From contig KB906767.1 of the NCBI GenBank assembly GCA_000381625.1, positions 2,644,629 through 2,708,628 of the forward strand: 64,000 nt of DNA, written 5' to 3'. Position 1 is the stretch's first letter. Each line of letters opens with the position of its first letter. This document shows positions 1 through 64,000 of the stretch, piece by piece. Below the pieces are notes generated by a model, which searched no databases, had not been told where the DNA came from, and saw nothing but the letters and a program-made list of their open reading frames with translations. The position numbers and the translations under genes were made by a program. Source of the DNA: Bryobacterales bacterium KBS 96. Its GTDB lineage: Bacteria > Acidobacteriota > Terriglobia > Bryobacterales > Bryobacteraceae.

Positions 1-909
1 ACGCCAGGCCAGAGCATCTTCCGTATGCTCAAATCTGATTACACGACAGGCGAGTTCCGGCATTGCTTGGCGATCGAAGGCGCGACGAACGTAACGATTA
101 ATGGCATTCAATGCAACGACTCCGGGGGGGACGGCGTATATATTGGCGAGGGGCGACAAGGCTACAGTGCGAATATCAAGCTCTTGGACTCTGAGTTCGA
201 CAACAACAGACGCCAGGGACTGAGTATCATTTCCGCGAAGAACGTCCTCGTTAGCAATTGCAGGTTTACGAACACAACGGGAACGGCGCCATCGGACGGG
301 ATCGATATCGAACCGAACCAAGCTAGCGATTTCCTGCAGGAAATATTAATCGACAACAGTAGGTCTATCGGAAACGAAGGAAGCGGCCTCGTTTTCGGAA
401 TCGAGCGATTGAATGCCGGCAGCCCTCCTGTCTCGATAACGGTCTCGAATTTCAGGTCGGAGAGAAATAAGGGGAGCGGCTTCTATGCCAGCAACGAACA
501 GGATGGGGCGAAATACAGTGTTCCAGGAACCATACTGGTTACCGACTCAATCTCCATCTCCGATGGCAAATATGGGGCTATCGCTTCCTACTGGGAAGCG
601 GGCGGCGCGTCATTGACATTTCAGAATCTTACAGTGGTAAATGCTAACGGCTCGAAGAATAACGTAGACAACGCCGCTATTACCGTCAAGCGCGGAGGCG
701 GAGCGACACACCCGATGGGCAACATACACTTTTCGGGTACTTCTGTTTTTGATACGGCCGGAAACCTCGATTTCTATTTTACTGTACATGACTGGTCCCG
801 TGTCGGGATAACTCAGTTGCAATTCTTAGACCCCCGAAAACTGATGGGCGCAAAGCGAGGAATTGGATTGCTTAATGGATTGCCGGCGCTCACCGTCAAT
901 ATAAAGTAA
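1..909 (+). CDS. Right-handed parallel beta-helix repeat protein (5' end outside window)
   Basis: The reading frame is open from base 1, so the ATG at 25 is probably internal and the gene begins upstream of the window. The 302 visible residues are rich in regularly spaced Asn/Gly/Ser with short alternating strands (CNDSGGDGVYIG, DSEFDNNRRQGLSI, FTNTTGTAPSDGIDIEP), the pattern of pectate-lyase-like parallel beta-helices. The same blocks, in the same order, occur in the minus-strand gene at 2186-4036, so the two are paralogues. The family is usually secreted and binds or cleaves polysaccharides. No catalytic residues can be assigned from what is visible. The signal peptide and any N-terminal binding module lie outside the window. 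An inverted repeat follows the stop codon at 935-960. Confidence 0.8.
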   Translation, partial: TPGQSIFRMLKSDYTTGEFRHCLAIEGATNVTINGIQCNDSGGDGVYIGEGRQGYSANIKLLDSEFDNNRRQGLSIISAKNVLVSNCRFTNTTGTAPSDGIDIEPNQASDFLQEILIDNSRSIGNEGSGLVFGIERLNAGSPPVSITVSNFRSERNKGSGFYASNEQDGAKYSVPGTILVTDSISISDGKYGAIASYWEAGGASLTFQNLTVVNANGSKNNVDNAAITVKRGGGATHPMGNIHFSGTSVFDTAGNLDFYFTVHDWSRVGITQLQFLDPRKLMGAKRGIGLLNGLPALTVNIK

Positions 910-934
910 GCTCGACTTCTAAATAACCATGGTT

Positions 935-960
935 GATAGCCGCTGATGGACTCGGCTATC
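935..960 (+). terminator. Stem-loop downstream of beta-helix gene
   Basis: A perfect 8-bp inverted repeat, GATAGCCG (935-942) and CGGCTATC (953-960), with a 10-nt loop, lies 26 nt after the stop codon. There is no clear T-tract, so this is a possible weak terminator or mRNA-stabilising hairpin only. Confidence 0.35.
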
Positions 961-1003
961 TCTAACGTTGGACGTTTGGCGAGAATATCGGAGGAATCAA
1001 TGT

Positions 1004-1468
1004 ATGCTTATTTTTCGCCGCGATAGAAAAGCTACGGTTTGGACGGGAGTTTTGCCTGTATGGGTTGGGCTTATTCTTTTTTCCTCTACGTCGCTTGCCG
1101 GACAGGTGTCCGATGCTGCATTTACCCGATTTGTGGCCACTCATATACGGCGGCATGACGTCTTTGATCTGTATCATCGCTGGCACGTCTATTTTTTAGC
1201 TGAAAAGGCGGTGCATATAACGCTGTTCATTGTACTCGCATTACTGTTATGGCGCCTTCTGCCGGATATCCCTGGGAAGGTCGTCGTTGTCTTCCTGTGC
1301 GGAGCATCGCTCGGCTGTTGTAGTGAACTTGTGCAGTCGCTGTTCCCGGATCGTGATCCGGCCGTTCGAGACGTACTGATCAATGCCGTGGCAACCGCGA
1401 TTGGAGCAGCGGCAGCATTCTTCTATACACGGCGACAACGTCGCCTAGCGATTCGGATGCTGACTTAG
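1004..1468 (+). CDS. VanZ-like family membrane protein
   Basis: A 154-residue protein with several hydrophobic segments (about residues 12-32, 62-82, 85-105 and 122-140 by eye). It ends in the pattern typical of VanZ-like proteins: an EKAVHITLF helix, then GCCSELVQSLFPDRDPAVRDVLINAVATAIGA, quoted here in pieces as ELVQSLFPDRDP and DVLINAVATAIG. The conserved E-x-x-Q and D-x-x-x-N residues are present. VanZ itself gives low-level teicoplanin resistance, but most homologues have no known function. A longer reading from TTG at 968 is possible. The ATG at 1004 is preferred because GGAGG sits at 990-994, nine bases before it. The neighbours give no functional hint. Confidence 0.75.
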   Translation: MLIFRRDRKATVWTGVLPVWVGLILFSSTSLAGQVSDAAFTRFVATHIRRHDVFDLYHRWHVYFLAEKAVHITLFIVLALLLWRLLPDIPGKVVVVFLCGASLGCCSELVQSLFPDRDPAVRDVLINAVATAIGAAAAFFYTRRQRRLAIRMLT

Positions 1469-2135
1469 TAATGCCCGCCCGATGCGGACAAGTAGGCGCG
1501 TTTTTGGCATCGCCTACTTTCAACCGCGGCCAAGCCCTCCCGTTTCCTATCGCCTCTTCGATGCATTCCGCATCGATGTGTTGTGCCGATGTGCGCTTCA
1601 GGCAAGGCAGGTCGGCGCCTCGCGCCTGTCTAATTTGGCAGGAAGCCCGAAGTTATCGTAAACCCACAATGCGCATTAGTTGCGGGTAGGCCCGTGCCGT
1701 TCTCAATACACTTGAGACCTTCCCATAGCCGCTCTATCGGCCGCCGCTGCTCCTTTCTCCTGCAATCGCGGCTTGCGCCTCGCGTGTCCCGCCTCGTTTA
1801 GCCACTCCTTGCCCGCGCTCCGAATTCCGTCGCGCCGGCCGGCGTCTGACGAGCCGCTTTCACGCGCGACACCGCCTTCAGTCGGCTCAATCCTCTACAT
1901 CACCCCGACACGGCGTGTCTTCATCGCGTCGAGATTGCGGCGAATTCCGGCTGGATCCTTATGCCGCATCGGACGTGGCGTCTCACGATCTTGGAAATTC
2001 AATAAGCGCGCAAACCTATTGCAAGACCTCAACATTCCGTGTGCGGTCCAATGCGGAGTAGCTGAGTTAGTTGTTACGGTTTTCGAATCACTAATCGGCT
2101 CGGAAAGCAGTAATCGTGTGAAGCGCGTGCCAATT
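1469..2135. other. Gene-poor stretch, possibly decayed transposase
   Basis: No convincing gene is visible. On the minus strand around 1660-1745 a short stretch reads RPIERLWEGLK, which resembles the PxxRxW motif near the C-terminus of IS630-type transposases. It is followed by frame-broken sequence, so a decayed insertion sequence is possible but unproven. Confidence 0.25.
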
Positions 2136-2165
2136 TCAGAAAGGGAGCCGAAGTTGCCGGCTCCC
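2136..2165 (-). terminator. Terminator of the minus-strand beta-helix gene
   Basis: Read on the minus strand, GGGAGCCG, a 7-nt loop and CGGCTCCC form a perfect 8-bp stem followed by TTTCT, about 20 nt after the stop codon of the gene at 2186-4036. This is a plausible intrinsic terminator. Confidence 0.6.
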
Positions 2166-2185
2166 TGCTTCTGTCCCTTCGGAAA

Positions 2186-4036
2186 CTACGGAATGTTTAC
2201 CGAATTGACACGGCTTCCCTGCAGCAGCCCAAATGGGTTGCCGCCGGCCAAGCCAGTCGTGCTGCCGAACGAATCGACAACGATGTTCGCCATCCCGCCT
2301 CGATTATAGGGAGTTACATTAAAGTACGCAGGTGCGTTTGCGCCGCTTTTGTATTGGATGCTAGTCCCCTGGAACTTAATGTTCCCGGCAGGATTGCCGT
2401 CTCCACCCCCGGCGGTTACCGCGAGTGCCGCATCCTGAAGTGGCTGAAGCGTATTGTAGCCCTGCATGGGATTGACGATTGTGTTATTCTGTGCGGTCAA
2501 CGTTACGCCGTTCGGGGCATAGTCCCAGAAATACGCAGCGATGCCCCACTGTCCATCGTTCGTGGAAGTAGATCCCTGCAAAGTGACTGAGCCTGACGCG
2601 GGCCCCTGGCTTCCTATTTCATTGACGAAGATAAAGCCACTGGCTAAGTTGTTGGTCGAGTGTATGTTTTTCAGCGATATTCCAACGGTCCCGCTATTCG
2701 GCCCCAGCGCGCCTGTGTTCAGGGTGATTCCAGCGCCGCAATGAGAGCAGAGCCCATTGCCGGACGGCAGAGGGCGACCGTTACCGCTTACCGTTGAGTT
2801 TTGAATGACAATGTTCTTCAGATAGTCGTTCGTGCCATTCGGCTCAAAATCGATGCCGGCCCAAGGACCGCTTGGAGCACTTCCGCCATTTGAATTTCCC
2901 ACCGTGTTAGAGAAGGTGCTGCCGTCAACCAACAGACCATCCACGGAAATCACCGACATTGCATTACGGCTGTTGTTGTTAAATGTGGATGCCTTAAGAA
3001 CCACGTTCTTGCCGCCATTGATGTATGCGCCATCTCCTCCAGAATCGTTGCAGAAGATGCCGCTGACGGTCACATCGCTGGCATTCACGATATTTAGGCA
3101 GTGCCGGTATTCGCTGCCATCCGTGTATTGGCTCTTCAGCATCCGAAAGCCGCTCTTTCCGGGTGTGCCTGTGATCGTCACATTGGAGGCGCCGCTCAAA
3201 TCGATCATCGCCTGGCCTGCGCTGCCGTACCCGTTTGACGTGGCTTGAACCGTTGCGCCGGAGTCGAGGAACAAGTTAGTGTTGGACGGAATGCGCAGCG
3301 GCTGTACATGGTAGGTTCCAGCCGGAATCTCCAGTGTCTGTCTCCCGCTGGCCGTCGATTGTATAGCTTGCCGGAAGACGGCGGTGTCGTCGCCGCCGTT
3401 GCCTACGGAGCCGAACGTGGTAATGGCGACCGAGTTGGCTCCGGGTGTTGCCGGCGCCGATGGCGTGGGGTCGGGCGACGGCGTCGGATCGGGTGTTGGC
3501 GTGGGGGCCGGTGTAGGTGTTGGCGCTGGAGCGGCTCCGCCTCCGGTCACGGTGATGCTGCAGATTTCCGCAACCCAGTTCCCGTTTGCCGAAGCCAAGG
3601 TGATTGAATTTGTACCTTTTGCCAACTGTACGGCTACGGATGCCGTCTTCATGGTCCCCCAATCACCGGTGGAGGGAAGGTGCACGGTTTGAGCGCTACC
3701 TCCATTCACCGCAAGACCGGCCGGCAGATCGTTCGAGGTACCGTTTCCATAAGCAACAGAGAGAACGTAGGAGCCGGGGGCATCGACACTGACGTTATTG
3801 ATGGTCACCGTTCCTTGTTGGGGACCACCTAGATTCTGCACCGTAAATCCGCTGCTACAAGCTCGGCAGACGCCAATTGTAGCGCCACCCCCTAAGTGAC
3901 TCGATGTCGAATAAGCGAAGTAAACAGTTTGTGAGGAGGCGTTCAACAACAGCCCTCCTGAAGCGATCAGGCCGACGAGCAGGCCCGCTCGCGCCGTGGA
4001 CGAGGCGAGGCGCCTCAAATTGAATTTCTGTTTCAC
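2186..4036 (-). CDS. Secreted CBM6/35-like plus parallel beta-helix protein
   Basis: A 616-residue secreted protein. Residues 1-37 form a signal peptide (KQKFNLRRLASS then a hydrophobic run). Residues about 38-165 have the look of a carbohydrate-binding beta-sandwich of the CBM6/35 type (GSYVLSVAYGNGTSNDLPAGL, LPSTGDWGTMKT). A Pro/Thr/Asp-rich linker covers about 168-198 (APTPTPAPTPTPDPTPSPDP). The rest, about 200-616, is a right-handed parallel beta-helix with the pectate-lyase-superfamily opening ITTFGSVGNGGDDTAVFRQA. It shares its central blocks with the truncated gene at window start, suggesting duplication. A polysaccharide-binding or lyase/hydrolase role is inferred; the substrate cannot be told. 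The pair CRAC near residues 57-60 could form a disulphide. Confidence 0.85.
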   Translation of the reverse strand: MKQKFNLRRLASSTARAGLLVGLIASGGLLLNASSQTVYFAYSTSSHLGGGATIGVCRACSSGFTVQNLGGPQQGTVTINNVSVDAPGSYVLSVAYGNGTSNDLPAGLAVNGGSAQTVHLPSTGDWGTMKTASVAVQLAKGTNSITLASANGNWVAEICSITVTGGGAAPAPTPTPAPTPTPDPTPSPDPTPSAPATPGANSVAITTFGSVGNGGDDTAVFRQAIQSTASGRQTLEIPAGTYHVQPLRIPSNTNLFLDSGATVQATSNGYGSAGQAMIDLSGASNVTITGTPGKSGFRMLKSQYTDGSEYRHCLNIVNASDVTVSGIFCNDSGGDGAYINGGKNVVLKASTFNNNSRNAMSVISVDGLLVDGSTFSNTVGNSNGGSAPSGPWAGIDFEPNGTNDYLKNIVIQNSTVSGNGRPLPSGNGLCSHCGAGITLNTGALGPNSGTVGISLKNIHSTNNLASGFIFVNEIGSQGPASGSVTLQGSTSTNDGQWGIAAYFWDYAPNGVTLTAQNNTIVNPMQGYNTLQPLQDAALAVTAGGGDGNPAGNIKFQGTSIQYKSGANAPAYFNVTPYNRGGMANIVVDSFGSTTGLAGGNPFGLLQGSRVNSVNIP

Positions 4037-5309
4037 GAATACATCCTTTTTTCTTACAGTGGTGTTCCCGCATCTCGCACCGAACTTTTCTCATATTTTT
4101 AGCCCTATATTTTTTGCGGCGATTGGGGAACTAGACGAGACTACTCAAATTGACTATTGGTTTCGCATTGAATTTCCGTTTGCCTGATAAATCTATTTCG
4201 TTTCGATAATGTGGCGCCTCCGCATCGGAGGAAGGCCGATTTATCGTTTGAATTTAACTCGTGACCAGACGCCTAAATTCAACTTTTTGTTTCGCAAAAA
4301 TATATTTCCGTGTCCGACGTTTGCGCACTCGCCCCCCCCGGTGAATGCGTTTTCAGCTTGAATAAGACGATGGCAGCTTAGAAACAACTGGCGCTGCCCG
4401 AGGATGGACAAATCGTCCCTCTTAAACCTTGCAGTGGATACGCCGGACATTTAATCTCAATTAGAAATGCCGGACAAGCGTTTTTAATAAACCGAAAGCA
4501 CGGGCGCGCCCATCAGCTATCGCCGTACACGTGGATAAAGCGGCATGCTTTCTCCATTGAGGTAATTTGTTCTGGGCGAATTCAGGTACTTACCTCTTAG
4601 CTGAATCGTCTTCGCTTCTCAACTCGCTCACGGCTTTTCGGGAAATGCCACTTGCGTTCAGGGTTTCAGGCCTTATCACGCCAATGTGGTGTATACGTAT
4701 AGGACATTTAGTTTCAATTACTTGAGAGTTAGGACATCAATATAAGGGATTGCAGGATGAAACTGCGGAGTTGCCAACGATTGGCAGCTAAACCGGACAT
4801 TGGGCAGAGAGCGAAGCAGCGTTTATTTATGAGGTATATTAACTTATAAGTTGACAATCTTCGCTGTCGCGCCGTGGACCTTACATACACCACGTCGAGG
4901 TTGGTTCTATCGTGCCGGCCGAAACGCATGGTCCAGCGCAGAGAGCGGATAGACGGACGCACTGAGGTCGCCCGGTCGCTCTCAAAACAACTGAAGGCCA
5001 TCGCCGGGCCAAGTGGCTGCCTTACGCTACAGTGCCCGCGATTTTCAACGGAGTGCCCATGGCCTACCGGCCGCGGAATCGGATGAAGATGCCCGGTTGC
5101 CGGCGCCGAACCGCGACGGTCAAGGAGCGGACGTCTTTACCGGCGCCTTCAATGGACCTGGCGCCGGAAAGGATTTTTCAACAGAAAGGATTGCAACAGC
5201 GATTTACGCCTCGTGTTTCCTAAACAAGCTCAGCCATGCCGTGCTGCTCCGCCTCTTCAATGCCGGTCGCCCCTCTCGGCGTTCCGCTGTCGAACCGGTC
5301 GATTGGCTA
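4037..5309. other. Long AT-variable intergenic region with IS-like direct repeats
   Basis: No supported gene. Two imperfect copies of a motif beginning GGACATTTA occur at about 4447-4466 and 4702-4721, followed by CTCAATTAG and TTCAATTAC respectively. Further GGACAT words occur near 4733 and 4796. Such GGACA/TGTCC-rich pairs are common at the edges of transposase-integrase elements, but no transposase remains between them. Confidence 0.3.
5053..5166 (+). repeat. Dispersed repeat, type 1 (copy 1)
   Basis: The segment containing GCGGAATCGGATGAAGATGC, CCGAACCGCGACGGTCAAGG and AGCGGACGTCTTTACCGGCG matches, on the opposite strand, the segments at 54650-54740 and 56585-56700. It is a non-coding dispersed repeat even though it can be translated in several frames. 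Confidence 0.75.
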
Positions 5310-5750
5310 TGACCATCGTAGGTGGTCGATGGCCTCAAGTTCTACGCCAATTGGGGCGGCGGCGCCTTTACTCCGCGCGCCGTAGCGTATCGGGCAACTG
5401 ATGCTACACCAAGGGCAGTGGGACCACAAAACTTTCGTCAATCGGTCGCTTGCTCAGAAAATGACGACTTACGCCGGCATGCCGATTCAGCCGCGCACGC
5501 CTGGCGATCCCGGCCCCGCCTCGGGACTCTGCTGGCGGCTCAACTATGACGGCGTCTAACCAAATATCCCACGGGAGAGCGTTTGGGTGAGGGCGCAAAA
5601 GACGCGAAGCCCAGCGGGATGCTGATTGCCGGCGGCATCCTTTACATGTTGGTGCGCAATGTGAACAACTCCCAGTTAGCGTGGTCGAGCGATCATGGTC
5701 GTACATGGCGCTGGGGCCTTCGTTTTACAGCCGGCTTTGCTTCACCATGA
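5310..5750 (+). pseudogene. Decayed gene, DUF4185/BNR-like sialidase-type fragment
   Basis: From about 5571 to the stop at 5748-5750 one frame reads GERLGEGAKDAKPSGMLI followed by a clean segment with LYMLVRNVNNSQLAWSSDHG and RTWRWGLRFTAGFASP. This resembles secreted beta-propeller proteins of the DUF4185/BNR type, where an SxDxGxTW motif marks each blade. Upstream, related-looking sequence is scattered over other frames and interrupted by stops, and no start codon or signal peptide can be found in frame. I read this as the residue of a secreted propeller protein. The family assignment rests on one blade and is tentative. Confidence 0.45.
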
Positions 5751-6132
5751 AATGACCCTGGTCTTCTCCGGAGTCCAACTTCCCAATACCACTTACGACG
5801 CATTCTACCTTCGCCTGATGAAGCTTAAATTGAGAAACACGGTTCGCTAAACCCTTCCTTCGCGGGACTGCATTTTTATTCCGGGCCATCTGAGGTCAAA
5901 AGCTTTCAGACGCCGAACCATCCCCAGAATTTGATTTGATGAGTGGAAATGACCCGCTCCAATAACGTTAGCTACATTACCGTTATATATACAACACACC
6001 ATACTTTATCCATCGCCGAACCGCGGCGTAGCGCATCGCGCATGGGGCCCTGCGGCTAAAGCGCTTAACTGCCTGGGGTCTTTCGCTTGTGCCTTATGAC
6101 ATAATGCGCTAAACCTTCGGCATTATTGGCGA
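5751..6132. other. Intergenic region upstream of TonB receptor
   Basis: Some 380 bases with no supported gene. No clear promoter hexamers or operator-like inverted repeats could be picked out by eye. Confidence 0.4.
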
Positions 6133-9100
6133 ATGCCAAAGCTTCGGGCCGAAGTACGCAGAATGGAAAAGGTGGGTACTACAAAAGCTATGAATTGTAA
6201 GCGAACGTTTCGAGGAGTGAAAATCTCGGTCGTCGTTCTCGGGTTTTTGCTGCTTGCAGCGATCGGGCAACCGCTGATGGCGCAATCGCAAACTGTAGGC
6301 GGCACTGTTGTCGATACATCGGGTTCAGTTATTCCAGAGGCTACAGTCACCATCAAAGACTTAGCCAAAGGCAGCCTCGTCCGGCAAATCACTTCAGATG
6401 ATGCAGGCCGGTTCCAGCTAATTGACATACAACCCGGAAAATACACCGTAACGATCGAAAAGCCTGGCTTCAAAACGGCTGAAGTCACATTCACTGTCGA
6501 CGTAAATTCCAAGGTAAATATCGGAAAGGTGCAAATGAGCGTCGGGCAGGTCAACGAAGCCGTGGCCGTGAGCGAGGTTGCTCCCACGGTCGAATCTAAC
6601 ACCATGGAGAAGGCATATCTGCTGAATCAGACGCAGATGTCTCAATTGCCGATGAACGGCCGCAACTGGATCGCGCTGATGAGCACACTCCCGGGAATGA
6701 CCAGTTCCGCGCAAAGCGATTTCAACGTGAATTTCAACGACGTATCGCAGTTCCACGGCTTGGGCGGCCGCGGGTCGGAGAACAATTTCTACCTCGACGG
6801 TTCCCCTAACATCGACGTGGGCGATAACCAATCGCAATACACACAACCCAGCATCGATTCGATCGCGGAGTTCCGGGTCTTGCAAAGCGCTTTCAACGCG
6901 GAGTATGGCCGGGCCGAATCGGTTGCTGTTGCGGTGCAAACCAAGTCGGGCTCATCCAATCTCCATGGAACGTTATATGAGTATTTCCGTAATAACGTAC
7001 TCGACGCGAAATGCGTGCTATGTAATACCCTGCAGCCGCAATTGCGCTACAACCAATTCGGCGGCAATTTTAGCGGCTGGCTCCCCATACCGAAACTCTC
7101 GACTCCTTCGAACAAGAAAATTTTCTTCTTCTACAACCGCGAGATGACACGTCGCAACTTGCCGTCCAGCAGCTATGCGGACGTGCCAAACTCCCAAATT
7201 TTGGGCGGCAATTTCAGCCAATGGCTCACGGACACCAACATGAAGTACGCGCCCGCGTTCAAAAACGGCACGATTTTTGAACCCGGAACCGTCACGCGCG
7301 ACGGCGCCGGCAACATCACCGGCGGCGTGCCTTTCCCGAATAACACGGTCCCGACGTCGATGATGAATCCTCTGAGTACGGCCTTGCTGAACATCTACTC
7401 GCAGATTCCCAGCTATAACGCGCTTGGGGCCGCTCCGAACCCCGGCTATGTGCGGTACTACTACAACAATCCTGACTCTTTGACTAAGGATCAGGATGTG
7501 CTTCGCGTCGATTACGCGATCAGCAATAAATTCAGCACTTTCTTCCGATGGGTGAACGACTACCAAAAGGAGCAAATCCAGAATGGGATCTGGGGAGGCC
7601 AACCCTTCCCGATTCAGCCCCAGGTGCGTCCGAAGCCGGGCAGTTCCTGGTCTTGGAACCTGATCAGCACATTCACACCGACACTCGCCGCCGAAACGGT
7701 CCTGTCCTACAATCATCAATCGCAATCGCTGTCGGTTGTTGGTGAGAACCCGATTGCTATCGATAAGATTGGCGCCACCTTCGCCCAACTCTATCCGGAC
7801 ACGAACATTACCAATTCGATCCCCAACGTCAATGCCAGTCCTCTTAGTTGGAATCTTGGCGACCCCGGTTGGCACAATTGGGGCAAGGACTACGCCATCA
7901 CAGAAAATGTCACGAAAGTGCTAGGCCAACACACCTTTAAATTCGGCGCCTACCTTAATCGAGACGACAAGGCGCAGACCGCTACATGGCCGATGAACGC
8001 GACCATTAGTTTCGACCCGGCCTCTTCGATGCCTCTGGATACGGGCAACGGTCTGGCGAATCTTATGCTGGGGAATTACCAGAGTTATACCCAGGCCAAT
8101 GCCGCCGTTTTCCCGTATTTCCGCTTCTGGTCGGCCGAGTTCTATGCCCAGGATAGTTGGAAGGTCAATAGCCGGCTGACGCTGGAGTATGGAGTCCGCT
8201 TTCAGCACATGGTTCCGACCTATACGGTGGTGCGCGGAGGCACACCCGGCGGCGAGGGTAACTGGAAGCTCTACAGTGTCAACCTCGGTCAATATAATCC
8301 CGCAACAGCCCCAGCGATCGATTTGAGCAACGGGCAGATCGTTGGCAACGCACTGGACGCGCTGTCCAAACAAGGATTGGTCTGTGACCCGTGCTCGGGA
8401 ACGCCGGCCGGGTTCTCCCCCTCCAAAAATTTTGCCCAGCCGCGAGTTGGCATCGCCTATGACGTTTTCGGCGACGGGAAAATGGCTCTTCGTTCCGGCT
8501 TTGGCATGTTCAATGAGCGCCTCCGGCAAAACAACTTCAACTTCGGCGCCGGCTCATCGTGGCCAAACCAAACGACAGCTACTGGAATAAACGGTAACGT
8601 TTCCAGTATTGACGTGGGCGCAATTACTGGCGGAGTTCCACCGATACAGCCGCCGAGCATGCCCGTCTGGTCTCCTGACAACACGATGCCGACGATTTAT
8701 TCCTGGTACGCCGGCATTCAAGGGCAGTTGCCGGCCAGTTTCACGCTGGATATTTCCTATTCCGGAAATCATGCCGTTCACCTGATGGACCAGCGAGCCT
8801 TAAATGCGTTGCCCGCGGGAACCTTTGTCTCTAACCCGAACCTGCTGGCATCAGCGGGTGGCTGGGGTCAAGCTCTTTTACCCTACCGGGGCTGGGGCAA
8901 CTTGACAGGCGTAGAAACGAATTCTTATTCGCGCTACAACGCCATGATGATTCGTGTGAGCCGGCGTTGGGTAAACAATCTGACGGCGAGCTTCAACTAC
9001 ACATTGTCGAACGCCATGGACATCCTCGATAATGACTCGGACACGATCACGAATCCCTTCAACATCGCCCAGAACTGGGCGCCGGCCGGTTACGACCAGA

Positions 9101-9657
9101 CACATGTATTTTCGGCGGACTGGGTGTACGACCTTCCTAAGGTCAGTGGTGGTTTCGACAAGCCGTTTCTGCGAACCATGTTGAATGGATGGGAAGTCAC
9201 GGGGATTTTCCGGGTCCAATCGGGCATGCCCTTTTCGATCACGTCCAACGGGAACTTGCAGGGAGTCAACGTCGGCGGCACAACCGGAGCATTCGTCGAT
9301 CTCGTTGGCGAACCCTACAAAGGACAGAGCAAAACGCAATGGATCAATCCGGCTGCTTTCCAGCGCCCCCAGGACGGCGAGTACGGAACCTACGGCCGCA
9401 ATGCCCTCCGTCTACCCACGGTGGTCAACCTGGACGCCAGCATCATGAAGAACTTCGCCATCACGGAACGGGCGAAACTCACTTACCGCTTGGAAGTCTT
9501 TAACGTCCCGAATCATCCTGAGATCTTCGGCGTCATCAACGGCTTTACCGGTGACAACCCCGGGTCCGGCATTTCAAGCACCGACAAGAACTTCGGCCAA
9601 CCGAACGCGTGGCGGGATAGCAGAACCATCCAAATGGCTCTGCGATTCGCATTCTAA
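6133..9657 (+). CDS. TonB-dependent receptor, Oar-like, with carboxypeptidase-regulatory domain
   Basis: A 1174-residue outer-membrane receptor. A hydrophobic signal segment (VVVLGFLLLAAIGQPLMAQ) lies at about residues 31-50. A carboxypeptidase-regulatory-like Ig fold follows at about 52-140 (VGGTVVDTSGSVIPEATVTI, GRFQLIDIQPGKYTVTI). Next come a plug domain (MSQLPMNGRNWIALMSTLPG, GLGGRGSENNFYLDGSPN) and a long beta-barrel ending in the aromatic C-terminus MALRFAF that Bam-inserted proteins need. This architecture is greatly expanded in Acidobacteriota, where it probably imports oligosaccharides or peptides; no TonB box is obvious. The start is uncertain: ATG at 6133, 6163 or 6190 are all in frame, and 6190 gives the most typical signal peptide. 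The TPR gene that follows may be functionally linked. A GC-rich hairpin after the stop could end transcription. Confidence 0.93.
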   Translation: MPKLRAEVRRMEKVGTTKAMNCKRTFRGVKISVVVLGFLLLAAIGQPLMAQSQTVGGTVVDTSGSVIPEATVTIKDLAKGSLVRQITSDDAGRFQLIDIQPGKYTVTIEKPGFKTAEVTFTVDVNSKVNIGKVQMSVGQVNEAVAVSEVAPTVESNTMEKAYLLNQTQMSQLPMNGRNWIALMSTLPGMTSSAQSDFNVNFNDVSQFHGLGGRGSENNFYLDGSPNIDVGDNQSQYTQPSIDSIAEFRVLQSAFNAEYGRAESVAVAVQTKSGSSNLHGTLYEYFRNNVLDAKCVLCNTLQPQLRYNQFGGNFSGWLPIPKLSTPSNKKIFFFYNREMTRRNLPSSSYADVPNSQILGGNFSQWLTDTNMKYAPAFKNGTIFEPGTVTRDGAGNITGGVPFPNNTVPTSMMNPLSTALLNIYSQIPSYNALGAAPNPGYVRYYYNNPDSLTKDQDVLRVDYAISNKFSTFFRWVNDYQKEQIQNGIWGGQPFPIQPQVRPKPGSSWSWNLISTFTPTLAAETVLSYNHQSQSLSVVGENPIAIDKIGATFAQLYPDTNITNSIPNVNASPLSWNLGDPGWHNWGKDYAITENVTKVLGQHTFKFGAYLNRDDKAQTATWPMNATISFDPASSMPLDTGNGLANLMLGNYQSYTQANAAVFPYFRFWSAEFYAQDSWKVNSRLTLEYGVRFQHMVPTYTVVRGGTPGGEGNWKLYSVNLGQYNPATAPAIDLSNGQIVGNALDALSKQGLVCDPCSGTPAGFSPSKNFAQPRVGIAYDVFGDGKMALRSGFGMFNERLRQNNFNFGAGSSWPNQTTATGINGNVSSIDVGAITGGVPPIQPPSMPVWSPDNTMPTIYSWYAGIQGQLPASFTLDISYSGNHAVHLMDQRALNALPAGTFVSNPNLLASAGGWGQALLPYRGWGNLTGVETNSYSRYNAMMIRVSRRWVNNLTASFNYTLSNAMDILDNDSDTITNPFNIAQNWAPAGYDQTHVFSADWVYDLPKVSGGFDKPFLRTMLNGWEVTGIFRVQSGMPFSITSNGNLQGVNVGGTTGAFVDLVGEPYKGQSKTQWINPAAFQRPQDGEYGTYGRNALRLPTVVNLDASIMKNFAITERAKLTYRLEVFNVPNHPEIFGVINGFTGDNPGSGISSTDKNFGQPNAWRDSRTIQMALRFAF

Positions 9658-9667
9658 GCCCCATCGT

Positions 9668-9700
9668 GCGGGCAGTTTCCTCCGGGCTGCCCGCTTCCTT
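9668..9700 (+). terminator. Terminator-like hairpin after TonB receptor
   Basis: GCGGGCAG (9668-9675) pairs with CTGCCCGC (9687-9694), a perfect 8-bp stem, followed by a pyrimidine-rich TTCCTTCC tract 11 nt after the receptor stop codon. Confidence 0.5.
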
Positions 9701-9769
9701 CCCGCCTTGACCGGCATCGCGTGTGTTCAGTTCTCGACACTCGCCAAAACTCACGGATATCATTGCCAT

Positions 9770-10882
9770 ATGAAGTATGCCGCCGCTTGCCTGTACTTCT
9801 GCGGCTTGCTTGCCTGGGCTGCCACGGAGCCGCCCGAAATGGCCTTTGACCACGCCGTCCATGCACTGGCAGCTGGAGACTACGCCGGCGCCGAACAAGG
9901 GTTCCAGTCGGTTATTCGCCAACAGCCGGATAATGTCGGCGCCATTGGCAATCTCGGCATCATCTATGCTCGAACTCACCGTGCCGGGGAGGCCATTGCG
10001 GCGTATCAGCACGCGTTGCGTCTCAGCCCGAATGACGAGTCGATTCTCCTAAATCTCGGAATCGCTTATCTGAAGCAAAACCTCCACGGGCTGGCGCTGC
10101 CCTATTTCGCTCGGGTTGTGGCCACCGATCCTCATAACCTGCAAGCCCGTCAGTTGCTTGCGATTTGCCGCCTCTACGCGGGCCAAGCGGAACCGGCTAT
10201 CCACGATCTTGAGAGCTTGAGAGCCACCAGTCCGCGAGATGAGCAACTCCTTTTTCTCTTGGGATTCGCGTATTTGAAAAACGGGGATTCCAAGAAGGCG
10301 CAAGGGATCTTCAACCAGATGTTTGAGGTGGCCGGCCCGGCTCGAGCCCAACTTCTCCTGGGCAGAGCCTGCTATGAGGCCGGCCTGTTTCCGCAAGCTG
10401 GAGAGAGCTTCCGCGAAGTGCGCCGGCTCAATCCTGAATTCCCCGGCTTACACCTCGAAATAGGCAAACTCGACATCAGCGAGCGCCGGACGGACGACGC
10501 CGTTCGCGAGTTGAAACTTGCCGTGAAAGAAAATCCCAGTAGCGAGGACGCCAGCTATTTCCTCGGTAGTCTGCTGGTTCGAGAGTCCCGCTACGCGGAC
10601 GGCATTACCTATCTCGAACAGGCGAAAAAGTTATGGCCTGACTCTTGGGCAATCTACTACTACTTGGGGAGGGCCAAATTCCACCTGGGACAAACAACGG
10701 AAGCGGTCGACTTGCTCCGGAAAGCCGTGGACCTAAATCCCGACGACGCGAATGCTCAGTACCAACTGGGACGCGCGCTTCAGGCCAATGGACAAAAAGT
10801 TGCCGCCGCCCGCGCATTTGGCCGCGTCCGCGATTTGAAAGCCGGCGCGCTGAATGAGATGGCCATACCGGGCGTTCGCTGA
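9770..10882 (+). CDS. Tetratricopeptide-repeat periplasmic protein
   Basis: A 370-residue protein with a short signal peptide (KYAAACLYFCGLLAWAA). It is followed by about ten tetratricopeptide repeats, for example AGDYAGAEQGFQSVIRQQPD, AGEAIAAYQHALRLSPNDES, HGLALPYFARVVATDPHN and TTEAVDLLRKAVDLNPDDAN. TPR solenoids mediate protein-protein contacts, so this is likely a periplasmic scaffold. The same frame is open back to 9551, inside the TonB receptor gene, but those residues lack family character. The ATG at 9770 starts a proper signal peptide and is used. In Acidobacteriota such TPR genes often follow Oar-like receptors, so a role with the receptor is plausible but only inferred from position. 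Confidence 0.85.
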   Translation: MKYAAACLYFCGLLAWAATEPPEMAFDHAVHALAAGDYAGAEQGFQSVIRQQPDNVGAIGNLGIIYARTHRAGEAIAAYQHALRLSPNDESILLNLGIAYLKQNLHGLALPYFARVVATDPHNLQARQLLAICRLYAGQAEPAIHDLESLRATSPRDEQLLFLLGFAYLKNGDSKKAQGIFNQMFEVAGPARAQLLLGRACYEAGLFPQAGESFREVRRLNPEFPGLHLEIGKLDISERRTDDAVRELKLAVKENPSSEDASYFLGSLLVRESRYADGITYLEQAKKLWPDSWAIYYYLGRAKFHLGQTTEAVDLLRKAVDLNPDDANAQYQLGRALQANGQKVAAARAFGRVRDLKAGALNEMAIPGVR

Positions 10883-10939
10883 CGTATTTGAGCGAGCGCT
10901 TACCTCGACACCGAGAGCGCACAGCCCGAATTGAAATGG

Positions 10940-10985
10940 CGTTAACACAGAGCCGCCTTGCGTCAGCAAACGGGTTTGGACAACC
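10940..10985 (-). repeat. Dispersed repeat, type 2 fragment
   Basis: The reverse complement contains CGTTTGCTGACGCAAGGCGG followed by CTCTGTG, matching the core of the 177-bp tandem units at 56688-57218 (CGCTTGCTGACGCAAGGCGG). Confidence 0.7.
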
Positions 10986-11422
10986 GCCCAAGCCATGCAC
11001 TCACGCGCAACGCTTGCGTTTCTTCCATTGCTTTTGGTGCGGATGAATGGGTTGGGACGGCGATCATATCCGGCACCCAGGTAGATGCGACAGATATCGG
11101 TAAGCTCGCCCTGTTTTCAGACTTTGCTAATTCGCTGCTCGGAGAAACCGCGTATCAATGCCTGCCGGGCGGCCTAATACTCCAGTTTGGCCACGCCGGA
11201 GTGAGCGGGTCAGGCGACATGATCACATTTCCGATTCCGTTCCCGCAGCCTGTGATTTGCATGCTTACCTCTGACATGGGTCACGGTGGCGCCGCGTCAG
11301 GCGCGCACATCACAAGCTCCTCCCCGGTCGATAATGCATGGGCGAATATAGGAATATATGCACACCTTGACAACGGCACCCCGGCGGAAACGGACGTGGG
11401 CTGGGTCGCATTCGGGTATTGA
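10958..11422 (+). CDS. Tail-fibre-like (gp53-type C-terminal domain) protein, 5' end unclear
   Basis: About 150 residues. The part from about residue 30 looks like the C-terminal receptor-binding domain of phage tail fibres of the gp53 type: LPGGLILQFGHAGVSG, then DMITFPIPFPQPVICMLTSD, and a closing NIGIYAH and VGWVAFGY. No ATG lies in frame. The only near starts are TTG codons at 10958 and 10976, both inside a copy of a dispersed repeat that ends near 10985. The gene is therefore probably beheaded, with its real N-terminus lost or replaced by repeat sequence. No other phage gene is near, so this may be a domesticated or decaying fragment. Expression is doubtful. Confidence 0.5.
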   Translation: MRQQTGLDNRPSHALTRNACVSSIAFGADEWVGTAIISGTQVDATDIGKLALFSDFANSLLGETAYQCLPGGLILQFGHAGVSGSGDMITFPIPFPQPVICMLTSDMGHGGAASGAHITSSSPVDNAWANIGIYAHLDNGTPAETDVGWVAFGY

Positions 11423-11451
11423 GGGGGATAATCCGTGCCGCAGGATCGATA

Positions 11452-11859
11452 TCAGCGATTGCGGGATCTGATGATGCACCAATACCTGACCGAGTTGTCC
11501 ATGCGGTTTTTCATCCCAACTGCCCCGCTCAGCGACATGCCCGAGGCCGTCCTGGCCAGCTTCACGGGGAATGTGCTTTTGTTTTGGATCTGAAGATCTT
11601 CAGCGAACTCGTCCTTTACGTCCTCGATCCGAGACACGCTCTCCAGTGTCCTTGTGAACGCTATCCTGATATCCGGAATAGATGCGGCTGCTAATTGCTG
11701 ATTCATGGTTTGAGACATCTCTCGCGTCAGGCGAACGTACCAGCTTGTGACGAAAACGAGCGCAGCGGTGAGAAGGACAACGACGATCGCCGTAAGAGCC
11801 TGAATCGCCGCTGCGTTCTGTCCCAACCACCATATGAGCCGACCCCATTCGTAAGCCAT
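11452..11859 (-). CDS. Small membrane-anchored protein, unknown function
   Basis: A 135-residue protein: short N-terminus with Trp (AYEWGRLIWWLGQ), one transmembrane helix at about residues 19-41 (LTAIVVVLLTAALVFVTSWY), then a soluble domain with PDIRIAFTRTL and DLQIQNKSTFPVKL. This organisation (helix, polar linker, beta-rich domain with the wording IQNxSxFPVxL) is common in small bacterial proteins of unknown role. AGGTG precedes the ATG by three bases. It overlaps the upstream minus-strand gene by 260 bp in another frame, which is unlikely to be natural for two full genes (see next entry). I do not recognise the family. Confidence 0.55.
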   Translation of the reverse strand: MAYEWGRLIWWLGQNAAAIQALTAIVVVLLTAALVFVTSWYVRLTREMSQTMNQQLAAASIPDIRIAFTRTLESVSRIEDVKDEFAEDLQIQNKSTFPVKLARTASGMSLSGAVGMKNRMDNSVRYWCIIRSRNR

Positions 11860-12274
11860 AGCACCTCGTTTCTACATCAGCACAATTTTGGGCTGGCGAC
11901 ATTTCCAGCAACAGTTGCCACTGAAATTCCCCCGGACCAATCTCAACCGGGTTCAACATGCCGAAGTAGTCATGATCGTCGAATTTATCATCCGCCGGTT
12001 TCACTCGATCTACACGATGAATCAGGGCGACATGCCTGATTATGCCCACGACGGGCGCTGACGAGTTGAAGAACTCGAAGCGTAGTTCCGGCTGCTGTTT
12101 ATGAAGCTTTCGAGCAAGCGCGATGATCGCCGCATTAGCCGGGTTTGGTTTCATAATCTGAACCGCCCGCCAATTGGAATCGGGATAGCGACACCGATCG
12201 ACAAACCGATAGGGCACTTCAGCACGTAAGGCTACAAAGCTGAAGCAGACAAAGCAGAAGATGCGACGAAGCAA
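11600..12274 (-). CDS. Secreted protein of unknown function, C-terminus probably altered by frameshift
   Basis: The first 135 or so residues look like a real exported protein: a signal peptide (LRRIFCFVCFSFVALRA), then PANAAIIALARKLHKQQPEL, LRFEFFNSSAPVVGIIRHVA and DDHDYFGMLNPVEIGPGEF. After about residue 140 the composition turns Arg/Ser-rich and reads through the start of the next gene in a different frame. A single-base deletion near 11870-11880 would explain this, because the neighbouring frame meets a TAG there (…GATGTAG…). The true C-terminus is probably near 11868. Function unknown. Confidence 0.45.
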   Translation of the reverse strand: MLRRIFCFVCFSFVALRAEVPYRFVDRCRYPDSNWRAVQIMKPNPANAAIIALARKLHKQQPELRFEFFNSSAPVVGIIRHVALIHRVDRVKPADDKFDDHDYFGMLNPVEIGPGEFQWQLLLEMSPAQNCADVETRCYGLRMGSAHMVVGTERSGDSGSYGDRRCPSHRCARFRHKLVRSPDARDVSNHESAISSRIYSGYQDSVHKDTGERVSDRGRKGRVR

Positions 12275-12331
12275 GGCTGAGTTGCATTATGCCAGATCGC
12301 TCCGTTGGCTCAGACGAATCTGTTCTCCAAG

Positions 12332-12865
12332 TCAGAGCTTGGCAGGTGTTGCGGCAGAAGCTAAACGCTCCTGTCGCACAATCTCCAGCTTGCATTTCTT
12401 TCCATCGCCGTCAGTGACCCACAGATTGCTCTTCTCCTGAGCATATTGAATCGAATCACCAACAATGTACCGGCAGCCGTGCTTTCTGTTCGCGATCGCG
12501 CGACCCAAGCTCCCCCGTAGCGGAGGTCCGACGGCCTTTTCTACGTCATCATTCACAAGATACGTGTACTCGTCGCCTACGATTACCAACTGTGTGCTCT
12601 CAATTGCCATGTGGTGAATCTGTGTTTCGGCATTGCTGTTCGTGTGGGCAGTTGCTGAAGCTGTTGTCGTGTTGCCGTAAGTTGTCGCGCTACCAAAAGC
12701 GGTGGTATCCGAACTGCCGTTCGTGGTCGCTCCGGATTGGAAATAGGCTTTCGCTGCCTGGGAATCGAGCACCTTGCCAGTTTTCCACGCAAGGTCTTTC
12801 TTGGCGGCCCACACCGATGACGCGGCGATGGCTGTCAATAATGCAAAGCGCACTACGCGAAGCAT
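12332..12865 (-). CDS. Secreted protein of unknown function
   Basis: A 177-residue protein with a clear signal peptide (LRVVRFALLTAIAASSVWAA). Its middle is low-complexity and Thr/Ser/Ala-rich (SDTTAFGSATTYGNTTTASA). The C-terminal half is a compact domain with HHMAIESTQLVIVGDEYTYL, then HGCRYIVGDSIQYAQEKSNL and DGDGKKCKLEIVRQERL. The two Cys residues could pair. Proteins of this layout are frequent in Acidobacteriota genomes, where they are annotated only as hypothetical. It stands alone, with over 400 bp of non-coding sequence upstream. Confidence 0.65.
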   Translation of the reverse strand: MLRVVRFALLTAIAASSVWAAKKDLAWKTGKVLDSQAAKAYFQSGATTNGSSDTTAFGSATTYGNTTTASATAHTNSNAETQIHHMAIESTQLVIVGDEYTYLVNDDVEKAVGPPLRGSLGRAIANRKHGCRYIVGDSIQYAQEKSNLWVTDGDGKKCKLEIVRQERLASAATPAKL

Positions 12866-13281
12866 AAGTCATCATTGCATAGGTCGGCGCAGGTATTACT
12901 GTTGAATCAGCATTGATTTCGCCTACTCTTTGCGACGTTGGCTCGGTGAAAACCTGCACGGTCAGCGTCATCGGGGAAGGCAGGGAGAGTCACTCTCAGC
13001 GATCGGGGACGCATCCGGTCCATTCGAGGCGGCTCCGATGAGACTGCCACCTAAAAAGCCGCGACCGGCGACCGAGTCCACAAACCCACCTTCCGCCTCG
13101 TAGGTTACCTGTATGAATAATCCGCAAAATCTGACCGCAAAGTGGAAGCCCGGCGCTGACCCAGTGGTTGATGCACCTGTCGAAATTCGGTGGGGAAATG
13201 GAAGCCGCGCGACTCAAATAGGACTACGTCGATCATCTCGACGATACCCACGAGATCTCTCAGGATGAGAGCGGGGCGCTC
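12866..13281. other. Intergenic region
   Basis: No supported gene. The frame of the following small protein is readable back to a TAG at 13219-13221 (DYVDHLDDTHEISQDESGAL precedes its first ATG) but has no start codon there, so the upstream part of that gene may be lost. Confidence 0.4.
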
Positions 13282-13467
13282 ATGCGGGTCACTTATCCGA
13301 GCGCCACTGCCGAGGTTCGCTTTAATCGCGCGGTCGAGCGATGGGTTTGCGAGGCACCGGATTGTTCGGCAATTCTTGAGGAGTTGGGCCAGGATGCAAG
13401 CGACCAGGAGATCCGGGTTGTATCGTGTGCGGGGCCGATGGTTTACCGCACCGTCATCATAAGGTAG
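13282..13467 (+). CDS. Small Cys-containing protein, possibly beheaded
   Basis: A 61-residue product beginning MRVTYPSATAEVRFNRAVER, with an internal RWVCEAPDCSAILEELGQDA. Coding character extends about 20 residues upstream of the ATG to an in-frame stop at 13219, without a start codon. The gene may thus have lost its 5' end, or begin at this ATG. It lies 11 nt before another small Cys-containing gene, in the same direction. Function unknown. Confidence 0.4.
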   Translation: MRVTYPSATAEVRFNRAVERWVCEAPDCSAILEELGQDASDQEIRVVSCAGPMVYRTVIIR

Positions 13468-13478
13468 AAAATAGACTG

Positions 13479-13787
13479 ATGGCCGAATTTTCGGTCTGGG
13501 ACGGAACACCTCTTCCGTCCGCAGATCTCGCATGTGGTGGTCTGTGCCCCCTTTGTGGTGATTTTATTTCGGTACCTGTCGGTTGTACCCGAGTCGCGGA
13601 CGCGCCCGATACGTTCATTCCGGGAACAAATTTTCACAACTGCGAGCTTGGTTGGATGCTGCATCAGCAGGGTAGAGAGGCGTACAACCGGTGGCGCGAT
13701 GCGCAGCCGCCGGGGTCTTACGTTTCTTGGGACGACCTGATGACAGAGCTGGAAAAGGTCGAGGCGGAACTCGGGGCTAATAAATAG
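13479..13787 (+). CDS. Small Cys/Trp-rich protein, unknown function
   Basis: A 102-residue protein starting at the ATG at 13479 (AEFSVWDGTPLPSADL), with a CGGLCPLCGDF cluster that could bind zinc. It also has NCELGWMLHQQGREAYNRWR and a C-terminal acidic helix (SWDDLMTELEKVEAEL). The frame can be extended upstream to 13425, but those residues lack the same character. The size, the Cys cluster and the tight packing with similar small genes recall orphan immunity or zinc-ribbon proteins. That is a guess from form only. Confidence 0.5.
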   Translation: MAEFSVWDGTPLPSADLACGGLCPLCGDFISVPVGCTRVADAPDTFIPGTNFHNCELGWMLHQQGREAYNRWRDAQPPGSYVSWDDLMTELEKVEAELGANK

Positions 13788-13833
13788 AGCATGTTCACGG
13801 CGCCGCCAAAATCCGAATGGCCCTCGGGGCAAA

Positions 13834-14110
13834 ATGTGGGCGGGTTGGTGCCTTAGGTGTGCGTCAGATATTTGGACGAGAGAAGGCGCGTATAAAGTTG
13901 GCGTTGATGATTTGGAAGCCTTCTACCCGGAATCTAACGACCACAGATGTGAACCAAACCGTATCCGCCGCGAAGAGCGAGAGGCAGCATACGAAGCTTG
14001 GCGGCAACGGGAAAATGCAGAACATAAGGCGGTATCCAACCTGGGAAGATGCGCAACGCGCTGAGATGCGGATGGCCGCCTGGGGTGATGAGACGCGAGT
14101 GGAGAAGTAG
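13834..14110 (+). CDS. Small Cys-containing protein with probable internal frameshift
   Basis: One frame (13834 to about 14030) reads CLRCASDIWTREGAYKVGV, then DDLEAFYPESNDHRCEPNR and REEREAAYEAWRQRENAEHK. The neighbouring frame continues naturally as RRYPTWEDAQRAEMRMAAWG DETRVEK to a stop at 14108. Joined, the two give a coherent acidic/basic helical protein of about 90 residues with four Cys/His positions. A one-base indel near 14020-14030 is the simplest explanation; otherwise the first frame ends at 14064 with a short different tail. Function unknown. Confidence 0.35.
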
Positions 14111-14342
14111 AGCTTACACTGCTCACGGCGGATTGCTTTCAATTCTGACGTCGAAAATTACAGCGATGGTGATTTGCTGGTGTGGTTCACGACGGGCCGC
14201 GAACGGGACCAGTCGTCGGAATAACTCACAGTTCCGAACGGGATATCAGTAACCAGTACCCGCGTACTTGTGTCCCCCCCATGATCAACCACTGCAAGCA
14301 AAAGCATTCCCGGATCAGGAAGGCTTTAGTGTTTGATTCGAT
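14111..14342. other. Short intergenic region before tRNA
   Basis: No supported gene or regulatory site is visible between the small genes and the minus-strand tRNA. Confidence 0.4.
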
Positions 14343-14429
14343 TGGTGCGGATGAGAGGACTTGAACCTCCACGAGTGTTACCTCACTAGAACCTGAATCT
14401 AGCGCGTCTGCCAATTCCGCCACATCCGC
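14343..14429 (-). tRNA. tRNA-Leu, anticodon CAG
   Basis: On the minus strand an 87-nt cloverleaf is readable. The acceptor arm GCGGATG pairs with CATCCGC. A D-arm with GGCAGAC, an anticodon stem CTAGA/TCTAG enclosing TTCAGGT (anticodon CAG), a long class II variable arm (GTGAGGTAACACTCGTG) and a T-arm with GGTTCAAGTCC follow. The 3' CCA is encoded (14343-14345). The long variable arm and the anticodon identify leucine. Confidence 0.95.
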
Positions 14430-14528
14430 ATAAGGGTGGGCAATCCTTCATTTTGAAGCATCGTTCCGCTACTGTCAAACGCATTCTAGTTTCTTTGGAC
14501 GACGCCGTGTTACGATTCGCCCGTAGAC

Positions 14529-15548
14529 ATGCGACGCTCGCTGGTGCTCATTTTCATGGCGCTGTTTGTGCTCGGTTCCGCGGCACAAGCGGCCGAGCCT
14601 GTACGGCTCATTCTCGACACAGACATCGGGAACGATATTGACGACGCTCTCGCCCTTGCCATCATTCACTCGTTAGAGAATCGCGCCGAAGCACGGCTGC
14701 TTGCGGTGACCATCACGAAGGATAACCGCTGGTCGGCGCCTTATGTGGATTTGGTGGACACATTTTATGGCCGGCCCGATATACCAATTGGCGTCGTCCA
14801 CAAAGGGAAAACTCGCGAAGATTCAAACTATACGCGAATGCTTTCCCAAAGACGGGATTCGTCGGGCAACTACGTTCTCCCGCACCGGATTGCCGGCGGC
14901 TCCGATGCGCCCGACGCAGTCTCCCTTTTGCAAAGAGTTTTGGAGCAACAGCCGGATGGCTCTGTGACCATCGTCCAAATCGGATTCAGCACCAATCTCA
15001 CACGTTTATTGAAGGAGGCGGGCGGACGCGAACTGGTCAAGCATAAGGTGAAGTTGCTTTGCCTGATGGCCGGCAATTTCGTGAGGCTGGAACCGGAATA
15101 CAACGTGTACACCGATGCCGATGCGGCCCAATATCTTTTCGCCAACTGGCCGACGCCCATGATCTTCAGCGGCTTCGAAATTGGGGAGCGAGTGCAGTAT
15201 GCGTACGAGAACGTCTTGAAAGACTTCAATTACACCGATAATCACCCAATCGCGGAAGCCTTCAAGATTTTCCAGCCCGCCGGAAAGGATCGCCCCAATT
15301 GGGACTCTACGGCCGTTCTCTATGCGATACGGCCTGACCGGGGCTACTTCGATTTGTCGGAACCCGGGCGAGTCTCGCTCGGCCCGAAGCACACCACGGT
15401 CTTTACTCCGGACCCGAATGGAAACTGCCGGTATCTTATTCTGAAGTCAGACCAGATATTGCGGGTGGAAGCGGTGATCGAAACGCTGGTAAGCGAACCG
15501 CCGCTCCGGACTTCTCTCAGCGCAAGGACGCAGCAGGTCGCATTTTAG
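14529..15548 (+). CDS. Secreted nucleoside hydrolase (IUNH family)
   Basis: A 339-residue protein of the inosine/uridine-preferring nucleoside hydrolase family, which splits ribonucleosides into base and ribose. The hallmark DTDIGNDIDDALAL calcium/ribose-binding loop lies at about residues 30-43. It follows a signal peptide (RRSLVLIFMALFVLGSAAQA), so the enzyme is probably periplasmic or secreted, a form seen in Acidobacteriota and Bacteroidota. Other family blocks are VTIVQIGFSTNLTRLLKE and LLCLMAGNF, and the length is normal. It probably salvages extracellular nucleosides. The start ATG lies shortly after the tRNA, which is on the opposite strand. Confidence 0.92.
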   Translation: MRRSLVLIFMALFVLGSAAQAAEPVRLILDTDIGNDIDDALALAIIHSLENRAEARLLAVTITKDNRWSAPYVDLVDTFYGRPDIPIGVVHKGKTREDSNYTRMLSQRRDSSGNYVLPHRIAGGSDAPDAVSLLQRVLEQQPDGSVTIVQIGFSTNLTRLLKEAGGRELVKHKVKLLCLMAGNFVRLEPEYNVYTDADAAQYLFANWPTPMIFSGFEIGERVQYAYENVLKDFNYTDNHPIAEAFKIFQPAGKDRPNWDSTAVLYAIRPDRGYFDLSEPGRVSLGPKHTTVFTPDPNGNCRYLILKSDQILRVEAVIETLVSEPPLRTSLSARTQQVAF

Positions 15549-15633
15549 CCGATCTTGGCCGGAAAAAATCCGGCGGGACGCGCGCAAACTCCGCCGGGTA
15601 CGTCCAATTTGTTGGAAAGGTAGAATTGAAGAA

Positions 15634-16053
15634 ATGGCGTCTGCTCCTACGCAGGAGGCTTCTGCCTCCGCACCCAACCGTTCTCCGATCGTGATCACCC
15701 TGGTTGCCTGGCTGATTCCAGGCGGCGGACATTTCCTGTTGAGCCGCCGCGGGCGTGCAGCCGTTATTTTCGCCTGTGTTTTGCTGACCTTCTTCGTCGG
15801 GGTGCTCATGCGCGGGCCGATGTTCCAGCCACATGGGGGCGATCTGCTAACCACGCTGATCCAATGGGGCGGTTTTCTCGGCGATCTCGCCAGCGGCCTG
15901 GCCTATCTGCTGACGGTCTGGCTCGGTTACGCTCAGCCCGACGCCGCCGGCCACGTTCACGATTACGGCTCGAAGCTGATCGTCGCCGCCGGGTTGCTCA
16001 ATATTCTGGCCATGGTGGATGCCTGGGAAATCGCGAAGGGCGAGAAGGACTAA
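15634..16053 (+). CDS. Small polytopic membrane protein (DUF6677-like)
   Basis: A 139-residue membrane protein with about four hydrophobic segments (ITLVAWLIPGGGHFLL, AAVIFACVLLTFFVGVL, LASGLAYLLTVWLGY, LIVAAGLLNILAMVDAW). The opening motif AWLIPGGGHFLLSRRGRA is typical of a small Acidobacteriota family I associate with DUF6677; the label is from memory. It heads a short run with the next membrane protein and miaB, each separated by a few bases, so the three are probably co-transcribed. Function unknown. Confidence 0.7.
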   Translation: MASAPTQEASASAPNRSPIVITLVAWLIPGGGHFLLSRRGRAAVIFACVLLTFFVGVLMRGPMFQPHGGDLLTTLIQWGGFLGDLASGLAYLLTVWLGYAQPDAAGHVHDYGSKLIVAAGLLNILAMVDAWEIAKGEKD

Positions 16054-16058
16054 TCGGG

Positions 16059-16241
16059 ATGAAGCTGAATCTGACGCATTTTGAAGTTTCCATACTGTTT
16101 GCGCTTGTCTCGTCGGTGATTCTCGGCGTCGTCACAAAGAAGACCGACCGCGAACGGGTGCGCTATGGAATCCAGTGCTTCGTCTATTTCCTGGTAGCCC
16201 TCTTCGGAATCGGCTGGGCAATGCATTTCCTTCACGGGTAA
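16059..16241 (+). CDS. Small two-helix membrane protein
   Basis: A 60-residue protein starting at the ATG at 16059, five bases after the preceding stop. GAGAAGGAC upstream gives a weak ribosome site. It has two predicted transmembrane helices (FEVSILFALVSSVILGVVT and YGIQCFVYFLVALFGIGWAM) separated by a basic loop (KKTDRERVRYG). A longer reading frame upstream overlaps the previous gene and is not credible. Position between DUF6677-like and miaB suggests the same transcript. Function unknown. Confidence 0.65.
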   Translation: MKLNLTHFEVSILFALVSSVILGVVTKKTDRERVRYGIQCFVYFLVALFGIGWAMHFLHG

Positions 16242-16265
16242 TAACGCGGCATTCGTGGCAAGTCG

Positions 16266-17612
16266 ATGAAAACTTTTTACATAGAGACCTTCGGTTGCCA
16301 GATGAACGCTCACGATTCCGAGAAGGTCGTGGGCACGCTGGTCCAGCAAGGCTACGCGCAGGTTGAAACGCCGGATCAGGCGGAGCTCGTGGTCTATAAC
16401 ACCTGCAGCATTCGCGACAAAGCCGAACAAAAGGTGTTTCACCGGCTCCAGCAGTTCAAAAAAGAGGCCGGAAAAGGAAAGGTGTTTGCGGTAATCGGTT
16501 GCGTCGCGCAGCAGGAAGGCGAACGCATCTTTGAGCGGGCTCCGCACGTTAGCCTGGTTGCCGGCTCCGCCAGCTACACCAAGCTGCCACAAATGCTGGT
16601 TCAGCTTGAGGCGGGCAACAGGCGCGTTACCGGCCTCAGCCTGGATACGGACGAGGCGTTCGATACACCCTTCACTCGCCGTGACAATCCCCACCGCGCG
16701 TACATCACGATCATTGAAGGTTGCGATAAAAGCTGCGCTTATTGCGTCGTGCCCTTCACCCGTGGTCCGGAGCGCAGCCGAACCAGCGATAGCGTGATGC
16801 GCGAAGCGAAGGATCTCGCCGCGCACGGCTATACGGAAGTGCAGTTGCTAGGGCAAAACGTTAACAGCTATCGCGACCCATCCGAAACCGGCTGGGATTT
16901 CGCCCGTTTGCTTGAAAATGTGGGCAACATTCCCGGTATGCGCCGCGTCCGATTTACGACCTCGCACCCGCGCGATTTCGTCAAAGAGATTATCGACGCG
17001 ATCGACCGGAACCAGGCTCTTTGCAATCACGTGCACTTACCCGTACAATCCGGCTCAAACCGCGTGCTGGCCGCCATGCAGCGCCAGTACACGCGCGACG
17101 AATACATGCGGCGCATCGAGTGGATGAAGTCGGTCAACCGCGATATCGCGATCACTACCGACATTATCGTGGGATTCCCGGGAGAGACGGAGCGGGATTT
17201 CGACGAGACACTCGATCTAATTGGAACCGTGGAATACGATTCGATGTTTATCTTCAAGTACTCCAAGCGGCCGAACACGGCGGCTCTCCAGTATGAAGAT
17301 CAAATTCCCGAAGACGAGAAAACACGCCGGCTGATCGTGGTGCAGGAAAAGCAGCGCGCGATCCAGATTCGGCGCAACGCCGTATATGTCGGCCGGACAG
17401 AGGAGGTTCACGTAGAGGGGTACAACAAAGCGACCAGCCAGTGGATCGGCCGCACATCGCAGAACAAAACGTTGAATTTCGTGCACGCGCCGTTGCCCGC
17501 CCCGGACTCGGGACGCACTCTGGTGGGCGATTATCTGGATGTCCTCGTTACCCGCGCCGGGCCGAACAGCCTGGCCGGTGAGAGCGTCGCCGGGCACGTT
17601 GTTTTGCAGTAG
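16266..17612 (+). CDS. miaB: tRNA-2-methylthio-N6-isopentenyladenosine37 methylthiotransferase
   Basis: A 448-residue methylthiotransferase that adds the methylthio group to i6A37 in tRNAs reading UNN codons. The N-terminal UPF0004 domain carries Cys11, Cys47 and Cys79 for the auxiliary 4Fe-4S cluster. The radical-SAM cluster motif CDKSCAYC lies at 153-160, and a TRAM domain covers about 375-448 (VYVGRTEEVHVEGYNK). Family landmarks FYIETFGCQMNAHDSEKV, LLGQNVNSY and VQSGSNRVLAAMQRQYT are all present. Length is normal. It follows two small membrane-protein genes and precedes the bifunctional nuclease gene by about 25 bp, in the same orientation. Confidence 0.97.
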   Translation: MKTFYIETFGCQMNAHDSEKVVGTLVQQGYAQVETPDQAELVVYNTCSIRDKAEQKVFHRLQQFKKEAGKGKVFAVIGCVAQQEGERIFERAPHVSLVAGSASYTKLPQMLVQLEAGNRRVTGLSLDTDEAFDTPFTRRDNPHRAYITIIEGCDKSCAYCVVPFTRGPERSRTSDSVMREAKDLAAHGYTEVQLLGQNVNSYRDPSETGWDFARLLENVGNIPGMRRVRFTTSHPRDFVKEIIDAIDRNQALCNHVHLPVQSGSNRVLAAMQRQYTRDEYMRRIEWMKSVNRDIAITTDIIVGFPGETERDFDETLDLIGTVEYDSMFIFKYSKRPNTAALQYEDQIPEDEKTRRLIVVQEKQRAIQIRRNAVYVGRTEEVHVEGYNKATSQWIGRTSQNKTLNFVHAPLPAPDSGRTLVGDYLDVLVTRAGPNSLAGESVAGHVVLQ

Positions 17613-17637
17613 TCTGATTGCAGGGATTGGAGGGACG

Positions 17638-18123
17638 ATGGAAGTGGAAATGAAAATTCGTGGCCTGATGATGGATCCAGTCACCAATATGCCGATTGTG
17701 GTGCTGAAAGATCTCAGCGGCGACACGGTCCTTCCCATCTGGGTCGGCATATACGAAGCAAATGCCATCGCGCTCGAAATCGAGAAGGTAACGACGCCGC
17801 GTCCCATGACGCACGACTTGATCAAGACGTTGCTTCTTGGTCTGGATACACACATGAAGAAGGTCGTTGTGAGCGAACTGCGGGACGATACGTTTTATGC
17901 TGTGATTTGGCTGGAGCGTAGCGGCAATCTCATCAGCGTGGATTCGCGGCCGAGCGACGCGCTTGCCCTTGCCCTCCGTCACGACTGCCCGATTTACGTC
18001 GAAGAGAAGGTGTTGCAGACCTCGCGCACTTCAGCAAACGTGTCCGACAAAGTGAACAACGAAGAGCTACGTAAATGGCTCGAGGGCTTGAATGATGAAG
18101 ACCTCGGCCGCTACAAGATGTAA
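17638..18123 (+). CDS. Bifunctional nuclease family protein (DUF151)
   Basis: A 161-residue protein of the BFN/DUF151 family (EVEMKIRGLMMDPVTNMPIV, LPIWVGIYEANAIALEIE, VDSRPSDALALALRHDCPIY), which includes plant and bacterial proteins reported to have both RNase and DNase activity. The start chosen is the ATG at 17638, preceded by TTGGAGGG. A frame extending back into miaB is only a shadow. The SRPSDALALA block, which is the family signature, lies at about residues 101-110. The extra C-terminal tail (EELRKWLEGLNDEDLGRYKM) resembles the UVR-like helical tail found in many homologues. Confidence 0.92.
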   Translation: MEVEMKIRGLMMDPVTNMPIVVLKDLSGDTVLPIWVGIYEANAIALEIEKVTTPRPMTHDLIKTLLLGLDTHMKKVVVSELRDDTFYAVIWLERSGNLISVDSRPSDALALALRHDCPIYVEEKVLQTSRTSANVSDKVNNEELRKWLEGLNDEDLGRYKM

Positions 18124-18164
18124 ACGAGCTCTCGCTTTTGGATAACCGTAACCCGCCCACTGAC

Positions 18165-18230
18165 GGGCGTGGCTGTGGCGTAGCCTGTCTTGACACGGAG
18201 CCGCATCGCATTAGCGAGCGGGCTTTCAGG
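18165..18230 (-). repeat. Dispersed repeat, type 2 related fragment
   Basis: The stretch CACGGAGCCGCATCGCATTA and GCGAGCGGGCTTTCAGG is an imperfect copy, in inverse orientation, of the CGCTTGCTGACGCAAGGCGG / CTCCGTATGG core of the tandem units at 56.7-57.2 kb. Confidence 0.5.
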
Positions 18231-18327
18231 TTCCAAAATATAAGCCGCACGAACAATTTCCAGTGAAATTGATGAAGCCGCGGAAGCCGCGATTCGGCAC
18301 GCTAAACTGGCCTCGACGAGGTGAGTG

Positions 18328-19197
18328 ATGGCATGCAACCCCGAGGTGCTTAAGCACGTTCCCCTATTCGCCCTACTGGACGAAGAAGAGGCGGCTGTCC
18401 TGGCCGGGCAAGTGGAGTTAAGAACATTCGTTTCCCGGCAACGCATCTACAAAATCGGCGATGCCGCCGGGCAGGCATACATTCTTGTGTCGGGAGCCGT
18501 TCGGGTCACAACGGTCGATGACGATCAGCAGGAAGTGCTGGTGGATCAGCCCGCTGTCGGCGAATTTTTCGGCTTCGCTTCTATGATCGATGAAACGCCG
18601 CATCAGACGAGCGCCGTCGCTGTCGAAGACACTGTCTGCGTTGAGGTCGATCGCAAAGACATTTCTATTTTGTTGCAGCGCAAGCCACTCGCCGGAATGG
18701 ATCTCCTCGCCGTATTGGGGCGTCAGTTCCATGCGGCTCAACAACTCGTGCGCATTCGCGCCAACCGGAATCCCAACGAGTTGATCGAGGAAGAGGCGAC
18801 GGTCGGTGAGCGCCTGGCGGATTCGGTAGCGCGTTTTGGCGGCTCCTGGGCTTTTATCACCGCCTTTATTGTTGTATTGGTTATCTACACGGCGATTAAC
18901 ATCGCATTGCGAAGCTCAGCCTGGGACCCATACCCATTCATCCTTTTGAACCTCTTTCTCTCGATGCTTGCCGCCATTCAAGCGCCCGTGATTATGATGA
19001 GTCAAAACCGGCAGGATACGAAAGATCGTCTGCGCGGCGAATTAGATTATGCCGTCAACCGCCGCGCAGAGTCCGAAATTCAGGGCTTGGCCCGCAAGCT
19101 TAATATCCTGGGCGACAAACTAGGAGACATCGAGGATCTAATCCGGGCCAAATCGCCCGGCGGCAGTGGAATCGATTCGAAACAGATCTCCTTTTAG
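18328..19197 (+). CDS. Cyclic-nucleotide-binding domain fused to DUF1003 membrane domain
   Basis: A 289-residue protein with two parts. Residues about 10-125 are a cyclic-nucleotide-binding (CRP-type) fold: HVPLFALLDEEEAAVLAGQV, GDAAGQAYILVSGAVRV, GEFFGFASMIDETPHQTSAV. Here the phosphate-binding cassette reads FGFASMIDETPHQTSAV instead of the canonical GELAL…RAA, so cAMP binding is uncertain. Residues about 150-265 match DUF1003, with GERLADSVARFGGSWAFI, then two membrane helices and the conserved PYPFILLNLFLSMLAAIQAP and VIMMSQNRQ. GAGGTGA at 18318-18324 supports the ATG at 18328. It may be a ligand-gated or sensory membrane protein; function is unknown. It converges with the Mn catalase gene. 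Confidence 0.88.
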   Translation: MACNPEVLKHVPLFALLDEEEAAVLAGQVELRTFVSRQRIYKIGDAAGQAYILVSGAVRVTTVDDDQQEVLVDQPAVGEFFGFASMIDETPHQTSAVAVEDTVCVEVDRKDISILLQRKPLAGMDLLAVLGRQFHAAQQLVRIRANRNPNELIEEEATVGERLADSVARFGGSWAFITAFIVVLVIYTAINIALRSSAWDPYPFILLNLFLSMLAAIQAPVIMMSQNRQDTKDRLRGELDYAVNRRAESEIQGLARKLNILGDKLGDIEDLIRAKSPGGSGIDSKQISF

Positions 19198-19219
19198 CGC
19201 CCCGTGTAACGATCCTGGT

Positions 19220-20011
19220 CTAGCGCCGCGAAACAGGTTTACGGGCCTCCGCTGTTGCCGAAGACTCCGAAACGTGCCGGGTAGATCCATTCCCCTGGGA
19301 CTTAAATGCCTCGATGGCAGGTGACTGAACATATTCCCAATCCCCTCCTTCGTTCCAAGGACCGCGCTGATCCGTCTCACCGTCGTCTCCAGTGCCCGTG
19401 GAATCGTTGAAGTATTTGTTGACCCACTCCGGATTCGGCGGCAGTTTGCCGATGGTGAGTGGACCTATCCCCATGCTGTCCAATGCGAGCATGAACGCCT
19501 TCATGTGCGTGATTTCGCGCGTCATCAGGAAATTTAACGCGTCGATGGTGCCGGCATCCTCAGTGAAGTTAATCAGGTTTTCGTAGGTGATTTTCGCGCG
19601 CGCCTCCGCAGCGATGTTGTTGCGCAGGTCTACTTCCATTTGCCCGCTGATCTTCAGATAATCGGCTGTCCAGGGATTGCCCTCCGAATTGTTGAGCGAT
19701 ACGCCGCCGCCTCCGACAATAGCGACCAGAGGGTCGGCCTCGGCTGCTGTCCTGCTTTTCTTCATGGGCTTCAAGTGCATGCGCGCAAGCGTTCCCACCA
19801 CTTCAAGATGGCTTAATTCTTCCGTGCCGATATCCATCAGGAGATCTTTGCGGCCGGGATCGTCGCAGTTCAAACCCTGTATGGAATACTGCATCGCTGC
19901 CGCAAGTTCTCCATTTGCGCCTCCGAATTGCTCAAGCAACATATTGCCGAATTTTGGATCCGGGGTTCCTACTCGCACTGTGTACATCAGCTTTTTCAAA
20001 TGGTGATACAT
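19220..20011 (-). CDS. Manganese catalase
   Basis: A 263-residue non-haem, di-manganese catalase that dismutates hydrogen peroxide. Metal ligands can be placed: Glu35 (GANGELAAAMQY), Glu65 and His68 (GTEELSHLEVV), Glu136 (AEARAKITYENL) and His169 (TREITHMKAF). The spacing of 33 residues between the last two equals that in the Lactobacillus plantarum enzyme. The start at 20011 (MYHHLKKLMYTVRV) is chosen because a perfect GGAGG lies five bases upstream; an in-frame ATG at 20095 lacks one. The C-terminal tail is Ser/Thr/Gly-rich and variable. Cytoplasmic; role in peroxide defence. Confidence 0.95.
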   Translation of the reverse strand: MYHHLKKLMYTVRVGTPDPKFGNMLLEQFGGANGELAAAMQYSIQGLNCDDPGRKDLLMDIGTEELSHLEVVGTLARMHLKPMKKSRTAAEADPLVAIVGGGGVSLNNSEGNPWTADYLKISGQMEVDLRNNIAAEARAKITYENLINFTEDAGTIDALNFLMTREITHMKAFMLALDSMGIGPLTIGKLPPNPEWVNKYFNDSTGTGDDGETDQRGPWNEGGDWEYVQSPAIEAFKSQGNGSTRHVSESSATAEARKPVSRR

Positions 20012-20227
20012 GTAACCTCCAAACGATTGGGCGGAGTTCCCATCCGGCAAATGTGACGCGGTTGCAATAGGCTTTATCACATCGAAATGCCTCACCGTCC
20101 CGCTGGCAAATATACGGGCGGAGAAGTCGTTACAACGCTTTGATAGCCGGCATCTATGAAAGCGCGATTCTGCTTTAATTCGGCAGGAGCTTGCCTCGCC
20201 TTGCCGCGCATACGATGATGGTCGATT

Positions 20228-21646
20228 GTGATTTACGCGATCACCATCTCCGTCGTGGTGCTGATTCTTTGCGCCGTCACTGTTTATAAAACTCGAAGTG
20301 TCAAGAACGAAGCAGACTTCCTTGTTGCGGGTCGAAGCCTTCCTTGGCCCGTTCTCGTGTTCACGCTGCTCTCCTCCTGGATCGGCGCCGGCAGTCTGCT
20401 GGCCGGCGCTGAGAATGCGTACCGCAACGGATTTGCCGCTTTATGGCAGCCGGCGGGGGGGTGGCTCGGCCTCGTCATTATCGCCCTGATTGCAGGCAGG
20501 GCACGTAGCTTCGCGCAATTCACCGTACCCGATCTCCTTGAAGCCCGGTATAATGCGACGGCTCGCGTGCTCGCGACCATTGCCATTGTCATTTCCTATA
20601 CGGTCATCACGAGTTATCAACTGATTGGCGGAGGAGACATCCTCCACTTGATATTTCCCGATATCGCGAGCACGACGGGACGCTACATCATCGCGGCATT
20701 CGTCATTGCGTTTACGGCGGCCGCGGGAATGGCTTCCATCGCGTATCTCGATCTGTTTATCGGCGTGCTGGTGACGCTGACCGTGATCGTCGCGGTTCCC
20801 GTGCTGCTCGCGCACACCGGAGGTTGGTCCGCCGTTCACGCCGCGCTTCCGCCCACGCACTTTCAACCTCTCGGAAACCTGAGCTTCCTCGAAGCGTTGC
20901 AACTGCTTTTGCCCACCATGCTCCTGCTGATCGGCAACCAGGGGATGTACCAGAAGTTCTTCTCCGCGAAATCTGAGCGGGATGCGCGCCTTTCGGTTTA
21001 CGGCTGGATTGTTGGCACCGTAATCCTCGAAACGTTGCTTGTGATGTTGGCGGTCATCGCGAGCGCTACTTTGAAAACGAACCGGCCACGCGAAATTATT
21101 CCTCTTGCGGCGCGGCAAGCGTTGCCGCCGCTCCTCGGCGCCGTCCTGCTCGGCGGCGTATTCGCCAAGGTCGTTTCCACGGCCAACAATTATCTGTTCT
21201 CGCCCGCCACGAACTTGATTCACGACGTCTACGAGCGGTTTATCAACCCAAACGCGACGCAGCGCCAGACCCTCATTGTTTCTCGCGTTATCGTTGTCCT
21301 GTTAGGTTGTTTCGCTCTGCTGCAAGCTACGCAGTTTGAATCCGTGCTGGAGGCGTCGCTCTACGCGTACACAATTTACGGAGCGGCGGTAACCCCCGCC
21401 GTGATGGCTGTCTTCTTCTGGAAGCGGACAACGAAACAAGCAGCCGTGACATCGATTGTGCTTGGGACGGGAATCACAGTCGTATGGAAACTGCTGCAGC
21501 AGCATGCTCCACGGCTTCTGCCATTCAAAGCCGATTTGGATGCCATCTATCCCGCTCTTTTCTTCTCCCTGGCCAGTCTAATTGTAATTAGCCTGCTGAC
21601 ACCCGCTCCCACCGCCAACGAACTCGCCATGGTCGAACGGCGCTGA
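20228..21646 (+). CDS. Sodium/solute symporter (SSS family)
   Basis: A 472-residue polytopic transporter of the sodium:solute symporter family, with about 13 hydrophobic segments. Family landmarks are the first helix (YAITISVVVLILCAVTVY), ADFLVAGRSLPWPVLVFTLL, then SWIGAGSLLAGAENAYRNG and the Na-site-like ATNLIHDVYERFINPNATQR region. GTG at 20228 is the start. The substrate could be a sugar, proline, pantothenate or carboxylate; nothing in the sequence decides. The M24 peptidase gene begins 28 bp downstream on the same strand, so an amino-acid or peptide-derived substrate is possible, though this is only contextual. Confidence 0.9.
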   Translation: MIYAITISVVVLILCAVTVYKTRSVKNEADFLVAGRSLPWPVLVFTLLSSWIGAGSLLAGAENAYRNGFAALWQPAGGWLGLVIIALIAGRARSFAQFTVPDLLEARYNATARVLATIAIVISYTVITSYQLIGGGDILHLIFPDIASTTGRYIIAAFVIAFTAAAGMASIAYLDLFIGVLVTLTVIVAVPVLLAHTGGWSAVHAALPPTHFQPLGNLSFLEALQLLLPTMLLLIGNQGMYQKFFSAKSERDARLSVYGWIVGTVILETLLVMLAVIASATLKTNRPREIIPLAARQALPPLLGAVLLGGVFAKVVSTANNYLFSPATNLIHDVYERFINPNATQRQTLIVSRVIVVLLGCFALLQATQFESVLEASLYAYTIYGAAVTPAVMAVFFWKRTTKQAAVTSIVLGTGITVVWKLLQQHAPRLLPFKADLDAIYPALFFSLASLIVISLLTPAPTANELAMVERR

Positions 21647-21673
21647 TCCAGCGCAATCGTACAATCGGCTGAG

Positions 21674-22843
21674 ATGCTCATCGAACGAATCCAGGAAGCT
21701 TTGCTCCAGGCGAAACTGGATGGTTGGCTGTTCTTCGACCACCATCGCCGTGACCCGCTCGCGTATCGGATTCTCTCGCTGCCGCCATCCATGGAGGTAA
21801 CACGCCGCTGGTATTACTTCATTCCTGCATCCGGCGATCCGCGAAAGCTCGTCCACAGCATTGAAAGCGGATCGCTAGATACTGTTCCAGGCATCAAACA
21901 GAGCTATTCGCGCTGGTCCGATCAACAGGCCAAACTGCGTGCATTGCTGGCGGGCGCCACGCGGATTGCAATGCAGTATTCGCCGGATTGCGCCATTCCG
22001 TACGTATCGATGGTCGATGCCGGAACTTTGGAACTCGTGCGCGCTTGCGGGGTCGAGGTAGTGAGTTCGGCCGATCTCGTCCAGGAATTCGAAGCACGCT
22101 GGACGCAAGCTCAATACGAAAGCCATATCGAGGCGGGCAAGCGGGTCGACAAGGTGCGCGCGGAGGCATTCGACCTTGTCCGTCAGAGGCTCGAAACCGG
22201 CGTATCGATAACCGAGTTCGATGTTCAGCAATTCATCTTGCGCCGCTTCGATCAACTCAGCCTCGCGACGGATCACGGACCCATTGTGGGCGTGAACGCA
22301 AACGCTTCGAACCCGCACTACGAACCATCCCGCGATCGCCACTCGCATATTCAGGGGGGTGACCTCGTGCTCATCGATTTGTGGGCGAAGTTGAAGCAGG
22401 CGGATGCCGTCTATTACGACGTCACCTGGACGGCGTTCTGCGGCCGGCCCGTTCCCGAACGAGTGCTCACCGTGTTCGAGGTCGTGAAAGATGCGCGACG
22501 GCGAGCCTGCAATTACGTCATCGGGAAAGTGCAGGCGGAGCGTCCACTTCGAGGCTTCGAAGTGGATGATGCGGCGCGAAGTTATATCGAAGAGTGCGGC
22601 TTCGGCGAATATTTCTTTCATCGCACCGGCCATAGCATCGGCACGGAAGTGCATGGTACTGGGGCCAACATGGATAATTTCGAATCGCACGATGAGCGGC
22701 GGATCATCGCAAATACGTGTTTCTCCGTGGAGCCCGGCATCTACCTCCCGGAATTTGGTATCCGGTCCGAAGTCAACGTGTATGTCGGAGACGGCTTTGC
22801 CCAAGTGACCGGTGAACAGCAAGATGAGCTCGTTCGCATCTAA
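21674..22843 (+). CDS. M24 family metallopeptidase (Xaa-Pro aminopeptidase-like)
   Basis: A 389-residue pita-bread metallopeptidase. The N-terminal creatinase-like domain (residues 1-135) is followed by the M24 catalytic domain. Its five metal ligands are visible: Asp in VLIDLWAK, Asp in VYYDVTWTAF, His in RTGHSIGTEVHG, Glu in FSVEPGIYLP, and Glu in IRSEVNVYV. The family removes an N-terminal residue ahead of proline. The Arg-Thr-Gly-His-Ser substrate loop is normal. It lies 28 bp after the SSS transporter on the same strand and is probably co-transcribed with it. Confidence 0.93.
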   Translation: MLIERIQEALLQAKLDGWLFFDHHRRDPLAYRILSLPPSMEVTRRWYYFIPASGDPRKLVHSIESGSLDTVPGIKQSYSRWSDQQAKLRALLAGATRIAMQYSPDCAIPYVSMVDAGTLELVRACGVEVVSSADLVQEFEARWTQAQYESHIEAGKRVDKVRAEAFDLVRQRLETGVSITEFDVQQFILRRFDQLSLATDHGPIVGVNANASNPHYEPSRDRHSHIQGGDLVLIDLWAKLKQADAVYYDVTWTAFCGRPVPERVLTVFEVVKDARRRACNYVIGKVQAERPLRGFEVDDAARSYIEECGFGEYFFHRTGHSIGTEVHGTGANMDNFESHDERRIIANTCFSVEPGIYLPEFGIRSEVNVYVGDGFAQVTGEQQDELVRI

Positions 22844-22901
22844 GCCTTGAATCTGAGCCGGGAACGTCAGCAACCATTATTCTGGAACCCAACCACTTTT
22901 T

Positions 22902-24584
22902 TTACACCGGATGTATCTGCGGCCAGGTTAGCTCGAAACCCTGCCGGCGCAAACTTCGCTGCAGGTCCGCCAGCTTCGATTCGCTTTTGCGAATGCCGCG
23001 CGGCGTCTCTTTTGTTTTGATGGCATGCGCCGCGATCGCTCCAGCCGCTTCGCCAATGTTCCATTCCACCGGATGCAGGCGATAACACCCGTTAGTTACG
23101 TGCGTGACGCCCAGATTCTTACAGCCGGCGAGTAAATTTTCGACGCGTTTCGGAATCAGGGCGCCCATCGGAATCTGAAACGGCAGAGAGCTGACGTCGA
23201 TATAGTTATCGCCTCCCGTCGACGGGTGCAAGTCCAGGCGATAGCAACCGATTCCGACCGTATCGGAAAAAGCGGCCGCAGTTACTTCCTCGCGCGATTT
23301 TCCGGTCTCCTTCATCCGGGCTTCCGTCCCCACGTGTTGTTCAAGAATAGTGAAATCAGCTTCAATACGCCTCGATTCGCGAATGTACGGATACTTTGCC
23401 AGCCCATCGTGCGTTCCCACGATGTCCTTGCGAAGCCGCAATCCCTTCCAGCCTTGTGCTCCGTTTTCGCGAGGCGCCTCGGTCTGCATCCAGTACAACC
23501 ACGAAAGGCTCAATTGTTTCGCCTGCTGGAGACGGTGTTCCCGTTCAGCGGATGACGCAGACAGTAGGTCGCCGAGCCAGTAATCGTTCTGAGGCCAGTT
23601 CACCAGCGTGATGCCGTTCGCATACGCGCCCGGAACGAAATTGGCGGGATCGGCAACTCGCCGGTAGATCCAGAGATTCAATCCATGCCCATCGGACGTT
23701 TCGGCTCGCGGGTCGAAAAATAAGTCGCGCTTCTGGAGCGTTTGCGGATTCGGGCACGACCACGACAGGAGCTTCCCTGTCCACGGCGGCTGGAGTTTTG
23801 GCACATAATCCCGCCAGTACTGGTAATCGCGCGGCTTGTCAATCGTGTGCTCCTCACCATCCCGATAATCCATCGCAAAGCAGTAAGTGAACGACTGGAC
23901 GTTCGTTGGCCTAGCCTCGTTCGAGGCGTGTGGCTCTCCTGTCTTCGACTGCGCCTCGGAACCCGTCACAAATTCGGTCTTCGTCAATGGCAGCAGTTCG
24001 CCCGTTTCCGTAGCATCGATGTAATATCGCGCCGAGATCGTTTGCCGTTCATCGGTTTCTATGTCTCGGACCGTTACACTCGTGACTCGGTCCCGATCCA
24101 CGCTGGCGGCAACGGGTATTCTGCGGTAAAGAACGATTAGCTGCCCGCTGCCCGCATACGGAGCGAGGAATTCTTCGAGCACCGCCACCGATACGCGAGG
24201 CTCATGCGTCAACCTCGAAACCGAACCGTTACCGGGATTGAGATTCCAGCGGTCGCGCGCTTGGGTCGTCAACGGATAATGACGCCGGTAATACTCACGC
24301 ACGGCATTCCGGTAGGCGCGATACGATCGCGTGCAGCCGAACTCTTCAATCCAGGGATGCTCATCGGGAGGGACCGCTTGAGCGGTTAACTGTCCGCCCA
24401 GCCAGTCTGTTTCTTCGGTAAGCACAACGCGCATGCCGTTTCGCAGAGCGGCAAGCGCCGCCGCAAACCCGCCCGTTCCGCCGCCGATAACGGCGACATT
24501 GCAGGAGATTTCACGCTCGCGCGCCGATAAACGAGCGGCGGGCAGCAATACTGCCGCATTCTTCAGAAATGTTCGTCGCTTCAT
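22902..24584 (-). CDS. FAD-dependent oxidoreductase (FAD_oxidored family), exported
   Basis: A 560-residue flavoprotein. It begins KRRTFLKNAAVLLPAARLSA, a Tat-like leader, then the Rossmann FAD-binding GGGTGGFAAALAALRNG at about residues 34-50 and TEETDWLGGQLTAQAVPPDE. The C-terminal part has PFQIPMGALIPKRVENLLAG and CKNLGVTHVTNGCYRLHPVE, with a second FAD contact. This form is common in Acidobacteriota, Planctomycetes and Bacteroidota near sugar-degradation genes, but its substrate is unknown. The leader suggests folding with FAD in the cytoplasm and export to the periplasm. It is divergent from the M20 peptidase gene, with about 53 bp between the two starts. Confidence 0.9.
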   Translation of the reverse strand: MKRRTFLKNAAVLLPAARLSAREREISCNVAVIGGGTGGFAAALAALRNGMRVVLTEETDWLGGQLTAQAVPPDEHPWIEEFGCTRSYRAYRNAVREYYRRHYPLTTQARDRWNLNPGNGSVSRLTHEPRVSVAVLEEFLAPYAGSGQLIVLYRRIPVAASVDRDRVTSVTVRDIETDERQTISARYYIDATETGELLPLTKTEFVTGSEAQSKTGEPHASNEARPTNVQSFTYCFAMDYRDGEEHTIDKPRDYQYWRDYVPKLQPPWTGKLLSWSCPNPQTLQKRDLFFDPRAETSDGHGLNLWIYRRVADPANFVPGAYANGITLVNWPQNDYWLGDLLSASSAEREHRLQQAKQLSLSWLYWMQTEAPRENGAQGWKGLRLRKDIVGTHDGLAKYPYIRESRRIEADFTILEQHVGTEARMKETGKSREEVTAAAFSDTVGIGCYRLDLHPSTGGDNYIDVSSLPFQIPMGALIPKRVENLLAGCKNLGVTHVTNGCYRLHPVEWNIGEAAGAIAAHAIKTKETPRGIRKSESKLADLQRSLRRQGFELTWPQIHPV

Positions 24585-24637
24585 GTTCCGGCGACGATGG
24601 TACGACGCCTATAATTAAGAATTCAAGGGGAAATTCA

Positions 24638-26020
24638 TTGCCTTGCGCCGTTGACAACTTTGTGCGTGAAAACCAGACGCGTTTGCTGAATGAATTGAAG
24701 GACTTTTTGCGCATTCCGAGCATCAGCACACTTCCGGAACATCGGCAGGACGTCCGGCGCGCCGCCGATTTCGTCGCCCAACAAATGAAAGCAGCGGGTC
24801 TTGAGCACATTGAAGTGATCCCGACCGGCAGACACCCGCTGGTCTACGGCGACTGGCTACATGCATCAGGCAAGCCGACCGTGCTTTGTTACGGACATTA
24901 TGACGTGCAGCCGCCCGATCCCCTGGAACTCTGGTCTACACCGCCGTTTGAACCATCGGAACGCGATGGGAACTTGTACGCGCGTGGAGCCTGCGACGAC
25001 AAGGGCCAGATGTATATGCACATCAAGGCTATCGAGGCGCTGTTCGCGGTCTACGGTGAACTTCCGGTCAATGTTAAGTTTCTAATCGAAGGCGAGGAGG
25101 AGGTCGGCGGCGAATCGATCTCCGAGCACGTTCCTAAAAATAAAGAGAAGTTGAATGCCGACGTTGCGCTCGTGTCCGATACAGAGCTATTTGCCGACGG
25201 CGTTCCCACTCTGTGCGTGGGACTGCGCGGACTCATGTACATGGAGGTCGAAGCGCGGGGACCTGCCCGCGACCTGCACTCCGGCGTCTATGGCGGAGCT
25301 GCGCCCAACGCCGTTTATGGCTTAATCGAGTTGCTCGCGAAGGCGAAGGGCGCCGACGGCCGGATTCAAATACCCGGCGTGTACGACGATGTTACCGCTC
25401 CCGCTCCTGCCGAGGTCGAGAGTTGGAAACGATTAAAATTCTCCGAAAAAGAGTTCCTGGACAATGAAGTCGGTTCCGCCGAATTGACGGGCGAGCCGGA
25501 TCAATCCGTTCTGGCGCGCGTCTGGGCGCGGCCAACGTTTGAAGTACATGGGATTGCGGGTGGATTCACCGGCGCCGGCGCCAAAACGGTCATTCCGGCG
25601 AAAGCCGTAGCGAAAGTTTCGATGCGCCTGGTTCCGAACCAGGACCCGAAGAAGATCGTGGCGGCGTTTGAACAATGGATTCGTGAGAACACGCCCAAAG
25701 GGATTCAAATCCAGGTCCGCGTGCTAAGCGCCGGTCCGGCGATCGTCGTCAATCCCGATCATCCGGCCATTCATGTCGCGGCTGAAGCCTTTAGCGAAAT
25801 GCTGAAAGCTCCCACTGTGTTTATTCGCAGCGGCGGCTCCATTCCCATTGTTGGAGAGTTCGCGGAATATCTCGGCATACCCACCGTTCTTATGGGGTTC
25901 GGCTTGCCCGACGATGGTCTGCATTCGCCGAACGAGAAGTACCGCATCAGCAACTACTACACAGGCATCATGACCATTGCCCATTTTCTTGAAAAATACG
26001 GGCAGACAGCCGGACAGTAA
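24638..26020 (+). CDS. M20 family dipeptidase
   Basis: A 460-residue zinc dipeptidase of the M20 (carnosinase/DapE-like) family. Ligands and catalytic residues are readable: His and Asp in CYGHYDVQPPDP, the bridging Asp in YARGACDDKGQ, the catalytic Glu pair in IEGEEEVGGES, Asp in LVSDTELF and the C-terminal His in DGLHSPNEKYRI. A TTG at 24638 with AAGGGGAAA eight bases upstream is the favoured start (product beginning MPCAVDNFVRENQTRLLNEL). An ATG at 24569 would overlap the divergent gene. Cytoplasmic; peptide catabolism. Confidence 0.93.
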   Translation: MPCAVDNFVRENQTRLLNELKDFLRIPSISTLPEHRQDVRRAADFVAQQMKAAGLEHIEVIPTGRHPLVYGDWLHASGKPTVLCYGHYDVQPPDPLELWSTPPFEPSERDGNLYARGACDDKGQMYMHIKAIEALFAVYGELPVNVKFLIEGEEEVGGESISEHVPKNKEKLNADVALVSDTELFADGVPTLCVGLRGLMYMEVEARGPARDLHSGVYGGAAPNAVYGLIELLAKAKGADGRIQIPGVYDDVTAPAPAEVESWKRLKFSEKEFLDNEVGSAELTGEPDQSVLARVWARPTFEVHGIAGGFTGAGAKTVIPAKAVAKVSMRLVPNQDPKKIVAAFEQWIRENTPKGIQIQVRVLSAGPAIVVNPDHPAIHVAAEAFSEMLKAPTVFIRSGGSIPIVGEFAEYLGIPTVLMGFGLPDDGLHSPNEKYRISNYYTGIMTIAHFLEKYGQTAGQ

Positions 26021-26092
26021 GATTACGATAAGGACGGCCGCGCCGGCCGCAGCAACTATCGCAATGTCGCCGTGACGGTGAATGGCGGCTTT

Positions 26093-26740
26093 TCAGTGAC
26101 GGACCTCGCTGAGAATTTGCTCGCGAGGCTTTTCGAGCCGTAGCTCTTCAAGTGCATGCCGCATCACCTGAACTGCGCTCTGCAACCCAAGACCCGCCAT
26201 AATTGCAGCAACGACCACATCAGGCCAGCCAGTGCCAGTGCCGAAAACACCAACAGCAGCAAGCAACACAGCAAGGTTCCCGATCACGTCATTCCGTGAG
26301 CACAGCCAAGCCGAACGCATATTGCTGTCACCCTTCCGGGAGGTCCACAGCAACGCGAAGACGACTCCATTCGCGACAAGCGCCATGAACCCAACCTTAC
26401 CCATGGTCGCCGCACGCGGCAGGGTTCCATAAACAGCATGCCAGATAATCGCGCTGATCACCCAAAGCCCGAATAGGCCCATTGTCGCGCCCTTAAGCAG
26501 CGCAGCCTTTGCACGATAACGTAAGGCCATGCCGATGACGAACAGGCTGATACCATAATTTGCGACGTCGCCCAAAAAGTCGAGAGCATCGGCTTGAAGC
26601 GAAACCGAGCCGGCCATCAATCCGGCGACTATTTCAACTAGGAACATGATTCCATTGATGGCTAGGGCAGCCCACAACACCCGCCGGTAACGGATGTCAG
26701 TTCGTTCAGGACGTTCGGCGGAACAGCAGTGCACGCTCAT
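26093..26740 (-). CDS. Cation diffusion facilitator-type transporter, short
   Basis: A 215-residue membrane protein of the cation diffusion facilitator superfamily with about six helices (ALAINGIMFLVEIVAGLMAG first). The metal-site pair is DFLGD in helix 2, in place of HxxxD, and SRNDVIGN in helix 5, lacking the usual His. It has no C-terminal cytoplasmic metal-sensing domain. The length is shorter than the usual 290-300, matching a known short subclass sometimes annotated simply as cation transporter. Likely substrates are Zn, Co or Fe, but this cannot be decided. Two Cys (VHCCSAERPER) sit near the N-terminus. It has no obvious partner gene. Confidence 0.85.
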   Translation of the reverse strand: MSVHCCSAERPERTDIRYRRVLWAALAINGIMFLVEIVAGLMAGSVSLQADALDFLGDVANYGISLFVIGMALRYRAKAALLKGATMGLFGLWVISAIIWHAVYGTLPRAATMGKVGFMALVANGVVFALLWTSRKGDSNMRSAWLCSRNDVIGNLAVLLAAVGVFGTGTGWPDVVVAAIMAGLGLQSAVQVMRHALEELRLEKPREQILSEVRH

Positions 26741-26882
26741 TTAACAACCTCGTTACACCCCCGGCGCCTCCGGGAAAGAAGTACTTGAGCTTTCATCCTA
26801 CTCGTTTTCCGATCATGTCCACCACAGGCGCTCAACTGTTCCATAGGGATCTCTTTCACCCCACGTCAGTGGAATTAAGTTA

Positions 26883-27686
26883 TTAGCTTTTCGAAATGCG
26901 GCTGGATACGGTGAACGCGCGGACGCATGCCTCGACGATCCGCAATCCATCTTGCTGTGAACCGGTGTCGAACTGCTCACCGTCTTGGTCCACGGCGTTG
27001 CTGACCATCGCGACCGCCGCAACGGCTACGCCTCGTGCTGCGCCAAAAGCAAACAACGATGCAGCCTGCATCTCAACCGCGAGAACGCCTTCGTTAGCCC
27101 ACTGTTCAAGCTGCGTTTTTGTTTCTCGATAAGGAGCGTCTGTTGTCCAAACCTTTCCGCAGCGAACAGTCCAGTCAGTCGCGGCCAGTTCGCGTTCAAG
27201 AATCGGGACGACCGGCGCTGGGCAGGCAACCTCCTTACCGGCTGGCAGGTAATGCAACGATGTACCCTCATCGCGAATTGCGGACGTTGCCACGACAAGG
27301 CAGGGGAGCGGCAATTCCGGCGATACCCGGCCGGCCGATGTCAACCCGATGATGAGTTCCGTTCCCGCCGCTGCAAGTTGTTCGGCGATCAGTACCGCAT
27401 AGGGTCCGCCAATCGTTCGCGGAATGATGCCGCAGATTACGCCTTCAGCTTCAATTGCATACATGGTCGTGTGAAAGCACGGCCATGATTGGAACGGTTT
27501 TGCGAGACCCCGCGCTACAAGCCAGTCGGTAAGATCTCCGTCGAATTCGAGAATACAGAGCCGGGGGACGCCCCCGTTTGGGATCTGCCGTATGCGCCTG
27601 ACACTCTCCATCAGATTGCCCGCGGTAAATGCGGATTCTTCCTTCACGGGGTGGTTCAGAAGCGGGACATTAGTATTGTTGGGCAT
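26883..27686 (-). CDS. Nucleoside phosphorylase-like protein
   Basis: A 267-residue protein of the purine/uridine phosphorylase superfamily. The phosphate-binding loop appears as IGLTSAGRVSPEL. The substrate-binding EMQAASLFAFGAARGVAVAA with VAMVSNAVDQ (Glu-Met-x-Ala-Ala) is typical of nucleoside phosphorylase I enzymes. Its N-terminus is longer than in Udp/DeoD, so the substrate is uncertain. The start at 27686 (MPNNTNVPLLNHPVKEESAF) is chosen over an ATG at 27749, which would overlap the upstream methyltransferase gene. The two genes lie 44 bp apart on the same strand. Confidence 0.85.
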   Translation of the reverse strand: MPNNTNVPLLNHPVKEESAFTAGNLMESVRRIRQIPNGGVPRLCILEFDGDLTDWLVARGLAKPFQSWPCFHTTMYAIEAEGVICGIIPRTIGGPYAVLIAEQLAAAGTELIIGLTSAGRVSPELPLPCLVVATSAIRDEGTSLHYLPAGKEVACPAPVVPILERELAATDWTVRCGKVWTTDAPYRETKTQLEQWANEGVLAVEMQAASLFAFGAARGVAVAAVAMVSNAVDQDGEQFDTGSQQDGLRIVEACVRAFTVSSRISKS

Positions 27687-27730
27687 CGGTTCCAGTCGTG
27701 GAAAAGCGGCAAAGCGGCGGACACAGACCG

Positions 27731-28351
27731 CTATTGTTCCACCGCGCAATAGCAGTATAGAAACTGCTGCGTTGTCCCAAACGGCGTATCGTGCAATTCC
27801 TGTAAGCTTTCGACCAAGCGGAAGTGCGGCCCGAATTCTCCATGAAGGGATTCGGCATCATATCGCATGACGTCAAGGCCGCTGCATTTCGTCGGCCCCT
27901 CAGGGCCGAAGGCGCCGACAATCACATGCCCGCCTGGTTCTACCGCCAATGCGGCATTCCGGACATAAGCAATCCTATCTTCTGGCTTCGTCAGGAAGTG
28001 AAAGACCGCGCGATCATGCCAGACATCGTAGGAATGGGCCGGAAAAACCGTTTGCGTGACATCTGCCTGCAGCCAGCGAACGGATTCCGCGGCTTTCCCG
28101 AGGCGTTTCCGCGCGACCTCAAGAGCGGTTTGCGAAATATCGGCGACCGTGATATTCCGGTACTGCCGTTCAAGCAGGTCGTCAACCAGAGTCGATGCGC
28201 CGCCGCCTACATCAATGATTGATGCATCTCTATCACCCCGCGTGGCGCGTTCAATTAGCGTGAGCGAAGTCTCCAGATGGGGGCGGAACCAACTCACCTG
28301 GTCTGGCGCTCTAGTCCCGTAGACCTTCTCCCAATGTTGCCGCACATTCAT
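27731..28351 (-). CDS. Class I SAM-dependent methyltransferase
   Basis: A 206-residue methyltransferase of class I fold. Motif I is SIIDVGGGASTLVDDLL at about residues 45-61, the acidic loop IADIS-type is VADISQTALEVARKRL, and motif IV-like YDVWHDRAVFHFLTKPEDR follows. The N-terminal RQHWEKVYGTRAPDQVSWFR is typical of a well-populated family often labelled trans-aconitate- or thiopurine-like methyltransferase. The substrate is unknown. It precedes the nucleoside phosphorylase gene on the same strand. Confidence 0.88.
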   Translation of the reverse strand: MNVRQHWEKVYGTRAPDQVSWFRPHLETSLTLIERATRGDRDASIIDVGGGASTLVDDLLERQYRNITVADISQTALEVARKRLGKAAESVRWLQADVTQTVFPAHSYDVWHDRAVFHFLTKPEDRIAYVRNAALAVEPGGHVIVGAFGPEGPTKCSGLDVMRYDAESLHGEFGPHFRLVESLQELHDTPFGTTQQFLYCYCAVEQ

Positions 28352-28459
28352 AATTTAGCTGTTCCCCCTGTCGGAACCAATAAGATGAGGGTCCTAAACT
28401 GTGAATACGACTGCCGCCGCCCCAATCGTGCCATGCAGTGCGCCGTTTAAAAAAGCAGG

Positions 28460-30106
28460 ATGCCCACGGATAGTGTGAAAAGATCGGAATCTGCAAAGGT
28501 CGCGCGGTCGGCGGGCGTTGTCTCTATTGCCATCTTTCTCAGCCGGATCACCGGGCTGATTCGCGAAATGGTGATGGCCCAGAAGTTCGGCGCCGGCCTC
28601 GCTTACGACGCCTTCCTGCTGGGTTTTCGCATTCCGAATCTGACGCGGAATCTATTTGCCGAAGGCGCGCTGTCCTCCGCGTTCGTTCCCATATTTGCCG
28701 CCTCTCTGGCGAGCGGCGACCGGAAGGCGGCGGAGCGTCTTTCTAATCTCGTCGGCGCGGCCATCCTGATGTTTGTCGGACTCTTCTGCCTCGCCGGCAT
28801 TCTCTTCAGCCCGCAGTTAGTGTGGCTGCTGGCGCCTGGTTACGCGCAAGTGCCAGGCAAGTTCGAACTTGCGGTACGCATGACGCGGATCATGTTTCCG
28901 TTTCTGCTGCTGGTTGCGCTGGCCGCGCAAGCCATGGGGATGCTGAACGCTTGCGACAAATTTGGCGTGCCGGCGATGGCGTCCACGTTCTTTAACCTCG
29001 GCTCGGTCGTTTTTGGCCTCGTGCTCGGCTTCTGGCTGGGACCGCGCCTGGGCATCCTGCCGATCGAGGGAATGGCCTACGGCATCGTTCTGGGCGGCGC
29101 TCTTCAGCTTGCCTGGCAAATTCCCAGCCTGCGCCGCCTCGGTTTCCGGTTCCACTTCGAAATCGATTGGCGCCATCCCGGGTTGCGGAAAATTTTTCGC
29201 TTAATGATTCCCGCCATCGTGGGTAGCGCCGCGGTGCAGATTAACGTGCTGGTGAACACAAACTTCGCTTCACAGATCTCCGACCCCGTTCGTGGCGCCG
29301 ACGGCCCTGTAAGCTGGCTCGCCTATGCGTTCCGCTTCATGCAGTTCCCGCTTGGCATCTTCGGCGTATCGTTCGCCTCGGCGATTTTGCCCAGCGTGTC
29401 TCGAAGCGTCGCCGCCAACGACTATGGCGAGTTCCGCCGTACTGTCTCGCGATCGCTCGGCCTCATCTTTATGATGACCGTCCCATCGTCCATTGGTCTC
29501 ATCCTTCTCGGCTCGCCGATTATCGGAGCGGTATTTCAAGCTGGAAAATTCCAGATTTACGATACCCAGCAAACCGCGCTGGCGCTCTCGTGCTATTCAG
29601 TGGGGCTCGTTGGCTATGCCGCTACCAAGGTGCTGAACCCCGCCTTCTATGCGCTGACCGACGCGAAGACGCCCATGTACGTGAGTTTGTGCTCCATTGG
29701 CATCAACATCTCATTCGCCGAGGTGCTGCTCAGAAAATTTCATTTGGGCATCGCGGCCCTTGCGCTCTCGACATCCGCCGTCGCCATGGCGGCGTTCGTC
29801 ATCTTAATTTACATCTTGCGCAGGCGCATTGGTGGAATTGAGGGCCGTTATCTGATGAATCGTTTTCTGCGCGTGGGCGCTGCGTCGATTATCATGGCCG
29901 CGCCGGTCTGGCTCTGTAACATCTACTTCACGCACTGGCTGGGGCAATCTCGGTGGGCCGACCTGGCGAATCTTGCGGTCTCGTTGCCGATCGGAGTTGC
30001 CAGTTTTGCGCTGGCCGCGAGCTGGCTTGGAATCGATGAAATTCGCCTTGCCCGGGATGCCTTTGGTCGGCGGCTGGTCGGCCTGCGTGCTAGGATCATG
30101 AAATAG
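28460..30106 (+). CDS. murJ: Lipid II flippase
   Basis: A 548-residue polytopic protein of the MurJ/MviN family, which flips lipid II across the cytoplasmic membrane for peptidoglycan synthesis. Family segments: SAGVVSIAIFLSRITGLIRE, MAQKFGAGLAYDAFLLGFRI, PNLTRNLFAEGALSSAFVPI and RFMQFPLGIFGVSFASAILP. About 14 hydrophobic segments fit the family. The stop TAG at 30104-30106 directly abuts the ATG of the next gene, suggesting coupled translation. Start at 28460 gives TDSVKRSESAKVARSAGVVS, normal for the family. Confidence 0.95.
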   Translation: MPTDSVKRSESAKVARSAGVVSIAIFLSRITGLIREMVMAQKFGAGLAYDAFLLGFRIPNLTRNLFAEGALSSAFVPIFAASLASGDRKAAERLSNLVGAAILMFVGLFCLAGILFSPQLVWLLAPGYAQVPGKFELAVRMTRIMFPFLLLVALAAQAMGMLNACDKFGVPAMASTFFNLGSVVFGLVLGFWLGPRLGILPIEGMAYGIVLGGALQLAWQIPSLRRLGFRFHFEIDWRHPGLRKIFRLMIPAIVGSAAVQINVLVNTNFASQISDPVRGADGPVSWLAYAFRFMQFPLGIFGVSFASAILPSVSRSVAANDYGEFRRTVSRSLGLIFMMTVPSSIGLILLGSPIIGAVFQAGKFQIYDTQQTALALSCYSVGLVGYAATKVLNPAFYALTDAKTPMYVSLCSIGINISFAEVLLRKFHLGIAALALSTSAVAMAAFVILIYILRRRIGGIEGRYLMNRFLRVGAASIIMAAPVWLCNIYFTHWLGQSRWADLANLAVSLPIGVASFALAASWLGIDEIRLARDAFGRRLVGLRARIMK

Positions 30107-30856
30107 ATGGTTGATGAACTTGCGCTTGCGGTCCGGCTACAATCGCTGGACAGTAAGACCGCGAGTCTCGAACTCGAGGTCGCTACCCTTCCCAAACAAC
30201 TCGCGGAAATTGAAAGAAAGCTGGAAGCGCACAATCGCCGGCTGGAAGCCGATCGTGCCGCGCTCGCGGCAAACCAGCGAGATCGAAAGAAGCTCGAAGG
30301 CGACATCCAGGTTCACGAGCAGAAGATCTCAAAACTCAGAGATCAGATGCTTCAGGCGAAAACCAACGAGCAGTACCGCGCTTTTCAAAGCGAAATCGGC
30401 TGGTGCGAAACCGAGATTCGGAAGGGTGAGGACAAAATCCTCGATTTTATGGAGCAATCGGAGCCGCTGGAGAAGAGCTTGAAAACCGCGGAATCCGAGC
30501 TCAAGCAGCAAGCCGAGCGAATCGAAAAAGAGAAAGCGCGCGTGCGCGAGCGGATCGCAGCCGATCGGAAACAATTAATGGAAGTGCAAGCAGAGCGGAA
30601 AGACATTGTGAGCCGGATGGATCCCAAATTCTATGCCGACTACGAACGCATCCGCAGGAAGACGCATGGCAGCGTCGTCGCCGATGCAACCGACGGACAC
30701 TGCAGTGCCTGCATGATTACGCTGCGGCCCCAATTCGTACAGGATTTAAAAAAGGGTGACCGGATCATGCATTGTGAAAGCTGTAGCCGCATGCTGACGT
30801 ACAACCCGGCCGTCAGTTTCGAGAACAACGTCGGGCCCGCGGCAACAACGGCGTAA
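30107..30856 (+). CDS. Coiled-coil C4-type zinc-ribbon protein (DUF164-type)
   Basis: A 249-residue protein. Residues about 1-170 form a long coiled coil (LAVRLQSLDSKTASLELEVA, LKQQAERIEKEKARVRERIA). A C-terminal zinc ribbon contains Cys in HCSACMITLRPQF and HCESCSRMLTY. Homologues (zf-RING_7/DUF164) are widespread but poorly characterised and often sit near nif3 or DNA-metabolism genes. The ATG follows the murJ stop with no spacing, so expression is coupled. The GDRIMHCESCSRMLTYNP ending is the family signature. Confidence 0.9.
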   Translation: MVDELALAVRLQSLDSKTASLELEVATLPKQLAEIERKLEAHNRRLEADRAALAANQRDRKKLEGDIQVHEQKISKLRDQMLQAKTNEQYRAFQSEIGWCETEIRKGEDKILDFMEQSEPLEKSLKTAESELKQQAERIEKEKARVRERIAADRKQLMEVQAERKDIVSRMDPKFYADYERIRRKTHGSVVADATDGHCSACMITLRPQFVQDLKKGDRIMHCESCSRMLTYNPAVSFENNVGPAATTA

Positions 30857-30908
30857 GCACAATATCATTCACTTAAGCTTTGCGGGCAGCGCCCTGCGTG
30901 ACTGTGCA

Positions 30909-31005
30909 TTGGGTGGCGCATGCTTCAGCGTGCTGCCGCGAACTTCAGTTTGCCGGCAAGGGGGCAGTAAACTACCCGCCAGCACGATGAATCGTGCGCC
31001 ACAAC
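30909..31005. repeat. Palindromic dispersed repeat, two inverted copies
   Basis: Copies at 30909-30937 (GTGGCGCATGCTTCAGCGTG, minus orientation) and 30981-31005 (AGCACGATGAATCGTGCGCC then ACAAC, plus orientation) share the self-complementary core found again at 60048-60071 (GGCACGCTGAAGCGTGCGCC ACAA) and, variant, at 62925-62949. The hairpin plus CCACAA tail is a consistent signature. Confidence 0.7.
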
Positions 31006-31074
31006 ATCACAGATTCCGAAATGTAGAGTTCCAAGGGTGAGGACTTACGCGATGCAACTCTGTAGGAAGGCAAA

Positions 31075-31112
31075 TTCGAAACGGAGCCGCCGCACGTTAT
31101 TACGCGGGTCAT
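31075..31112 (+). repeat. Dispersed repeat, type 2 fragment
   Basis: CGGAGCCGCCGCACGTTATT followed by ACGCGGGTC matches the segment AGAGCCGCCGCACGTGACTG CGCGGGTC repeated in the 177-bp tandem array at 56.7-57.2 kb. Confidence 0.65.
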
Positions 31113-31127
31113 TTGGAAAGCCGCCCG

Positions 31128-31778
31128 CTACTTCGACGCAATGCCCTGGCGTGCATTCCCAATTCGCAAAATCTCCCGCTCGTACACATCCAGGCTGTTT
31201 CTGAAAAAATGATCATCAGCGTCGACCCAGGTCAGTTCCTTCGGCTCGGGTAATGAGTCGAAGAATTCCTGAAGCTCAGACCGTGGACCGAATTCGTCAT
31301 GAGTGCTTTGGATGAAGTACTTAGGAATGCCGACCTCGTAAACAAACTCGCGATCCGGATATTTCGTTGGAAAGCCGGCGGCGATTACCCTGCTCAGCCC
31401 CGGATCGCTTGCCGCCAGCCTCAGCGCAACGCGCGATCCAAACGAAAATCCTGCCACAAGCGCGGGAAGATGAGCATAGCGATTCCGCAATTCCCACAAC
31501 GCTGTTCGTGCATCGTCTGTTTCGCCGATGCCGTGGCCATATTCGCCTTCGCTCAAATTCACCCCCCGGAAGTTGAAACGCAGCACCACGCAGCCTGTTT
31601 TGCGTAATCCTCGCGCCAGGCGGTGGACCACTTTGTTGTGCATTGTGCCGCCGTGTTGGGGGTGCGGATGGCAGACGAGCGCTGCCTCAAGCGGTTCGCC
31701 TTCTTCCGGTTCTTCGAGAATGGCCTCCAGCTTACCAGCGGCTCCCGGCAGGAAAAGGCTCTCAATCCGTCGCGACAT
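31128..31778 (-). CDS. Alpha/beta-hydrolase family protein
   Basis: A 216-residue alpha/beta hydrolase of the dienelactone-hydrolase-like group. HPHPQHGGTMHNKVVHRLAR forms the oxyanion region, and the nucleophile Ser112 lies in the elbow GFSFGS. The acid is Asp in STHDEFGPRSEL and the His is in DADDHFFRNSLD. These features match a bacterial family often simply called alpha/beta hydrolase or YcjY-like. The substrate is unknown. The ATG lies six bases after the yajQ stop, so the two genes form one transcript. Confidence 0.88.
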   Translation of the reverse strand: MSRRIESLFLPGAAGKLEAILEEPEEGEPLEAALVCHPHPQHGGTMHNKVVHRLARGLRKTGCVVLRFNFRGVNLSEGEYGHGIGETDDARTALWELRNRYAHLPALVAGFSFGSRVALRLAASDPGLSRVIAAGFPTKYPDREFVYEVGIPKYFIQSTHDEFGPRSELQEFFDSLPEPKELTWVDADDHFFRNSLDVYEREILRIGNARQGIASK

Positions 31779-31784
31779 TCCGGC

Positions 31785-32285
31785 CTAGTTGCTCCGGTAA
31801 TTCGTGAACTGCATATCGATTCCGAAATCTTTCGCCTTCAGCAACGCGATCGCCTGCTGCAGTACGTCGCGATCCTTGCCGCTCACGCGCACGGAATCGC
31901 CCTGAATCGAGGCCTGCACCTTCAGCTTGCTGTCTTTGATCGTTCTAACAACATCTTTTGCCTTCTCGGTGGAAATCCCCTGCTGCAGTGTCACTTCCTG
32001 GCGTACACTGCTATGCGATGCCGGCGTGATTGTCCCATACTGTAGGCCCTTCAGCGGCACCCCGCGCTTCACCAGTTTCTGACCCAGAATCTCGGTGACC
32101 GACTTGAGCTTATACTCGTCCGAGCTCGCCAGCAGAATCTTGTTTTCTTTTTCATTCAGCTCAATACTCGACTTTGAGTCTTTGAGATCATACCGTGTCT
32201 GGATTTCTTTCGTTGCCTGCTGAATGGCATTCGATACTTCATTCAGATCGATTTTGGATACTACGTCGAAAGTATTTTCTGGCAT
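31785..32285 (-). CDS. yajQ: YajQ family nucleotide-binding protein
   Basis: A 166-residue protein of the YajQ/UPF0234 family (ENTFDVVSKIDLNEVSNAIQ, EIQTRYDLKDSKSSIELNEK, GKDRDVLQQAIALLKAKDFG), a double ferredoxin-like fold. Xanthomonas and Pseudomonas homologues bind cyclic di-GMP and act as effectors. Whether this one does cannot be read from sequence. Length and ends are normal for the family. It stands first in a two-gene unit with the hydrolase and 117 bp after the response regulator gene stop. Confidence 0.93.
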   Translation of the reverse strand: MPENTFDVVSKIDLNEVSNAIQQATKEIQTRYDLKDSKSSIELNEKENKILLASSDEYKLKSVTEILGQKLVKRGVPLKGLQYGTITPASHSSVRQEVTLQQGISTEKAKDVVRTIKDSKLKVQASIQGDSVRVSGKDRDVLQQAIALLKAKDFGIDMQFTNYRSN

Positions 32286-32402
32286 GGAAATTCCCCGCAG
32301 TCATGAGCCAAAGCATCACTGTGCGAAAGCACCGCTGTGCCCAAAAGCACCATGACCCTACGCTCATCTTACGCGACGTCTGATGGCCGGACTGTTTCGG
32401 AA

Positions 32403-33032
32403 CTACCGCTGGTCGCCGATGGCTTGCGAGGCAGGCTCGGCAGGGGGAGCACTTTCGGCCGGGGCGCTGGCGCTCTTCCGTTCGGCGCCGGTAGTGCTCG
32501 CTGCCGGCACGGGCACGCGCTGCTGGGAGAGCGCTAACATCACGCGCTCGGTCATTTCTTCGATCATGACCGGCATTGCACTGTCGATTGCAAGCGTTAC
32601 GGCTGCCCGTATGGTCGAGCGTTCGAACCGTCCCTGCGATCCGGCTTGCTTTTCGCGCTCTGCTTTTGCTTGTGCAAGCAGTGGCCGTATGGCGGCCAGC
32701 AGAGCGGATGCCTCGAACGGTTTGCGCAAAATGGCTTCGGCTCCGGCGTTCTTTGCGTCCTGCTCATCGAATTGGTCCGCAACGCCCGCGGCGAAGACCA
32801 CACGAACGTGTTTTTGCTCGGGCTGCGCCTTAATGTAGCGGGCCAGCTCGAACCCATTCTTCGTGGGCAGAAAAACGTCTGTAATCAGCACATCGGGGTC
32901 GGCATCGTGCAAGCGGCGCAACGCCGTGGCGCCATCGGTGACGCTAACAACTTGCAGGCCCTCCCCCGTCAGAATTTGCTCCCCAAGACGCAAGGCTTGC
33001 TGGCTGTCGTCCGCAAGCAGGATGCGGCTCAT
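32403..33032 (-). CDS. Response regulator with C-terminal extension
   Basis: A 209-residue protein with one receiver domain (residues 1-120): acidic pocket LLADDS, phosphoacceptor Asp52 in ITDVFLPTKNG, Lys104 in ILRKPFEAS. The position normally held by Thr/Ser before the loop reads VVFAAGVA, so the conserved hydroxyl residue appears to be missing. The C-terminal 85 residues are not a known output domain: a helix (AVTLAIDSAMPVMIEEMTER) and an Ala/Pro/Ser-rich tail. ATGA overlap with bamD (33029-33032) shows translational coupling. It probably acts by protein contact rather than as a transcription factor. Confidence 0.88.
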   Translation of the reverse strand: MSRILLADDSQQALRLGEQILTGEGLQVVSVTDGATALRRLHDADPDVLITDVFLPTKNGFELARYIKAQPEQKHVRVVFAAGVADQFDEQDAKNAGAEAILRKPFEASALLAAIRPLLAQAKAEREKQAGSQGRFERSTIRAAVTLAIDSAMPVMIEEMTERVMLALSQQRVPVPAASTTGAERKSASAPAESAPPAEPASQAIGDQR

Positions 33033-34363
33033 TGCGCCTGTGGTTGCGACTGCTGCGCGCCAGCCGCCTCCGGTTGCGTGTTCTGCGCGGCGGGCGTCGC
33101 TTCCTGCTGCTGTTCCTGCGGAGCTACTTTCTTCTTGCGGTGCTTCTTCGCTCTCTTCTTAGCCTCTTCGCGAGCCTTCTTCAAATCCGCTTCGTGATTG
33201 CTCGGCACAGCCTGCGCGTTTGCCGCAGCCGCCTTGCTGGTTGCCGCGCCGGTTGCGGCCGGAAGACTCCGCGCGTCCTTGCTCTGCTCCAGCTTCGTGG
33301 GATCGCTAACGATACTGCCATTTACATCGGTAGTTCCACCAGCGGCGGTGTTGGCTGCGGTTTCGCCATTGTTTGCCTTGGGAACACTCGCCGGAATGGG
33401 GAATAGCACGTTATCCATCGCCGGCTGGCCGGCTTTAGCCGCGGCGCTGACATCAGGCCCTCGTCGCATGAAGCCCATCGATTCAGACAATATTGATGGC
33501 TTCCTATAGTTCTCGATGTCATATTTCTCACGTTCCGCGGCGGCGCGATCTGCTTCCGGCACCGGCATCTCCAGGTCCTGTAGCGCCTTTTTTGCGGCGT
33601 CGGCCCGGTCGCTCAACGGATACTCGCGCACGATGCGCGTGAAATCCGCCGCGGCGTTCTGGCGGAATCGCGGCCCCATGTTGAGATACGACTGGCCAGC
33701 TTCAAATAGCGCGTCGTCGGCTTGGCTGAACAGAGGATATTGATCGGCCACGTAGCTCAGGCGGTTGGCCGCCGCCGGATTAGCGCCGCGATGAAAGTAG
33801 AAGTCGCCGACTGTGAATTCGTGCTGGCCCAGCACTTCCTGAACGTTCCGGAGAATTTGCGCCGTGGCCGGAGCATATTTACTGTTCGGATACTGCGTCA
33901 GGAGGTTGCGGCACTCCGTCTCGGCACGAATCGCCTCCAAAGGATCGCGGTCCGGTTTGTCCATCTGCTTGTAATGGATCATGCAGATTTTATGCTGAGC
34001 TTCGGATGCTTCGGGCATCGTCGGATAGAACAGCTCGAAATCTTTATACTCGGCTTCCGCCTGCGCCATGCCGTTGGCGCCGCCTTCGCGAAACCAGCTA
34101 TCGGCAATCGCGAGTTTGGCCTTGGCGAGAAATTCGCTCGATTCGTAGGTGTTCATCAAGGTGTTGAGCTCGATGCGGGCTACTTCGTACCGGCCGTGCT
34201 CGATATCGTGCATTGCCTTATCGAACAAGACCTTGTCTGGCTGCTGCGTGTCTTTTGTGATCGGCGTCTCGTATTTTTTGTGTATACATGACGAGAGCAA
34301 TGCGAGCGCCGCCGCCGCGACCAGTGCTTTCTTCAGTGATTCTGCCGGAAACAACATCTTCAT
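33029..34363 (-). CDS. bamD: Outer membrane assembly lipoprotein BamD, with extended C-terminus
   Basis: A 444-residue lipoprotein. The signal sequence ends in the lipobox LLSSC at residue 26. TPR-type repeats follow: VLFDKAMHDIEHGRYEVARI, ELNTLMNTYESSEFLAKAKL, ADSWFREGGANGMAQAEAEY, and PNSKYAPATAQILRNVQEVL. This is the BamD/ComL pattern that chaperones outer-membrane proteins in the Bam complex. Typical BamD is about 240-290 residues. Here the extra 150 or so residues are low complexity (Ala/Pro/Gln with a Lys-rich stretch KKAREEAKKRAKKHRKKKV). Its ATG directly follows the rpe stop codon on the minus strand, and its stop overlaps the response regulator start. Confidence 0.9.
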   Translation of the reverse strand: MKMLFPAESLKKALVAAAALALLSSCIHKKYETPITKDTQQPDKVLFDKAMHDIEHGRYEVARIELNTLMNTYESSEFLAKAKLAIADSWFREGGANGMAQAEAEYKDFELFYPTMPEASEAQHKICMIHYKQMDKPDRDPLEAIRAETECRNLLTQYPNSKYAPATAQILRNVQEVLGQHEFTVGDFYFHRGANPAAANRLSYVADQYPLFSQADDALFEAGQSYLNMGPRFRQNAAADFTRIVREYPLSDRADAAKKALQDLEMPVPEADRAAAEREKYDIENYRKPSILSESMGFMRRGPDVSAAAKAGQPAMDNVLFPIPASVPKANNGETAANTAAGGTTDVNGSIVSDPTKLEQSKDARSLPAATGAATSKAAAANAQAVPSNHEADLKKAREEAKKRAKKHRKKKVAPQEQQQEATPAAQNTQPEAAGAQQSQPQAQ

Positions 34364-35038
34364 TTACACCTTCACCATCAGCGACTCTTCGGCTCTTTGT
34401 TGCAGGTCCCGGTAAGCTGCGCCGGGGTCGGATTTGCCGAATACCGAAGATCCCACTACGACCCAATTCACGCCGGCGCGGGTGGCTTCCGCGACATTTT
34501 CGGCGTTGATTCCGCCGTCGATTTCGATTGCGAAGTTAAGACCGCGCTCTTGCCGGGCGCGATCCAGTTGCCGCACCTTCCAAAGGGATCTGGGAATAAA
34601 CTCCTGGCCGCCGAAGCCGGGATTTACGCTCATCACAAGAACGTAATCTACTATATCCAGAACATCTTCGAGCAGGGCAACAGTACTGTGAGGGTTGATT
34701 ACCACCCCGGCCTTCGCCCCTTCGTCGCGGATCATGTTCAACGTGCGGTTCAGGTTGCGGCAGGCCTCATAGTGGACGCTCACGCAGTCGGCTCCGGCCT
34801 TAATGAAAGCCGGCGCATAGGTATCCGGGTCCTCGATCATCAGATGATGATCCATCTTTAGCCGCGTGACTTTCCGCAGCGACTCGGTAACAGGTGGTCC
34901 CATGGTCAGGTTGGGCACGAAATGTCCATCCATGATGTCCACGTGAATCATTTGGGCGCCGGCTTGTTCTACAGTCCGGATTTGTTCGCCCAAACGCGCG
35001 AAGTCCGCCGCGAGAATGGATGGGACAATTTGAACCAC
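34364..35038 (-). CDS. rpe: Ribulose-phosphate 3-epimerase
   Basis: A 224-residue TIM-barrel epimerase interconverting ribulose-5-phosphate and xylulose-5-phosphate in the pentose phosphate pathway. Landmarks: PSILAADFARLGEQI, HVDIMDGHFVPNLTMGP with catalytic Asp, HHLMIEDPD, VMSVNPGFGGQEFIP and EIDGGINAENVAEATRAG. Start is a GTG at 35036-35038. The stop directly abuts the bamD start. The rsmB gene lies 50 bp upstream on the same strand, so the run rsmB-rpe-bamD-regulator is likely one operon. Confidence 0.96.
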   Translation of the reverse strand: MVQIVPSILAADFARLGEQIRTVEQAGAQMIHVDIMDGHFVPNLTMGPPVTESLRKVTRLKMDHHLMIEDPDTYAPAFIKAGADCVSVHYEACRNLNRTLNMIRDEGAKAGVVINPHSTVALLEDVLDIVDYVLVMSVNPGFGGQEFIPRSLWKVRQLDRARQERGLNFAIEIDGGINAENVAEATRAGVNWVVVGSSVFGKSDPGAAYRDLQQRAEESLMVKV

Positions 35039-35088
35039 GTAACCAATTTACGACTTTCAGCCTGAAAGTCACACTCCACCACAGAAAA

Positions 35089-36282
35089 TCAGCCAGTCAC
35101 CGCGCGTTTGTTCGATGTTATCACGGCTGTATAAAATCCGTCGCCTTCGTCCCGGCCCGGCAAACGCCAGTTTTCCGAGATCAAATTGGCTCCTTCTACG
35201 TCCGCCAGAGCCGTTCGTACGACATCCTCGTCCTCTTCCCTTTCGAGAGAACAAGTTGTATAGACGAGGAGGCCCCCCGCGGCCAACTGCCCCAAACCTC
35301 TTTTGAGAATTCCAATTTGAGTGCTCTGAAGCCTAAGCAGATCTTCGGTTCTGACGCGCCATTTGATTTCCGGGTTACGTGCAAGAGTTCCCGTTCCTGA
35401 ACAAGGAGCATCGACGAATACGCGATCGAAGCGGCTTCTAAACGGGAGCGGCATTTCGGCGTTCAACACGACCCGGGGGCACACCGCAGGAATTTCGCTT
35501 ATCCTTCGCCAGCTGATGTCACAGGCGATCACATGAACAGGTGCTTCCAGGGCCTGAACTGTCTTGTTGCCTGGGGCTGCACAGAGATCGAGTAGCGTTT
35601 GCCCCGGTTGGAGACCGAGATGTGGAACGACTGACTGAGATCCAATGTCTTGAAATCTCAGGCGGCCAGTTGTTCCCTCAATCACACGAAAGCAACCCGG
35701 CACATCGGTTTGTTCGATCATCAAGGCTGCCGGCGGTTCCATGCCCGCCGGAACCCGTATATACCTTGCCGGTTCGGTCAGCGCTGCCCGCGCAATTGCC
35801 TGAGCCGGCTCGCGTCCAAAGTGACGCGTCCACCGCTCCAGTAGCCAAGCAGGACACGACAGTTCAGTAGCTTGATCCGGCCATGGAACTGCTCGTCGAG
35901 TCACCTTTCGCAGGACTGCATTGACCAATCCTGCCGCGCCCCGTCGGTGTTTCTTTGCGAGTTCCACAGATTCATGGACCGCCGCATGAGCGGGAACGCG
36001 ATCTAAATAGCGAAGTTGAAAGATCCCCAGGCGAAGCAGTATGCGAACCGCCTCATCCAGGTTGTCCGGATTCCGGCGCGAGAAATGCCCGATCAGAAAA
36101 TCGAGTTGAAGCTGGTATCGCAAGCAGCCAAACACAAGCTGTGAAGCCAGTCCTGCATCACGGGACGTAAGATTGGCAGCCTCTTCGAGAAGAAGATCCG
36201 TGGCGTAACCGCCGCTCGCCACCTGGTGTAATACGGAATACGCCACGCGTCGAGCCGGGGAAACTTGTTGTGAATGTCCCAA
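35089..36282 (-). CDS. rsmB: 16S rRNA (cytosine967-C5)-methyltransferase
   Basis: A 397-residue RsmB/Sun protein. Residues about 10-130 form the NusB-like RNA-binding domain (ARRVAYSVLHQVASGGYATD, DLLLEEAANLTSRDAGLASQ). The rest is the Rossmann methyltransferase, with SAM loop LLDLCAAPGNKTVQAL, the product-release Cys in VDAPCSGTGTLARNPEIKW and the catalytic Cys in YTTCSLEREEDEDVV. Both Cys are present. Length is slightly below the Escherichia coli enzyme (429). It heads the minus-strand operon that continues into rpe and bamD. Confidence 0.95.
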   Translation of the reverse strand: MGHSQQVSPARRVAYSVLHQVASGGYATDLLLEEAANLTSRDAGLASQLVFGCLRYQLQLDFLIGHFSRRNPDNLDEAVRILLRLGIFQLRYLDRVPAHAAVHESVELAKKHRRGAAGLVNAVLRKVTRRAVPWPDQATELSCPAWLLERWTRHFGREPAQAIARAALTEPARYIRVPAGMEPPAALMIEQTDVPGCFRVIEGTTGRLRFQDIGSQSVVPHLGLQPGQTLLDLCAAPGNKTVQALEAPVHVIACDISWRRISEIPAVCPRVVLNAEMPLPFRSRFDRVFVDAPCSGTGTLARNPEIKWRVRTEDLLRLQSTQIGILKRGLGQLAAGGLLVYTTCSLEREEDEDVVRTALADVEGANLISENWRLPGRDEGDGFYTAVITSNKRAVTG

Positions 36283-36352
36283 ACTCGATTATCGCGAAAC
36301 CCCCGCCTCAGCTGTCCAAAATGGTTACCTAACTTACGTTTATGTAATTAAA

Positions 36353-36366
36353 GCCCAGTACTGGGC
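36353..36366. promoter_or_regulatory. Perfect 14-bp palindrome upstream of 3D-domain gene
   Basis: GCCCAGTACTGGGC is a perfect palindrome in the space between divergent rsmB and the 3D-domain gene. It could be an operator or the foot of a leader RNA; there is no supporting T-tract for a terminator. Confidence 0.4.
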
Positions 36367-36394
36367 AGGATATACGTGATGCACTTGTCGCGGG

Positions 36395-36488
36395 CGCTGG
36401 ATCTATTTGTATAGGTGAACGCATAAAGGCGGCGTTAAGTGCCGGAATCGCCGGCTAAGCCGCAAACCTACAGTGCGGGAGCTAATCC
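36395..36488 (+). promoter_or_regulatory. Possible structured leader RNA (riboswitch-like)
   Basis: The 5' region of the 3D-domain gene can fold into nested stems. GCCGG/CCGGC (36441-36445 with 36451-36455) and CCGCA/TGCGG (36460-36464 with 36474-36478) are seen directly. The loop of the second stem (AACCTACAG) can pair with TATAGGT (36410-36416), making a pseudoknot. The 3' edge GGGAGCTAATCC runs into the start codon area and is reminiscent of the CAGCTAACC end of ydaO-type (c-di-AMP) riboswitches, which often sit upstream of cell-wall remodelling genes. The match to that consensus is partial and the identification is inference. Confidence 0.3.
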
Positions 36489-37046
36489 ATGCGGTCAAAT
36501 CTAATACTATTTTTGTTGTTGCTCGTAAGCACCTCCTTGTTTGGTCGCGACAACCTAAATGGCACATACACCGCGACTGCTTATTCAGACCACGGCATCA
36601 CTGCGTCTGGAGAATACACGCACCGGCATATCGTTGCCGCCGATCCCGATGTGTTGCCACTTGGCACACGCATCAAAATCAAACGGGCAGGCCGGTATTC
36701 GGGCGAGTACGTAGTTGCGGACACTGGAGCCAAAATTGTGGGAAGACGGCTGGATATTTACATGCCGAGTGAAGCGTCTGCAATAAAATTTGGCGTTCAC
36801 CGCGTACGCGTGAAAATTATTTCCTTAGGGGCCGGCACGCATGCAAGCACGAAAGAAGCCGACCATGCGGTGAAAGCCGACGTTGCGAAAGATGTCGCTA
36901 ATGGCGCTGGCGGGGACGCCGCTACTGCGGAGGATGTAGCCGAAAAAAAGACAACCAGCAAACCAAGCTCGACAAAGCGCAGAGTCGCCGCCGGTGAACC
37001 TTCCAACACCGTTGAGGCCGCCCGCCAAGACTTACCTCAGAGATAG
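36489..37046 (+). CDS. 3D (Asp-Asp-Asp) domain protein, probable cell-wall hydrolase
   Basis: A 185-residue exported protein. A signal peptide (RSNLILFLLLLVSTSLFG) is followed by a double-psi beta-barrel 3D domain at about residues 24-120: NGTYTATAYSDHGITASGEY, HIVAADPDVLPLGTRIKIKR, VADTGAKIVGRRLDIYMPSE. The three signature Asp are in AADPDVLPLG, VADTG and RLDIYM. The domain is shared with lytic transglycosylases (MltA, RlpA, YuiC/Sps), so cleavage of peptidoglycan glycan strands is inferred. The C-terminal 65 residues are Ala/Lys/Asp-rich and unstructured-looking. The leader upstream may be regulatory (previous entry). Confidence 0.88.
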   Translation: MRSNLILFLLLLVSTSLFGRDNLNGTYTATAYSDHGITASGEYTHRHIVAADPDVLPLGTRIKIKRAGRYSGEYVVADTGAKIVGRRLDIYMPSEASAIKFGVHRVRVKIISLGAGTHASTKEADHAVKADVAKDVANGAGGDAATAEDVAEKKTTSKPSSTKRRVAAGEPSNTVEAARQDLPQR

Positions 37047-37176
37047 ACATTTGATCTGTTTGTTCTCGGAAGAGTTCATCTGCAATTATCGGCGACCGCA
37101 TCGGCGGACATAAGTTTGGCCGCAACCAATTGTTCATTGCTTTGAAATTGAGATACTTTGTCGAAGGAGACGTTCG

Positions 37177-38268
37177 ATGAATTTCACGCGAAGAGAATTT
37201 GCTCATCTGGTTGGGGCCGGGATAGCATTGGCGAGCGAGGAATCGGCACATGCGTTGCAGCAGGACACGGGCCGGCGGCTCAACTACGGCATCGTCGGGC
37301 TGGGGCGTATCTCAATGGGCCAGTTCATGCCGGGAGTCAAGATTTCGAATCGCGCGAAAATTACAGCTCTGGTAAGCGGCCATCGTGACAAAGCGTTAAA
37401 GGTCGCGGCGCAGTACGGCGTGGCGGAGAAGAATATTTACAACTACGAAAACTATGACTCCATCGCCGATAACAAGGACATCGATGCCGTCTACATCGCG
37501 CTGCCCAACAATATGCATGCCGAGTATACGATTCGGGCAGCCAAGGCGGGCAAACACGTTCTGTGCGAGAAGCCGATGGCGACCGGTGTTGGCGATTGCC
37601 AGGCGATGATCGACGCATGCGAGCGGGCGAATAAGAAGCTGATGATCGCCTACCGCTGCCAGTATGAGCCGACCAATCTCCGCGCCATCGAGATGATTCG
37701 AGACGGGAAGCTTGGAACCGTGGAATTGATCGAGAGCACGTTTGGCTTCAATATCAAAAAGGGCGAGTGGCGGTTGAACAAGAAAATGGCCGGCGGCGGG
37801 CCGTTGATGGACGTTGGAATCTATTGCTTGAACGCGTGCCGCTATCTGACCGGAGAGGAACCCGTGGCGGTGAGCGGATACTCATCGGTGATCGATCATG
37901 ACGGGCGTTTCGATCAGGTCGACGAGAATCTCGTCTGGACGTTGAAATTTCCGTCCGGAATTCTCGCGAGTTGCAGCACGACCTATGGAGCCAATTCGAA
38001 TGGATGGTATCGAGTGCATGGTTCAAAGGGCAATCTGCATGTTGAGCCCGCGTTCAACTACGATGGCCTCCGGATCAGGGCCGAAGTCGAAGGCCAGCCG
38101 CCGATCGATCAGACCACGAACGATCCGTCGCCCCATCAGTTTCAGCGAGAAGCCGACTACTTTGCGCAATGCGTCTTCGACGACAAGCAACCGAAGACAT
38201 CGGGCGAAGAGGGCCTTCGCGATATGAAGCTGATTACAGCGATTTACAAATCGTGCGGTAAGGCATAA
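37177..38268 (+). CDS. Gfo/Idh/MocA family oxidoreductase, Tat-exported
   Basis: A 363-residue NAD(P)-dependent oxidoreductase. The leader NFTRREFAHLVGAGIALASE has the twin-Arg motif TRREF, so folded export is likely. The Rossmann motif reads NYGIVGLGRISMGQFMPGVK, and the EKPMATGVGDCQAMIDACER block carries the conserved Glu-Lys-Pro (EKP) of the family. GGGPLMDVGIYCLNACRYLT holds the Asp/His-like active-site segment. It acts on sugars or inositols in this family; the exact substrate cannot be told. AAGGAGACGTTCG precedes the ATG. Confidence 0.93.
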   Translation: MNFTRREFAHLVGAGIALASEESAHALQQDTGRRLNYGIVGLGRISMGQFMPGVKISNRAKITALVSGHRDKALKVAAQYGVAEKNIYNYENYDSIADNKDIDAVYIALPNNMHAEYTIRAAKAGKHVLCEKPMATGVGDCQAMIDACERANKKLMIAYRCQYEPTNLRAIEMIRDGKLGTVELIESTFGFNIKKGEWRLNKKMAGGGPLMDVGIYCLNACRYLTGEEPVAVSGYSSVIDHDGRFDQVDENLVWTLKFPSGILASCSTTYGANSNGWYRVHGSKGNLHVEPAFNYDGLRIRAEVEGQPPIDQTTNDPSPHQFQREADYFAQCVFDDKQPKTSGEEGLRDMKLITAIYKSCGKA

Positions 38269-38321
38269 GGAGTTGGTCCGTCCCAACGCGGCGTTCACGC
38301 CGGCGCGAATGCACTCGGCTT

Positions 38322-38909
38322 TTACCCGAACAGATAGCCCGCGAGCAGCCGTTTCATTTCCTCGACCACGATCTTCCGGTCGTCAGGACTTTGCTCGTAC
38401 GCATAAGTAATCAAACGCTCGCCGGCTTCGCTGGCGATCCTCAATCTGATATCGAGTTCCGCCGTTTCCGTCACTCCCAGCAGATTCATCATGAAGTTCT
38501 TAATGAGTCCGGACGGGCCGATGTCTGGTTGAACCTGGCGGCGGCGGGTTGACGGGCTGATGTGGTGGCCAAACGCGATAGTTCGGAAATCCGGCCTCGC
38601 GTCGAGGAACCGAATATAGGCGTCGATCACAAGCGCGAGCAGCGCCGTTCCGTCCTCCGGGAACGATTGACTCAATTCCTGTTCCAAGCCTGTCTGGAAT
38701 TCCTCCATGGCGCGCACCGCAATCGCATCGAGGATCGCCTGTTTATCGGGGAAGAAGCGATACAGGCCGCCTATGGAAATACCCGCTTCCGCCGCGATGC
38801 GGCTGGTCGTAACCTCATCCAAAGGCTTCTGTTCCAGCAGCACTGAAGTTGCCGCAAGAATCTGCTGGACCGTGTCGTTGCTGCGTTCCTGGACGGGGGT
38901 TCTACGCAC
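38322..38909 (-). CDS. TetR family transcriptional regulator
   Basis: A 195-residue regulator. The N-terminal helix-turn-helix is SNDTVQQILAATSVLLEQKP, then LDEVTTSRIAAEAGISIGGL and YRFFPDKQAILDAIAVRAM, the TetR pattern at about residues 10-58. The C-terminal part is a ligand-binding helical domain. The reading frame is open upstream to 39194, but those residues lie over the divergent hpnH start and lack character. A GTG at 38907-38909 giving MRRTPVQERSNDTVQQIL is the most natural start. It is divergent from hpnH, 145 bp away, and may control the hopanoid genes; the inducer is unknown. Confidence 0.88.
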   Translation of the reverse strand: MRRTPVQERSNDTVQQILAATSVLLEQKPLDEVTTSRIAAEAGISIGGLYRFFPDKQAILDAIAVRAMEEFQTGLEQELSQSFPEDGTALLALVIDAYIRFLDARPDFRTIAFGHHISPSTRRRQVQPDIGPSGLIKNFMMNLLGVTETAELDIRLRIASEAGERLITYAYEQSPDDRKIVVEEMKRLLAGYLFG

Positions 38910-39054
38910 TAGCTTTGCTGCCGCACCGGCGCCACTTCGGGGATCGAAACCGGCGAATTCTTGAGCCAGGTTTGCGGCCCTATTGACATTATGGCAGCAA
39001 AAATGGTAAAAAGCGAAAGAGAATTCGCGTTCGTGAATTCTGGAGACGCATTCA

Positions 39055-40182
39055 ATGCCTGTGCCGATATCGCAGATTTGGACCGTGGCGACATACGTCC
39101 TCAAGCAGAAGCTCAAGGGCCGGAAACAATACCCGCTCGTGCTCATGCTCGAGCCGCTGTTTCGTTGCAATCTGGCCTGCGCCGGGTGCGGCAAAATTCA
39201 ATATCCAGCGCACATTCTGAAGCAGAACCTCTCGCCGGAGGAGTGCTTCCGGGCAGTGGACGAGTGCGGCGCGCCAATGGTGAGCATTCCCGGCGGCGAA
39301 CCGCTGCTGCACCCGCAAATTTCCGAAATTGTCGCCGGCCTGGTAGATCGCCAAAAGTATATTTATCTCTGTACGAACGCGCTGCTGCTGCAAGAAAAGA
39401 TTCATCAGTTCAAGCCGAGCAAGTACCTGACATTCTCCGTTCATATGGACGGGCAGCGAGAGCATCACGACTTTTCGGTCTGCAAAGAGGGCGGCTATGA
39501 CGAAGCTCTGGACGGCATCAAAGAGGCCGTGAAGCGCGGCTTTCGTGTAACGACGAACACGACACTTTTTGACGGCGCCGATCCGAAGAGTGTGCGAGCG
39601 TTTTTCGATGAAATGATGGACCTCGGGGTGGAAGGAATGATGCTCTCTCCGGGGTACTCCTACGACAAGGCGCCGGATCAACAGCATTTTCTGGCGAAAA
39701 CGCGCACGCGGCGGCTGTTCCACGCGATTCTGTCGAATCGCAAAAGCGGATGGCGTTTCAACCAATCGCCGCTGTTTCTCGAATACCTGATGGGGCGCCG
39801 CCATTATACGTGCACGCCCTGGGGCATGCCGACATTCAATCTGTTTGGGTGGCAAAAGCCTTGCTATTTGCTGCAGGATGGGTACGCCGATACATTCGCT
39901 GAGTTGATGGAGACGACCGAATGGAGCCGCTACGGCACGGAATCCGGCAATCCCAAATGCGCGAATTGCATGGTGCATAGCGGCTATGAGGCTTCGGCCG
40001 TCGATCACACGTTCAGTTCGCTGAAGGGTTTCATGGCCACGGTGCGAGCGACCTTGTTTTCGCGATACGAAGACGCGGACGCGATGAGCGCGCTCGATCA
40101 GCCGCAAAAACCGGTCTTTCTGCACGATGCCCTCGTACAAATCGGCTCCTCGCGGCAGGAATCGAATGAAGTCGAGGCGTAA
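39055..40182 (+). CDS. hpnH: Adenosyl-hopene transferase HpnH (radical SAM)
   Basis: A 375-residue radical-SAM enzyme that adds the adenosyl group to diploptene, the first step to extended C35 hopanoids. The cluster motif CNLACAGC (Cys38, Cys42, Cys45) is followed by GKIQYPAHILKQNLSPEECF. Family blocks are PMVSIPGGEPLLHPQI, YIYLCTNALLLQEKIH and FSVHMDGQREHHDFSVCKEG. The C-terminal GNPKCANCMVHSGYEASAVD carries further conserved Cys. Its stop overlaps the next gene's ATG by one base (TAATG), so the two are translationally coupled. Presence of hpnH implies hopanoid membranes. Confidence 0.96.
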   Translation: MPVPISQIWTVATYVLKQKLKGRKQYPLVLMLEPLFRCNLACAGCGKIQYPAHILKQNLSPEECFRAVDECGAPMVSIPGGEPLLHPQISEIVAGLVDRQKYIYLCTNALLLQEKIHQFKPSKYLTFSVHMDGQREHHDFSVCKEGGYDEALDGIKEAVKRGFRVTTNTTLFDGADPKSVRAFFDEMMDLGVEGMMLSPGYSYDKAPDQQHFLAKTRTRRLFHAILSNRKSGWRFNQSPLFLEYLMGRRHYTCTPWGMPTFNLFGWQKPCYLLQDGYADTFAELMETTEWSRYGTESGNPKCANCMVHSGYEASAVDHTFSSLKGFMATVRATLFSRYEDADAMSALDQPQKPVFLHDALVQIGSSRQESNEVEA

Positions 40183-40637
40183 TGGACATGAGCGGGAATC
40201 ACAACACGATTGCGGCCACGGGTCCGGTTCAGCCCGCTTCCGAGCAGGCAAATGCCGGAGCCGCAGCAGGACACGTCTCGGACGATTTGCACGGACGGAC
40301 ATGGCAAACCGCATCAGACGAGGACCTTCGTGTAGGTCTCGAGAAGGCTTTCGATTATCGCGGCGACGTTACGATTACTCGTAAAGACGGCACAAGAATC
40401 GAGGGCTACATCTTCGACCGGCAGACCGGGGCAACCTTGGAGAAGTCCATCGTGCGAGTCATCCCACAAGATCAGTCCATCAAGATTTCGATTCCCTATT
40501 CGGAGATAGCCGGCCTCGCTTTCACCGGGCGCGATACGGCCGCCGGCAAGAGTTGGGCAGCGTGGTTGAAGAAGTATTTGGAAAAGAAAGCCGCCGGCGA
40601 AAAGAATATTGAACTGAAGCCCGAAAAACTCGATTAG
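40182..40637 (+). CDS. Small protein coupled to hpnH, LSm-like beta domain
   Basis: A 151-residue protein. A polar N-terminus (about residues 1-38) is followed by LEKAFDYRGDVTITRKDGTR, IEGYIFDRQTGATLEKSIVR and IPQDQSIKISIPYSEIAGLA, then FTGRDTAAGKSWAAWLKKYL and a Lys/Glu-rich end. The strand order (xGxVTxxxxDGxxxxGxIxDR…I.xSEIxGLxFTGrDxAxGkSWxxW) is typical of a small SH3/LSm-like fold found beside hopanoid genes in several phyla, from memory. The ATG overlaps the hpnH stop. Its role is unknown, but the coupling implies a linked job in hopanoid synthesis or transport. Confidence 0.7.
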   Translation: MDMSGNHNTIAATGPVQPASEQANAGAAAGHVSDDLHGRTWQTASDEDLRVGLEKAFDYRGDVTITRKDGTRIEGYIFDRQTGATLEKSIVRVIPQDQSIKISIPYSEIAGLAFTGRDTAAGKSWAAWLKKYLEKKAAGEKNIELKPEKLD

Positions 40638-40738
40638 CAAGGACATCGCACCGCGCCAATCGAATGGAGCGGGTTCGCGCCCGCTACGATGGTGAAGGCG
40701 CGCGCGCCGATCGAGATCGAAGCAGAGGCGGACCTTTG

Positions 40739-41089
40739 ATGCCCAGAGTGATTGCGGCTCCCACTACCATACCGGTTCCTGGAAATAAGCAGGTACACGA
40801 GTATGTAGGGCGAGTAAATACCCATTCCACCGATATGAGCGTTGCTCACATGAAAAGCCCGCCGGGCTGGACTGAGCCGGGCCAGCGCCCTGAATTTCGT
40901 GAGATTACGGTAGTGCTGCGCGGAACTCTGCGCGTGGAACACGAAGGTGGATCGCTGGACGTGGCCGGCGGACAGGCGATCGTCACGGAACCCGGCGAAT
41001 GGGTCCGCTACAGTACGCCGGGCGGCGCCGAATACGTGGCGATTTGCCTGCCGGCCTTCGACATCAACTCGGCCCATCGCGACGCGTAA
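40739..41089 (+). CDS. Cupin-domain protein
   Basis: A 116-residue single-domain cupin (PRVIAAPTTIPVPGNKQVHE). The core has HMKSPPGWTEPGQRPEFREI, then VVLRGTLRVEHEGGSLDVAG and GQAIVTEPGEWVRYSTPGGA, giving the two cupin motifs with Glu/His metal-ligand positions. The ATG at 40739 is used; a longer frame back to 40664 is possible but lacks family character. A short 16-codon frame (40688-40738) ends in TGATG overlapping this start and may be a remnant of an upstream gene. Enzymatic or binding role unknown. Confidence 0.8.
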   Translation: MPRVIAAPTTIPVPGNKQVHEYVGRVNTHSTDMSVAHMKSPPGWTEPGQRPEFREITVVLRGTLRVEHEGGSLDVAGGQAIVTEPGEWVRYSTPGGAEYVAICLPAFDINSAHRDA

Positions 41090-41136
41090 TTTCCGGCGAT
41101 GAAGCCCATTCCCGCCGGCCCGTTTCGCTGTATTTG

Positions 41137-41952
41137 TCATAAGCGAACTTGCACCCAAATCGCGTTGTGATCGGAGAACCGCGCCGGCTCCACACTGGCT
41201 GCTAAAAGGCTCAAATCGCGCACAAATATCCAGTCCAGATGACGGCGAAACGACGGAAACGTGTTTAGAGCGTCCGGAAGCGTTTCGAAACCATGATGTT
41301 TCATCGCATTTCGGATTGCGGCCGCGTGCGACGGACCTCCCGGCAGCGGCACGACATTGCCGAGCCAGTACAATTCGTTTGTGTTGAAGTCGCCTCCGAT
41401 GAGGCGCGGCCCCGCGTGACGCGACGCCTCCTCGATGACCGGCTGCAGTTGATCGAGACGTTCCGCCGCGTTAATGCGGGTATCGAGATGCGCGTTCCAG
41501 ACACGCAAGCCGCCCCAAGGGGTTTGCACGTTGGCGGCCACGGCAAAGCGGCTTCGATCGCGGAAGCGGAGATCGCATGCCTTCAACCGCTTGATTTGGA
41601 CATCGGCAATTGGATAACGACTCACGAGAGCCAGGCCTTGATCGTAAACGCCTGGAGCAGCCGGCTCAAATAGGGCAAAGTACCCTAATTGGCGCGCGGT
41701 CTTCTCGGCAACACTTGAATTTGAATTTCCACCGGCGACCTCCTGGAACAGGAACAGGTCGGCATCGCGTAATCGCGGTGCAGCGCGGATCGCACTTACC
41801 ACCTTTTCGGCATTGTTCTCCTTCGCCATGTTCAGCGATACGACCGAAACAACCCGATCGGGCGCGGGTTCGGTGGAGTTGGGTTGGACACGGCTGGACA
41901 ATCTGGCGAATCCGGCCAGAGGAGGTATGGTAAGCACGGCTATGAATTTCAA
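41137..41952 (-). CDS. Endonuclease/exonuclease/phosphatase family protein
   Basis: A 271-residue EEP-superfamily hydrolase with a short hydrophobic leader (KFIAVLTIPPLAGFARLSS), perhaps exported. The catalytic set is clear: SLNMAKEN (Asn), LFLFQEVAGGNS (Glu), VWNAHLDTRIN (His, Asp), LIGGDFNTNELYW (Asp, Asn) and ARFSDHNAIWVQV (Asp-His). Members cut phosphodiester or phosphomonoester bonds in DNA, RNA, phospholipids or inositol phosphates; the substrate is open. It converges with the cupin gene. Confidence 0.9.
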   Translation of the reverse strand: MKFIAVLTIPPLAGFARLSSRVQPNSTEPAPDRVVSVVSLNMAKENNAEKVVSAIRAAPRLRDADLFLFQEVAGGNSNSSVAEKTARQLGYFALFEPAAPGVYDQGLALVSRYPIADVQIKRLKACDLRFRDRSRFAVAANVQTPWGGLRVWNAHLDTRINAAERLDQLQPVIEEASRHAGPRLIGGDFNTNELYWLGNVVPLPGGPSHAAAIRNAMKHHGFETLPDALNTFPSFRRHLDWIFVRDLSLLAASVEPARFSDHNAIWVQVRL

Positions 41953-42102
41953 CCACGGGCCAGTCTATCTGTTTGATTTGAATCTATCGAAGAATGTTGC
42001 ATTTATACCGATCGTGAAAATCGCCCGCGGCGGCCAAGAGCACGCCTCCAGCTCGTTAGTTTGCAACACATTGGACTGTCTCTAAAATTTTCACTGAGCA
42101 CC

Positions 42103-42900
42103 CTACGCCGCGGACGAAAAAGCCAATGCGGGTCCGCAGGATTCGCGATCGAAGTTCCAGGTATGGGCGTTGTTGGCGTGTTCGAGGGTCCATTTCCGCT
42201 TGACTAGGGCCTCGGCTTCCGCTTTCGAACAAACGAAGCCAAACTCGGCCGGCGAGAACTCCTTACCGGCGACGAGATGGCACATGCCGACTCCGTAGAT
42301 CGCTTCCTGCTCGCGGGCTTCCTGGGCTTTGCGCTCCGCCTGGACTTCACGTAACATCTTCAGCACTTTCTCATATTGACGCATCAGGCGCTGTTCATAG
42401 ATGGAGAGCGTCAGCAGCGGGTCTTTCGAGCGGCGCAGCGTTTCGGCGAGGACGAAAGCAGTTTGCGCTTCGGGATGGTTGACGTCCCAGAACTCGGAGT
42501 TTTCGGTGAGGCCGATGGCAAACAAGTTGTGCTCGGTCGCCATGATGCGGTGAAGCCGGTATTGCAACTGAGCGAGCATGTGTACCAGATGCTTCTCCTG
42601 CGTGTTGGCGGGAGCGTACTGCTTTTCGAAATCAGTGATAAGTAGTTGGAGAGCTTTCAATTCCTCGGGAGTCAGAGTAAGCACCTGGGCAGTCAGGCCG
42701 TGACGAGTGGCGTTGAGCGAGGCGCGCTGCTTCCCTTCCTCGGTGCGCGGCCCGGTCGATTTCTGGGCGTTCAGGCGATTGGCGCGAAGGCGCGCTTCGG
42801 AGGGGGCGCGGCGGATGGTGGTTGGCGGATTGGGCGATGCTTCGCTGGAGCTCGACGGCTCGTTTGTGATGATTGCGGGCGGGTTCTTTTTGGAAGACAT
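42103..42900 (-). CDS. Conserved protein of unknown function (NAQKSTGPRT family)
   Basis: A 265-residue protein starting SSKKNPPAIITNEPSSSSEA, with a disordered N-terminus. Then comes a highly recognisable segment RLRANRLNAQKSTGPRTEEG, KQRASLNATRHGLTAQVLTL, seen from memory in many Acidobacteriota and Planctomycetes hypothetical proteins. The remainder is helical (QLQYRLHRIMATEHNLFAIG, LSIYEQRLMRQYEKVLKMLR). AAAGAGGATCGTTC precedes the ATG at 42900; a longer frame to 43071 has no family character. Function unknown. Multi-copy members often sit near mobile elements, and REP-like repeats lie just upstream here. Confidence 0.75.
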   Translation of the reverse strand: MSSKKNPPAIITNEPSSSSEASPNPPTTIRRAPSEARLRANRLNAQKSTGPRTEEGKQRASLNATRHGLTAQVLTLTPEELKALQLLITDFEKQYAPANTQEKHLVHMLAQLQYRLHRIMATEHNLFAIGLTENSEFWDVNHPEAQTAFVLAETLRRSKDPLLTLSIYEQRLMRQYEKVLKMLREVQAERKAQEAREQEAIYGVGMCHLVAGKEFSPAEFGFVCSKAEAEALVKRKWTLEHANNAHTWNFDRESCGPALAFSSAA

Positions 42901-43228
42901 GAACGATCCTCTTTGCTTGTGAGGATAGGCGCCGAAAGCAGACGGACAGAAGGCGGCAGCGGCCGAAGTCAATGATATGAAAGAGAAAGAACTTTCAAAA
43001 TTTCTGTGAACGCCAGAACTGGCGAGAGGAGATAGATTGCCCGAGGCAACTAATCGTCGCTGGGTGGCCACGCCGGGCTGCAGAATCAGTAGAACGCTCC
43101 GCCCAGTATCTTCCGGAGTGATCGTCCCGGATTATTCTGAGGTTATTCCGAATTATTCACTTTGTGCTATGCCTGTCCATCTCCCGATTTTCCTCGATGT
43201 TAGCGTTCCTGATGAGCGTGACACGATC

Positions 43229-43415
43229 GAGTGGGTCGCCGTCTCATAGCGTGTCGAAACGCCGTTGGCGATTGGTTGATAAATAATGGGGAAATGAGTG
43301 CTCCGTCCCCCGATTTTCGATCGAGTCGGGTCGCCGTCTGATAGCGTGTGTCGAAACGCCGTTGGCGATTGGTTGATAAATAATGGGGAAATGAGTGCTC
43401 CGTCCCCCGATTTTG
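43229..43415. repeat. Two direct copies of a REP-like unit
   Basis: A unit of about 90 bp occurs twice (43229-43318 and 43323-43414): GGGTCGCCGTCT, then GTCGAAACGCCGTTGGCGAT, TGGTTGATAAATAATGGGGA and AATGAGTGCTCCGTCCCC CGATTTT. The GAGTGCTCCGTCCCC end is the same as the right end of the mini-element at 47943-48290 and the motif before the RHS gene at 50631. It belongs to a REP family spread over this region. Confidence 0.8.
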
Positions 43416-43699
43416 CCGGTGAAATAATCGGAACGTGTGGCTGCGAACGTTCGCGTCCGCCAGCGTCTCTGCGAGAGCCGGTGAGTTTTCGTGTGATCCA
43501 CTGAGTATCAACCTTGGAGTTGTCAAGCAATACCGCGTCAGAAAGCCTCCGTGAAGTGTTCGTTTCAGAGATACAACTTTTACAGTAGCCTTACCTTCCT
43601 TTGACAACAAACGAAGTATCACGCCTTTACCATAGCCGCCAGGGGAGTCTCGATAAATCTTTCCTGGCGGATGTGCCGCGAACAGTTGGGAGATTTCGT

Positions 43700-44380
43700 A
43701 TGTCCAACGATCCGGACCAGAGCACGATCTCATTAAGTGACAACGATATCGTTGAACGTATTCTTTCTGGTGATATCGACCTTTACCATCTTCTCGTCCG
43801 CCGATACAACCGACGCCTTTATCACGTGGCGTGGAGCATCCTTCAAAATGAACAAGAGGCTGAGGACGTCATGCAGGAAGCCTACGTTCGAGCCTACGAG
43901 CATCTATCCCAGTTTGCAGGCCGAGCGCATTTTTCAACGTGGCTCACAAGAATCGCTATTAATGAGGCTTTGAGCAGGATGAAACGTCTCAATAAAGAAG
44001 ACGAAATGGATGCAGCATCGGCATTGTTCCGAGAACCTTTTTGCACCCGTCACACGGCGGACCAGCGTCTGCTAACGGCCGAGGCACGAAGGGCTCTAGA
44101 ATACGCGATAAGCGCCTTACCAGAAGCACAACGGACAGTCTTTGTTATGCATTTCATTGACGGGGCAACCATAGCGGAGATCGCAGAGTGCCTGGAAGTC
44201 AGTAAGGGTGTTGTCAAAATGAGGATTTTGCGGGCACGCCGCATCTTGCGACACAAGCTTTACGAGCTAGCGCGCGCTACAAGCGCAACTGCGTTCCAAT
44301 TCCTTGGCGAGCGTTGTGATCGCGTTAGCGCCCACGTAAAATCACGAATAGCAAATATTGCAAAGGGCCCGGCGCATTAG
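43700..44380 (+). CDS. ECF-type RNA polymerase sigma factor
   Basis: A 226-residue sigma-70 family factor with regions 2 and 4 only. Region 2: LLVRRYNRRLYHVAWSILQN, EQEAEDVMQEAYVRAYEHLS, FAGRAHFSTWLTRIAINEAL. Region 4: ISALPEAQRTVFVMHFIDGA, TIAEIAECLEVSKGVVKMRI. A Cys/Arg-containing tail (FQFLGERCDRVSAH) is typical of RpoE-like ECF factors. The ATG at 43700 has TTGGGAG eight bases upstream. A TTG at 43601 would give a longer product without that support. No anti-sigma gene is adjacent. It converges on the ferritin-like/di-heme cytochrome pair, which it might control; that link is positional only. Confidence 0.9.
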   Translation: MSNDPDQSTISLSDNDIVERILSGDIDLYHLLVRRYNRRLYHVAWSILQNEQEAEDVMQEAYVRAYEHLSQFAGRAHFSTWLTRIAINEALSRMKRLNKEDEMDAASALFREPFCTRHTADQRLLTAEARRALEYAISALPEAQRTVFVMHFIDGATIAEIAECLEVSKGVVKMRILRARRILRHKLYELARATSATAFQFLGERCDRVSAHVKSRIANIAKGPAH

Positions 44381-44864
44381 ATGCACGGACTCACGATCAC
44401 AGCCAAGGATGAGCCGGAAAGCTCGCGTTGACACTGAAAGGATCTCACGTCCTCCGCGTACTGTGAACCCAGAAGGAACGTGCGAAATCGTTCCCCCGAA
44501 ATCACGGCAATATCCGGCGCCACTGCACGCTGACCACATCATGAATTCGCAGGAAGGGGCGCTTCTTCATTGCGCGGACGCTGCCCTCGCGTTCCCGAGA
44601 TTATCGGTTTCGGGCCAGAATGGCGATGCACAAAATCCTGGATTCGCCTCAGGTTGGGGAAAAACCGCCTTAACGTATTAGACGTATTTCTAGAGCCGTC
44701 TCTAGCCCTCGAAGACCGCCACGCTTATCGTTCGAAATTGCTTTCCCAACACTTTAAAGAGTGGCTGTCTGAATAAGGCATTGATTCTGGCTTGCTTCTT
44801 GCGGATCGCAGCTGGAAAAATTAATCTAACAGTGCGCCTTTCTCAGCCCTCTTTCTGGCGATGC
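44381..44864. other. Intergenic region between sigma factor and ferritin-like gene
   Basis: Nearly 500 bases between two convergent genes. No supported gene, terminator or repeat is obvious by eye. Confidence 0.4.
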
Positions 44865-46034
44865 TCAATCGTCATCGTCATCGAAAGGTTCGCGGCGAGC
44901 GGCATCCGCCGCCTTTGCTAACGCAATGACGGCATCAAAGAATTCCTGGGGCTGACCGAGAAACAGTTGACTGTTCGCGATAGCGGTCGCTGTCACCACG
45001 GCGCCTGCGTTTCGCCTGAGCGAAGGCCGAATGACCGAGCAAGCCGGAAAATGCCGGGTTATAAATGCGCAGGGCTCCGGAAAGATTAGGTTTGTTTGGA
45101 ATTCCTCGCCGCCAAAAGGCGGAGAGTTGAGGTCCGGGAATCTCACGCCTGTTTCCGGGTCCGTCACACCGGCCAGTGGTTGCGAGACGGCGTTTCCGGC
45201 TTTGTCATGCCACACCGCGAAGTGGTCTACTTCAACTCCAAGAATGCTCACGAGGACTCGGAGAACCTGGCGGCTAGACACGTTCAGGATCAGGTTTGTG
45301 TAGACGCTGGAACCCTTCTGGTCGAACGTCGCAAAATGAAATCCAGCCGTGTTAGCGATCGCCTGCATACGCCTTTGGCGATGGTTAGCCGGAGGAACCG
45401 GTTGTTTTTGGTCGGGCGGAGTATCGGCGTCGTCTAGTGGAATGGACGGCTGGTTTACGATATGCACAGCCTGCGGGAAGGGTCCGCCACCCAGGTCTGG
45501 GTTCTGCGTGCTGCGGTATTGGGTGTACCAACTGGTATCCACAGTAAGGTTCATAAGATTGGTGAGCCTTCCGATCTGTTTGGCGCCGGTCGCCTGACTG
45601 CTCGGTAGAGTACGGAAGGCATCCAGGTTGACGGGTGTCTCGCCTTTGGATACCAGGTAAGCGTTGAGAAATGCTGCGTGGCTCATCTCATCATCGGTGT
45701 TGTCCGAGATATATTGCGGCATATCGCTATCCAGGTTTTGTAGCGCCAGTTGGTACGCCGGATTTCCACCATGTACTCCACCGAGTTCGTTATATTGTTG
45801 CCAAAAATCACTCTCGACCAATTCTGCAGCAGCGAGAAATTTGATGACCGCCACATCCCCTTTCGGAAGCCGCCTGTCATCCTTGTCCCGTGCTGCGAGT
45901 TCCCTGGCTGAAAGCGCTACACCTGATGCGCTTAGTCCTGCCAGGAAGGATCGGCGTTTGATAACGTCATGCCAGCGAGTATCCAGATCTCCTGGCTGCG
46001 ATTGAACGGATTCTTGTTTCATAGTAGAACGCAT
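44865..46034 (-). CDS. Tat-exported ferritin-like domain protein
   Basis: A 389-residue protein with a twin-arginine-type leader (IKRRSFLAGLSASGVALSAR, about residues 26-45). A ferritin-like four-helix domain follows, with metal-ligand candidates in VIKFLAAAELVESDFWQQY, DNTDDEMSHAAFLNAYLV and LGVEVDHFAVWHDKAGN (E-x-x-H pairs). Such secreted ferritin-like proteins (dessication-associated or unknown) occur in Acidobacteriota. The C-terminus ends FDDDDD. It lies 38 bp after the di-heme cytochrome gene on the same strand, so they probably share a transcript. Role in periplasmic iron or peroxide chemistry is inferred. Confidence 0.85.
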   Translation of the reverse strand: MRSTMKQESVQSQPGDLDTRWHDVIKRRSFLAGLSASGVALSARELAARDKDDRRLPKGDVAVIKFLAAAELVESDFWQQYNELGGVHGGNPAYQLALQNLDSDMPQYISDNTDDEMSHAAFLNAYLVSKGETPVNLDAFRTLPSSQATGAKQIGRLTNLMNLTVDTSWYTQYRSTQNPDLGGGPFPQAVHIVNQPSIPLDDADTPPDQKQPVPPANHRQRRMQAIANTAGFHFATFDQKGSSVYTNLILNVSSRQVLRVLVSILGVEVDHFAVWHDKAGNAVSQPLAGVTDPETGVRFPDLNSPPFGGEEFQTNLIFPEPCAFITRHFPACSVIRPSLRRNAGAVVTATAIANSQLFLGQPQEFFDAVIALAKAADAARREPFDDDDD

Positions 46035-46072
46035 TCTCCTGAAGTTGAAATGTTAAAGGCTACTTGAAGATC

Positions 46073-47524
46073 CTAATGTTTACCCTTCTTAGGTCCGAAC
46101 GTGAGGCTCAATAAGTATTGAATAAGGTCACTCTTCTCACCACTGGTAAGACCCAGGGCCAGGCAACTATCGTAGTGATTAACAACATCTGTAAGTGACT
46201 GGAATCGCCCGTCGTGGTAGAACCCTCCCTTTCTATGCGTAAATAATTCTCCTATTGGAGAAGTTCTGTAGCGGTGATCAGGTGCCCGATCAGCTTGGAA
46301 GCTGTCAATGCAAATCTCGGCGGGCGTATGCAGGTTCCACCCAGCATCGGTCCAGAGTGGTTCGACATGGCAGCTATTACACTTAGCCTTGCCACTGAAA
46401 AGTTCATCGCCACGGTCCGCAGCAGCCTGATCGAAGCTGCCAGGTGGTGGTTGCGGTGCAGGGATGGCGAGTTGATAGAACTGAAGAGCCTGAAGCTTTG
46501 ACGTGATTTGATCGTCATCTGGCGAAATGTGCGGAAGGTCGCCAAAATTGTGAGCGGCCGCGATCGGAAACTGAGTCCCATCATTCAGTCGTGGATCCCA
46601 GAATCTCCCCACACCATGCATTTCCAAATTTGCTACGAACGCGTTCCAATAGGGAATTGATCCCCACCCAGTCCACGTGTGGAGATTCACTCCCCCAAGG
46701 CCAAAGGCCGGGGGGATTAGCGAGGCACCCGAGACGTGCGTCCCAGTGACCAGACCGTCGGTCAACTGTTCGGAATTGAAAGCTTTGCCGTCAAGAGCCA
46801 ACTCCGCATCGAATTTTCCGGGACCCCAACTGTTGAGAACCTTTCTCACTTTCGCCGGAGTTGTGGACAAAAGATCGGCGAAAGAATCTAGATCGGGCGC
46901 AAGCGCAATAATTGCTCCCACGTTTAGATCGCGATTGGGCCAACCGTCTAAACGCCGCCCAACACAGCCCGTACCAGGGTTTGTATGAATCACACCCGCG
47001 CACAGGGCAGGCATGGAGTCATCGACAGTCGAGTGGCAGAGAGCACATTGAATTCCTATGGATGTGAGGCTCCCGCCAGCATCGAAAAAGCCAGTAACGC
47101 CAACCACGGCATTCAACTTAAGTAGTGCAACCGTCACTGCGGGATTGTTGAGATTTACCAGCCCGTGTCGAAGTTGTTCAATCAAGTCCCTCGGTAAGGC
47201 GTTCGCATCAATCTTCAGGCCAACTTCAAGAGCCAGCGCAGGACTAACACCGGGACCAACTCCTCCCAACTTCGATCCTTCGATGGCCCGATGCAGCTTC
47301 AGCGTATCGCCCCAGAACACCTGATCGCCGAACGTATCGTGGCGAAAAATACGGCGTCCTTGGGCGGCTAATCGAACTGCGTTGTCAGCCGTCGCGTCCC
47401 GATCGGCTTCTTTGGTCATTGATTGGCTTCGGATCTCCCGCGTTGTTAGCCCCAGAAAGAGTAAGGGAACCAGGACAACAACTCTCCTTACAGCGCCGGC
47501 GCGAAATCTTATATCTCGCCTCAT
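46073..47524 (-). CDS. Exported di-heme c-type cytochrome, peroxidase-like
   Basis: A 483-residue protein with an N-terminal hydrophobic leader (VVVLVPLLFLGL) and two c-type heme motifs, CALCH (160-164) and CNSCH (382-386). Cytochrome-c-peroxidase/MauG-like features include the long region between hemes with repeated Trp/Phe and GELFTHRKGGFYHDGRFQSL with TDVVNHYDSC near the end, then LIQYLLSLTFG. The arrangement resembles di-heme peroxidases, where one heme is high-potential and the other peroxidatic; axial ligands cannot be assigned by eye. Its partner is the ferritin-like gene 38 bp downstream. Periplasmic electron transfer or peroxide reduction is likely. Confidence 0.85.
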   Translation of the reverse strand: MRRDIRFRAGAVRRVVVLVPLLFLGLTTREIRSQSMTKEADRDATADNAVRLAAQGRRIFRHDTFGDQVFWGDTLKLHRAIEGSKLGGVGPGVSPALALEVGLKIDANALPRDLIEQLRHGLVNLNNPAVTVALLKLNAVVGVTGFFDAGGSLTSIGIQCALCHSTVDDSMPALCAGVIHTNPGTGCVGRRLDGWPNRDLNVGAIIALAPDLDSFADLLSTTPAKVRKVLNSWGPGKFDAELALDGKAFNSEQLTDGLVTGTHVSGASLIPPAFGLGGVNLHTWTGWGSIPYWNAFVANLEMHGVGRFWDPRLNDGTQFPIAAAHNFGDLPHISPDDDQITSKLQALQFYQLAIPAPQPPPGSFDQAAADRGDELFSGKAKCNSCHVEPLWTDAGWNLHTPAEICIDSFQADRAPDHRYRTSPIGELFTHRKGGFYHDGRFQSLTDVVNHYDSCLALGLTSGEKSDLIQYLLSLTFGPKKGKH

Positions 47525-47942
47525 TTCGCAGGCCTCCCTTTAGAAACCAGAAGTTTCGAATCCGCTCAACGGCCTTGCAAATTCTCCACTTCCGACCGTT
47601 AGTTCTGTCCGATGGGCGTAAACGGCTTCCCCTTTTGGAGATCCGATTTATTTCGAATGCCGATTCACAAGCACCAGTCCTCAACAGAAACTGCACCCTA
47701 ATAGAGTGCCCATCGAGCACGAGGTAACCAGGGACTCGTTAACGGTTTGTAAAGTTTTTGTTATGGCCTGACCTGCTGAAGTTCCTTACAGCGTGGTAGG
47801 GAGCGTTGGGATAAGCCTTAGGCGGCATTGTCAACTTTGGACGAAGAGCTGTAAGACCCGTCCTATGAAGAGCGCCAATTCCGGCTTCCTTCTATTGAGC
47901 CGAACAGTACGGCACCAACCAGGCATTGGGCATCAGTTGGGA
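47525..47942. other. Upstream region of the cytochrome/ferritin-like pair
   Basis: About 420 bases without a supported gene, presumably holding the promoter of the minus-strand pair. No clear hexamers or ECF-type GGAAC motif could be assigned. Confidence 0.35.
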
Positions 47943-48290
47943 AATTCGGGGACTCATTTCCCATTTCCATTTGCCAAAGCGTAAACAGCCTCTACTTTAC
48001 CCATCGCGTCTTTCGGAAGGTGGCCTGCTTTCTGCCACGCCGAGGACGTCCTACAAGGAGCCCGACCAGCGGACGACGTAGCGTTCGCCATACTCGCGCA
48101 AGTAGTCGTAGGTAGACCATGCGGTCTTGCTCTGCATGGAAAACGGCTCGTCGCCCGTTGCCCCATTGTGTTACGCGATGCGGCAAGCCCACCGCAATCA
48201 CACGTGCGATTCTCCCCACTGGAAATGGAGGTGGGTTGTCGCCCGACTTGCTCTCAGAAATTAGTAGAATGAGTGCTCCGTCCCCGAATT
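47943..48290 (-). mobile_element. REP-bounded mini-element with deleted transposase (family C)
   Basis: Ends AATTCGGGGAC (47943-47953) and GTCCCCGAATT (48280-48290) are inverted repeats. Between them, minus-strand translation gives RIARVIAVGLPHRVTQWGNG, RRAVFHAEQDRMVYLRLLAR, matching the N-terminus of a REP-associated (Y1/HUH) transposase. It then jumps to a short Arg-rich tail (GRPRRGRKQ). The HIH motif and catalytic Tyr region are missing, so it cannot be active by itself. Total length is 348 bp. Confidence 0.75.
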
Positions 48291-48642
48291 GCCCGGCTCG
48301 GATGGACAGGATTCGCCAGACCTCCCGTCGGGGATTCGACGATCGCTCACGCGCGATACGCCGCCATGCTCTGTTTGGAGGCTGGCGAAACACCCAAACT
48401 CAACCTTCTGAACGCCCGCTGCTTTTTGAGCGCTTCAGCACATGAATGTCTGGTCGAAGACCCTGTTCTTTCGATCCCTCCGGATCCTGCCCGTTCGCCG
48501 CTGCTGACCGTACTTACCTGCCGGGTTCTCCCAAGAAACCCGGGGCGCCTCCGTGCGCCCAGACTAACTAATTTTGCTTCGCCCTTGACAATTACCTACC
48601 ATCAACGTCCCCGGAATTCCCTGAAGATTCCATATTCAACCC
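48291..48642. other. Gene-poor stretch next to mini-element
   Basis: No supported gene. The word CCTTGACAATTACCTACCAT CAACGTCCCCGG near 48582-48612 ends in a GTCCCC motif like the REP ends nearby and may be another REP-type fragment. Confidence 0.35.
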
Positions 48643-49116
48643 CTATTCGCTACATTCTGAAACCAGTTCCGCTTTCGAGCGAAGTCGGTACGTCCACATT
48701 TTGCATTCGTCTGGAACATGGGCAAGATCTAGCAATGCCTCCGGTTTCTTCCCCAGTCCGATAAATGCCTCGGCGCGAGCGAAACGGAACGCACTCTCGT
48801 AAGCAGCATCTCGAAGTCCAAGCCCTCTTGTGAAATCTGTTATCGCCTCGGGCCAATTTCTCAACTCCAGATGATTCAGCCCTCGCCGAAAGAAAAGGTA
48901 CGGATCGGATGGACAAATATCGATAGCACTTGTTATGTCCGAGTTCGCCTTTAAGTAATTACCGACGAGAGTATATAGGTGAGCTCTTAGTGCCCAGACT
49001 TTCGCTTCGCTCGGATTTTCTTCAACTAACGCATCCGCGAGGAGCATGGCTTTCTCGGCCTGACCAGAGCTTTCCAGGCGACGAGCGTTTGCTATACGTG
49101 TATCTAAAGATCTCAT
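48643..49116 (-). CDS. TPR-repeat protein
   Basis: A 157-residue protein beginning RSLDTRIANARRLESSGQAE with tetratricopeptide-like helices (AEKAMLLADALVEENPSEAK, VWALRAHLYTLVGNYLKANS, DPYLFFRRGLNHLELRNWPE, AITDFTRGLGLRDAAYESAF). It has no signal peptide. Its ATG overlaps the stop of an upstream minus-strand frame (CAAATGA), which supports this start and indicates that the gene once followed another gene in an operon. That upstream gene is now interrupted by the transposable element at 49200-49983. TPR proteins of this size beside RHS genes can be accessory or immunity factors, but no direct evidence exists. Confidence 0.7.
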   Translation of the reverse strand: MRSLDTRIANARRLESSGQAEKAMLLADALVEENPSEAKVWALRAHLYTLVGNYLKANSDITSAIDICPSDPYLFFRRGLNHLELRNWPEAITDFTRGLGLRDAAYESAFRFARAEAFIGLGKKPEALLDLAHVPDECKMWTYRLRSKAELVSECSE

Positions 49117-49187
49117 TTGCCCCAATAGATATAGTTTCCGCCGCACGCTTCATCCACGTAACCTGCGGCGCATTGTTGAAGAGTCAT
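49117..49187 (-). pseudogene. C-terminal remnant of a gene cut by the RAYT element
   Basis: The minus strand reads MTLQQCAAGYVDEACGGNYI YWGK and a stop that overlaps the start of the TPR gene. The frame runs upstream directly into the REP end at 49200. The visible part looks coding (Cys-x-x-Gly…, aromatic-rich tail), so the element probably split an older gene here. No family can be assigned from 24 residues. Confidence 0.4.
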
Positions 49188-49199
49188 TCCCTTCCGGAA

Positions 49200-49983
49200 C
49201 TTCGGGGACGGAGAGATATGGTACGAAGAGAGAAATCGGCCTCCCGCGCCACTTTTTAATAAATGGCCAGATTTGCGCGCGCCGTTGCCCTTGGCGTGGC
49301 ACACCATATCACCCAACGCGGCGTTGACCAGCAACGGGTTTTCTTCACCGATGCCGACCGTCACACCTATCTCGATTGCCTGCAAACCTACTCCGCGCAA
49401 GCTCGCCTTCATTCTTGCTTATTGCCTCATGAGCAATCATATCCATCTTGTGGCGGTTCCCGATGAGCCGCAGTCCCTCGGCATAGCCTTGCGCCGCACT
49501 CATGGCCGTTATGCCCTCTACCTCAACTCCCGCCGTCATCGGGTAGGACATCTCTGGCAGAATCGCTTCTATTCCTGCGCGCTCGACGAAATGCATTTAT
49601 GGGCTGCGCTTCGTTATGTGGAACGCAATCCAGTTCGGGCTCAGATTGTAGTGCGACCCGAGGAATACGGCTGGTCGAGCGCCGCCGCACACGTCGGCGC
49701 AAATGCTCCTCCCACGCTGCTGGATTGGCAGTTCTACGCCAACTCCGGCGGGCAGGAACGATGGATTGCGCTTTTGGCGGAGCCCGAACAATTGGCGACC
49801 ATTCGCGCCCTACAGCGCGGAACGTTCACCGGACGGCCGGTGGGTGGCCCCGAGTTTGTCGCGCGTCTCGAACAAGAGCTCGGCCGCCCCTTGGCGCCGC
49901 GCCAAGGCCAGCGCACTCGCTCCGAATCCGCGTTCGCCATTTCTCAATAATCCACTTCGTACCATATCTCTTCGTCCCCGAAG
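49200..49983 (+). mobile_element. REP-associated transposase element (family A), full-length
   Basis: A 784-bp element bounded by near-perfect 29-bp inverted repeats: 49200-49228 begins CTTCGGGGACGGAGAGATAT and 49955-49983 is its complement with one mismatch. It contains one transposase gene, frameshifted (next entry). Short GAAGTTCC-type micro-repeats follow the right end (49980-50025). The same ends bound the 261-bp derivative at 52810-53070. Confidence 0.88.
49263..49950 (+). pseudogene. REP-associated tyrosine (Y1/HUH) transposase, frameshifted
   Basis: The first 47 or so residues lie in one frame (ARFARAVALGVAHHITQRGV, then VFFTDADRHTYLDCLQTYSA), and the rest in the next frame from about 49405 (LAYCLMSNHIHLVAVPDEPQ). 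Together they form a complete RAYT/TnpA-REP of about 225 residues. The HUH motif is NHIHLV, and the catalytic Tyr is in LRYVERNPVRAQIVVRPEEY, with the EYGWSSAAAH family block. One extra base (or loss of two) near 49400-49410 breaks the gene, unless translation shifts there. RAYTs mobilise or maintain REP sequences, as in Pseudomonas and Escherichia; here the flanking ends are its likely substrate. Confidence 0.88.
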
Positions 49984-50151
49984 TTCCCGGAAGTTCCCGA
50001 AGTTCCGCCGGAAGTTCCGCCGGGCGAAAAGACCATACAAATCCGCACGAACATCCATATGATCCGAATACTGGAAAAAGAGGAAGTCAGCAGCCCTTGC
50101 CAAAACCATGTGCGAATCAGGGCAGCCAGTGTTCGTAGTGAGTGCTAACAA
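49984..50151 (-). pseudogene. Possible N-terminal fragment of the gene split by element A
   Basis: On the minus strand a frame from 50151 reads LALTTNTGCPDSHMVLARAA, DFLFFQYSDHMDVRADLYGL FARRN before running into the micro-repeats at the element's right edge. It may be the 5' part of the gene whose 3' end lies at 49117-49187. Coding status and family are uncertain. Confidence 0.3.
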
Positions 50152-50168
50152 ACAAAGAGCTTATTACC

Positions 50169-50612
50169 GTGCAGAAAATAGAGATATCAGACAGCAGCAA
50201 CGGCTTCTTATCATTTGACCTAAAAGACATTCTCCGAGTTCTTCCTCCCGTTGCGGCGGGTTTAGCTTGGCATATTCTTGCACTCGAAGCAGTTGGCCAT
50301 GGCTTGAAGGGACAGTCAATGCTAGCGACTGAGAGCCAAATTAACTCCAATCCACACGGACTCCGGCTCCGATTTCAGGAACTCGAGGATTTTGCTGCGG
50401 GTTTAGAACAAACTGTAAACGCCGTGATCATAGGGCTGACAACAGAGCATACGCCCCCGTCGCTGCCAGTTCAAAATGGTTACCACGTGCCATGCATCAT
50501 AATCGAAGCTATTGACTCCTCTCTGTGGACTGTGAGCTCAAATGAAGATGTTGTTATTAGAAGCGTTCTCGAGCACTTTGAGCGGACGACGGTGGTCGTC
50601 GCTGATCAGTGA
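50169..50612 (+). CDS. Small protein of unknown function between transposase and RHS gene
   Basis: A 147-residue protein, start GTG at 50169 (QKIEISDSSNGFLSFDLKDI), or a GTG at 50142. Features: FLSFDLKDILRVLPPVAAGL, AWHILALEAVGHGLKGQSML, a central helix (RLRFQELEDFAAGLEQTVNA) and a C-terminal SVLEHFERTTVVVADQ. No signal peptide or membrane helix. Its position between a REP element and an RHS tip makes an orphan immunity protein a fair guess. I do not recognise the family. Confidence 0.5.
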   Translation: MQKIEISDSSNGFLSFDLKDILRVLPPVAAGLAWHILALEAVGHGLKGQSMLATESQINSNPHGLRLRFQELEDFAAGLEQTVNAVIIGLTTEHTPPSLPVQNGYHVPCIIIEAIDSSLWTVSSNEDVVIRSVLEHFERTTVVVADQ

Positions 50613-50624
50613 GACATACTGGAA

Positions 50625-50657
50625 ATCAGGGGAGCACTCATTCTACTGATTCTGTAG
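50625..50657. repeat. REP family C end motif at RHS breakpoint
   Basis: AGGGGAGCACTCATTCTACT GATTCTG matches the inverted right end of the mini-element at 47943-48290 (GGACGGAGCACTCATTCTAC TAATTTCTG). An in-frame TAG at 50655 ends any read-through into the RHS frame, so this is the point at which the RHS gene lost its 5' part. Confidence 0.7.
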
Positions 50658-50663
50658 ATCTGC

Positions 50664-52046
50664 GTGGTGGACAGCGGCGGATGGGCGCGGTATTTCGCCT
50701 ATGATCAATACAGCAATATGTGGCTGTGCGGATGGCCAGGGATCGCGCCAAATGGTTCTGCGCCGGTGGCGAACTACTGCTCGCAGACGCCGTCGGGCAT
50801 TTTCAATACGGCGAATCGAATCGGCACGGGTTCTTACGACGCGGCGGGCAATCAGTTGACGGTGGCGGGCAGCAATCTTACGTACGATGCGGAGAACCGG
50901 ATTACGAAGGCGTTGCAGCCCGGCATCGGGTACGTGGATTATGGCTATGACGGAAACGGGCGGCGGGTATTTAAGAGCAACTCGTATGGCTCGCAAACCA
51001 TCTACGTGTACGATGCGGAAGGAAAGCTAGTCGCTGAATATTCGCTTGGTGTCGGTTCCGTCTCGCCATGCCAGACGTGCTATCTGAGCCTCGATCATCT
51101 GGGCAGCACACGGCTGGTTACAGACCAGGCCGGCAACACCGTTTCCCGACACGATTACATTCCGTTTGGCGAGGAGATCCAGGCCAATAGCGGCGGACGC
51201 GACGGCACGTTCGGAACACAGGACTTCGTGAACCAGAAGTTCACCGGCAAAGAACGCGATCAGGAGACGGGGTTAGACTTTTTTGGGGCAAGGTACATGT
51301 CGAGTGCGCTGGGAAGGTTCACCAGCCCGGATGTACCATTAGCAGATCAGTGGGAGAAGGATCCTCAGAGTTGGAATTTATATAGTTACGTTCGCAACAA
51401 TCCACTGCGTACGATCGATCCGACTGGTCGGAAGTGTGTAGACACAAGTAACGGCCCGGCGGACGACGGAACGGGCGGAGGTTGTTCTGCAGCCGGAGTA
51501 GATCCAAACGGCAACATTCAGCCGCAGCAGGTCAACGTAAACGCCCAAGGTGGTAATCAGCTGACCGCGTTCGGCCTGAACTTGATGTTCGCACTAAGCA
51601 ACGTTGCAAATGACGCATTCAGGTTCATAGCCCCCGATTCGCAGCTTCTTTCAAATACTCCAACTAATCGGGAGTTCACCGGACAACTTGCGACAGGGGT
51701 TGCGGTGGTTGGTACCGCTCTGATCGGACCCGGAGGAGAGGCAGCGCAGGCACCACGCGAAATCAAGGTCACTTGGAAGGGTCTACTGCACGTCATTCAG
51801 CGGCATACTGGCGGCATGGCTGGCAAGAGCTTCTTCGGAGATTCTACGGCCGTAACGGGGCTGGTCAAGGCGGCCGAGGCGGTTGCGCCCACGCCTCAGG
51901 CGGGAGGCAATTTCATTCGCATCGTTGATGCTGGGCGAACAATCGGGACTGACATAACGACGGGGCAGGCGACCTCGGTATATACGGTAGTTACAAACAA
52001 GGCGGGCGAGCTGGTCACGGCTTTTCCTGGCAGGCCAACGAGGTAA
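50664..52046 (+). CDS. RHS-repeat C-terminal core with toxin-like tip (5' truncated)
   Basis: A 460-residue open frame without its N-terminal repeats. The first visible codons are GTG GTG at 50664 and an in-frame stop lies nine bases earlier. RHS/YD repeats occupy the first part (SYDAAGNQLTVAGSNLTYDA, ENRITKALQPGIGYVDYGYD). The core motif block is present: YLSLDHLGSTRLVTDQAGNT, GKERDQETGLDFFGARYMSS, ALGRFTSPD and WNLYSYVRNNPLRTIDPTGR. After the core comes a variable tip, about residues 255-460. It ends VTWKGLLHVIQRHTGGMAGK, then SFFGDSTAV, and VYTVVTNKAGELVTAFPGRP, a His/Arg and VTAFPG pattern reminiscent of BECR-fold RNase toxins. That last call is inference. A start and secretion signal are missing, so the gene may be silent. 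Confidence 0.8.
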   Translation: MVDSGGWARYFAYDQYSNMWLCGWPGIAPNGSAPVANYCSQTPSGIFNTANRIGTGSYDAAGNQLTVAGSNLTYDAENRITKALQPGIGYVDYGYDGNGRRVFKSNSYGSQTIYVYDAEGKLVAEYSLGVGSVSPCQTCYLSLDHLGSTRLVTDQAGNTVSRHDYIPFGEEIQANSGGRDGTFGTQDFVNQKFTGKERDQETGLDFFGARYMSSALGRFTSPDVPLADQWEKDPQSWNLYSYVRNNPLRTIDPTGRKCVDTSNGPADDGTGGGCSAAGVDPNGNIQPQQVNVNAQGGNQLTAFGLNLMFALSNVANDAFRFIAPDSQLLSNTPTNREFTGQLATGVAVVGTALIGPGGEAAQAPREIKVTWKGLLHVIQRHTGGMAGKSFFGDSTAVTGLVKAAEAVAPTPQAGGNFIRIVDAGRTIGTDITTGQATSVYTVVTNKAGELVTAFPGRPTR

Positions 52047-52049
52047 GGC

Positions 52050-52358
52050 ATGGGACTTGGAATCGCATTACAGGATGAATCAGGTGTCGAGTTGGTCTCG
52101 GTGGCAGATCCCAAGAACTACTTAGGCAAACTATTGCCTGAACACGACGATCCTACTCACCCGATGCTGGCATCGATCGATTTCTATGGAGACACTATTT
52201 TTAATCGTATGCAAATGGATCGATTCCTGACGGAGTGGGCAGATATTTCGGCGAAGGCACACCTGCCCGAGGAAAAGACATTGGTCTCAACAATAGAGGG
52301 GCTGGCACGTCGCTGTCAAGACGAGGTCCACCTATACCTCAAATTCATCGGAGATTGA
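52050..52358 (+). CDS. Putative immunity protein for the RHS tip
   Basis: A 102-residue acidic protein beginning three bases after the RHS stop codon (ATG at 52050): GLGIALQDESGVELVSVADP, KNYLGKLLPEHDDPTHPMLA, SIDFYGDTIFNRMQMDRFLT, and a closing QDEVHLYLKFIGD. Small, acidic and directly downstream of a polymorphic-toxin tip, it fits the position and size of a cognate immunity protein. No family is certain. The link to the tip is from gene order only. Confidence 0.6.
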   Translation: MGLGIALQDESGVELVSVADPKNYLGKLLPEHDDPTHPMLASIDFYGDTIFNRMQMDRFLTEWADISAKAHLPEEKTLVSTIEGLARRCQDEVHLYLKFIGD

Positions 52359-52480
52359 GTAGGATCGGTGCTCCCGCGAGTAGGCCTGCCGCTTTGAGAA
52401 TTCGGCACGTTGCACTGGTCGCGGAAGCTCGCACGGAGAATAGCTGGTGACTGGGAGCATCCAAGACCAGAGAAACAAAA

Positions 52481-52497
52481 CGGTGCCTTCGGCACCG
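52481..52497 (+). terminator. Hairpin after putative immunity gene
   Basis: CGGTGCC TTC GGCACCG is a perfect 7-bp stem with a 3-nt loop about 120 bases after the immunity gene stop codon, preceded by AAACAAAA. It could be a terminator hairpin in either direction. Confidence 0.4.
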
Positions 52498-52586
52498 GCT
52501 AATAGGTGACACGTCACCCCTGGGGAGGTTGCTGGAGAGCAACCGAAGTTGCTGAATAGCAACCGTTGAAAACAAAGGAAGAGCAG

Positions 52587-52617
52587 AAACGCGGTTGCTA
52601 ACTGGCACCGCGTTTTT
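52587..52617 (+). terminator. Intrinsic terminator
   Basis: AAACGCGGT (52587-52595) pairs perfectly with ACCGCGTTT (52607-52615), and the run TTTTT follows within the arm. It is a classic intrinsic terminator, positioned to end the RHS/immunity transcript. Confidence 0.7.
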
Positions 52618-52808
52618 ATGCGTGTTCGAGCTGATGCGGGGCGGCTTCGACGTGCTGGCGGATCTTGCGGGAGCGCTCGATGACGCCGGCAATGAAATCG
52701 ATCCAGTCCTGCGGGAGGTTCTCGCCGCTGGTCCATTCGGGATCGGAGTAAACGCCGTTGGCGTGTTGCAGGGCGACCGGGTCGATGGTCAGCTTGCCAT
52801 GAAAGGGA
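52616..52808 (-). pseudogene. C-terminal fragment of an interrupted minus-strand gene
   Basis: One minus-strand frame reads FHGKLTIDPVALQHANGVYS, DPEWTSGENLPQDWIDFIAG, VIERSRKIRQHVEAAPHQLE HA and stops at 52616-52618, where the terminator region begins. It is well-formed coding sequence but has no start: at its 5' side it runs straight into the left end of mini-element B at 52810. The element therefore appears to have cut the gene. The family is not recognised. Confidence 0.5.
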
Positions 52809-52809
52809 A

Positions 52810-53070
52810 CCTCCGGGACGGAGAGATATGGTACGAAGAGAGAAATCGGCTTCCTGCGCTATTTTCTGATAAATGGCCAGATTTCCACGCGCTATTCGTG
52901 CCCCCTACAGCGTGGGACGTTTACTGCGGGACAGCGCCGAGTTTGTGGCATGTCTTGAACAAGACCTCGGCCGCCTATTGGCGCCACGCCGAGGCCAGCA
53001 AACTCGCGTCGAATCCGTACTCGCCATCTCTCAATAATCCACTTCGTACCATATCTCTCCGTCCCCGAAG
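52810..53070 (+). mobile_element. Non-autonomous mini-element (family A deletion derivative)
   Basis: A 261-bp element with the same inverted-repeat ends as the full RAYT element: left 52810-52838 (CGGGACGGAGAGATATGGTA…), right 53042-53070. Its left part matches 49200-49280, including the transposase start (ATGGCCAGATTT), and its right part matches about 49802-49983. An internal deletion of about 520 bp joins them. Three exact copies of TTGCCCGAAG follow the right end (53071-53100). Confidence 0.85.
52873..53037 (+). CDS. 54-codon in-frame fusion ORF inside mini-element B
   Basis: The deletion joins the transposase's first codons (ARFPRAIRAPYSVGRLLRDS) to its C-terminal segment (AEFVACLEQDLGRLLAPRRG QQTRVESVLAISQ) without breaking the frame. 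The product lacks both the HUH motif and the catalytic Tyr. It keeps a basic C-terminal tail of the parent and could at most be a DNA-binding remnant. Whether it is translated is unknown; it has no better Shine-Dalgarno than its parent. Confidence 0.3.
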   Translation: MARFPRAIRAPYSVGRLLRDSAEFVACLEQDLGRLLAPRRGQQTRVESVLAISQ

Positions 53071-53183
53071 TTGCCCGAAGTTGCCCGAAGTTGCCCGAAG
53101 AATATGCGGCGCGCACGTTGTGGGGTCACTGGATTACAAAGCGACCATGAAACTGAGATCCTTTAGATTGGATTGATTGATTT

Positions 53184-54500
53184 ATGATCCGTACCATAAT
53201 TCTCCTGTTGCTTTTTGCGGCGGAGCTGGCCGCTGGAGAAGCCCTCCGATTCCAGCAGTCTGGCTTCAGCGCCGACGCTCCCGGTTGGACGGCGTGGAGC
53301 GCTCGGGCCGAAACCATGCCACGAACGTGGGTGGAAGGTTTAGTCTCATTGGGTCAACCCGGCTCTCTGGCAGTTTCGGGAGATGGAAATATCGGCTCCT
53401 ACGGTGGGTGGCAGCGTGTATTGCGCGGCGTCGAAGGAGGAGCCTGGTACCGGCTAACTGTGCATTACCGTTCGACTGGAGTCACCAGTGAGAATTGGCA
53501 AATTCAGCCTCGCCTCGATTGGCGTAAGGCGAACGGGGAACGTGCCGGCGAAGTCGATTACGCGTATCGTTCCGCGCGGGAGGGTGAGTGGAAGAGCGTG
53601 ATGCTTCAGACCCAGGCGCCGGAGGACTCCGCCGCCGTCGCGGTCCAATTGTTTCTTGCCCACGCGCCGCAAGGCTCCGTCTGGTGGGATGACATCCGCT
53701 TTGAGCGCGTGCCCACGCCGGCGCCGCGCCTGGTCACGATCGCGTCCGTGAACCTACGTCCCGAGTCAACGGGGTCTTCAGAGAAGAGCGTCGAGCAATT
53801 CATGGAAACCGCCGAGCGTGTGGTTCCCTCCAACGCCGATCTTGTCGTTCTGCCCGAAGGGATCACGGTAGTCGGCACGGGCAAACGCTACGCCGACGTG
53901 GCCGAACCCGTTCCAGGCCCAACCACAAAACGACTGGGTGAATTCGCCCGAAAGCATAATACTTATGTTGTTGCCGGCTTATATGAACGCGAAGGTCACG
54001 TTGTCTACAACACGGCCGTGCTTCTGGACCGCCATGGCAATCTTGCGGGAAAGTATCGCAAGGTGTATTTGCCCCGCGAGGAAATGGAGCAATTGACTCC
54101 AGGCAACGACTATCCCGTTTTTCAAACCGACTTTGGAAGACTCGGCATTATGACGTGTTATGACGTCGCATACGCCGACCCGGCTCGGGGCCTGACGGCT
54201 GGGGGCGCGGAGATCGTCGCGATGCCAATCTGGGGCGGGGACCAGATCCTCGCCAAGGCACGGGCGATCGAAAATCAGGTGTACCTTGTTGCCTCCGGTT
54301 ATGATCATCCGACCTACATCATGAATCCCCGTGGTGAGTGGCTCGCTGTAGCCCGAGAGCGAGGGTCGGCGGCAGTCGCTACCATCGATCTCAATAAGTG
54401 CCTCCGGCAGCCGAACAATAATCTCGGCGATATGCGGAACCGCCTTCCGAGAGAGCTGCGGTTGGATGTCCCCACCGAAATTCCCGGAACCGCAAAGTAG
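53184..54500 (+). CDS. Secreted carbon-nitrogen hydrolase with N-terminal binding module
   Basis: A 438-residue protein. A signal peptide (IRTIILLLLFAAELAAG) is followed at about residues 20-170 by a beta-sandwich, carbohydrate-binding-like module (WYRLTVHYRSTGVTSENWQI, PQGSVWWDDIRFERVP). The nitrilase fold covers about 175-430. Its catalytic triad reads Glu in LVVLPEGITVV, Lys in AGKYRKVYLPREE and Cys in IMTCYDVAYADPARGL. The family hydrolyses amides, nitriles or carbamoyl groups. Coupling to a glycan-binding module suggests action on an amidated or carbamoylated glycan, but that is inference. Confidence 0.88.
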   Translation: MIRTIILLLLFAAELAAGEALRFQQSGFSADAPGWTAWSARAETMPRTWVEGLVSLGQPGSLAVSGDGNIGSYGGWQRVLRGVEGGAWYRLTVHYRSTGVTSENWQIQPRLDWRKANGERAGEVDYAYRSAREGEWKSVMLQTQAPEDSAAVAVQLFLAHAPQGSVWWDDIRFERVPTPAPRLVTIASVNLRPESTGSSEKSVEQFMETAERVVPSNADLVVLPEGITVVGTGKRYADVAEPVPGPTTKRLGEFARKHNTYVVAGLYEREGHVVYNTAVLLDRHGNLAGKYRKVYLPREEMEQLTPGNDYPVFQTDFGRLGIMTCYDVAYADPARGLTAGGAEIVAMPIWGGDQILAKARAIENQVYLVASGYDHPTYIMNPRGEWLAVARERGSAAVATIDLNKCLRQPNNNLGDMRNRLPRELRLDVPTEIPGTAK

Positions 54501-54822
54501 TTGACGCGATTTATCTAAAACAATCCGAAACTGTATTGGATGAGCGGATCGCACAGATGGCAATGGCAAAGGACGCTAAACGGTTCCGGTGTCTCTCACA
54601 CCAGGAAGTGATCCGGTTTTCATCACGTTTGGCGGCCCACCGGGCCGTGGGCACTCGGTTGAAGTGTCCGCTCCCGCACGGTCGCGGTTCGGTGCTGGCA
54701 CGCTGCCGTCTCCATCCGATTCCGCGGTTCAGCGCAATATGTTGACGAACAGAACCGCGAGCGTCCAGCGAAGCCGCACGAAACAACCGACATCACCACT
54801 GCCGCACTACACCTAGCTCTCG
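54501..54822 (-). repeat. Region of dispersed repeat, type 1 (copy 2)
   Basis: The stretch 54650-54740 contains CGCACGGTCGCGGTTCGGTG CTGGCACG and CATCCGATTCCGCGG, the inverse of the repeat at 5053-5166. The rest of the interval (54501-54649 and 54741-54822) shows no gene or other feature. Confidence 0.65.
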
Positions 54823-56439
54823 CTACCGGCAACTCGGGTTGTTTGCTTCCGGAATTGCGAGGAATGTAATGCTGGCCGGCGCAAATGTGACATGCCCGGA
54901 GGGCGTCGCCACGCCGAGCAGTTGTGGCAGCACATCGCCGGCGCCGAGCTTGAGATCGGTCCCGTTCAGTTGAACCCGAGTATCCTCGAGACTTTGCGCC
55001 GACGGGGCCGTCAGCGTATAACGATCTGCCTCCGTGGGAATTTCAAGCGATTGCGCGGTTTTCCGGTCCGTATTGATCGCCAGAAGCGCCACACCGCCCG
55101 GCTGTCCTCGCAGGCAATGGGCGTACAGATGCAAAGGAGCGGGCGAGGCGCCGGCATCAAGCACAGTCGTGCCCATAAACTTTCGCCATAACAAAGCTGC
55201 CCAATAATTGGGCCGCGGAGCCAGCGTATTCTCATCGAGTAAGCCATAGTCGCTCGATGCAAGCGTGTTATGAATATTGACCTGGACCCCGCGCTTGGCA
55301 AGACTCCCAAGCTGATCGAGATAGCGGAAGCTATCCAAGAAGGTGGAGGCCCATGGATCGCCGCCGCAAGCCGCATCGGCTGTTTCGGTGACCCAAATCG
55401 GTTTGCCGGGATCGAATTGATCGCGAAGGCCCGCATAAAACGCCTCGATGTGGCCGGCGCGGGAGAGCCACGCCTCCGACAGCGCGGCGTCGGGACTGGT
55501 TGTTGCCGCGGCGCCCATCGCCGCACACCGTTTTGAAACGGCCCCGTAAGAATGGTACGAGAATGCGTCGAACGCTCCCGGTCCGGTGGCCTTCAGCAGA
55601 TCCTCCGATTTGAGGAGGTTCATCGACTTTGGCGCCAGGGAGATTCCCTCACCAACAGAGCCAGGACCAAGGATCAGCATGTCTGGCGCAGCCCGCTTGA
55701 TGAAGGGACGGAAGACGGCAAAGTCGCGCACATAGGCTGCCGCGTCATAGCCCTTCGGGGCGCCGCCCATCGCCGGGAAGGTCGGTTCGTTCATATATTC
55801 GGCAGCGGCGATGCCGCCACCGATGGATTTCGTATATGCGAGAAGCTGGCGCGCCTGCTTTGGGGTCCAGACGCCGCGAGCATCGCGCGTCCCAGGACTG
55901 ATGGCGAACGATGTGACAATCTCCGCATTCACCGCGTGAGCAAAATCGACCACACCTTTCCATTGCCGGCGGGTCAGCACTCCATTGAAACCTGTTGGCG
56001 GGCTCTTAGGAGGCGGTCTATCGGAATTCTGAAAATAGGTGGTGTTCGCCCAGGTTCCACTGACCCGCACATAAGCAGGACCGAGGGCTGCCGCCAGCTT
56101 GCGCAAACGGGGTTTGCTCAGATCGATCGGCGGCCTATATTGATATAGGTCCGGACTCATGCCAGCGGGCTGATTCGAACCCGACTGCCGGGCGGATGAC
56201 TGCGCTTTTAGGATGGCGTCGACCTGCTTACCATAAGGCTTCCAGAACCTTCCGCCAGTGACTTCGACCATTTCGATGTTGTATGACTGGAAGCGCTCGT
56301 CGACCGTGCCGGCGCGAGGCATGGTCGCGGATGCGACAGAAGCACCGGGCGCAACACGAGGAGCCTTTGAGCAGGCCGCCCCTCCGAGCATGATCAGAGT
56401 AGCGCTTACACCGAGTCCAACGTAGGCAGCTTTGCTCAT
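54823..56439 (-). CDS. Glycoside hydrolase (GH79/heparanase-like) lipoprotein
   Basis: A 538-residue exported protein. The start is the ATG at 56439 (SKAAYVGLGVSATLIMLGGA, Cys23), preceded by GAAGGAAAG; Cys23 may be lipidated, although the lipobox GGAAC is imperfect. The TIM-barrel part has YVRVSGTWANTTYFQNSD, then the acid/base Glu in GIAAAEYMNEPTFPAMGG and the nucleophile Glu in PGKPIWVTETADAACGG. A C-terminal beta-sandwich follows (PAPLHLYAHCLRGQPGGVAL). This resembles heparanase and bacterial beta-glucuronidases of GH79. A much longer open frame upstream is only repeat sequence. Confidence 0.82.
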   Translation of the reverse strand: MSKAAYVGLGVSATLIMLGGAACSKAPRVAPGASVASATMPRAGTVDERFQSYNIEMVEVTGGRFWKPYGKQVDAILKAQSSARQSGSNQPAGMSPDLYQYRPPIDLSKPRLRKLAAALGPAYVRVSGTWANTTYFQNSDRPPPKSPPTGFNGVLTRRQWKGVVDFAHAVNAEIVTSFAISPGTRDARGVWTPKQARQLLAYTKSIGGGIAAAEYMNEPTFPAMGGAPKGYDAAAYVRDFAVFRPFIKRAAPDMLILGPGSVGEGISLAPKSMNLLKSEDLLKATGPGAFDAFSYHSYGAVSKRCAAMGAAATTSPDAALSEAWLSRAGHIEAFYAGLRDQFDPGKPIWVTETADAACGGDPWASTFLDSFRYLDQLGSLAKRGVQVNIHNTLASSDYGLLDENTLAPRPNYWAALLWRKFMGTTVLDAGASPAPLHLYAHCLRGQPGGVALLAINTDRKTAQSLEIPTEADRYTLTAPSAQSLEDTRVQLNGTDLKLGAGDVLPQLLGVATPSGHVTFAPASITFLAIPEANNPSCR

Positions 56440-56687
56440 ACCGTGTTTCTTTCCTTCAGTTCCATTTCGCCGCCCGGTGATTATACTCGAAACGAGGCGC
56501 CCACCGGGGATGACGCTCACGGCAGGGTGTGCGAGATGAAAATGAAAAATTTGGTGGAATATAGGCCGATAGAAGAGATTCGAGCGTAGCGGTGTCCGCT
56601 CCGTTCGAGACGCCGGTAAAAACGTCCGCTCCCTCACGGTCGCGGTTCGGTGCAGGCAACCGGACGTCTTCATCCGATTCCGCGGCC
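56440..56687 (-). repeat. Upstream region of GH79-like gene with type 1 repeat (copy 3)
   Basis: Between the gene start and the tandem array, 56585-56687 matches the type 1 repeat (TCACGGTCGCGGTTCGGTGC, CATCCGATTCCGCGG), same orientation as copy 2. The remaining 56440-56584 should hold the promoter but no hexamers are clear. Confidence 0.6.
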
Positions 56688-57218
56688 GCAGGACCATGCG
56701 TACTCCTTTACACACGCGGTTCGGTGCTGGCAAGCGGGCGTTACACGGCCTCCGAAAAACCCGCTTGCTGACGCAAGGCGGCTCCGTATGGAGGTTACTC
56801 GGAAATAGAGCCGCCGCACGTGACTGCGCGGGGCGAACGCCGTCTTCATCCGATTCCGCGGCCCGCAGGACCATGCGTACTCGTTTACACACGCGGTTCG
56901 GTGCTGGCAAGCGGGCGTTACACGGCCTCCGAAAAACCCGCTTGCTGACGCAAGGCGGCTCCGTATGGAGGTTACTCGGAAACAGAGCCGCCGCACGTGA
57001 CTGCGCGGGTCGAACGCCGTCTTCATCCGATTCCGCGGCCCGCAGGACCATGCGCACTCCTTTACACACGCGGTTCGGTGCTGGCAAGCGGGCGTTACAC
57101 GGCCTCCGAAAAACCCGCTTGCTGACGCAAGGCGGCTCCGTATGGAGGTTACCCGGAAACAGAGCCGCCGCACGTGACTGCGCGGGGCGAACGCCGTCTT
57201 CATCCGATTCCGCAGCCC
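56688..57218. repeat. Three tandem 177-bp repeat units
   Basis: The word GCAGGACCATGCG starts at 56688, 56865 and 57042, and the truncated fourth start (GCAGGACCAT) at 57219, an exact period of 177 bp. Each unit contains CGCGGTTCGGTGCTGGCAAG, a 9-bp inverted repeat (GCAAGCGGG with CCCGCTTGC), TGACGCAAGGCGGCTCCG and CATCCGATTCCGCGGCC. Copies differ at only a few positions. Because 177 is divisible by three, frames stay open across the array on both strands, producing long artefactual ORFs. Confidence 0.92.
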
Positions 57219-57257
57219 GCAGGACCATCGGTACAGAAGCTGGTTCGTCTCCACGAC

Positions 57258-57283
57258 GTTGCCGCGCACGTGTTGCGGCAACC
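57258..57283 (+). promoter_or_regulatory. Inverted repeat upstream of antiporter gene
   Basis: GTTGCCGC and TGCGGCAAC (57258-57283) are an inverted repeat around GCACGTGT, located about 50-70 bases before the antiporter start. It could be an operator or a leader hairpin. Confidence 0.3.
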
Positions 57284-57330
57284 CAAAGACGAATGGAAGC
57301 GGACAAGCACCACAAAAGAAAACGTGCTCC

Positions 57331-58929
57331 ATGCAGCAATTCGAGTTTGTCTTTCTTCTCCTGCTGCTGTTTGTAGTTGGCCTTGGGACCCTGGCGCAAT
57401 GGCTGAAGACACCGTATCCCATTGTGCTGGTCATCGGCGGTCTTCTGCTCAGCCTGGTTCCAGGGTTGCCTCGCCTTGCCCTGGACCCGGATCTGATTTT
57501 TTTGGTGATGCTGCCGCCGCTTCTATTTTCCGCGGCATTCAACACCTCCTGGCGGGATTTCCGGTACAACCTTACCAGCATTCTTCCTCTCGCTTTCGGC
57601 CTGGTCGCTTTCACAACGATTGCGGTGGGAATCACGGCGCAGTGGCTCCTTCCTGGTTTCGACTGGCGGCTCGGCCTGGTGCTGGGCGCGGTGATTTCCC
57701 CAACTGACGCGCTTGCCGCCACGTCCATCGCAAAGCGCGTGGGGTTGCCCAAACGAATTACAGACATTCTCGAAGGGGAAAGTCTTGTCAACGATGCCAG
57801 CGGCCTGCTGGCCATGCAGTTCGCGGTCGCGATGGTCGTGAGCGGCCACACTCCTTCCGCCGCCAAGGCGCTCTGGCAATTGACTTACCTCGTCGCCGGA
57901 GGAATCGCGGTTGGACTTGTATTTGGAAAACTTGTCTACCTCTTCGAGACCTGGATAGACAATCCTCCTATCGAGATCACGGCAAGTATCGTCGCACTGT
58001 ATTGGGCTTACCTATTCGCCTACCGGATTCAGGCATCGGGCGTGTTATCGGTGGTGGCCTGCGGGCTTTATCTAGGCTGGCGCAGTTCGGCTTATTTTTC
58101 CTCCACAGCGCGCATTCAGTCGTGGGCCACGTGGAATACGTTCACGTTCATCTTGAACGGGCTCGCGTTTCTTCTGATCGGTTTGCAATTGCGCTATGTG
58201 ATTGCGGGCATCCGCCACGTCAGCCTGGAGACGCTCGTGGTTAGCGCCGTCGTTGTGGTCTTTTTCGTGATCCTCTTGCGGCTAGCGTGGGTTTATCCGG
58301 GAGCATACCTCTCGTCCGTGGCCACACGGAAATTCTTAAAACAACCAACGCCGCTCTCCTCAGCCCGCGGCATTTTTATTGTCGGTTGGACTGGCATGCG
58401 TGGCGTGGTGTCGCTTGCGGCCGCCGTTTCGTTGCCGGAAGTGCTGGAGAACGGCAAACCGTTTCCGGCGCGGGACATGATTATCTTTCTGACATTCTGC
58501 GTTATCTTCGTCACGCTGGTGTTACAGGGACTAACCCTTCCGGCTCTTATTCGGCGTCTAGGCCTGAGCCGAAAAGACGAGAAGAATCCTGAAGAGCAAA
58601 GCGCGAGGCGCAAGATAATCCGGAGCGCGATGGAGCAGCTCGACGATATGCGATCTCACGATAAGCCCGAATTCAGTTCTGTCTACGAGCATGTTGCCGA
58701 GCATTACCGGGCACGCCTTGCAGCCGCCGGCGATGAGAGCGATGGAACAGAAGAGTTTAAACCCGAGGCCGCGGAGCTTTATCGTCAGATCACGCAGAAA
58801 CTCCGTGAAGTAGAACGTTCCACCGCGGTGAAGCTCCGCAATGAGAATGAAATCAACGATGCGGTGCTTCGTAAGTTGGAACTTGAACTCGATCTGCTGG
58901 ACATTCGGTATCAAGGATTCAAGAGATAG
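57331..58929 (+). CDS. CPA1-type Na+/H+ antiporter
   Basis: A 532-residue cation:proton antiporter (NhaP/NHE class). About 12 membrane helices occupy residues 1-415, with the ion-site region GLVLGAVISPTDALAATSIA and RITDILEGESLVNDASGLLA (Glu-Ser-Leu-Val-Asn-Asp-Ala typical of CPA1). GWTGMRGVVSLAAAVSLPE is the conserved Arg helix. The C-terminal 110 residues form a cytoplasmic helical tail (LRKLELELDLLDIRYQGFKR). The ATG at 57331 starts right after the tandem repeats and an inverted repeat; the same frame continues upstream only as repeat sequence. It controls cytoplasmic pH or Na+. Confidence 0.93.
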   Translation: MQQFEFVFLLLLLFVVGLGTLAQWLKTPYPIVLVIGGLLLSLVPGLPRLALDPDLIFLVMLPPLLFSAAFNTSWRDFRYNLTSILPLAFGLVAFTTIAVGITAQWLLPGFDWRLGLVLGAVISPTDALAATSIAKRVGLPKRITDILEGESLVNDASGLLAMQFAVAMVVSGHTPSAAKALWQLTYLVAGGIAVGLVFGKLVYLFETWIDNPPIEITASIVALYWAYLFAYRIQASGVLSVVACGLYLGWRSSAYFSSTARIQSWATWNTFTFILNGLAFLLIGLQLRYVIAGIRHVSLETLVVSAVVVVFFVILLRLAWVYPGAYLSSVATRKFLKQPTPLSSARGIFIVGWTGMRGVVSLAAAVSLPEVLENGKPFPARDMIIFLTFCVIFVTLVLQGLTLPALIRRLGLSRKDEKNPEEQSARRKIIRSAMEQLDDMRSHDKPEFSSVYEHVAEHYRARLAAAGDESDGTEEFKPEAAELYRQITQKLREVERSTAVKLRNENEINDAVLRKLELELDLLDIRYQGFKR

Positions 58930-59009
58930 CAAGTTCAGAGGAAGTGTTAAGCGTGTATGTGGGATACCCAGGATCGCCAATCCGAATTACCAAGCTTAAG
59001 GAGTACGAC
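58930..59009. other. Short spacer
   Basis: Eighty bases. AAGGAG near 58998 precedes the remnant gene that follows. Confidence 0.4.
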
Positions 59010-59123
59010 ATGACGATAGCGATGTTAGGCGCGACAGGTTTCGTCGGGCCCACATTGCCGAAGCAGGCGCTCGACCGCGCGCGGCCGAGGCATGCCTCGA
59101 CCTACAACAGAACGCGAATGTAG
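59010..59123 (+). pseudogene. Truncated NAD(P)-dependent epimerase/NmrA-like fragment
   Basis: ATG at 59010 behind AAGGAG gives MTIAMLGATGFVGPTLPKQA, LDRARPRHASTYNRTRM and a stop after 37 codons. The GATGFVG dinucleotide-binding loop is that of extended SDR/NmrA proteins, whose normal length is over 250 residues. A perfect palindrome (CGAGGCATGCCTCG) lies within. The gene has therefore lost nearly all its coding region. Confidence 0.55.
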
Positions 59124-59162
59124 TGCAGGGGGCCCTTCGAATTCGCACAAAAAAGAGCAAGC

Positions 59163-59930
59163 TCAATAGCTACCTGCTTGTCTTAACATGCCGCCGTCAA
59201 TGAAATACGTCGACCCGGTGACGTAGGCGGCCTCGTCCGACGCCAGATAGAGCGCCAAACCAGCGACCTCAGCCGGCTGGCCCCAACGGTTTAAGGGAAT
59301 TTCGGCCATCAACAGCTTTTCGAGCTCGGGCCGTGCCTGGATATCGGCGTCGATCGCAGTGTAAATGGCGCCCGGTCCGATGTTGTTCACCGTAATATTG
59401 TGCTTGGCAAGTTCGACCGCGATCGTCCTGGTGAGCATTCGCAAGCCACCCTTCGAAGCGCAATAGGGAGCGTTGGTCGGCATCGGCAGCTCTTCATGAA
59501 CCGAAGAAATGTTGATAATCCGCCCACCACGGCCCTGTTTCATCATCTGGCGGGCCGCCGCTTGCGCCACCATGAGCGGTCCGATGAGATTTACGTCGAC
59601 AATCTTCCGCACTTCATCCAATGGAAAATCAACGAAATCGTGCTTCGTCTCGATACCCGCGTTGTTTACGACAATGTCGAGCTTTCCAAACGCGTTTACG
59701 GATTCGGCAATCAGGTTCGCGACCTGCGCAGAATCGGAGACGTCGGCGTGGACGGCAACTACACTTCCACCTAACGATTTGATTTTGGAAACGGTCGCGT
59801 CCGCAATATCGGGCTTGCCAATGTAATCCACAACCACCGCAGCGCCTTCTTTCGCGAAACCAATGGCAATCGCCTGGCCTATGCCTCTTGAGCCACCCGT
59901 CACGAGCGCAACTTTTCCCTTTAAGCGCAT
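59163..59930 (-). CDS. SDR family oxidoreductase
   Basis: A 255-residue classical short-chain dehydrogenase. The nucleotide-binding motif TGGSRGIG lies at residues 11-18, NNAG at 89-92, and the catalytic set is Ser142/143, Tyr156 and Lys160 (PTNAPYCASKGGLRMLTRTI). The VVVDY wording after strand 2 hints at NADP preference. The C-terminal GSTYFIDGGMLRQAGSY fits the glucose 1-dehydrogenase/3-oxoacyl-ACP reductase-like class. The substrate is unknown. The start ATG at 59930 is preceded by AAGGAGTAGAAC, a strong ribosome site. Confidence 0.93.
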   Translation of the reverse strand: MRLKGKVALVTGGSRGIGQAIAIGFAKEGAAVVVDYIGKPDIADATVSKIKSLGGSVVAVHADVSDSAQVANLIAESVNAFGKLDIVVNNAGIETKHDFVDFPLDEVRKIVDVNLIGPLMVAQAAARQMMKQGRGGRIINISSVHEELPMPTNAPYCASKGGLRMLTRTIAVELAKHNITVNNIGPGAIYTAIDADIQARPELEKLLMAEIPLNRWGQPAEVAGLALYLASDEAAYVTGSTYFIDGGMLRQAGSY

Positions 59931-60047
59931 GTTCTACTCCTTCATTGATTAGACATCCTTGCTCGATTGGAGCTCACGCGCGGCGGCACAATTTACCGCA
60001 CTGCTGCCGGTCGTTAGCGGCACGGACGTTGAACTGAAGTTCACCGC

Positions 60048-60071
60048 GGCACGCTGAAGCGTGCGCCACAA
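60048..60071 (+). repeat. Palindromic dispersed repeat (copy)
   Basis: GGCACGCTGAAGCGTGCGCC followed by ACAA is a hairpin-forming repeat matching the copies at 30909-31005. Confidence 0.7.
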
Positions 60072-60106
60072 TTGTTGGGGTACGGTTGGGGGTGATGCGT
60101 TGCGAT

Positions 60107-60604
60107 TTAATGTACCCGGTGGCCGCTCGCAGCCAAGGGGTGTGCCTGCAGCGGCCCATTGTAGGTTTCCGGCAGCGTAACCGTCAAAAACCAGAAGTCC
60201 TCGATGGCTCGAACGACGCGTTGGTACTCGATGAGGTCGATCGGCTTCCTGATATAGCAGTTCGCATTCAGGCTATACGCCTGGGCGATGTCATCCTCAT
60301 CATAGGAACTGGTCATGACCAGAACCGGAATCGGTTTGAGTTCCGGGTCGCTCTTCACTTCCATCAAAACTTCGCGGCCATTCTTCCGTGGGAGGTTGAG
60401 GTCTAGCAGGATCAGATCCGGCAGCGGAGAGTCGGCGTTTTTACAGTGATGGAGATAGTCCATCGCCTCCACGCCATCTCGCGCCACTGTAATGTGGACA
60501 ACCATCGGCGCCCCACGCAGGGCTTCACGGATCAGACGCACATCACTTGGGCTATCCTCTACTACGAGGATCTTAACCGTTTTCATGACATTCAGTTGAT
60601 CCAT
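60107..60604 (-). CDS. Response regulator, Rcp1-like single receiver
   Basis: A 165-residue stand-alone receiver domain: acidic pair in KILVVEDSPSDVRLIREAL, phosphoacceptor Asp68 in LLDLNLPRKNG, Thr98 in VLVMTSS and Lys120 in CYIRKPIDLIEYQRVVRAIE. The wording DFWFLTVTLP at the end is typical of Rcp1/CheY-like phytochrome-associated regulators. No output domain. The start could be at 60604 (MDQLNVMKTVKILV) or 60586; upstream sequence to 60685 lacks character. A cognate histidine kinase is not in the window. Confidence 0.9.
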   Translation of the reverse strand: MDQLNVMKTVKILVVEDSPSDVRLIREALRGAPMVVHITVARDGVEAMDYLHHCKNADSPLPDLILLDLNLPRKNGREVLMEVKSDPELKPIPVLVMTSSYDEDDIAQAYSLNANCYIRKPIDLIEYQRVVRAIEDFWFLTVTLPETYNGPLQAHPLAASGHRVH

Positions 60605-60772
60605 GCTGTCAGCTTTCACAGTTGCAAATACCCTACCAAACTGTAAGAGACTGATTTCCTTAAATAGGTTTCCTTTGGGAAGCAAGCCTCCATATTAAAT
60701 CAGGTATTTTGTCCCGAAGAGGCAAGCAAAAGCTACAGGGACGAATGGGCTTCGAAGATAGGGCTTCCTCCG

Positions 60773-60801
60773 TTGACAACTCGCTAACTTCCTTATTATC
60801 A
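60773..60801 (+). promoter_or_regulatory. Sigma-70-type promoter for HU gene
   Basis: TTGACA (60773-60778) is followed by a 17-nt spacer and TTATCA (60796-60801), or by 15 nt and TATTAT (60794-60799). It lies about 60-70 bases before the HU start, a normal promoter position. Confidence 0.5.
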
Positions 60802-60864
60802 TCGGGATTGGGACGCCGCACTCACCGGCGGAATGGGAACGAATCTTGAAGCTCGGGAGGGCGC

Positions 60865-61134
60865 TTGATCAAGCTCGACATCATTAACGAAGTCGTAAAC
60901 CGGACCGGGATCACCAAAACCAAAGCGGAAATGGCCGTAGAGACCGTTTTCGACACGATGAAGAAGGCGCTAAGCGAGGGTGACCGCATCGAACTGCGCG
61001 GGTTTGGAATTTTCAATGTGCGTCCGCGGAAAACGGGCATCGGGAGAAATCCACGAACGGGCGCGGAGGTCGCCATCCCACCGGGCAAGGCGGTTCGGTT
61101 CAAACCCGGTAAAGAATTGCAGACACTCCAGTAA
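60865..61134 (+). CDS. HU/IHF family DNA-binding protein
   Basis: An 89-residue histone-like protein. The N-terminal helices (IKLDIINEVVNRTGITKTKA) precede the beta arm with the DNA-intercalating Pro in RKTGIGRNPRTGAEVAIPPG, then KAVRFKPGKEL. The start is TTG at 60865 with GGGAGGG four bases upstream. It bends and compacts DNA as a dimer. The next gene starts six bases after the stop, so a two-gene transcript is likely. Confidence 0.94.
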   Translation: MIKLDIINEVVNRTGITKTKAEMAVETVFDTMKKALSEGDRIELRGFGIFNVRPRKTGIGRNPRTGAEVAIPPGKAVRFKPGKELQTLQ

Positions 61135-61140
61135 TTTTTC

Positions 61141-62088
61141 GTGTCTGAGTCTGGTTATTTCCGGCCTCTTCCTCCTCTGAATCAAATCCGGGAAGCGGAA
61201 GATCCCGCACGCTGGCATCGGCGATGGTGGGTCAACGGCCTGCTGCTGCTATTCACGCTTGTGACGACCACGGCTTACGGAGCGGCCGTCGCATCCTCTT
61301 TCTACGCCGGGCAACCATTTAACGCAGACCTGATCTGGGCAGGGTATCCATTACTGATTCAAGGAGATACCGCCGTGCTGCGCGGGCTCCTGTTCTCGCT
61401 TCCGTTGCTTGCCATCCTGCTGGCGCACGAACTGGGCCACTACATCGCGTGCCGACGATCGAGTGTCGACGCAACGCTGCCGTTTTTCTTGCCTTCCCCG
61501 CTTCTGCTGGGTACGTTCGGAGCGTTCATCCGGATCAAATCTCCCATTTTTACTCGTCGCACGCTCTTCGATATCGGCGTTTCTGGACCGATCGCGGGTT
61601 TTGTTGTATTGCTTCCATTTCTTGGAGCCGGCATCGCCCAATCACGGGTGATACCGCATATCGCGACGAGTGGCGATTTCGTTTTCGGAACGCCTTTGCT
61701 GATGCGATTTGTCGAGTGGCTCCGATTTCCGGGCATTCCCACCGGCGATATCGCCCTGCATCCATTTGCTCAGGCGGCCTGGGCCGGATTGCTGGCCACC
61801 GCCATCAACCTTCTGCCGGTTGGACAGCTCGACGGCGGACATATTCTCTATGCATTGCTCGGCCGTGTTCATAAAATGGTGTCGCGGCTGTTCTTGTTAT
61901 TGCTTTTGGCGATGGCTTACTTTTCGTTGAGCTGGTTATTTTGGGCGGTGATTTTATTCATCCTGGGCATACGCCATCCTCTCGTTTACGATGAAACTCC
62001 GTTAGACGCCAAACGGCGTTGGATCGCAGCCGCCGCGTTTGCGATCCTGATTATCTCGCTATCTCTGACGCCTGTAGGCATGCGATAG
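61141..62088 (+). CDS. Site-2 protease family (M50) membrane protein
   Basis: A 315-residue polytopic metalloprotease. The zinc motif HELGH is in LAILLAHELGHYIACRRSSV, and the third ligand Asp in NLLPVGQLDGGHILYALLG. Both are complete. Residues near the start (SESGYFRPLPPLNQIREAED) form a cytoplasmic tail. The family cuts transmembrane helices of regulators such as anti-sigma factors; a target is not evident here. GTG at 61141 is the start, six bases after the HU gene. Confidence 0.93.
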   Translation: MSESGYFRPLPPLNQIREAEDPARWHRRWWVNGLLLLFTLVTTTAYGAAVASSFYAGQPFNADLIWAGYPLLIQGDTAVLRGLLFSLPLLAILLAHELGHYIACRRSSVDATLPFFLPSPLLLGTFGAFIRIKSPIFTRRTLFDIGVSGPIAGFVVLLPFLGAGIAQSRVIPHIATSGDFVFGTPLLMRFVEWLRFPGIPTGDIALHPFAQAAWAGLLATAINLLPVGQLDGGHILYALLGRVHKMVSRLFLLLLLAMAYFSLSWLFWAVILFILGIRHPLVYDETPLDAKRRWIAAAAFAILIISLSLTPVGMR

Positions 62089-62136
62089 AGTGCAAGGGCT
62101 GGTTCGGCCCGGCAACACCGCGCCGGATGGGCAACT

Positions 62137-62895
62137 ATGCCGCTGAAGATTTCCGCCACGATCATCACCTACAACGAGGAGCGCAACATCGCCCGAGTGA
62201 TCGAGAGCCTGAGATGCTGCGATGAAATCCTTGTGCTCGACAGCGGCTCCATCGACCGAACGGTGGAAATCGCGGCGAAGCTGGGGGCGCGTGTCGTCGA
62301 GGCGTCTTGGCATGGCTATGCAGCGCAGAAGAATATAGCCGCTGAACTCGCTCAGAACGACTGGATTTTGTCCCTCGACGCGGATGAGAGTTTGAGCGAA
62401 GCGCTCGAAGCCGAGATCTGGCAGATTAAAAAGGGCGGCGCCCAATATGACGGCTACACGATGCCGCGGCTTGCGCAATACCTGGGCCGCTGGATCTTGC
62501 ACGGCGGCTGGTATCCGGACAGGAAAGTCCGGCTATTCGACAGGCGAAAAGCAAGATGGGTTGGCGAATTCGTCCACGAGAGCGTGATCGTGGAGGGCCG
62601 CGTGGGACATCTTCAATCCAACATTCTGCACTTCACCTGCAGTTCTCTCACGGAGCACGTGAAATCGATGGACCGATACACGACCCTCGCGGCCGAGCAG
62701 ATTGTTTCGAGCCGCGAGAAGATTACGCTGGCTCGTCTGCTGCTCGATCCGCCGTGGACGTTTTTCCGCACGTACCTTTTGAGAGGCGGTTTTTTGGATG
62801 GAGCCGAAGGATTAACGATTGCCTACATGGCTGCCTTCTACAACTTCATGAAATATACGAAGGCGAGGAATATGCAGCCGGGGCGCGATGCGTAG
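62137..62895 (+). CDS. Glycosyltransferase family 2 (WaaE/KdtX-like)
   Basis: A 252-residue GT2 enzyme. The nucleotide-sugar fold opens KISATIITYNEERNIARVIE, with the DXD-like SLDADESL and DEILVLDSGSIDRTVEIAAK. LHGGWYPDRKVRLFDRRKAR with WVGEFVHESVIVEG is the pattern of lipopolysaccharide-core glucosyltransferases (WaaE/KdtX-like). No transmembrane helix is clear. It probably extends a lipid-A core or capsule sugar; the acceptor is unknown. Confidence 0.9.
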   Translation: MPLKISATIITYNEERNIARVIESLRCCDEILVLDSGSIDRTVEIAAKLGARVVEASWHGYAAQKNIAAELAQNDWILSLDADESLSEALEAEIWQIKKGGAQYDGYTMPRLAQYLGRWILHGGWYPDRKVRLFDRRKARWVGEFVHESVIVEGRVGHLQSNILHFTCSSLTEHVKSMDRYTTLAAEQIVSSREKITLARLLLDPPWTFFRTYLLRGGFLDGAEGLTIAYMAAFYNFMKYTKARNMQPGRDA

Positions 62896-62924
62896 TGCAA
62901 GGCAGGCCTCGAAGCGAGTGTCGA

Positions 62925-62949
62925 GGCAGACTTAGAGTCTGCACCACAA
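62925..62949 (+). repeat. Palindromic dispersed repeat (variant copy)
   Basis: GGCAGACTTAGAGTCTGCAC CACAA has the same hairpin-plus-CCACAA layout as the copies at 30909-31005 and 60048-60071, with a different stem sequence. Confidence 0.55.
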
Positions 62950-63004
62950 TGAACCCTGGTGATGGGCACGGCCTGCCTCGTCGCTACAACAGATTACGAA
63001 TTTC

Positions 63005-63907
63005 GTGAACATCCTCCATATCGATACCGGAACCGAAATGCGCGGAGGCCAGCATCAGGTCTTGTTGCTCATTCACGCACTGGCACGCGAAGGACAGGAA
63101 AATCTGCTGCTCGGCCGCCCCGGCAGCCCGCTCTTCCACACGGCTGCGGCCGAAGGCATCGCGACCCGCGCCGCGGATCTGAGTGGCATCTGGCGATTTT
63201 CGAGCAGGTTTGACATCGTCCATGTACACGATGCTCGCGCCCATACGGCCGCGGCCATCGCTTCCCGAACGCCCTTCGTCGTCTCGCGCCGCGTTGCATT
63301 TTCGGTCCGACGCGGTTTGCTCTCCCGCTGGAAATACGCGCGCGCCGCACGGTTTTTGGCAGTGTCGAAATTCGCCGCATCACAACTGATCGCCGCCGGC
63401 ATCCCAACGGAACGCATCGACGTTGTCTACGATGCCGTTGGCCCCGCCACGCCCGCCGAGTGGAGCGGCGACGCCCCGGCCGTCGCTCTTGCATCGAGGG
63501 ACCCCGGCAAAGGACGCGATCTGATTGAGCAGGCATCCTCGTTTACGGTCGTTCCGGTCCATTTCTCCAACGACCTGACTCGCGATTTGCGGCGAGCCTC
63601 GATGTTCGTTTACATCACGCGATCCGAGGGCCTTGGGTCGGCGGCTCTTCTGGCGATGGCAATGGGCATTCCCGTTGTCGCCAGCCGTACCGGCGGCCTT
63701 GCCGAAGTATTCGAGCACGGAGTTTCGGGGCTTTACACGGATAACGATCCGAAAGCAATTGCTTCCGCGATAACAGAGCTATCCAGCAATCGCGACCTCG
63801 CCACGCGGATCATTGCCGGCGGAAGGCGCCGCGTGGCCGATCTGTTTTCCATCGAACGGCTGGTCAAAGGCACTCTCGCTTCCTACGAAAAGGCTTTGCG
63901 TGGGTGA
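63005..63907 (+). CDS. Glycosyltransferase family 4-like protein
   Basis: A 300-residue GT-B glycosyltransferase. The N-terminal domain starts NILHIDTGTEMRGGQHQVLL, and the C-terminal domain has YITRSEGLGSAALLAMAMGI, then PVVASRTGGLAEVFEHGVSG (the E-x7-E-like donor site). It is shorter than usual (350-400), with a compact central part. The start is a GTG at 63005. It follows the GT2 gene with a repeat in between; both probably act on surface glycans. Confidence 0.88.
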   Translation: MNILHIDTGTEMRGGQHQVLLLIHALAREGQENLLLGRPGSPLFHTAAAEGIATRAADLSGIWRFSSRFDIVHVHDARAHTAAAIASRTPFVVSRRVAFSVRRGLLSRWKYARAARFLAVSKFAASQLIAAGIPTERIDVVYDAVGPATPAEWSGDAPAVALASRDPGKGRDLIEQASSFTVVPVHFSNDLTRDLRRASMFVYITRSEGLGSAALLAMAMGIPVVASRTGGLAEVFEHGVSGLYTDNDPKAIASAITELSSNRDLATRIIAGGRRRVADLFSIERLVKGTLASYEKALRG

Positions 63908-63908
63908 C

Positions 63909-64000
63909 ATGCCCGGCATTTTCGCCGTCATCGCCGGAGTGTTTGGCCTTGTCTTCGGCAGTTTTCTAAACGTTTGTATTTACCGTTTGCCGCGCGACTT
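63909..64000 (+). CDS. Prepilin peptidase, N-terminal part (runs off window)
   Basis: ATG at 63909, one base after the previous stop codon, opens MPGIFAVIAGVFGLVFGSFL NVCIYRLPRD to the window end. FGSFLNVCIYRLPR is the characteristic start of type IV prepilin peptidases (PilD/GspO), just before their Cys-containing cytoplasmic loop. The remainder is outside the window. Confidence 0.85.
   Translation, partial: MPGIFAVIAGVFGLVFGSFLNVCIYRLPRD

Follow-up and report, generated by a model that had tools for sequence, protein, structure and literature searches.

In the genome of the soil acidobacterium Bryobacterales bacterium KBS 96, we identified two related elements lying 2.8 kb apart within a 64,000-nucleotide stretch of DNA (the window), which we read, with a probability of roughly 0.8, as two members of one small TIRYT family: a full-size copy whose transposase gene is frameshifted and a miniature copy (the mini) that would be older, predate a species split and stem from another lineage of the element. 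The feature is real but ordinary: the element is of a known kind, its members here have decayed, and they are probably the debris of a once-mobile family. A neighboring full-size and miniature pair of this sort is not evidence of recent transposition. What it adds is a clear example in which a TIRYT element is accompanied by an apparently ancient, vertically inherited, internally deleted derivative.

Alignment of the two segments confirmed that they share inverted ends and lie in the same orientation with an RHS region between them, as an earlier note on this DNA had described. That note placed both elements correctly but made them a few bases too short: the full-size element occupies 49196-49987 (792 bp) rather than 49200-49983, the mini, in the same orientation, occupies 52805-53075 (271 bp), and the ends measure 31-34 bp rather than 29. 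The features of the pair are as follows.

49196-49228, + strand: left inverted end of the full-size element, GGAACTTCGGGGACGGAGAGATATGGTACGAAG
49263-49950, + strand: Y1/HUH transposase pseudogene (RAYT/TIRYT-type), in two ORF frames
49955-49987, - strand: right inverted end of the full-size element
49977-50019, + strand: outermost end sequence, CCCGAAGTTCC, tandemly repeated in degenerate form just beyond the right end of the full-size element
52805-53075, + strand: the mini, an internally deleted element, with its junction at 52893/52894 (CGCT/ATTCG)
52805-52838, + strand: left inverted end of the mini
53042-53075, - strand: right inverted end of the mini
53064-53100, + strand: CCCGAAGTTG (the end's outermost 10 bp) in tandem copies just beyond the right end of the mini

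The inverted ends of the full-size element are 33 bp long and 97% identical, those of the mini are 34 bp long and 91% identical, and the left arm of the full-size element pairs with the right arm of the mini over a perfect 31 bp (49198-49228 with 53042-53072). When the two copies are aligned, the mini lacks 517 bp (49284-49800), in line with the loss of about 520 bp reported before, and what the copies have in common is a block of 87 bp on the left (89% identical) and one of 152 bp on the right (86%). An internal deletion with both ends kept is indeed the structure of a non-autonomous element, as had been claimed, and the mini resembles a MITE in being short, retaining both ends, having no working gene and recurring with the same junction in more than one copy (at two sites in a congener). 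The likeness of the two segments is real and far above chance: a 23-bp core of the end occurs four times in the window against 0.00 expected from 100 shuffles, and seven times in the 6.69-Mb genome against none for a reversed control pattern. Between the pair lies an orphan RHS ORF (50664-52046; Rhs_assc_core, 2.1e-18), followed by a small downstream ORF. The outermost end sequence (CCCGAAGTT) forms short tandem arrays that adjoin element ends on the outside, at 49977-50019, 53064-53100, 3670170-3670215 and 3670630-3670671; the last two lie on both flanks of a copy at 3670 kb in the same genome.

The gene in the full-size copy can be recognized as a RAYT-type Y1 transposase by its matches to NF047646 (E 9e-15, over the C-terminal part) and Pfam Y1_Tnp (3e-7) and by its NHIH and YVERNP motifs, although the NF047646 match of the C-terminal part is below the curated cut-off of 80 bits, with six intact relatives scoring 68-80 bits. 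That much of the former description as a full-length RAYT element holds, but the gene is not full-length in function. Near 49409, 2 bp are absent compared with both of the relatives that span the site (a copy at 3684348 in the same genome and the full copy of the congener), so that the N-terminal part is read in the frame of ORF 49263-49466 and the C-terminal part (CLMSNHIHL...YVERNP) in that of ORF 49273-49950. Since both relatives possess these 2 bp, the full-size copy is, judged by its sequence, a pseudogene and not a working helper. The congener's full copy keeps an open frame but carries ATA where the window copy has its ATG start. The KBS 96 genome yielded no intact copy belonging to precisely this family; a more distant open-frame relative of 243 aa and 67% DNA identity is present there at 4807257. 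A PDB sequence match for the transposase was not found. Pfam at E<=0.1 detected no C-terminal helix-turn-helix (HTH) domain in the six intact relatives, though a divergent tail could escape such a search, and the intact relatives resemble the transpos_IS200 model weakly.

We assign the window element to the TIRYT/TIRtron kind (TIRYT standing for TIR-associated tyrosine transposase), a branch of the RAYT/IS200-like Y1 HUH superfamily. TIRYTs have been described as Y1 transposases flanked by inverted repeats that share GGGGWSAS, not by GTAG REPs (Di Nocera et al. 2013, PMC3733652), and parts of the same account report an Acidobacteria branch and cover ends occurring as singles, dimers and clusters, not internally deleted copies with both ends as seen here. 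TnpA-Y1 subclass 2.1 (Bertels group 1), as characterized by Quentin et al. (2018, PMC6006769), has a median length of 238 aa, GGGG[AT][CG]A[CG] ends and a C-terminal helix-turn-helix; it is probably the same group as TIRYT. The window element resembles TIRYT/TIRtron in its gene of about 230 aa encoding a Y1 HUH protein, its inverted repeats with a GGGGWSAS-like motif and its single and clustered ends. Its end core, GGGGACGG, agrees with GGGGWSAS at 7 of 8 positions, while several relatives have GGGGACAG, an exact match. Membership in subclass 2.1 is likely rather than proven, because the end here is one base off the consensus and the HTH tail was not detected.

The ends of relatives from public genomes are of the same type. 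Inverted ends bracket the gene in the 34 loci listed from 53 relatives examined, which span Acidobacteria, Planctomycetes, Hydrogenedentes, Proteobacteria and others, and GGGAC forms the core of nearly all of these ends, most frequently as GGGAC[AG]G. Across the 34 loci, the ends are imperfect palindromes with a mean best stem of 5.5 bp, against 3.9 bp in mononucleotide shuffles (the largest of 500 shuffle means being 4.35), and extra end copies are found within 250 bp outside the element at 8 loci, against 2 in distant control stretches. A GTAG foot is absent from the end sequences. We read the ends as inverted ones of TIRYT type and not as GTAG REPs. RAYT/REPtron and REPIN systems share with the window element a related transposase and inverted hairpin units, but differ in having the GTAG foot and many copies, and the mini retains internal gene sequence where a REPIN would have two REPs. 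Trans-mobilized non-autonomous derivatives have been proposed for RAYT/REPIN systems. IS200/IS605 elements and their miniatures are likewise similar in their Y1 HUH catalytic motif and end hairpins; unlike them, the window element has inverted repeats at its ends in place of unpaired left and right hairpins, lacks tnpB and matches the transpos_IS200 model weakly. No target duplication is expected of IS200/IS605 elements.

The age of the mini can be gauged from a second species. When the ends were searched in 61 genomes with up to 2 mismatches, they were found in one other genome only, that of a congener (G001). There, a mini lies, judged by its right side, at the same site as the window mini and is 94.5% identical to it, with a 1.4-kb right flank that is 95.6% identical, whereas the window mini is 85.2% identical to the neighboring full-size copy; the full-size copies of the two species are 88.9% identical. 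The identical deletion junction is present in the congener at C185:11357-11648 and C185:14287-14543, the second of these minis lying 2.6 kb from the first, having a further deletion of about 20 bp and adjoining a duplicated 63-bp flank. The shared junction and the same-site mini show, provided that rates among copies are broadly similar, that the mini would have formed and occupied its present site before the species split. Being closer to its same-site counterpart than to its neighbor, it would predate the split and would not be the neighbor's product, and it appears to descend from an older, different lineage of the element. The earlier proposal of recent local activity, in which the mini arose from the neighboring full-size element through internal deletion followed by transposition, could draw on the common orientation of the pair, their spacing of 2.8 kb and their shared ends. 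With 14.8% divergence between mini and full-size copy against 5.5% between the same-site minis of two species, and with the full-size copy frameshifted, we consider that proposal contradicted and highly improbable. Orthology of the full-size copies of the two species was considered as well and rejected, the local matches nearby being repeats and the divergence being greater than that of the same-site mini. The congener region C185:9925-16153 (L154) is a synteny breakpoint, one side of which corresponds to the window and the other to 6434621-6437631 of the KBS 96 genome, and its junction holds the two minis, the duplicated 63-bp flank and a 450-bp repeat. This coding repeat (RLNAQKSTGPRTEEGKQRASLNATRHGL) is located in the window at 42116-42565, and the genome holds at least 12 copies of it that are near-complete and about 88% identical.

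Our preferred reading, two decayed members of one TIRYT family, supposes that the family was once mobile. The trans-mobilization that we infer would proceed through ends that are short, imperfect hairpins with the core GGGAC[AG]G, facing opposite ways around the transposase gene; the transposase would bind these hairpins on single-stranded DNA, nick through its HUH/Tyr site and move whatever lies between two ends, and internally deleted copies with both ends would be moved in trans for as long as a working enzyme exists. Mobility of the family is likely because at least five different end-retaining deletions are found in two genomes, KBS 96 and the congener, and because the ends are dispersed among unrelated flanks. 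These deletions, which show that end-retaining losses arose repeatedly within one genus, are those of the mini, of the 3670-kb copy (different from that of the mini), of a sister-element mini at 47948-48285 and of two copies in congener contig C273. One-ended and internal fragments also occur (at 3684 kb, 4806551-4806939 and 985213, and in congener contigs C119 and C181), so decay contributes. These fragments might suggest that the minis were never mobilized at all but are decay products, spread by segmental duplication or recombination in a repeat-rich RHS area, with their ends kept by chance; local duplication could similarly explain the second congener mini beside its duplicated 63-bp flank. 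We regard this as unlikely, given that both ends are retained in at least five independent deletions and that homologous units elsewhere have the GGGGACGG terminus as their exact start, beyond which the sequence is unrelated. A true REP/REPIN system, in which the ends would be dispersed REPs used by the host and the RAYT would be domesticated, fits the small hairpin at each end and the presence of solo and clustered ends. Such a system is very unlikely here, as the GTAG tag is absent at the hairpin foot, this end has only 7 copies in the genome and the sister end 17, rather than hundreds, and the gene is broken. The search of the genome and relatives that the earlier note had proposed bore out the recurrence of the ends elsewhere but yielded no clean empty site, whether for the 7.5-kb window region and the 3670-kb and 985-kb copies in the congener or for the congener's two loci in this genome. 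In the sole congener with the element, neither the full copy's flanks nor the mini's left flank are present, so no empty site could be demonstrated.

A sister TIRYT element with its own ends is also represented in the window, both as a deletion derivative and at the edge of the RHS fragment.

47948-48285, - strand: third TIRYT-type element, absent from the earlier note: a derivative of the sister TIRYT element with a second, independent internal deletion
50629-50651, + strand: sister TIRYT left end with a slight deletion (GGGGAGCACTCATTCTACTGATT), marking exactly where the orphan RHS fragment starts on its 5' side

The sister parent is found at 4806937-4807746 in the same genome, and the derivative has a complete left end (48268-48285) and a degenerate right end at 47948. 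End-like sequences of the sister element occur at 17 genome sites, against 0 for the control. At four sites (50629 in the window and 987265, 4803688 and 4809665 in the same genome; L212, L213), the sister left end, of about 27 bp, lies directly 5' of the last RHS repeats of orphan RHS fragments. These sites are homologous from the GGGG terminus onward and unrelated over the 400 bp outside it. The RHS parts are about 70% identical between two subgroups, while three of the four ends match that of the parent at 96-100% identity, the end thus being better conserved than the RHS sequence that follows it; the window copy is missing 4 bp internally. It is conceivable, though we think it doubtful, that TIRYT ends mobilize cargo beyond their own gene, such as RHS 3' fragments; alternatively, one old fusion of an end to RHS may have been spread by recombination. 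Such a fusion was not found in the few other relatives in which it could be checked; in L084, RHS lies near TIRYT genes with no end directly upstream. Should the boundary observation prove right, Y1 transposases would be tied to the spread of RHS gene tips, with an HUH transposase as the vehicle dispersing RHS tip cassettes.

A sequence resembling the sister right end likewise forms a boundary, at five further loci with unrelated sequence outside. From a short translation, the unit that it bounds was considered as RHS; this was rejected, and the unit is a repeat of about 305 bp. The repeat, which ends in GCCAGTTCTGGC, starts in the window at 43293-43310 and 43390-43407 and occurs also at L214, L215, L216 and L218; the window copy shows a tandem duplication of the first 97 bp.
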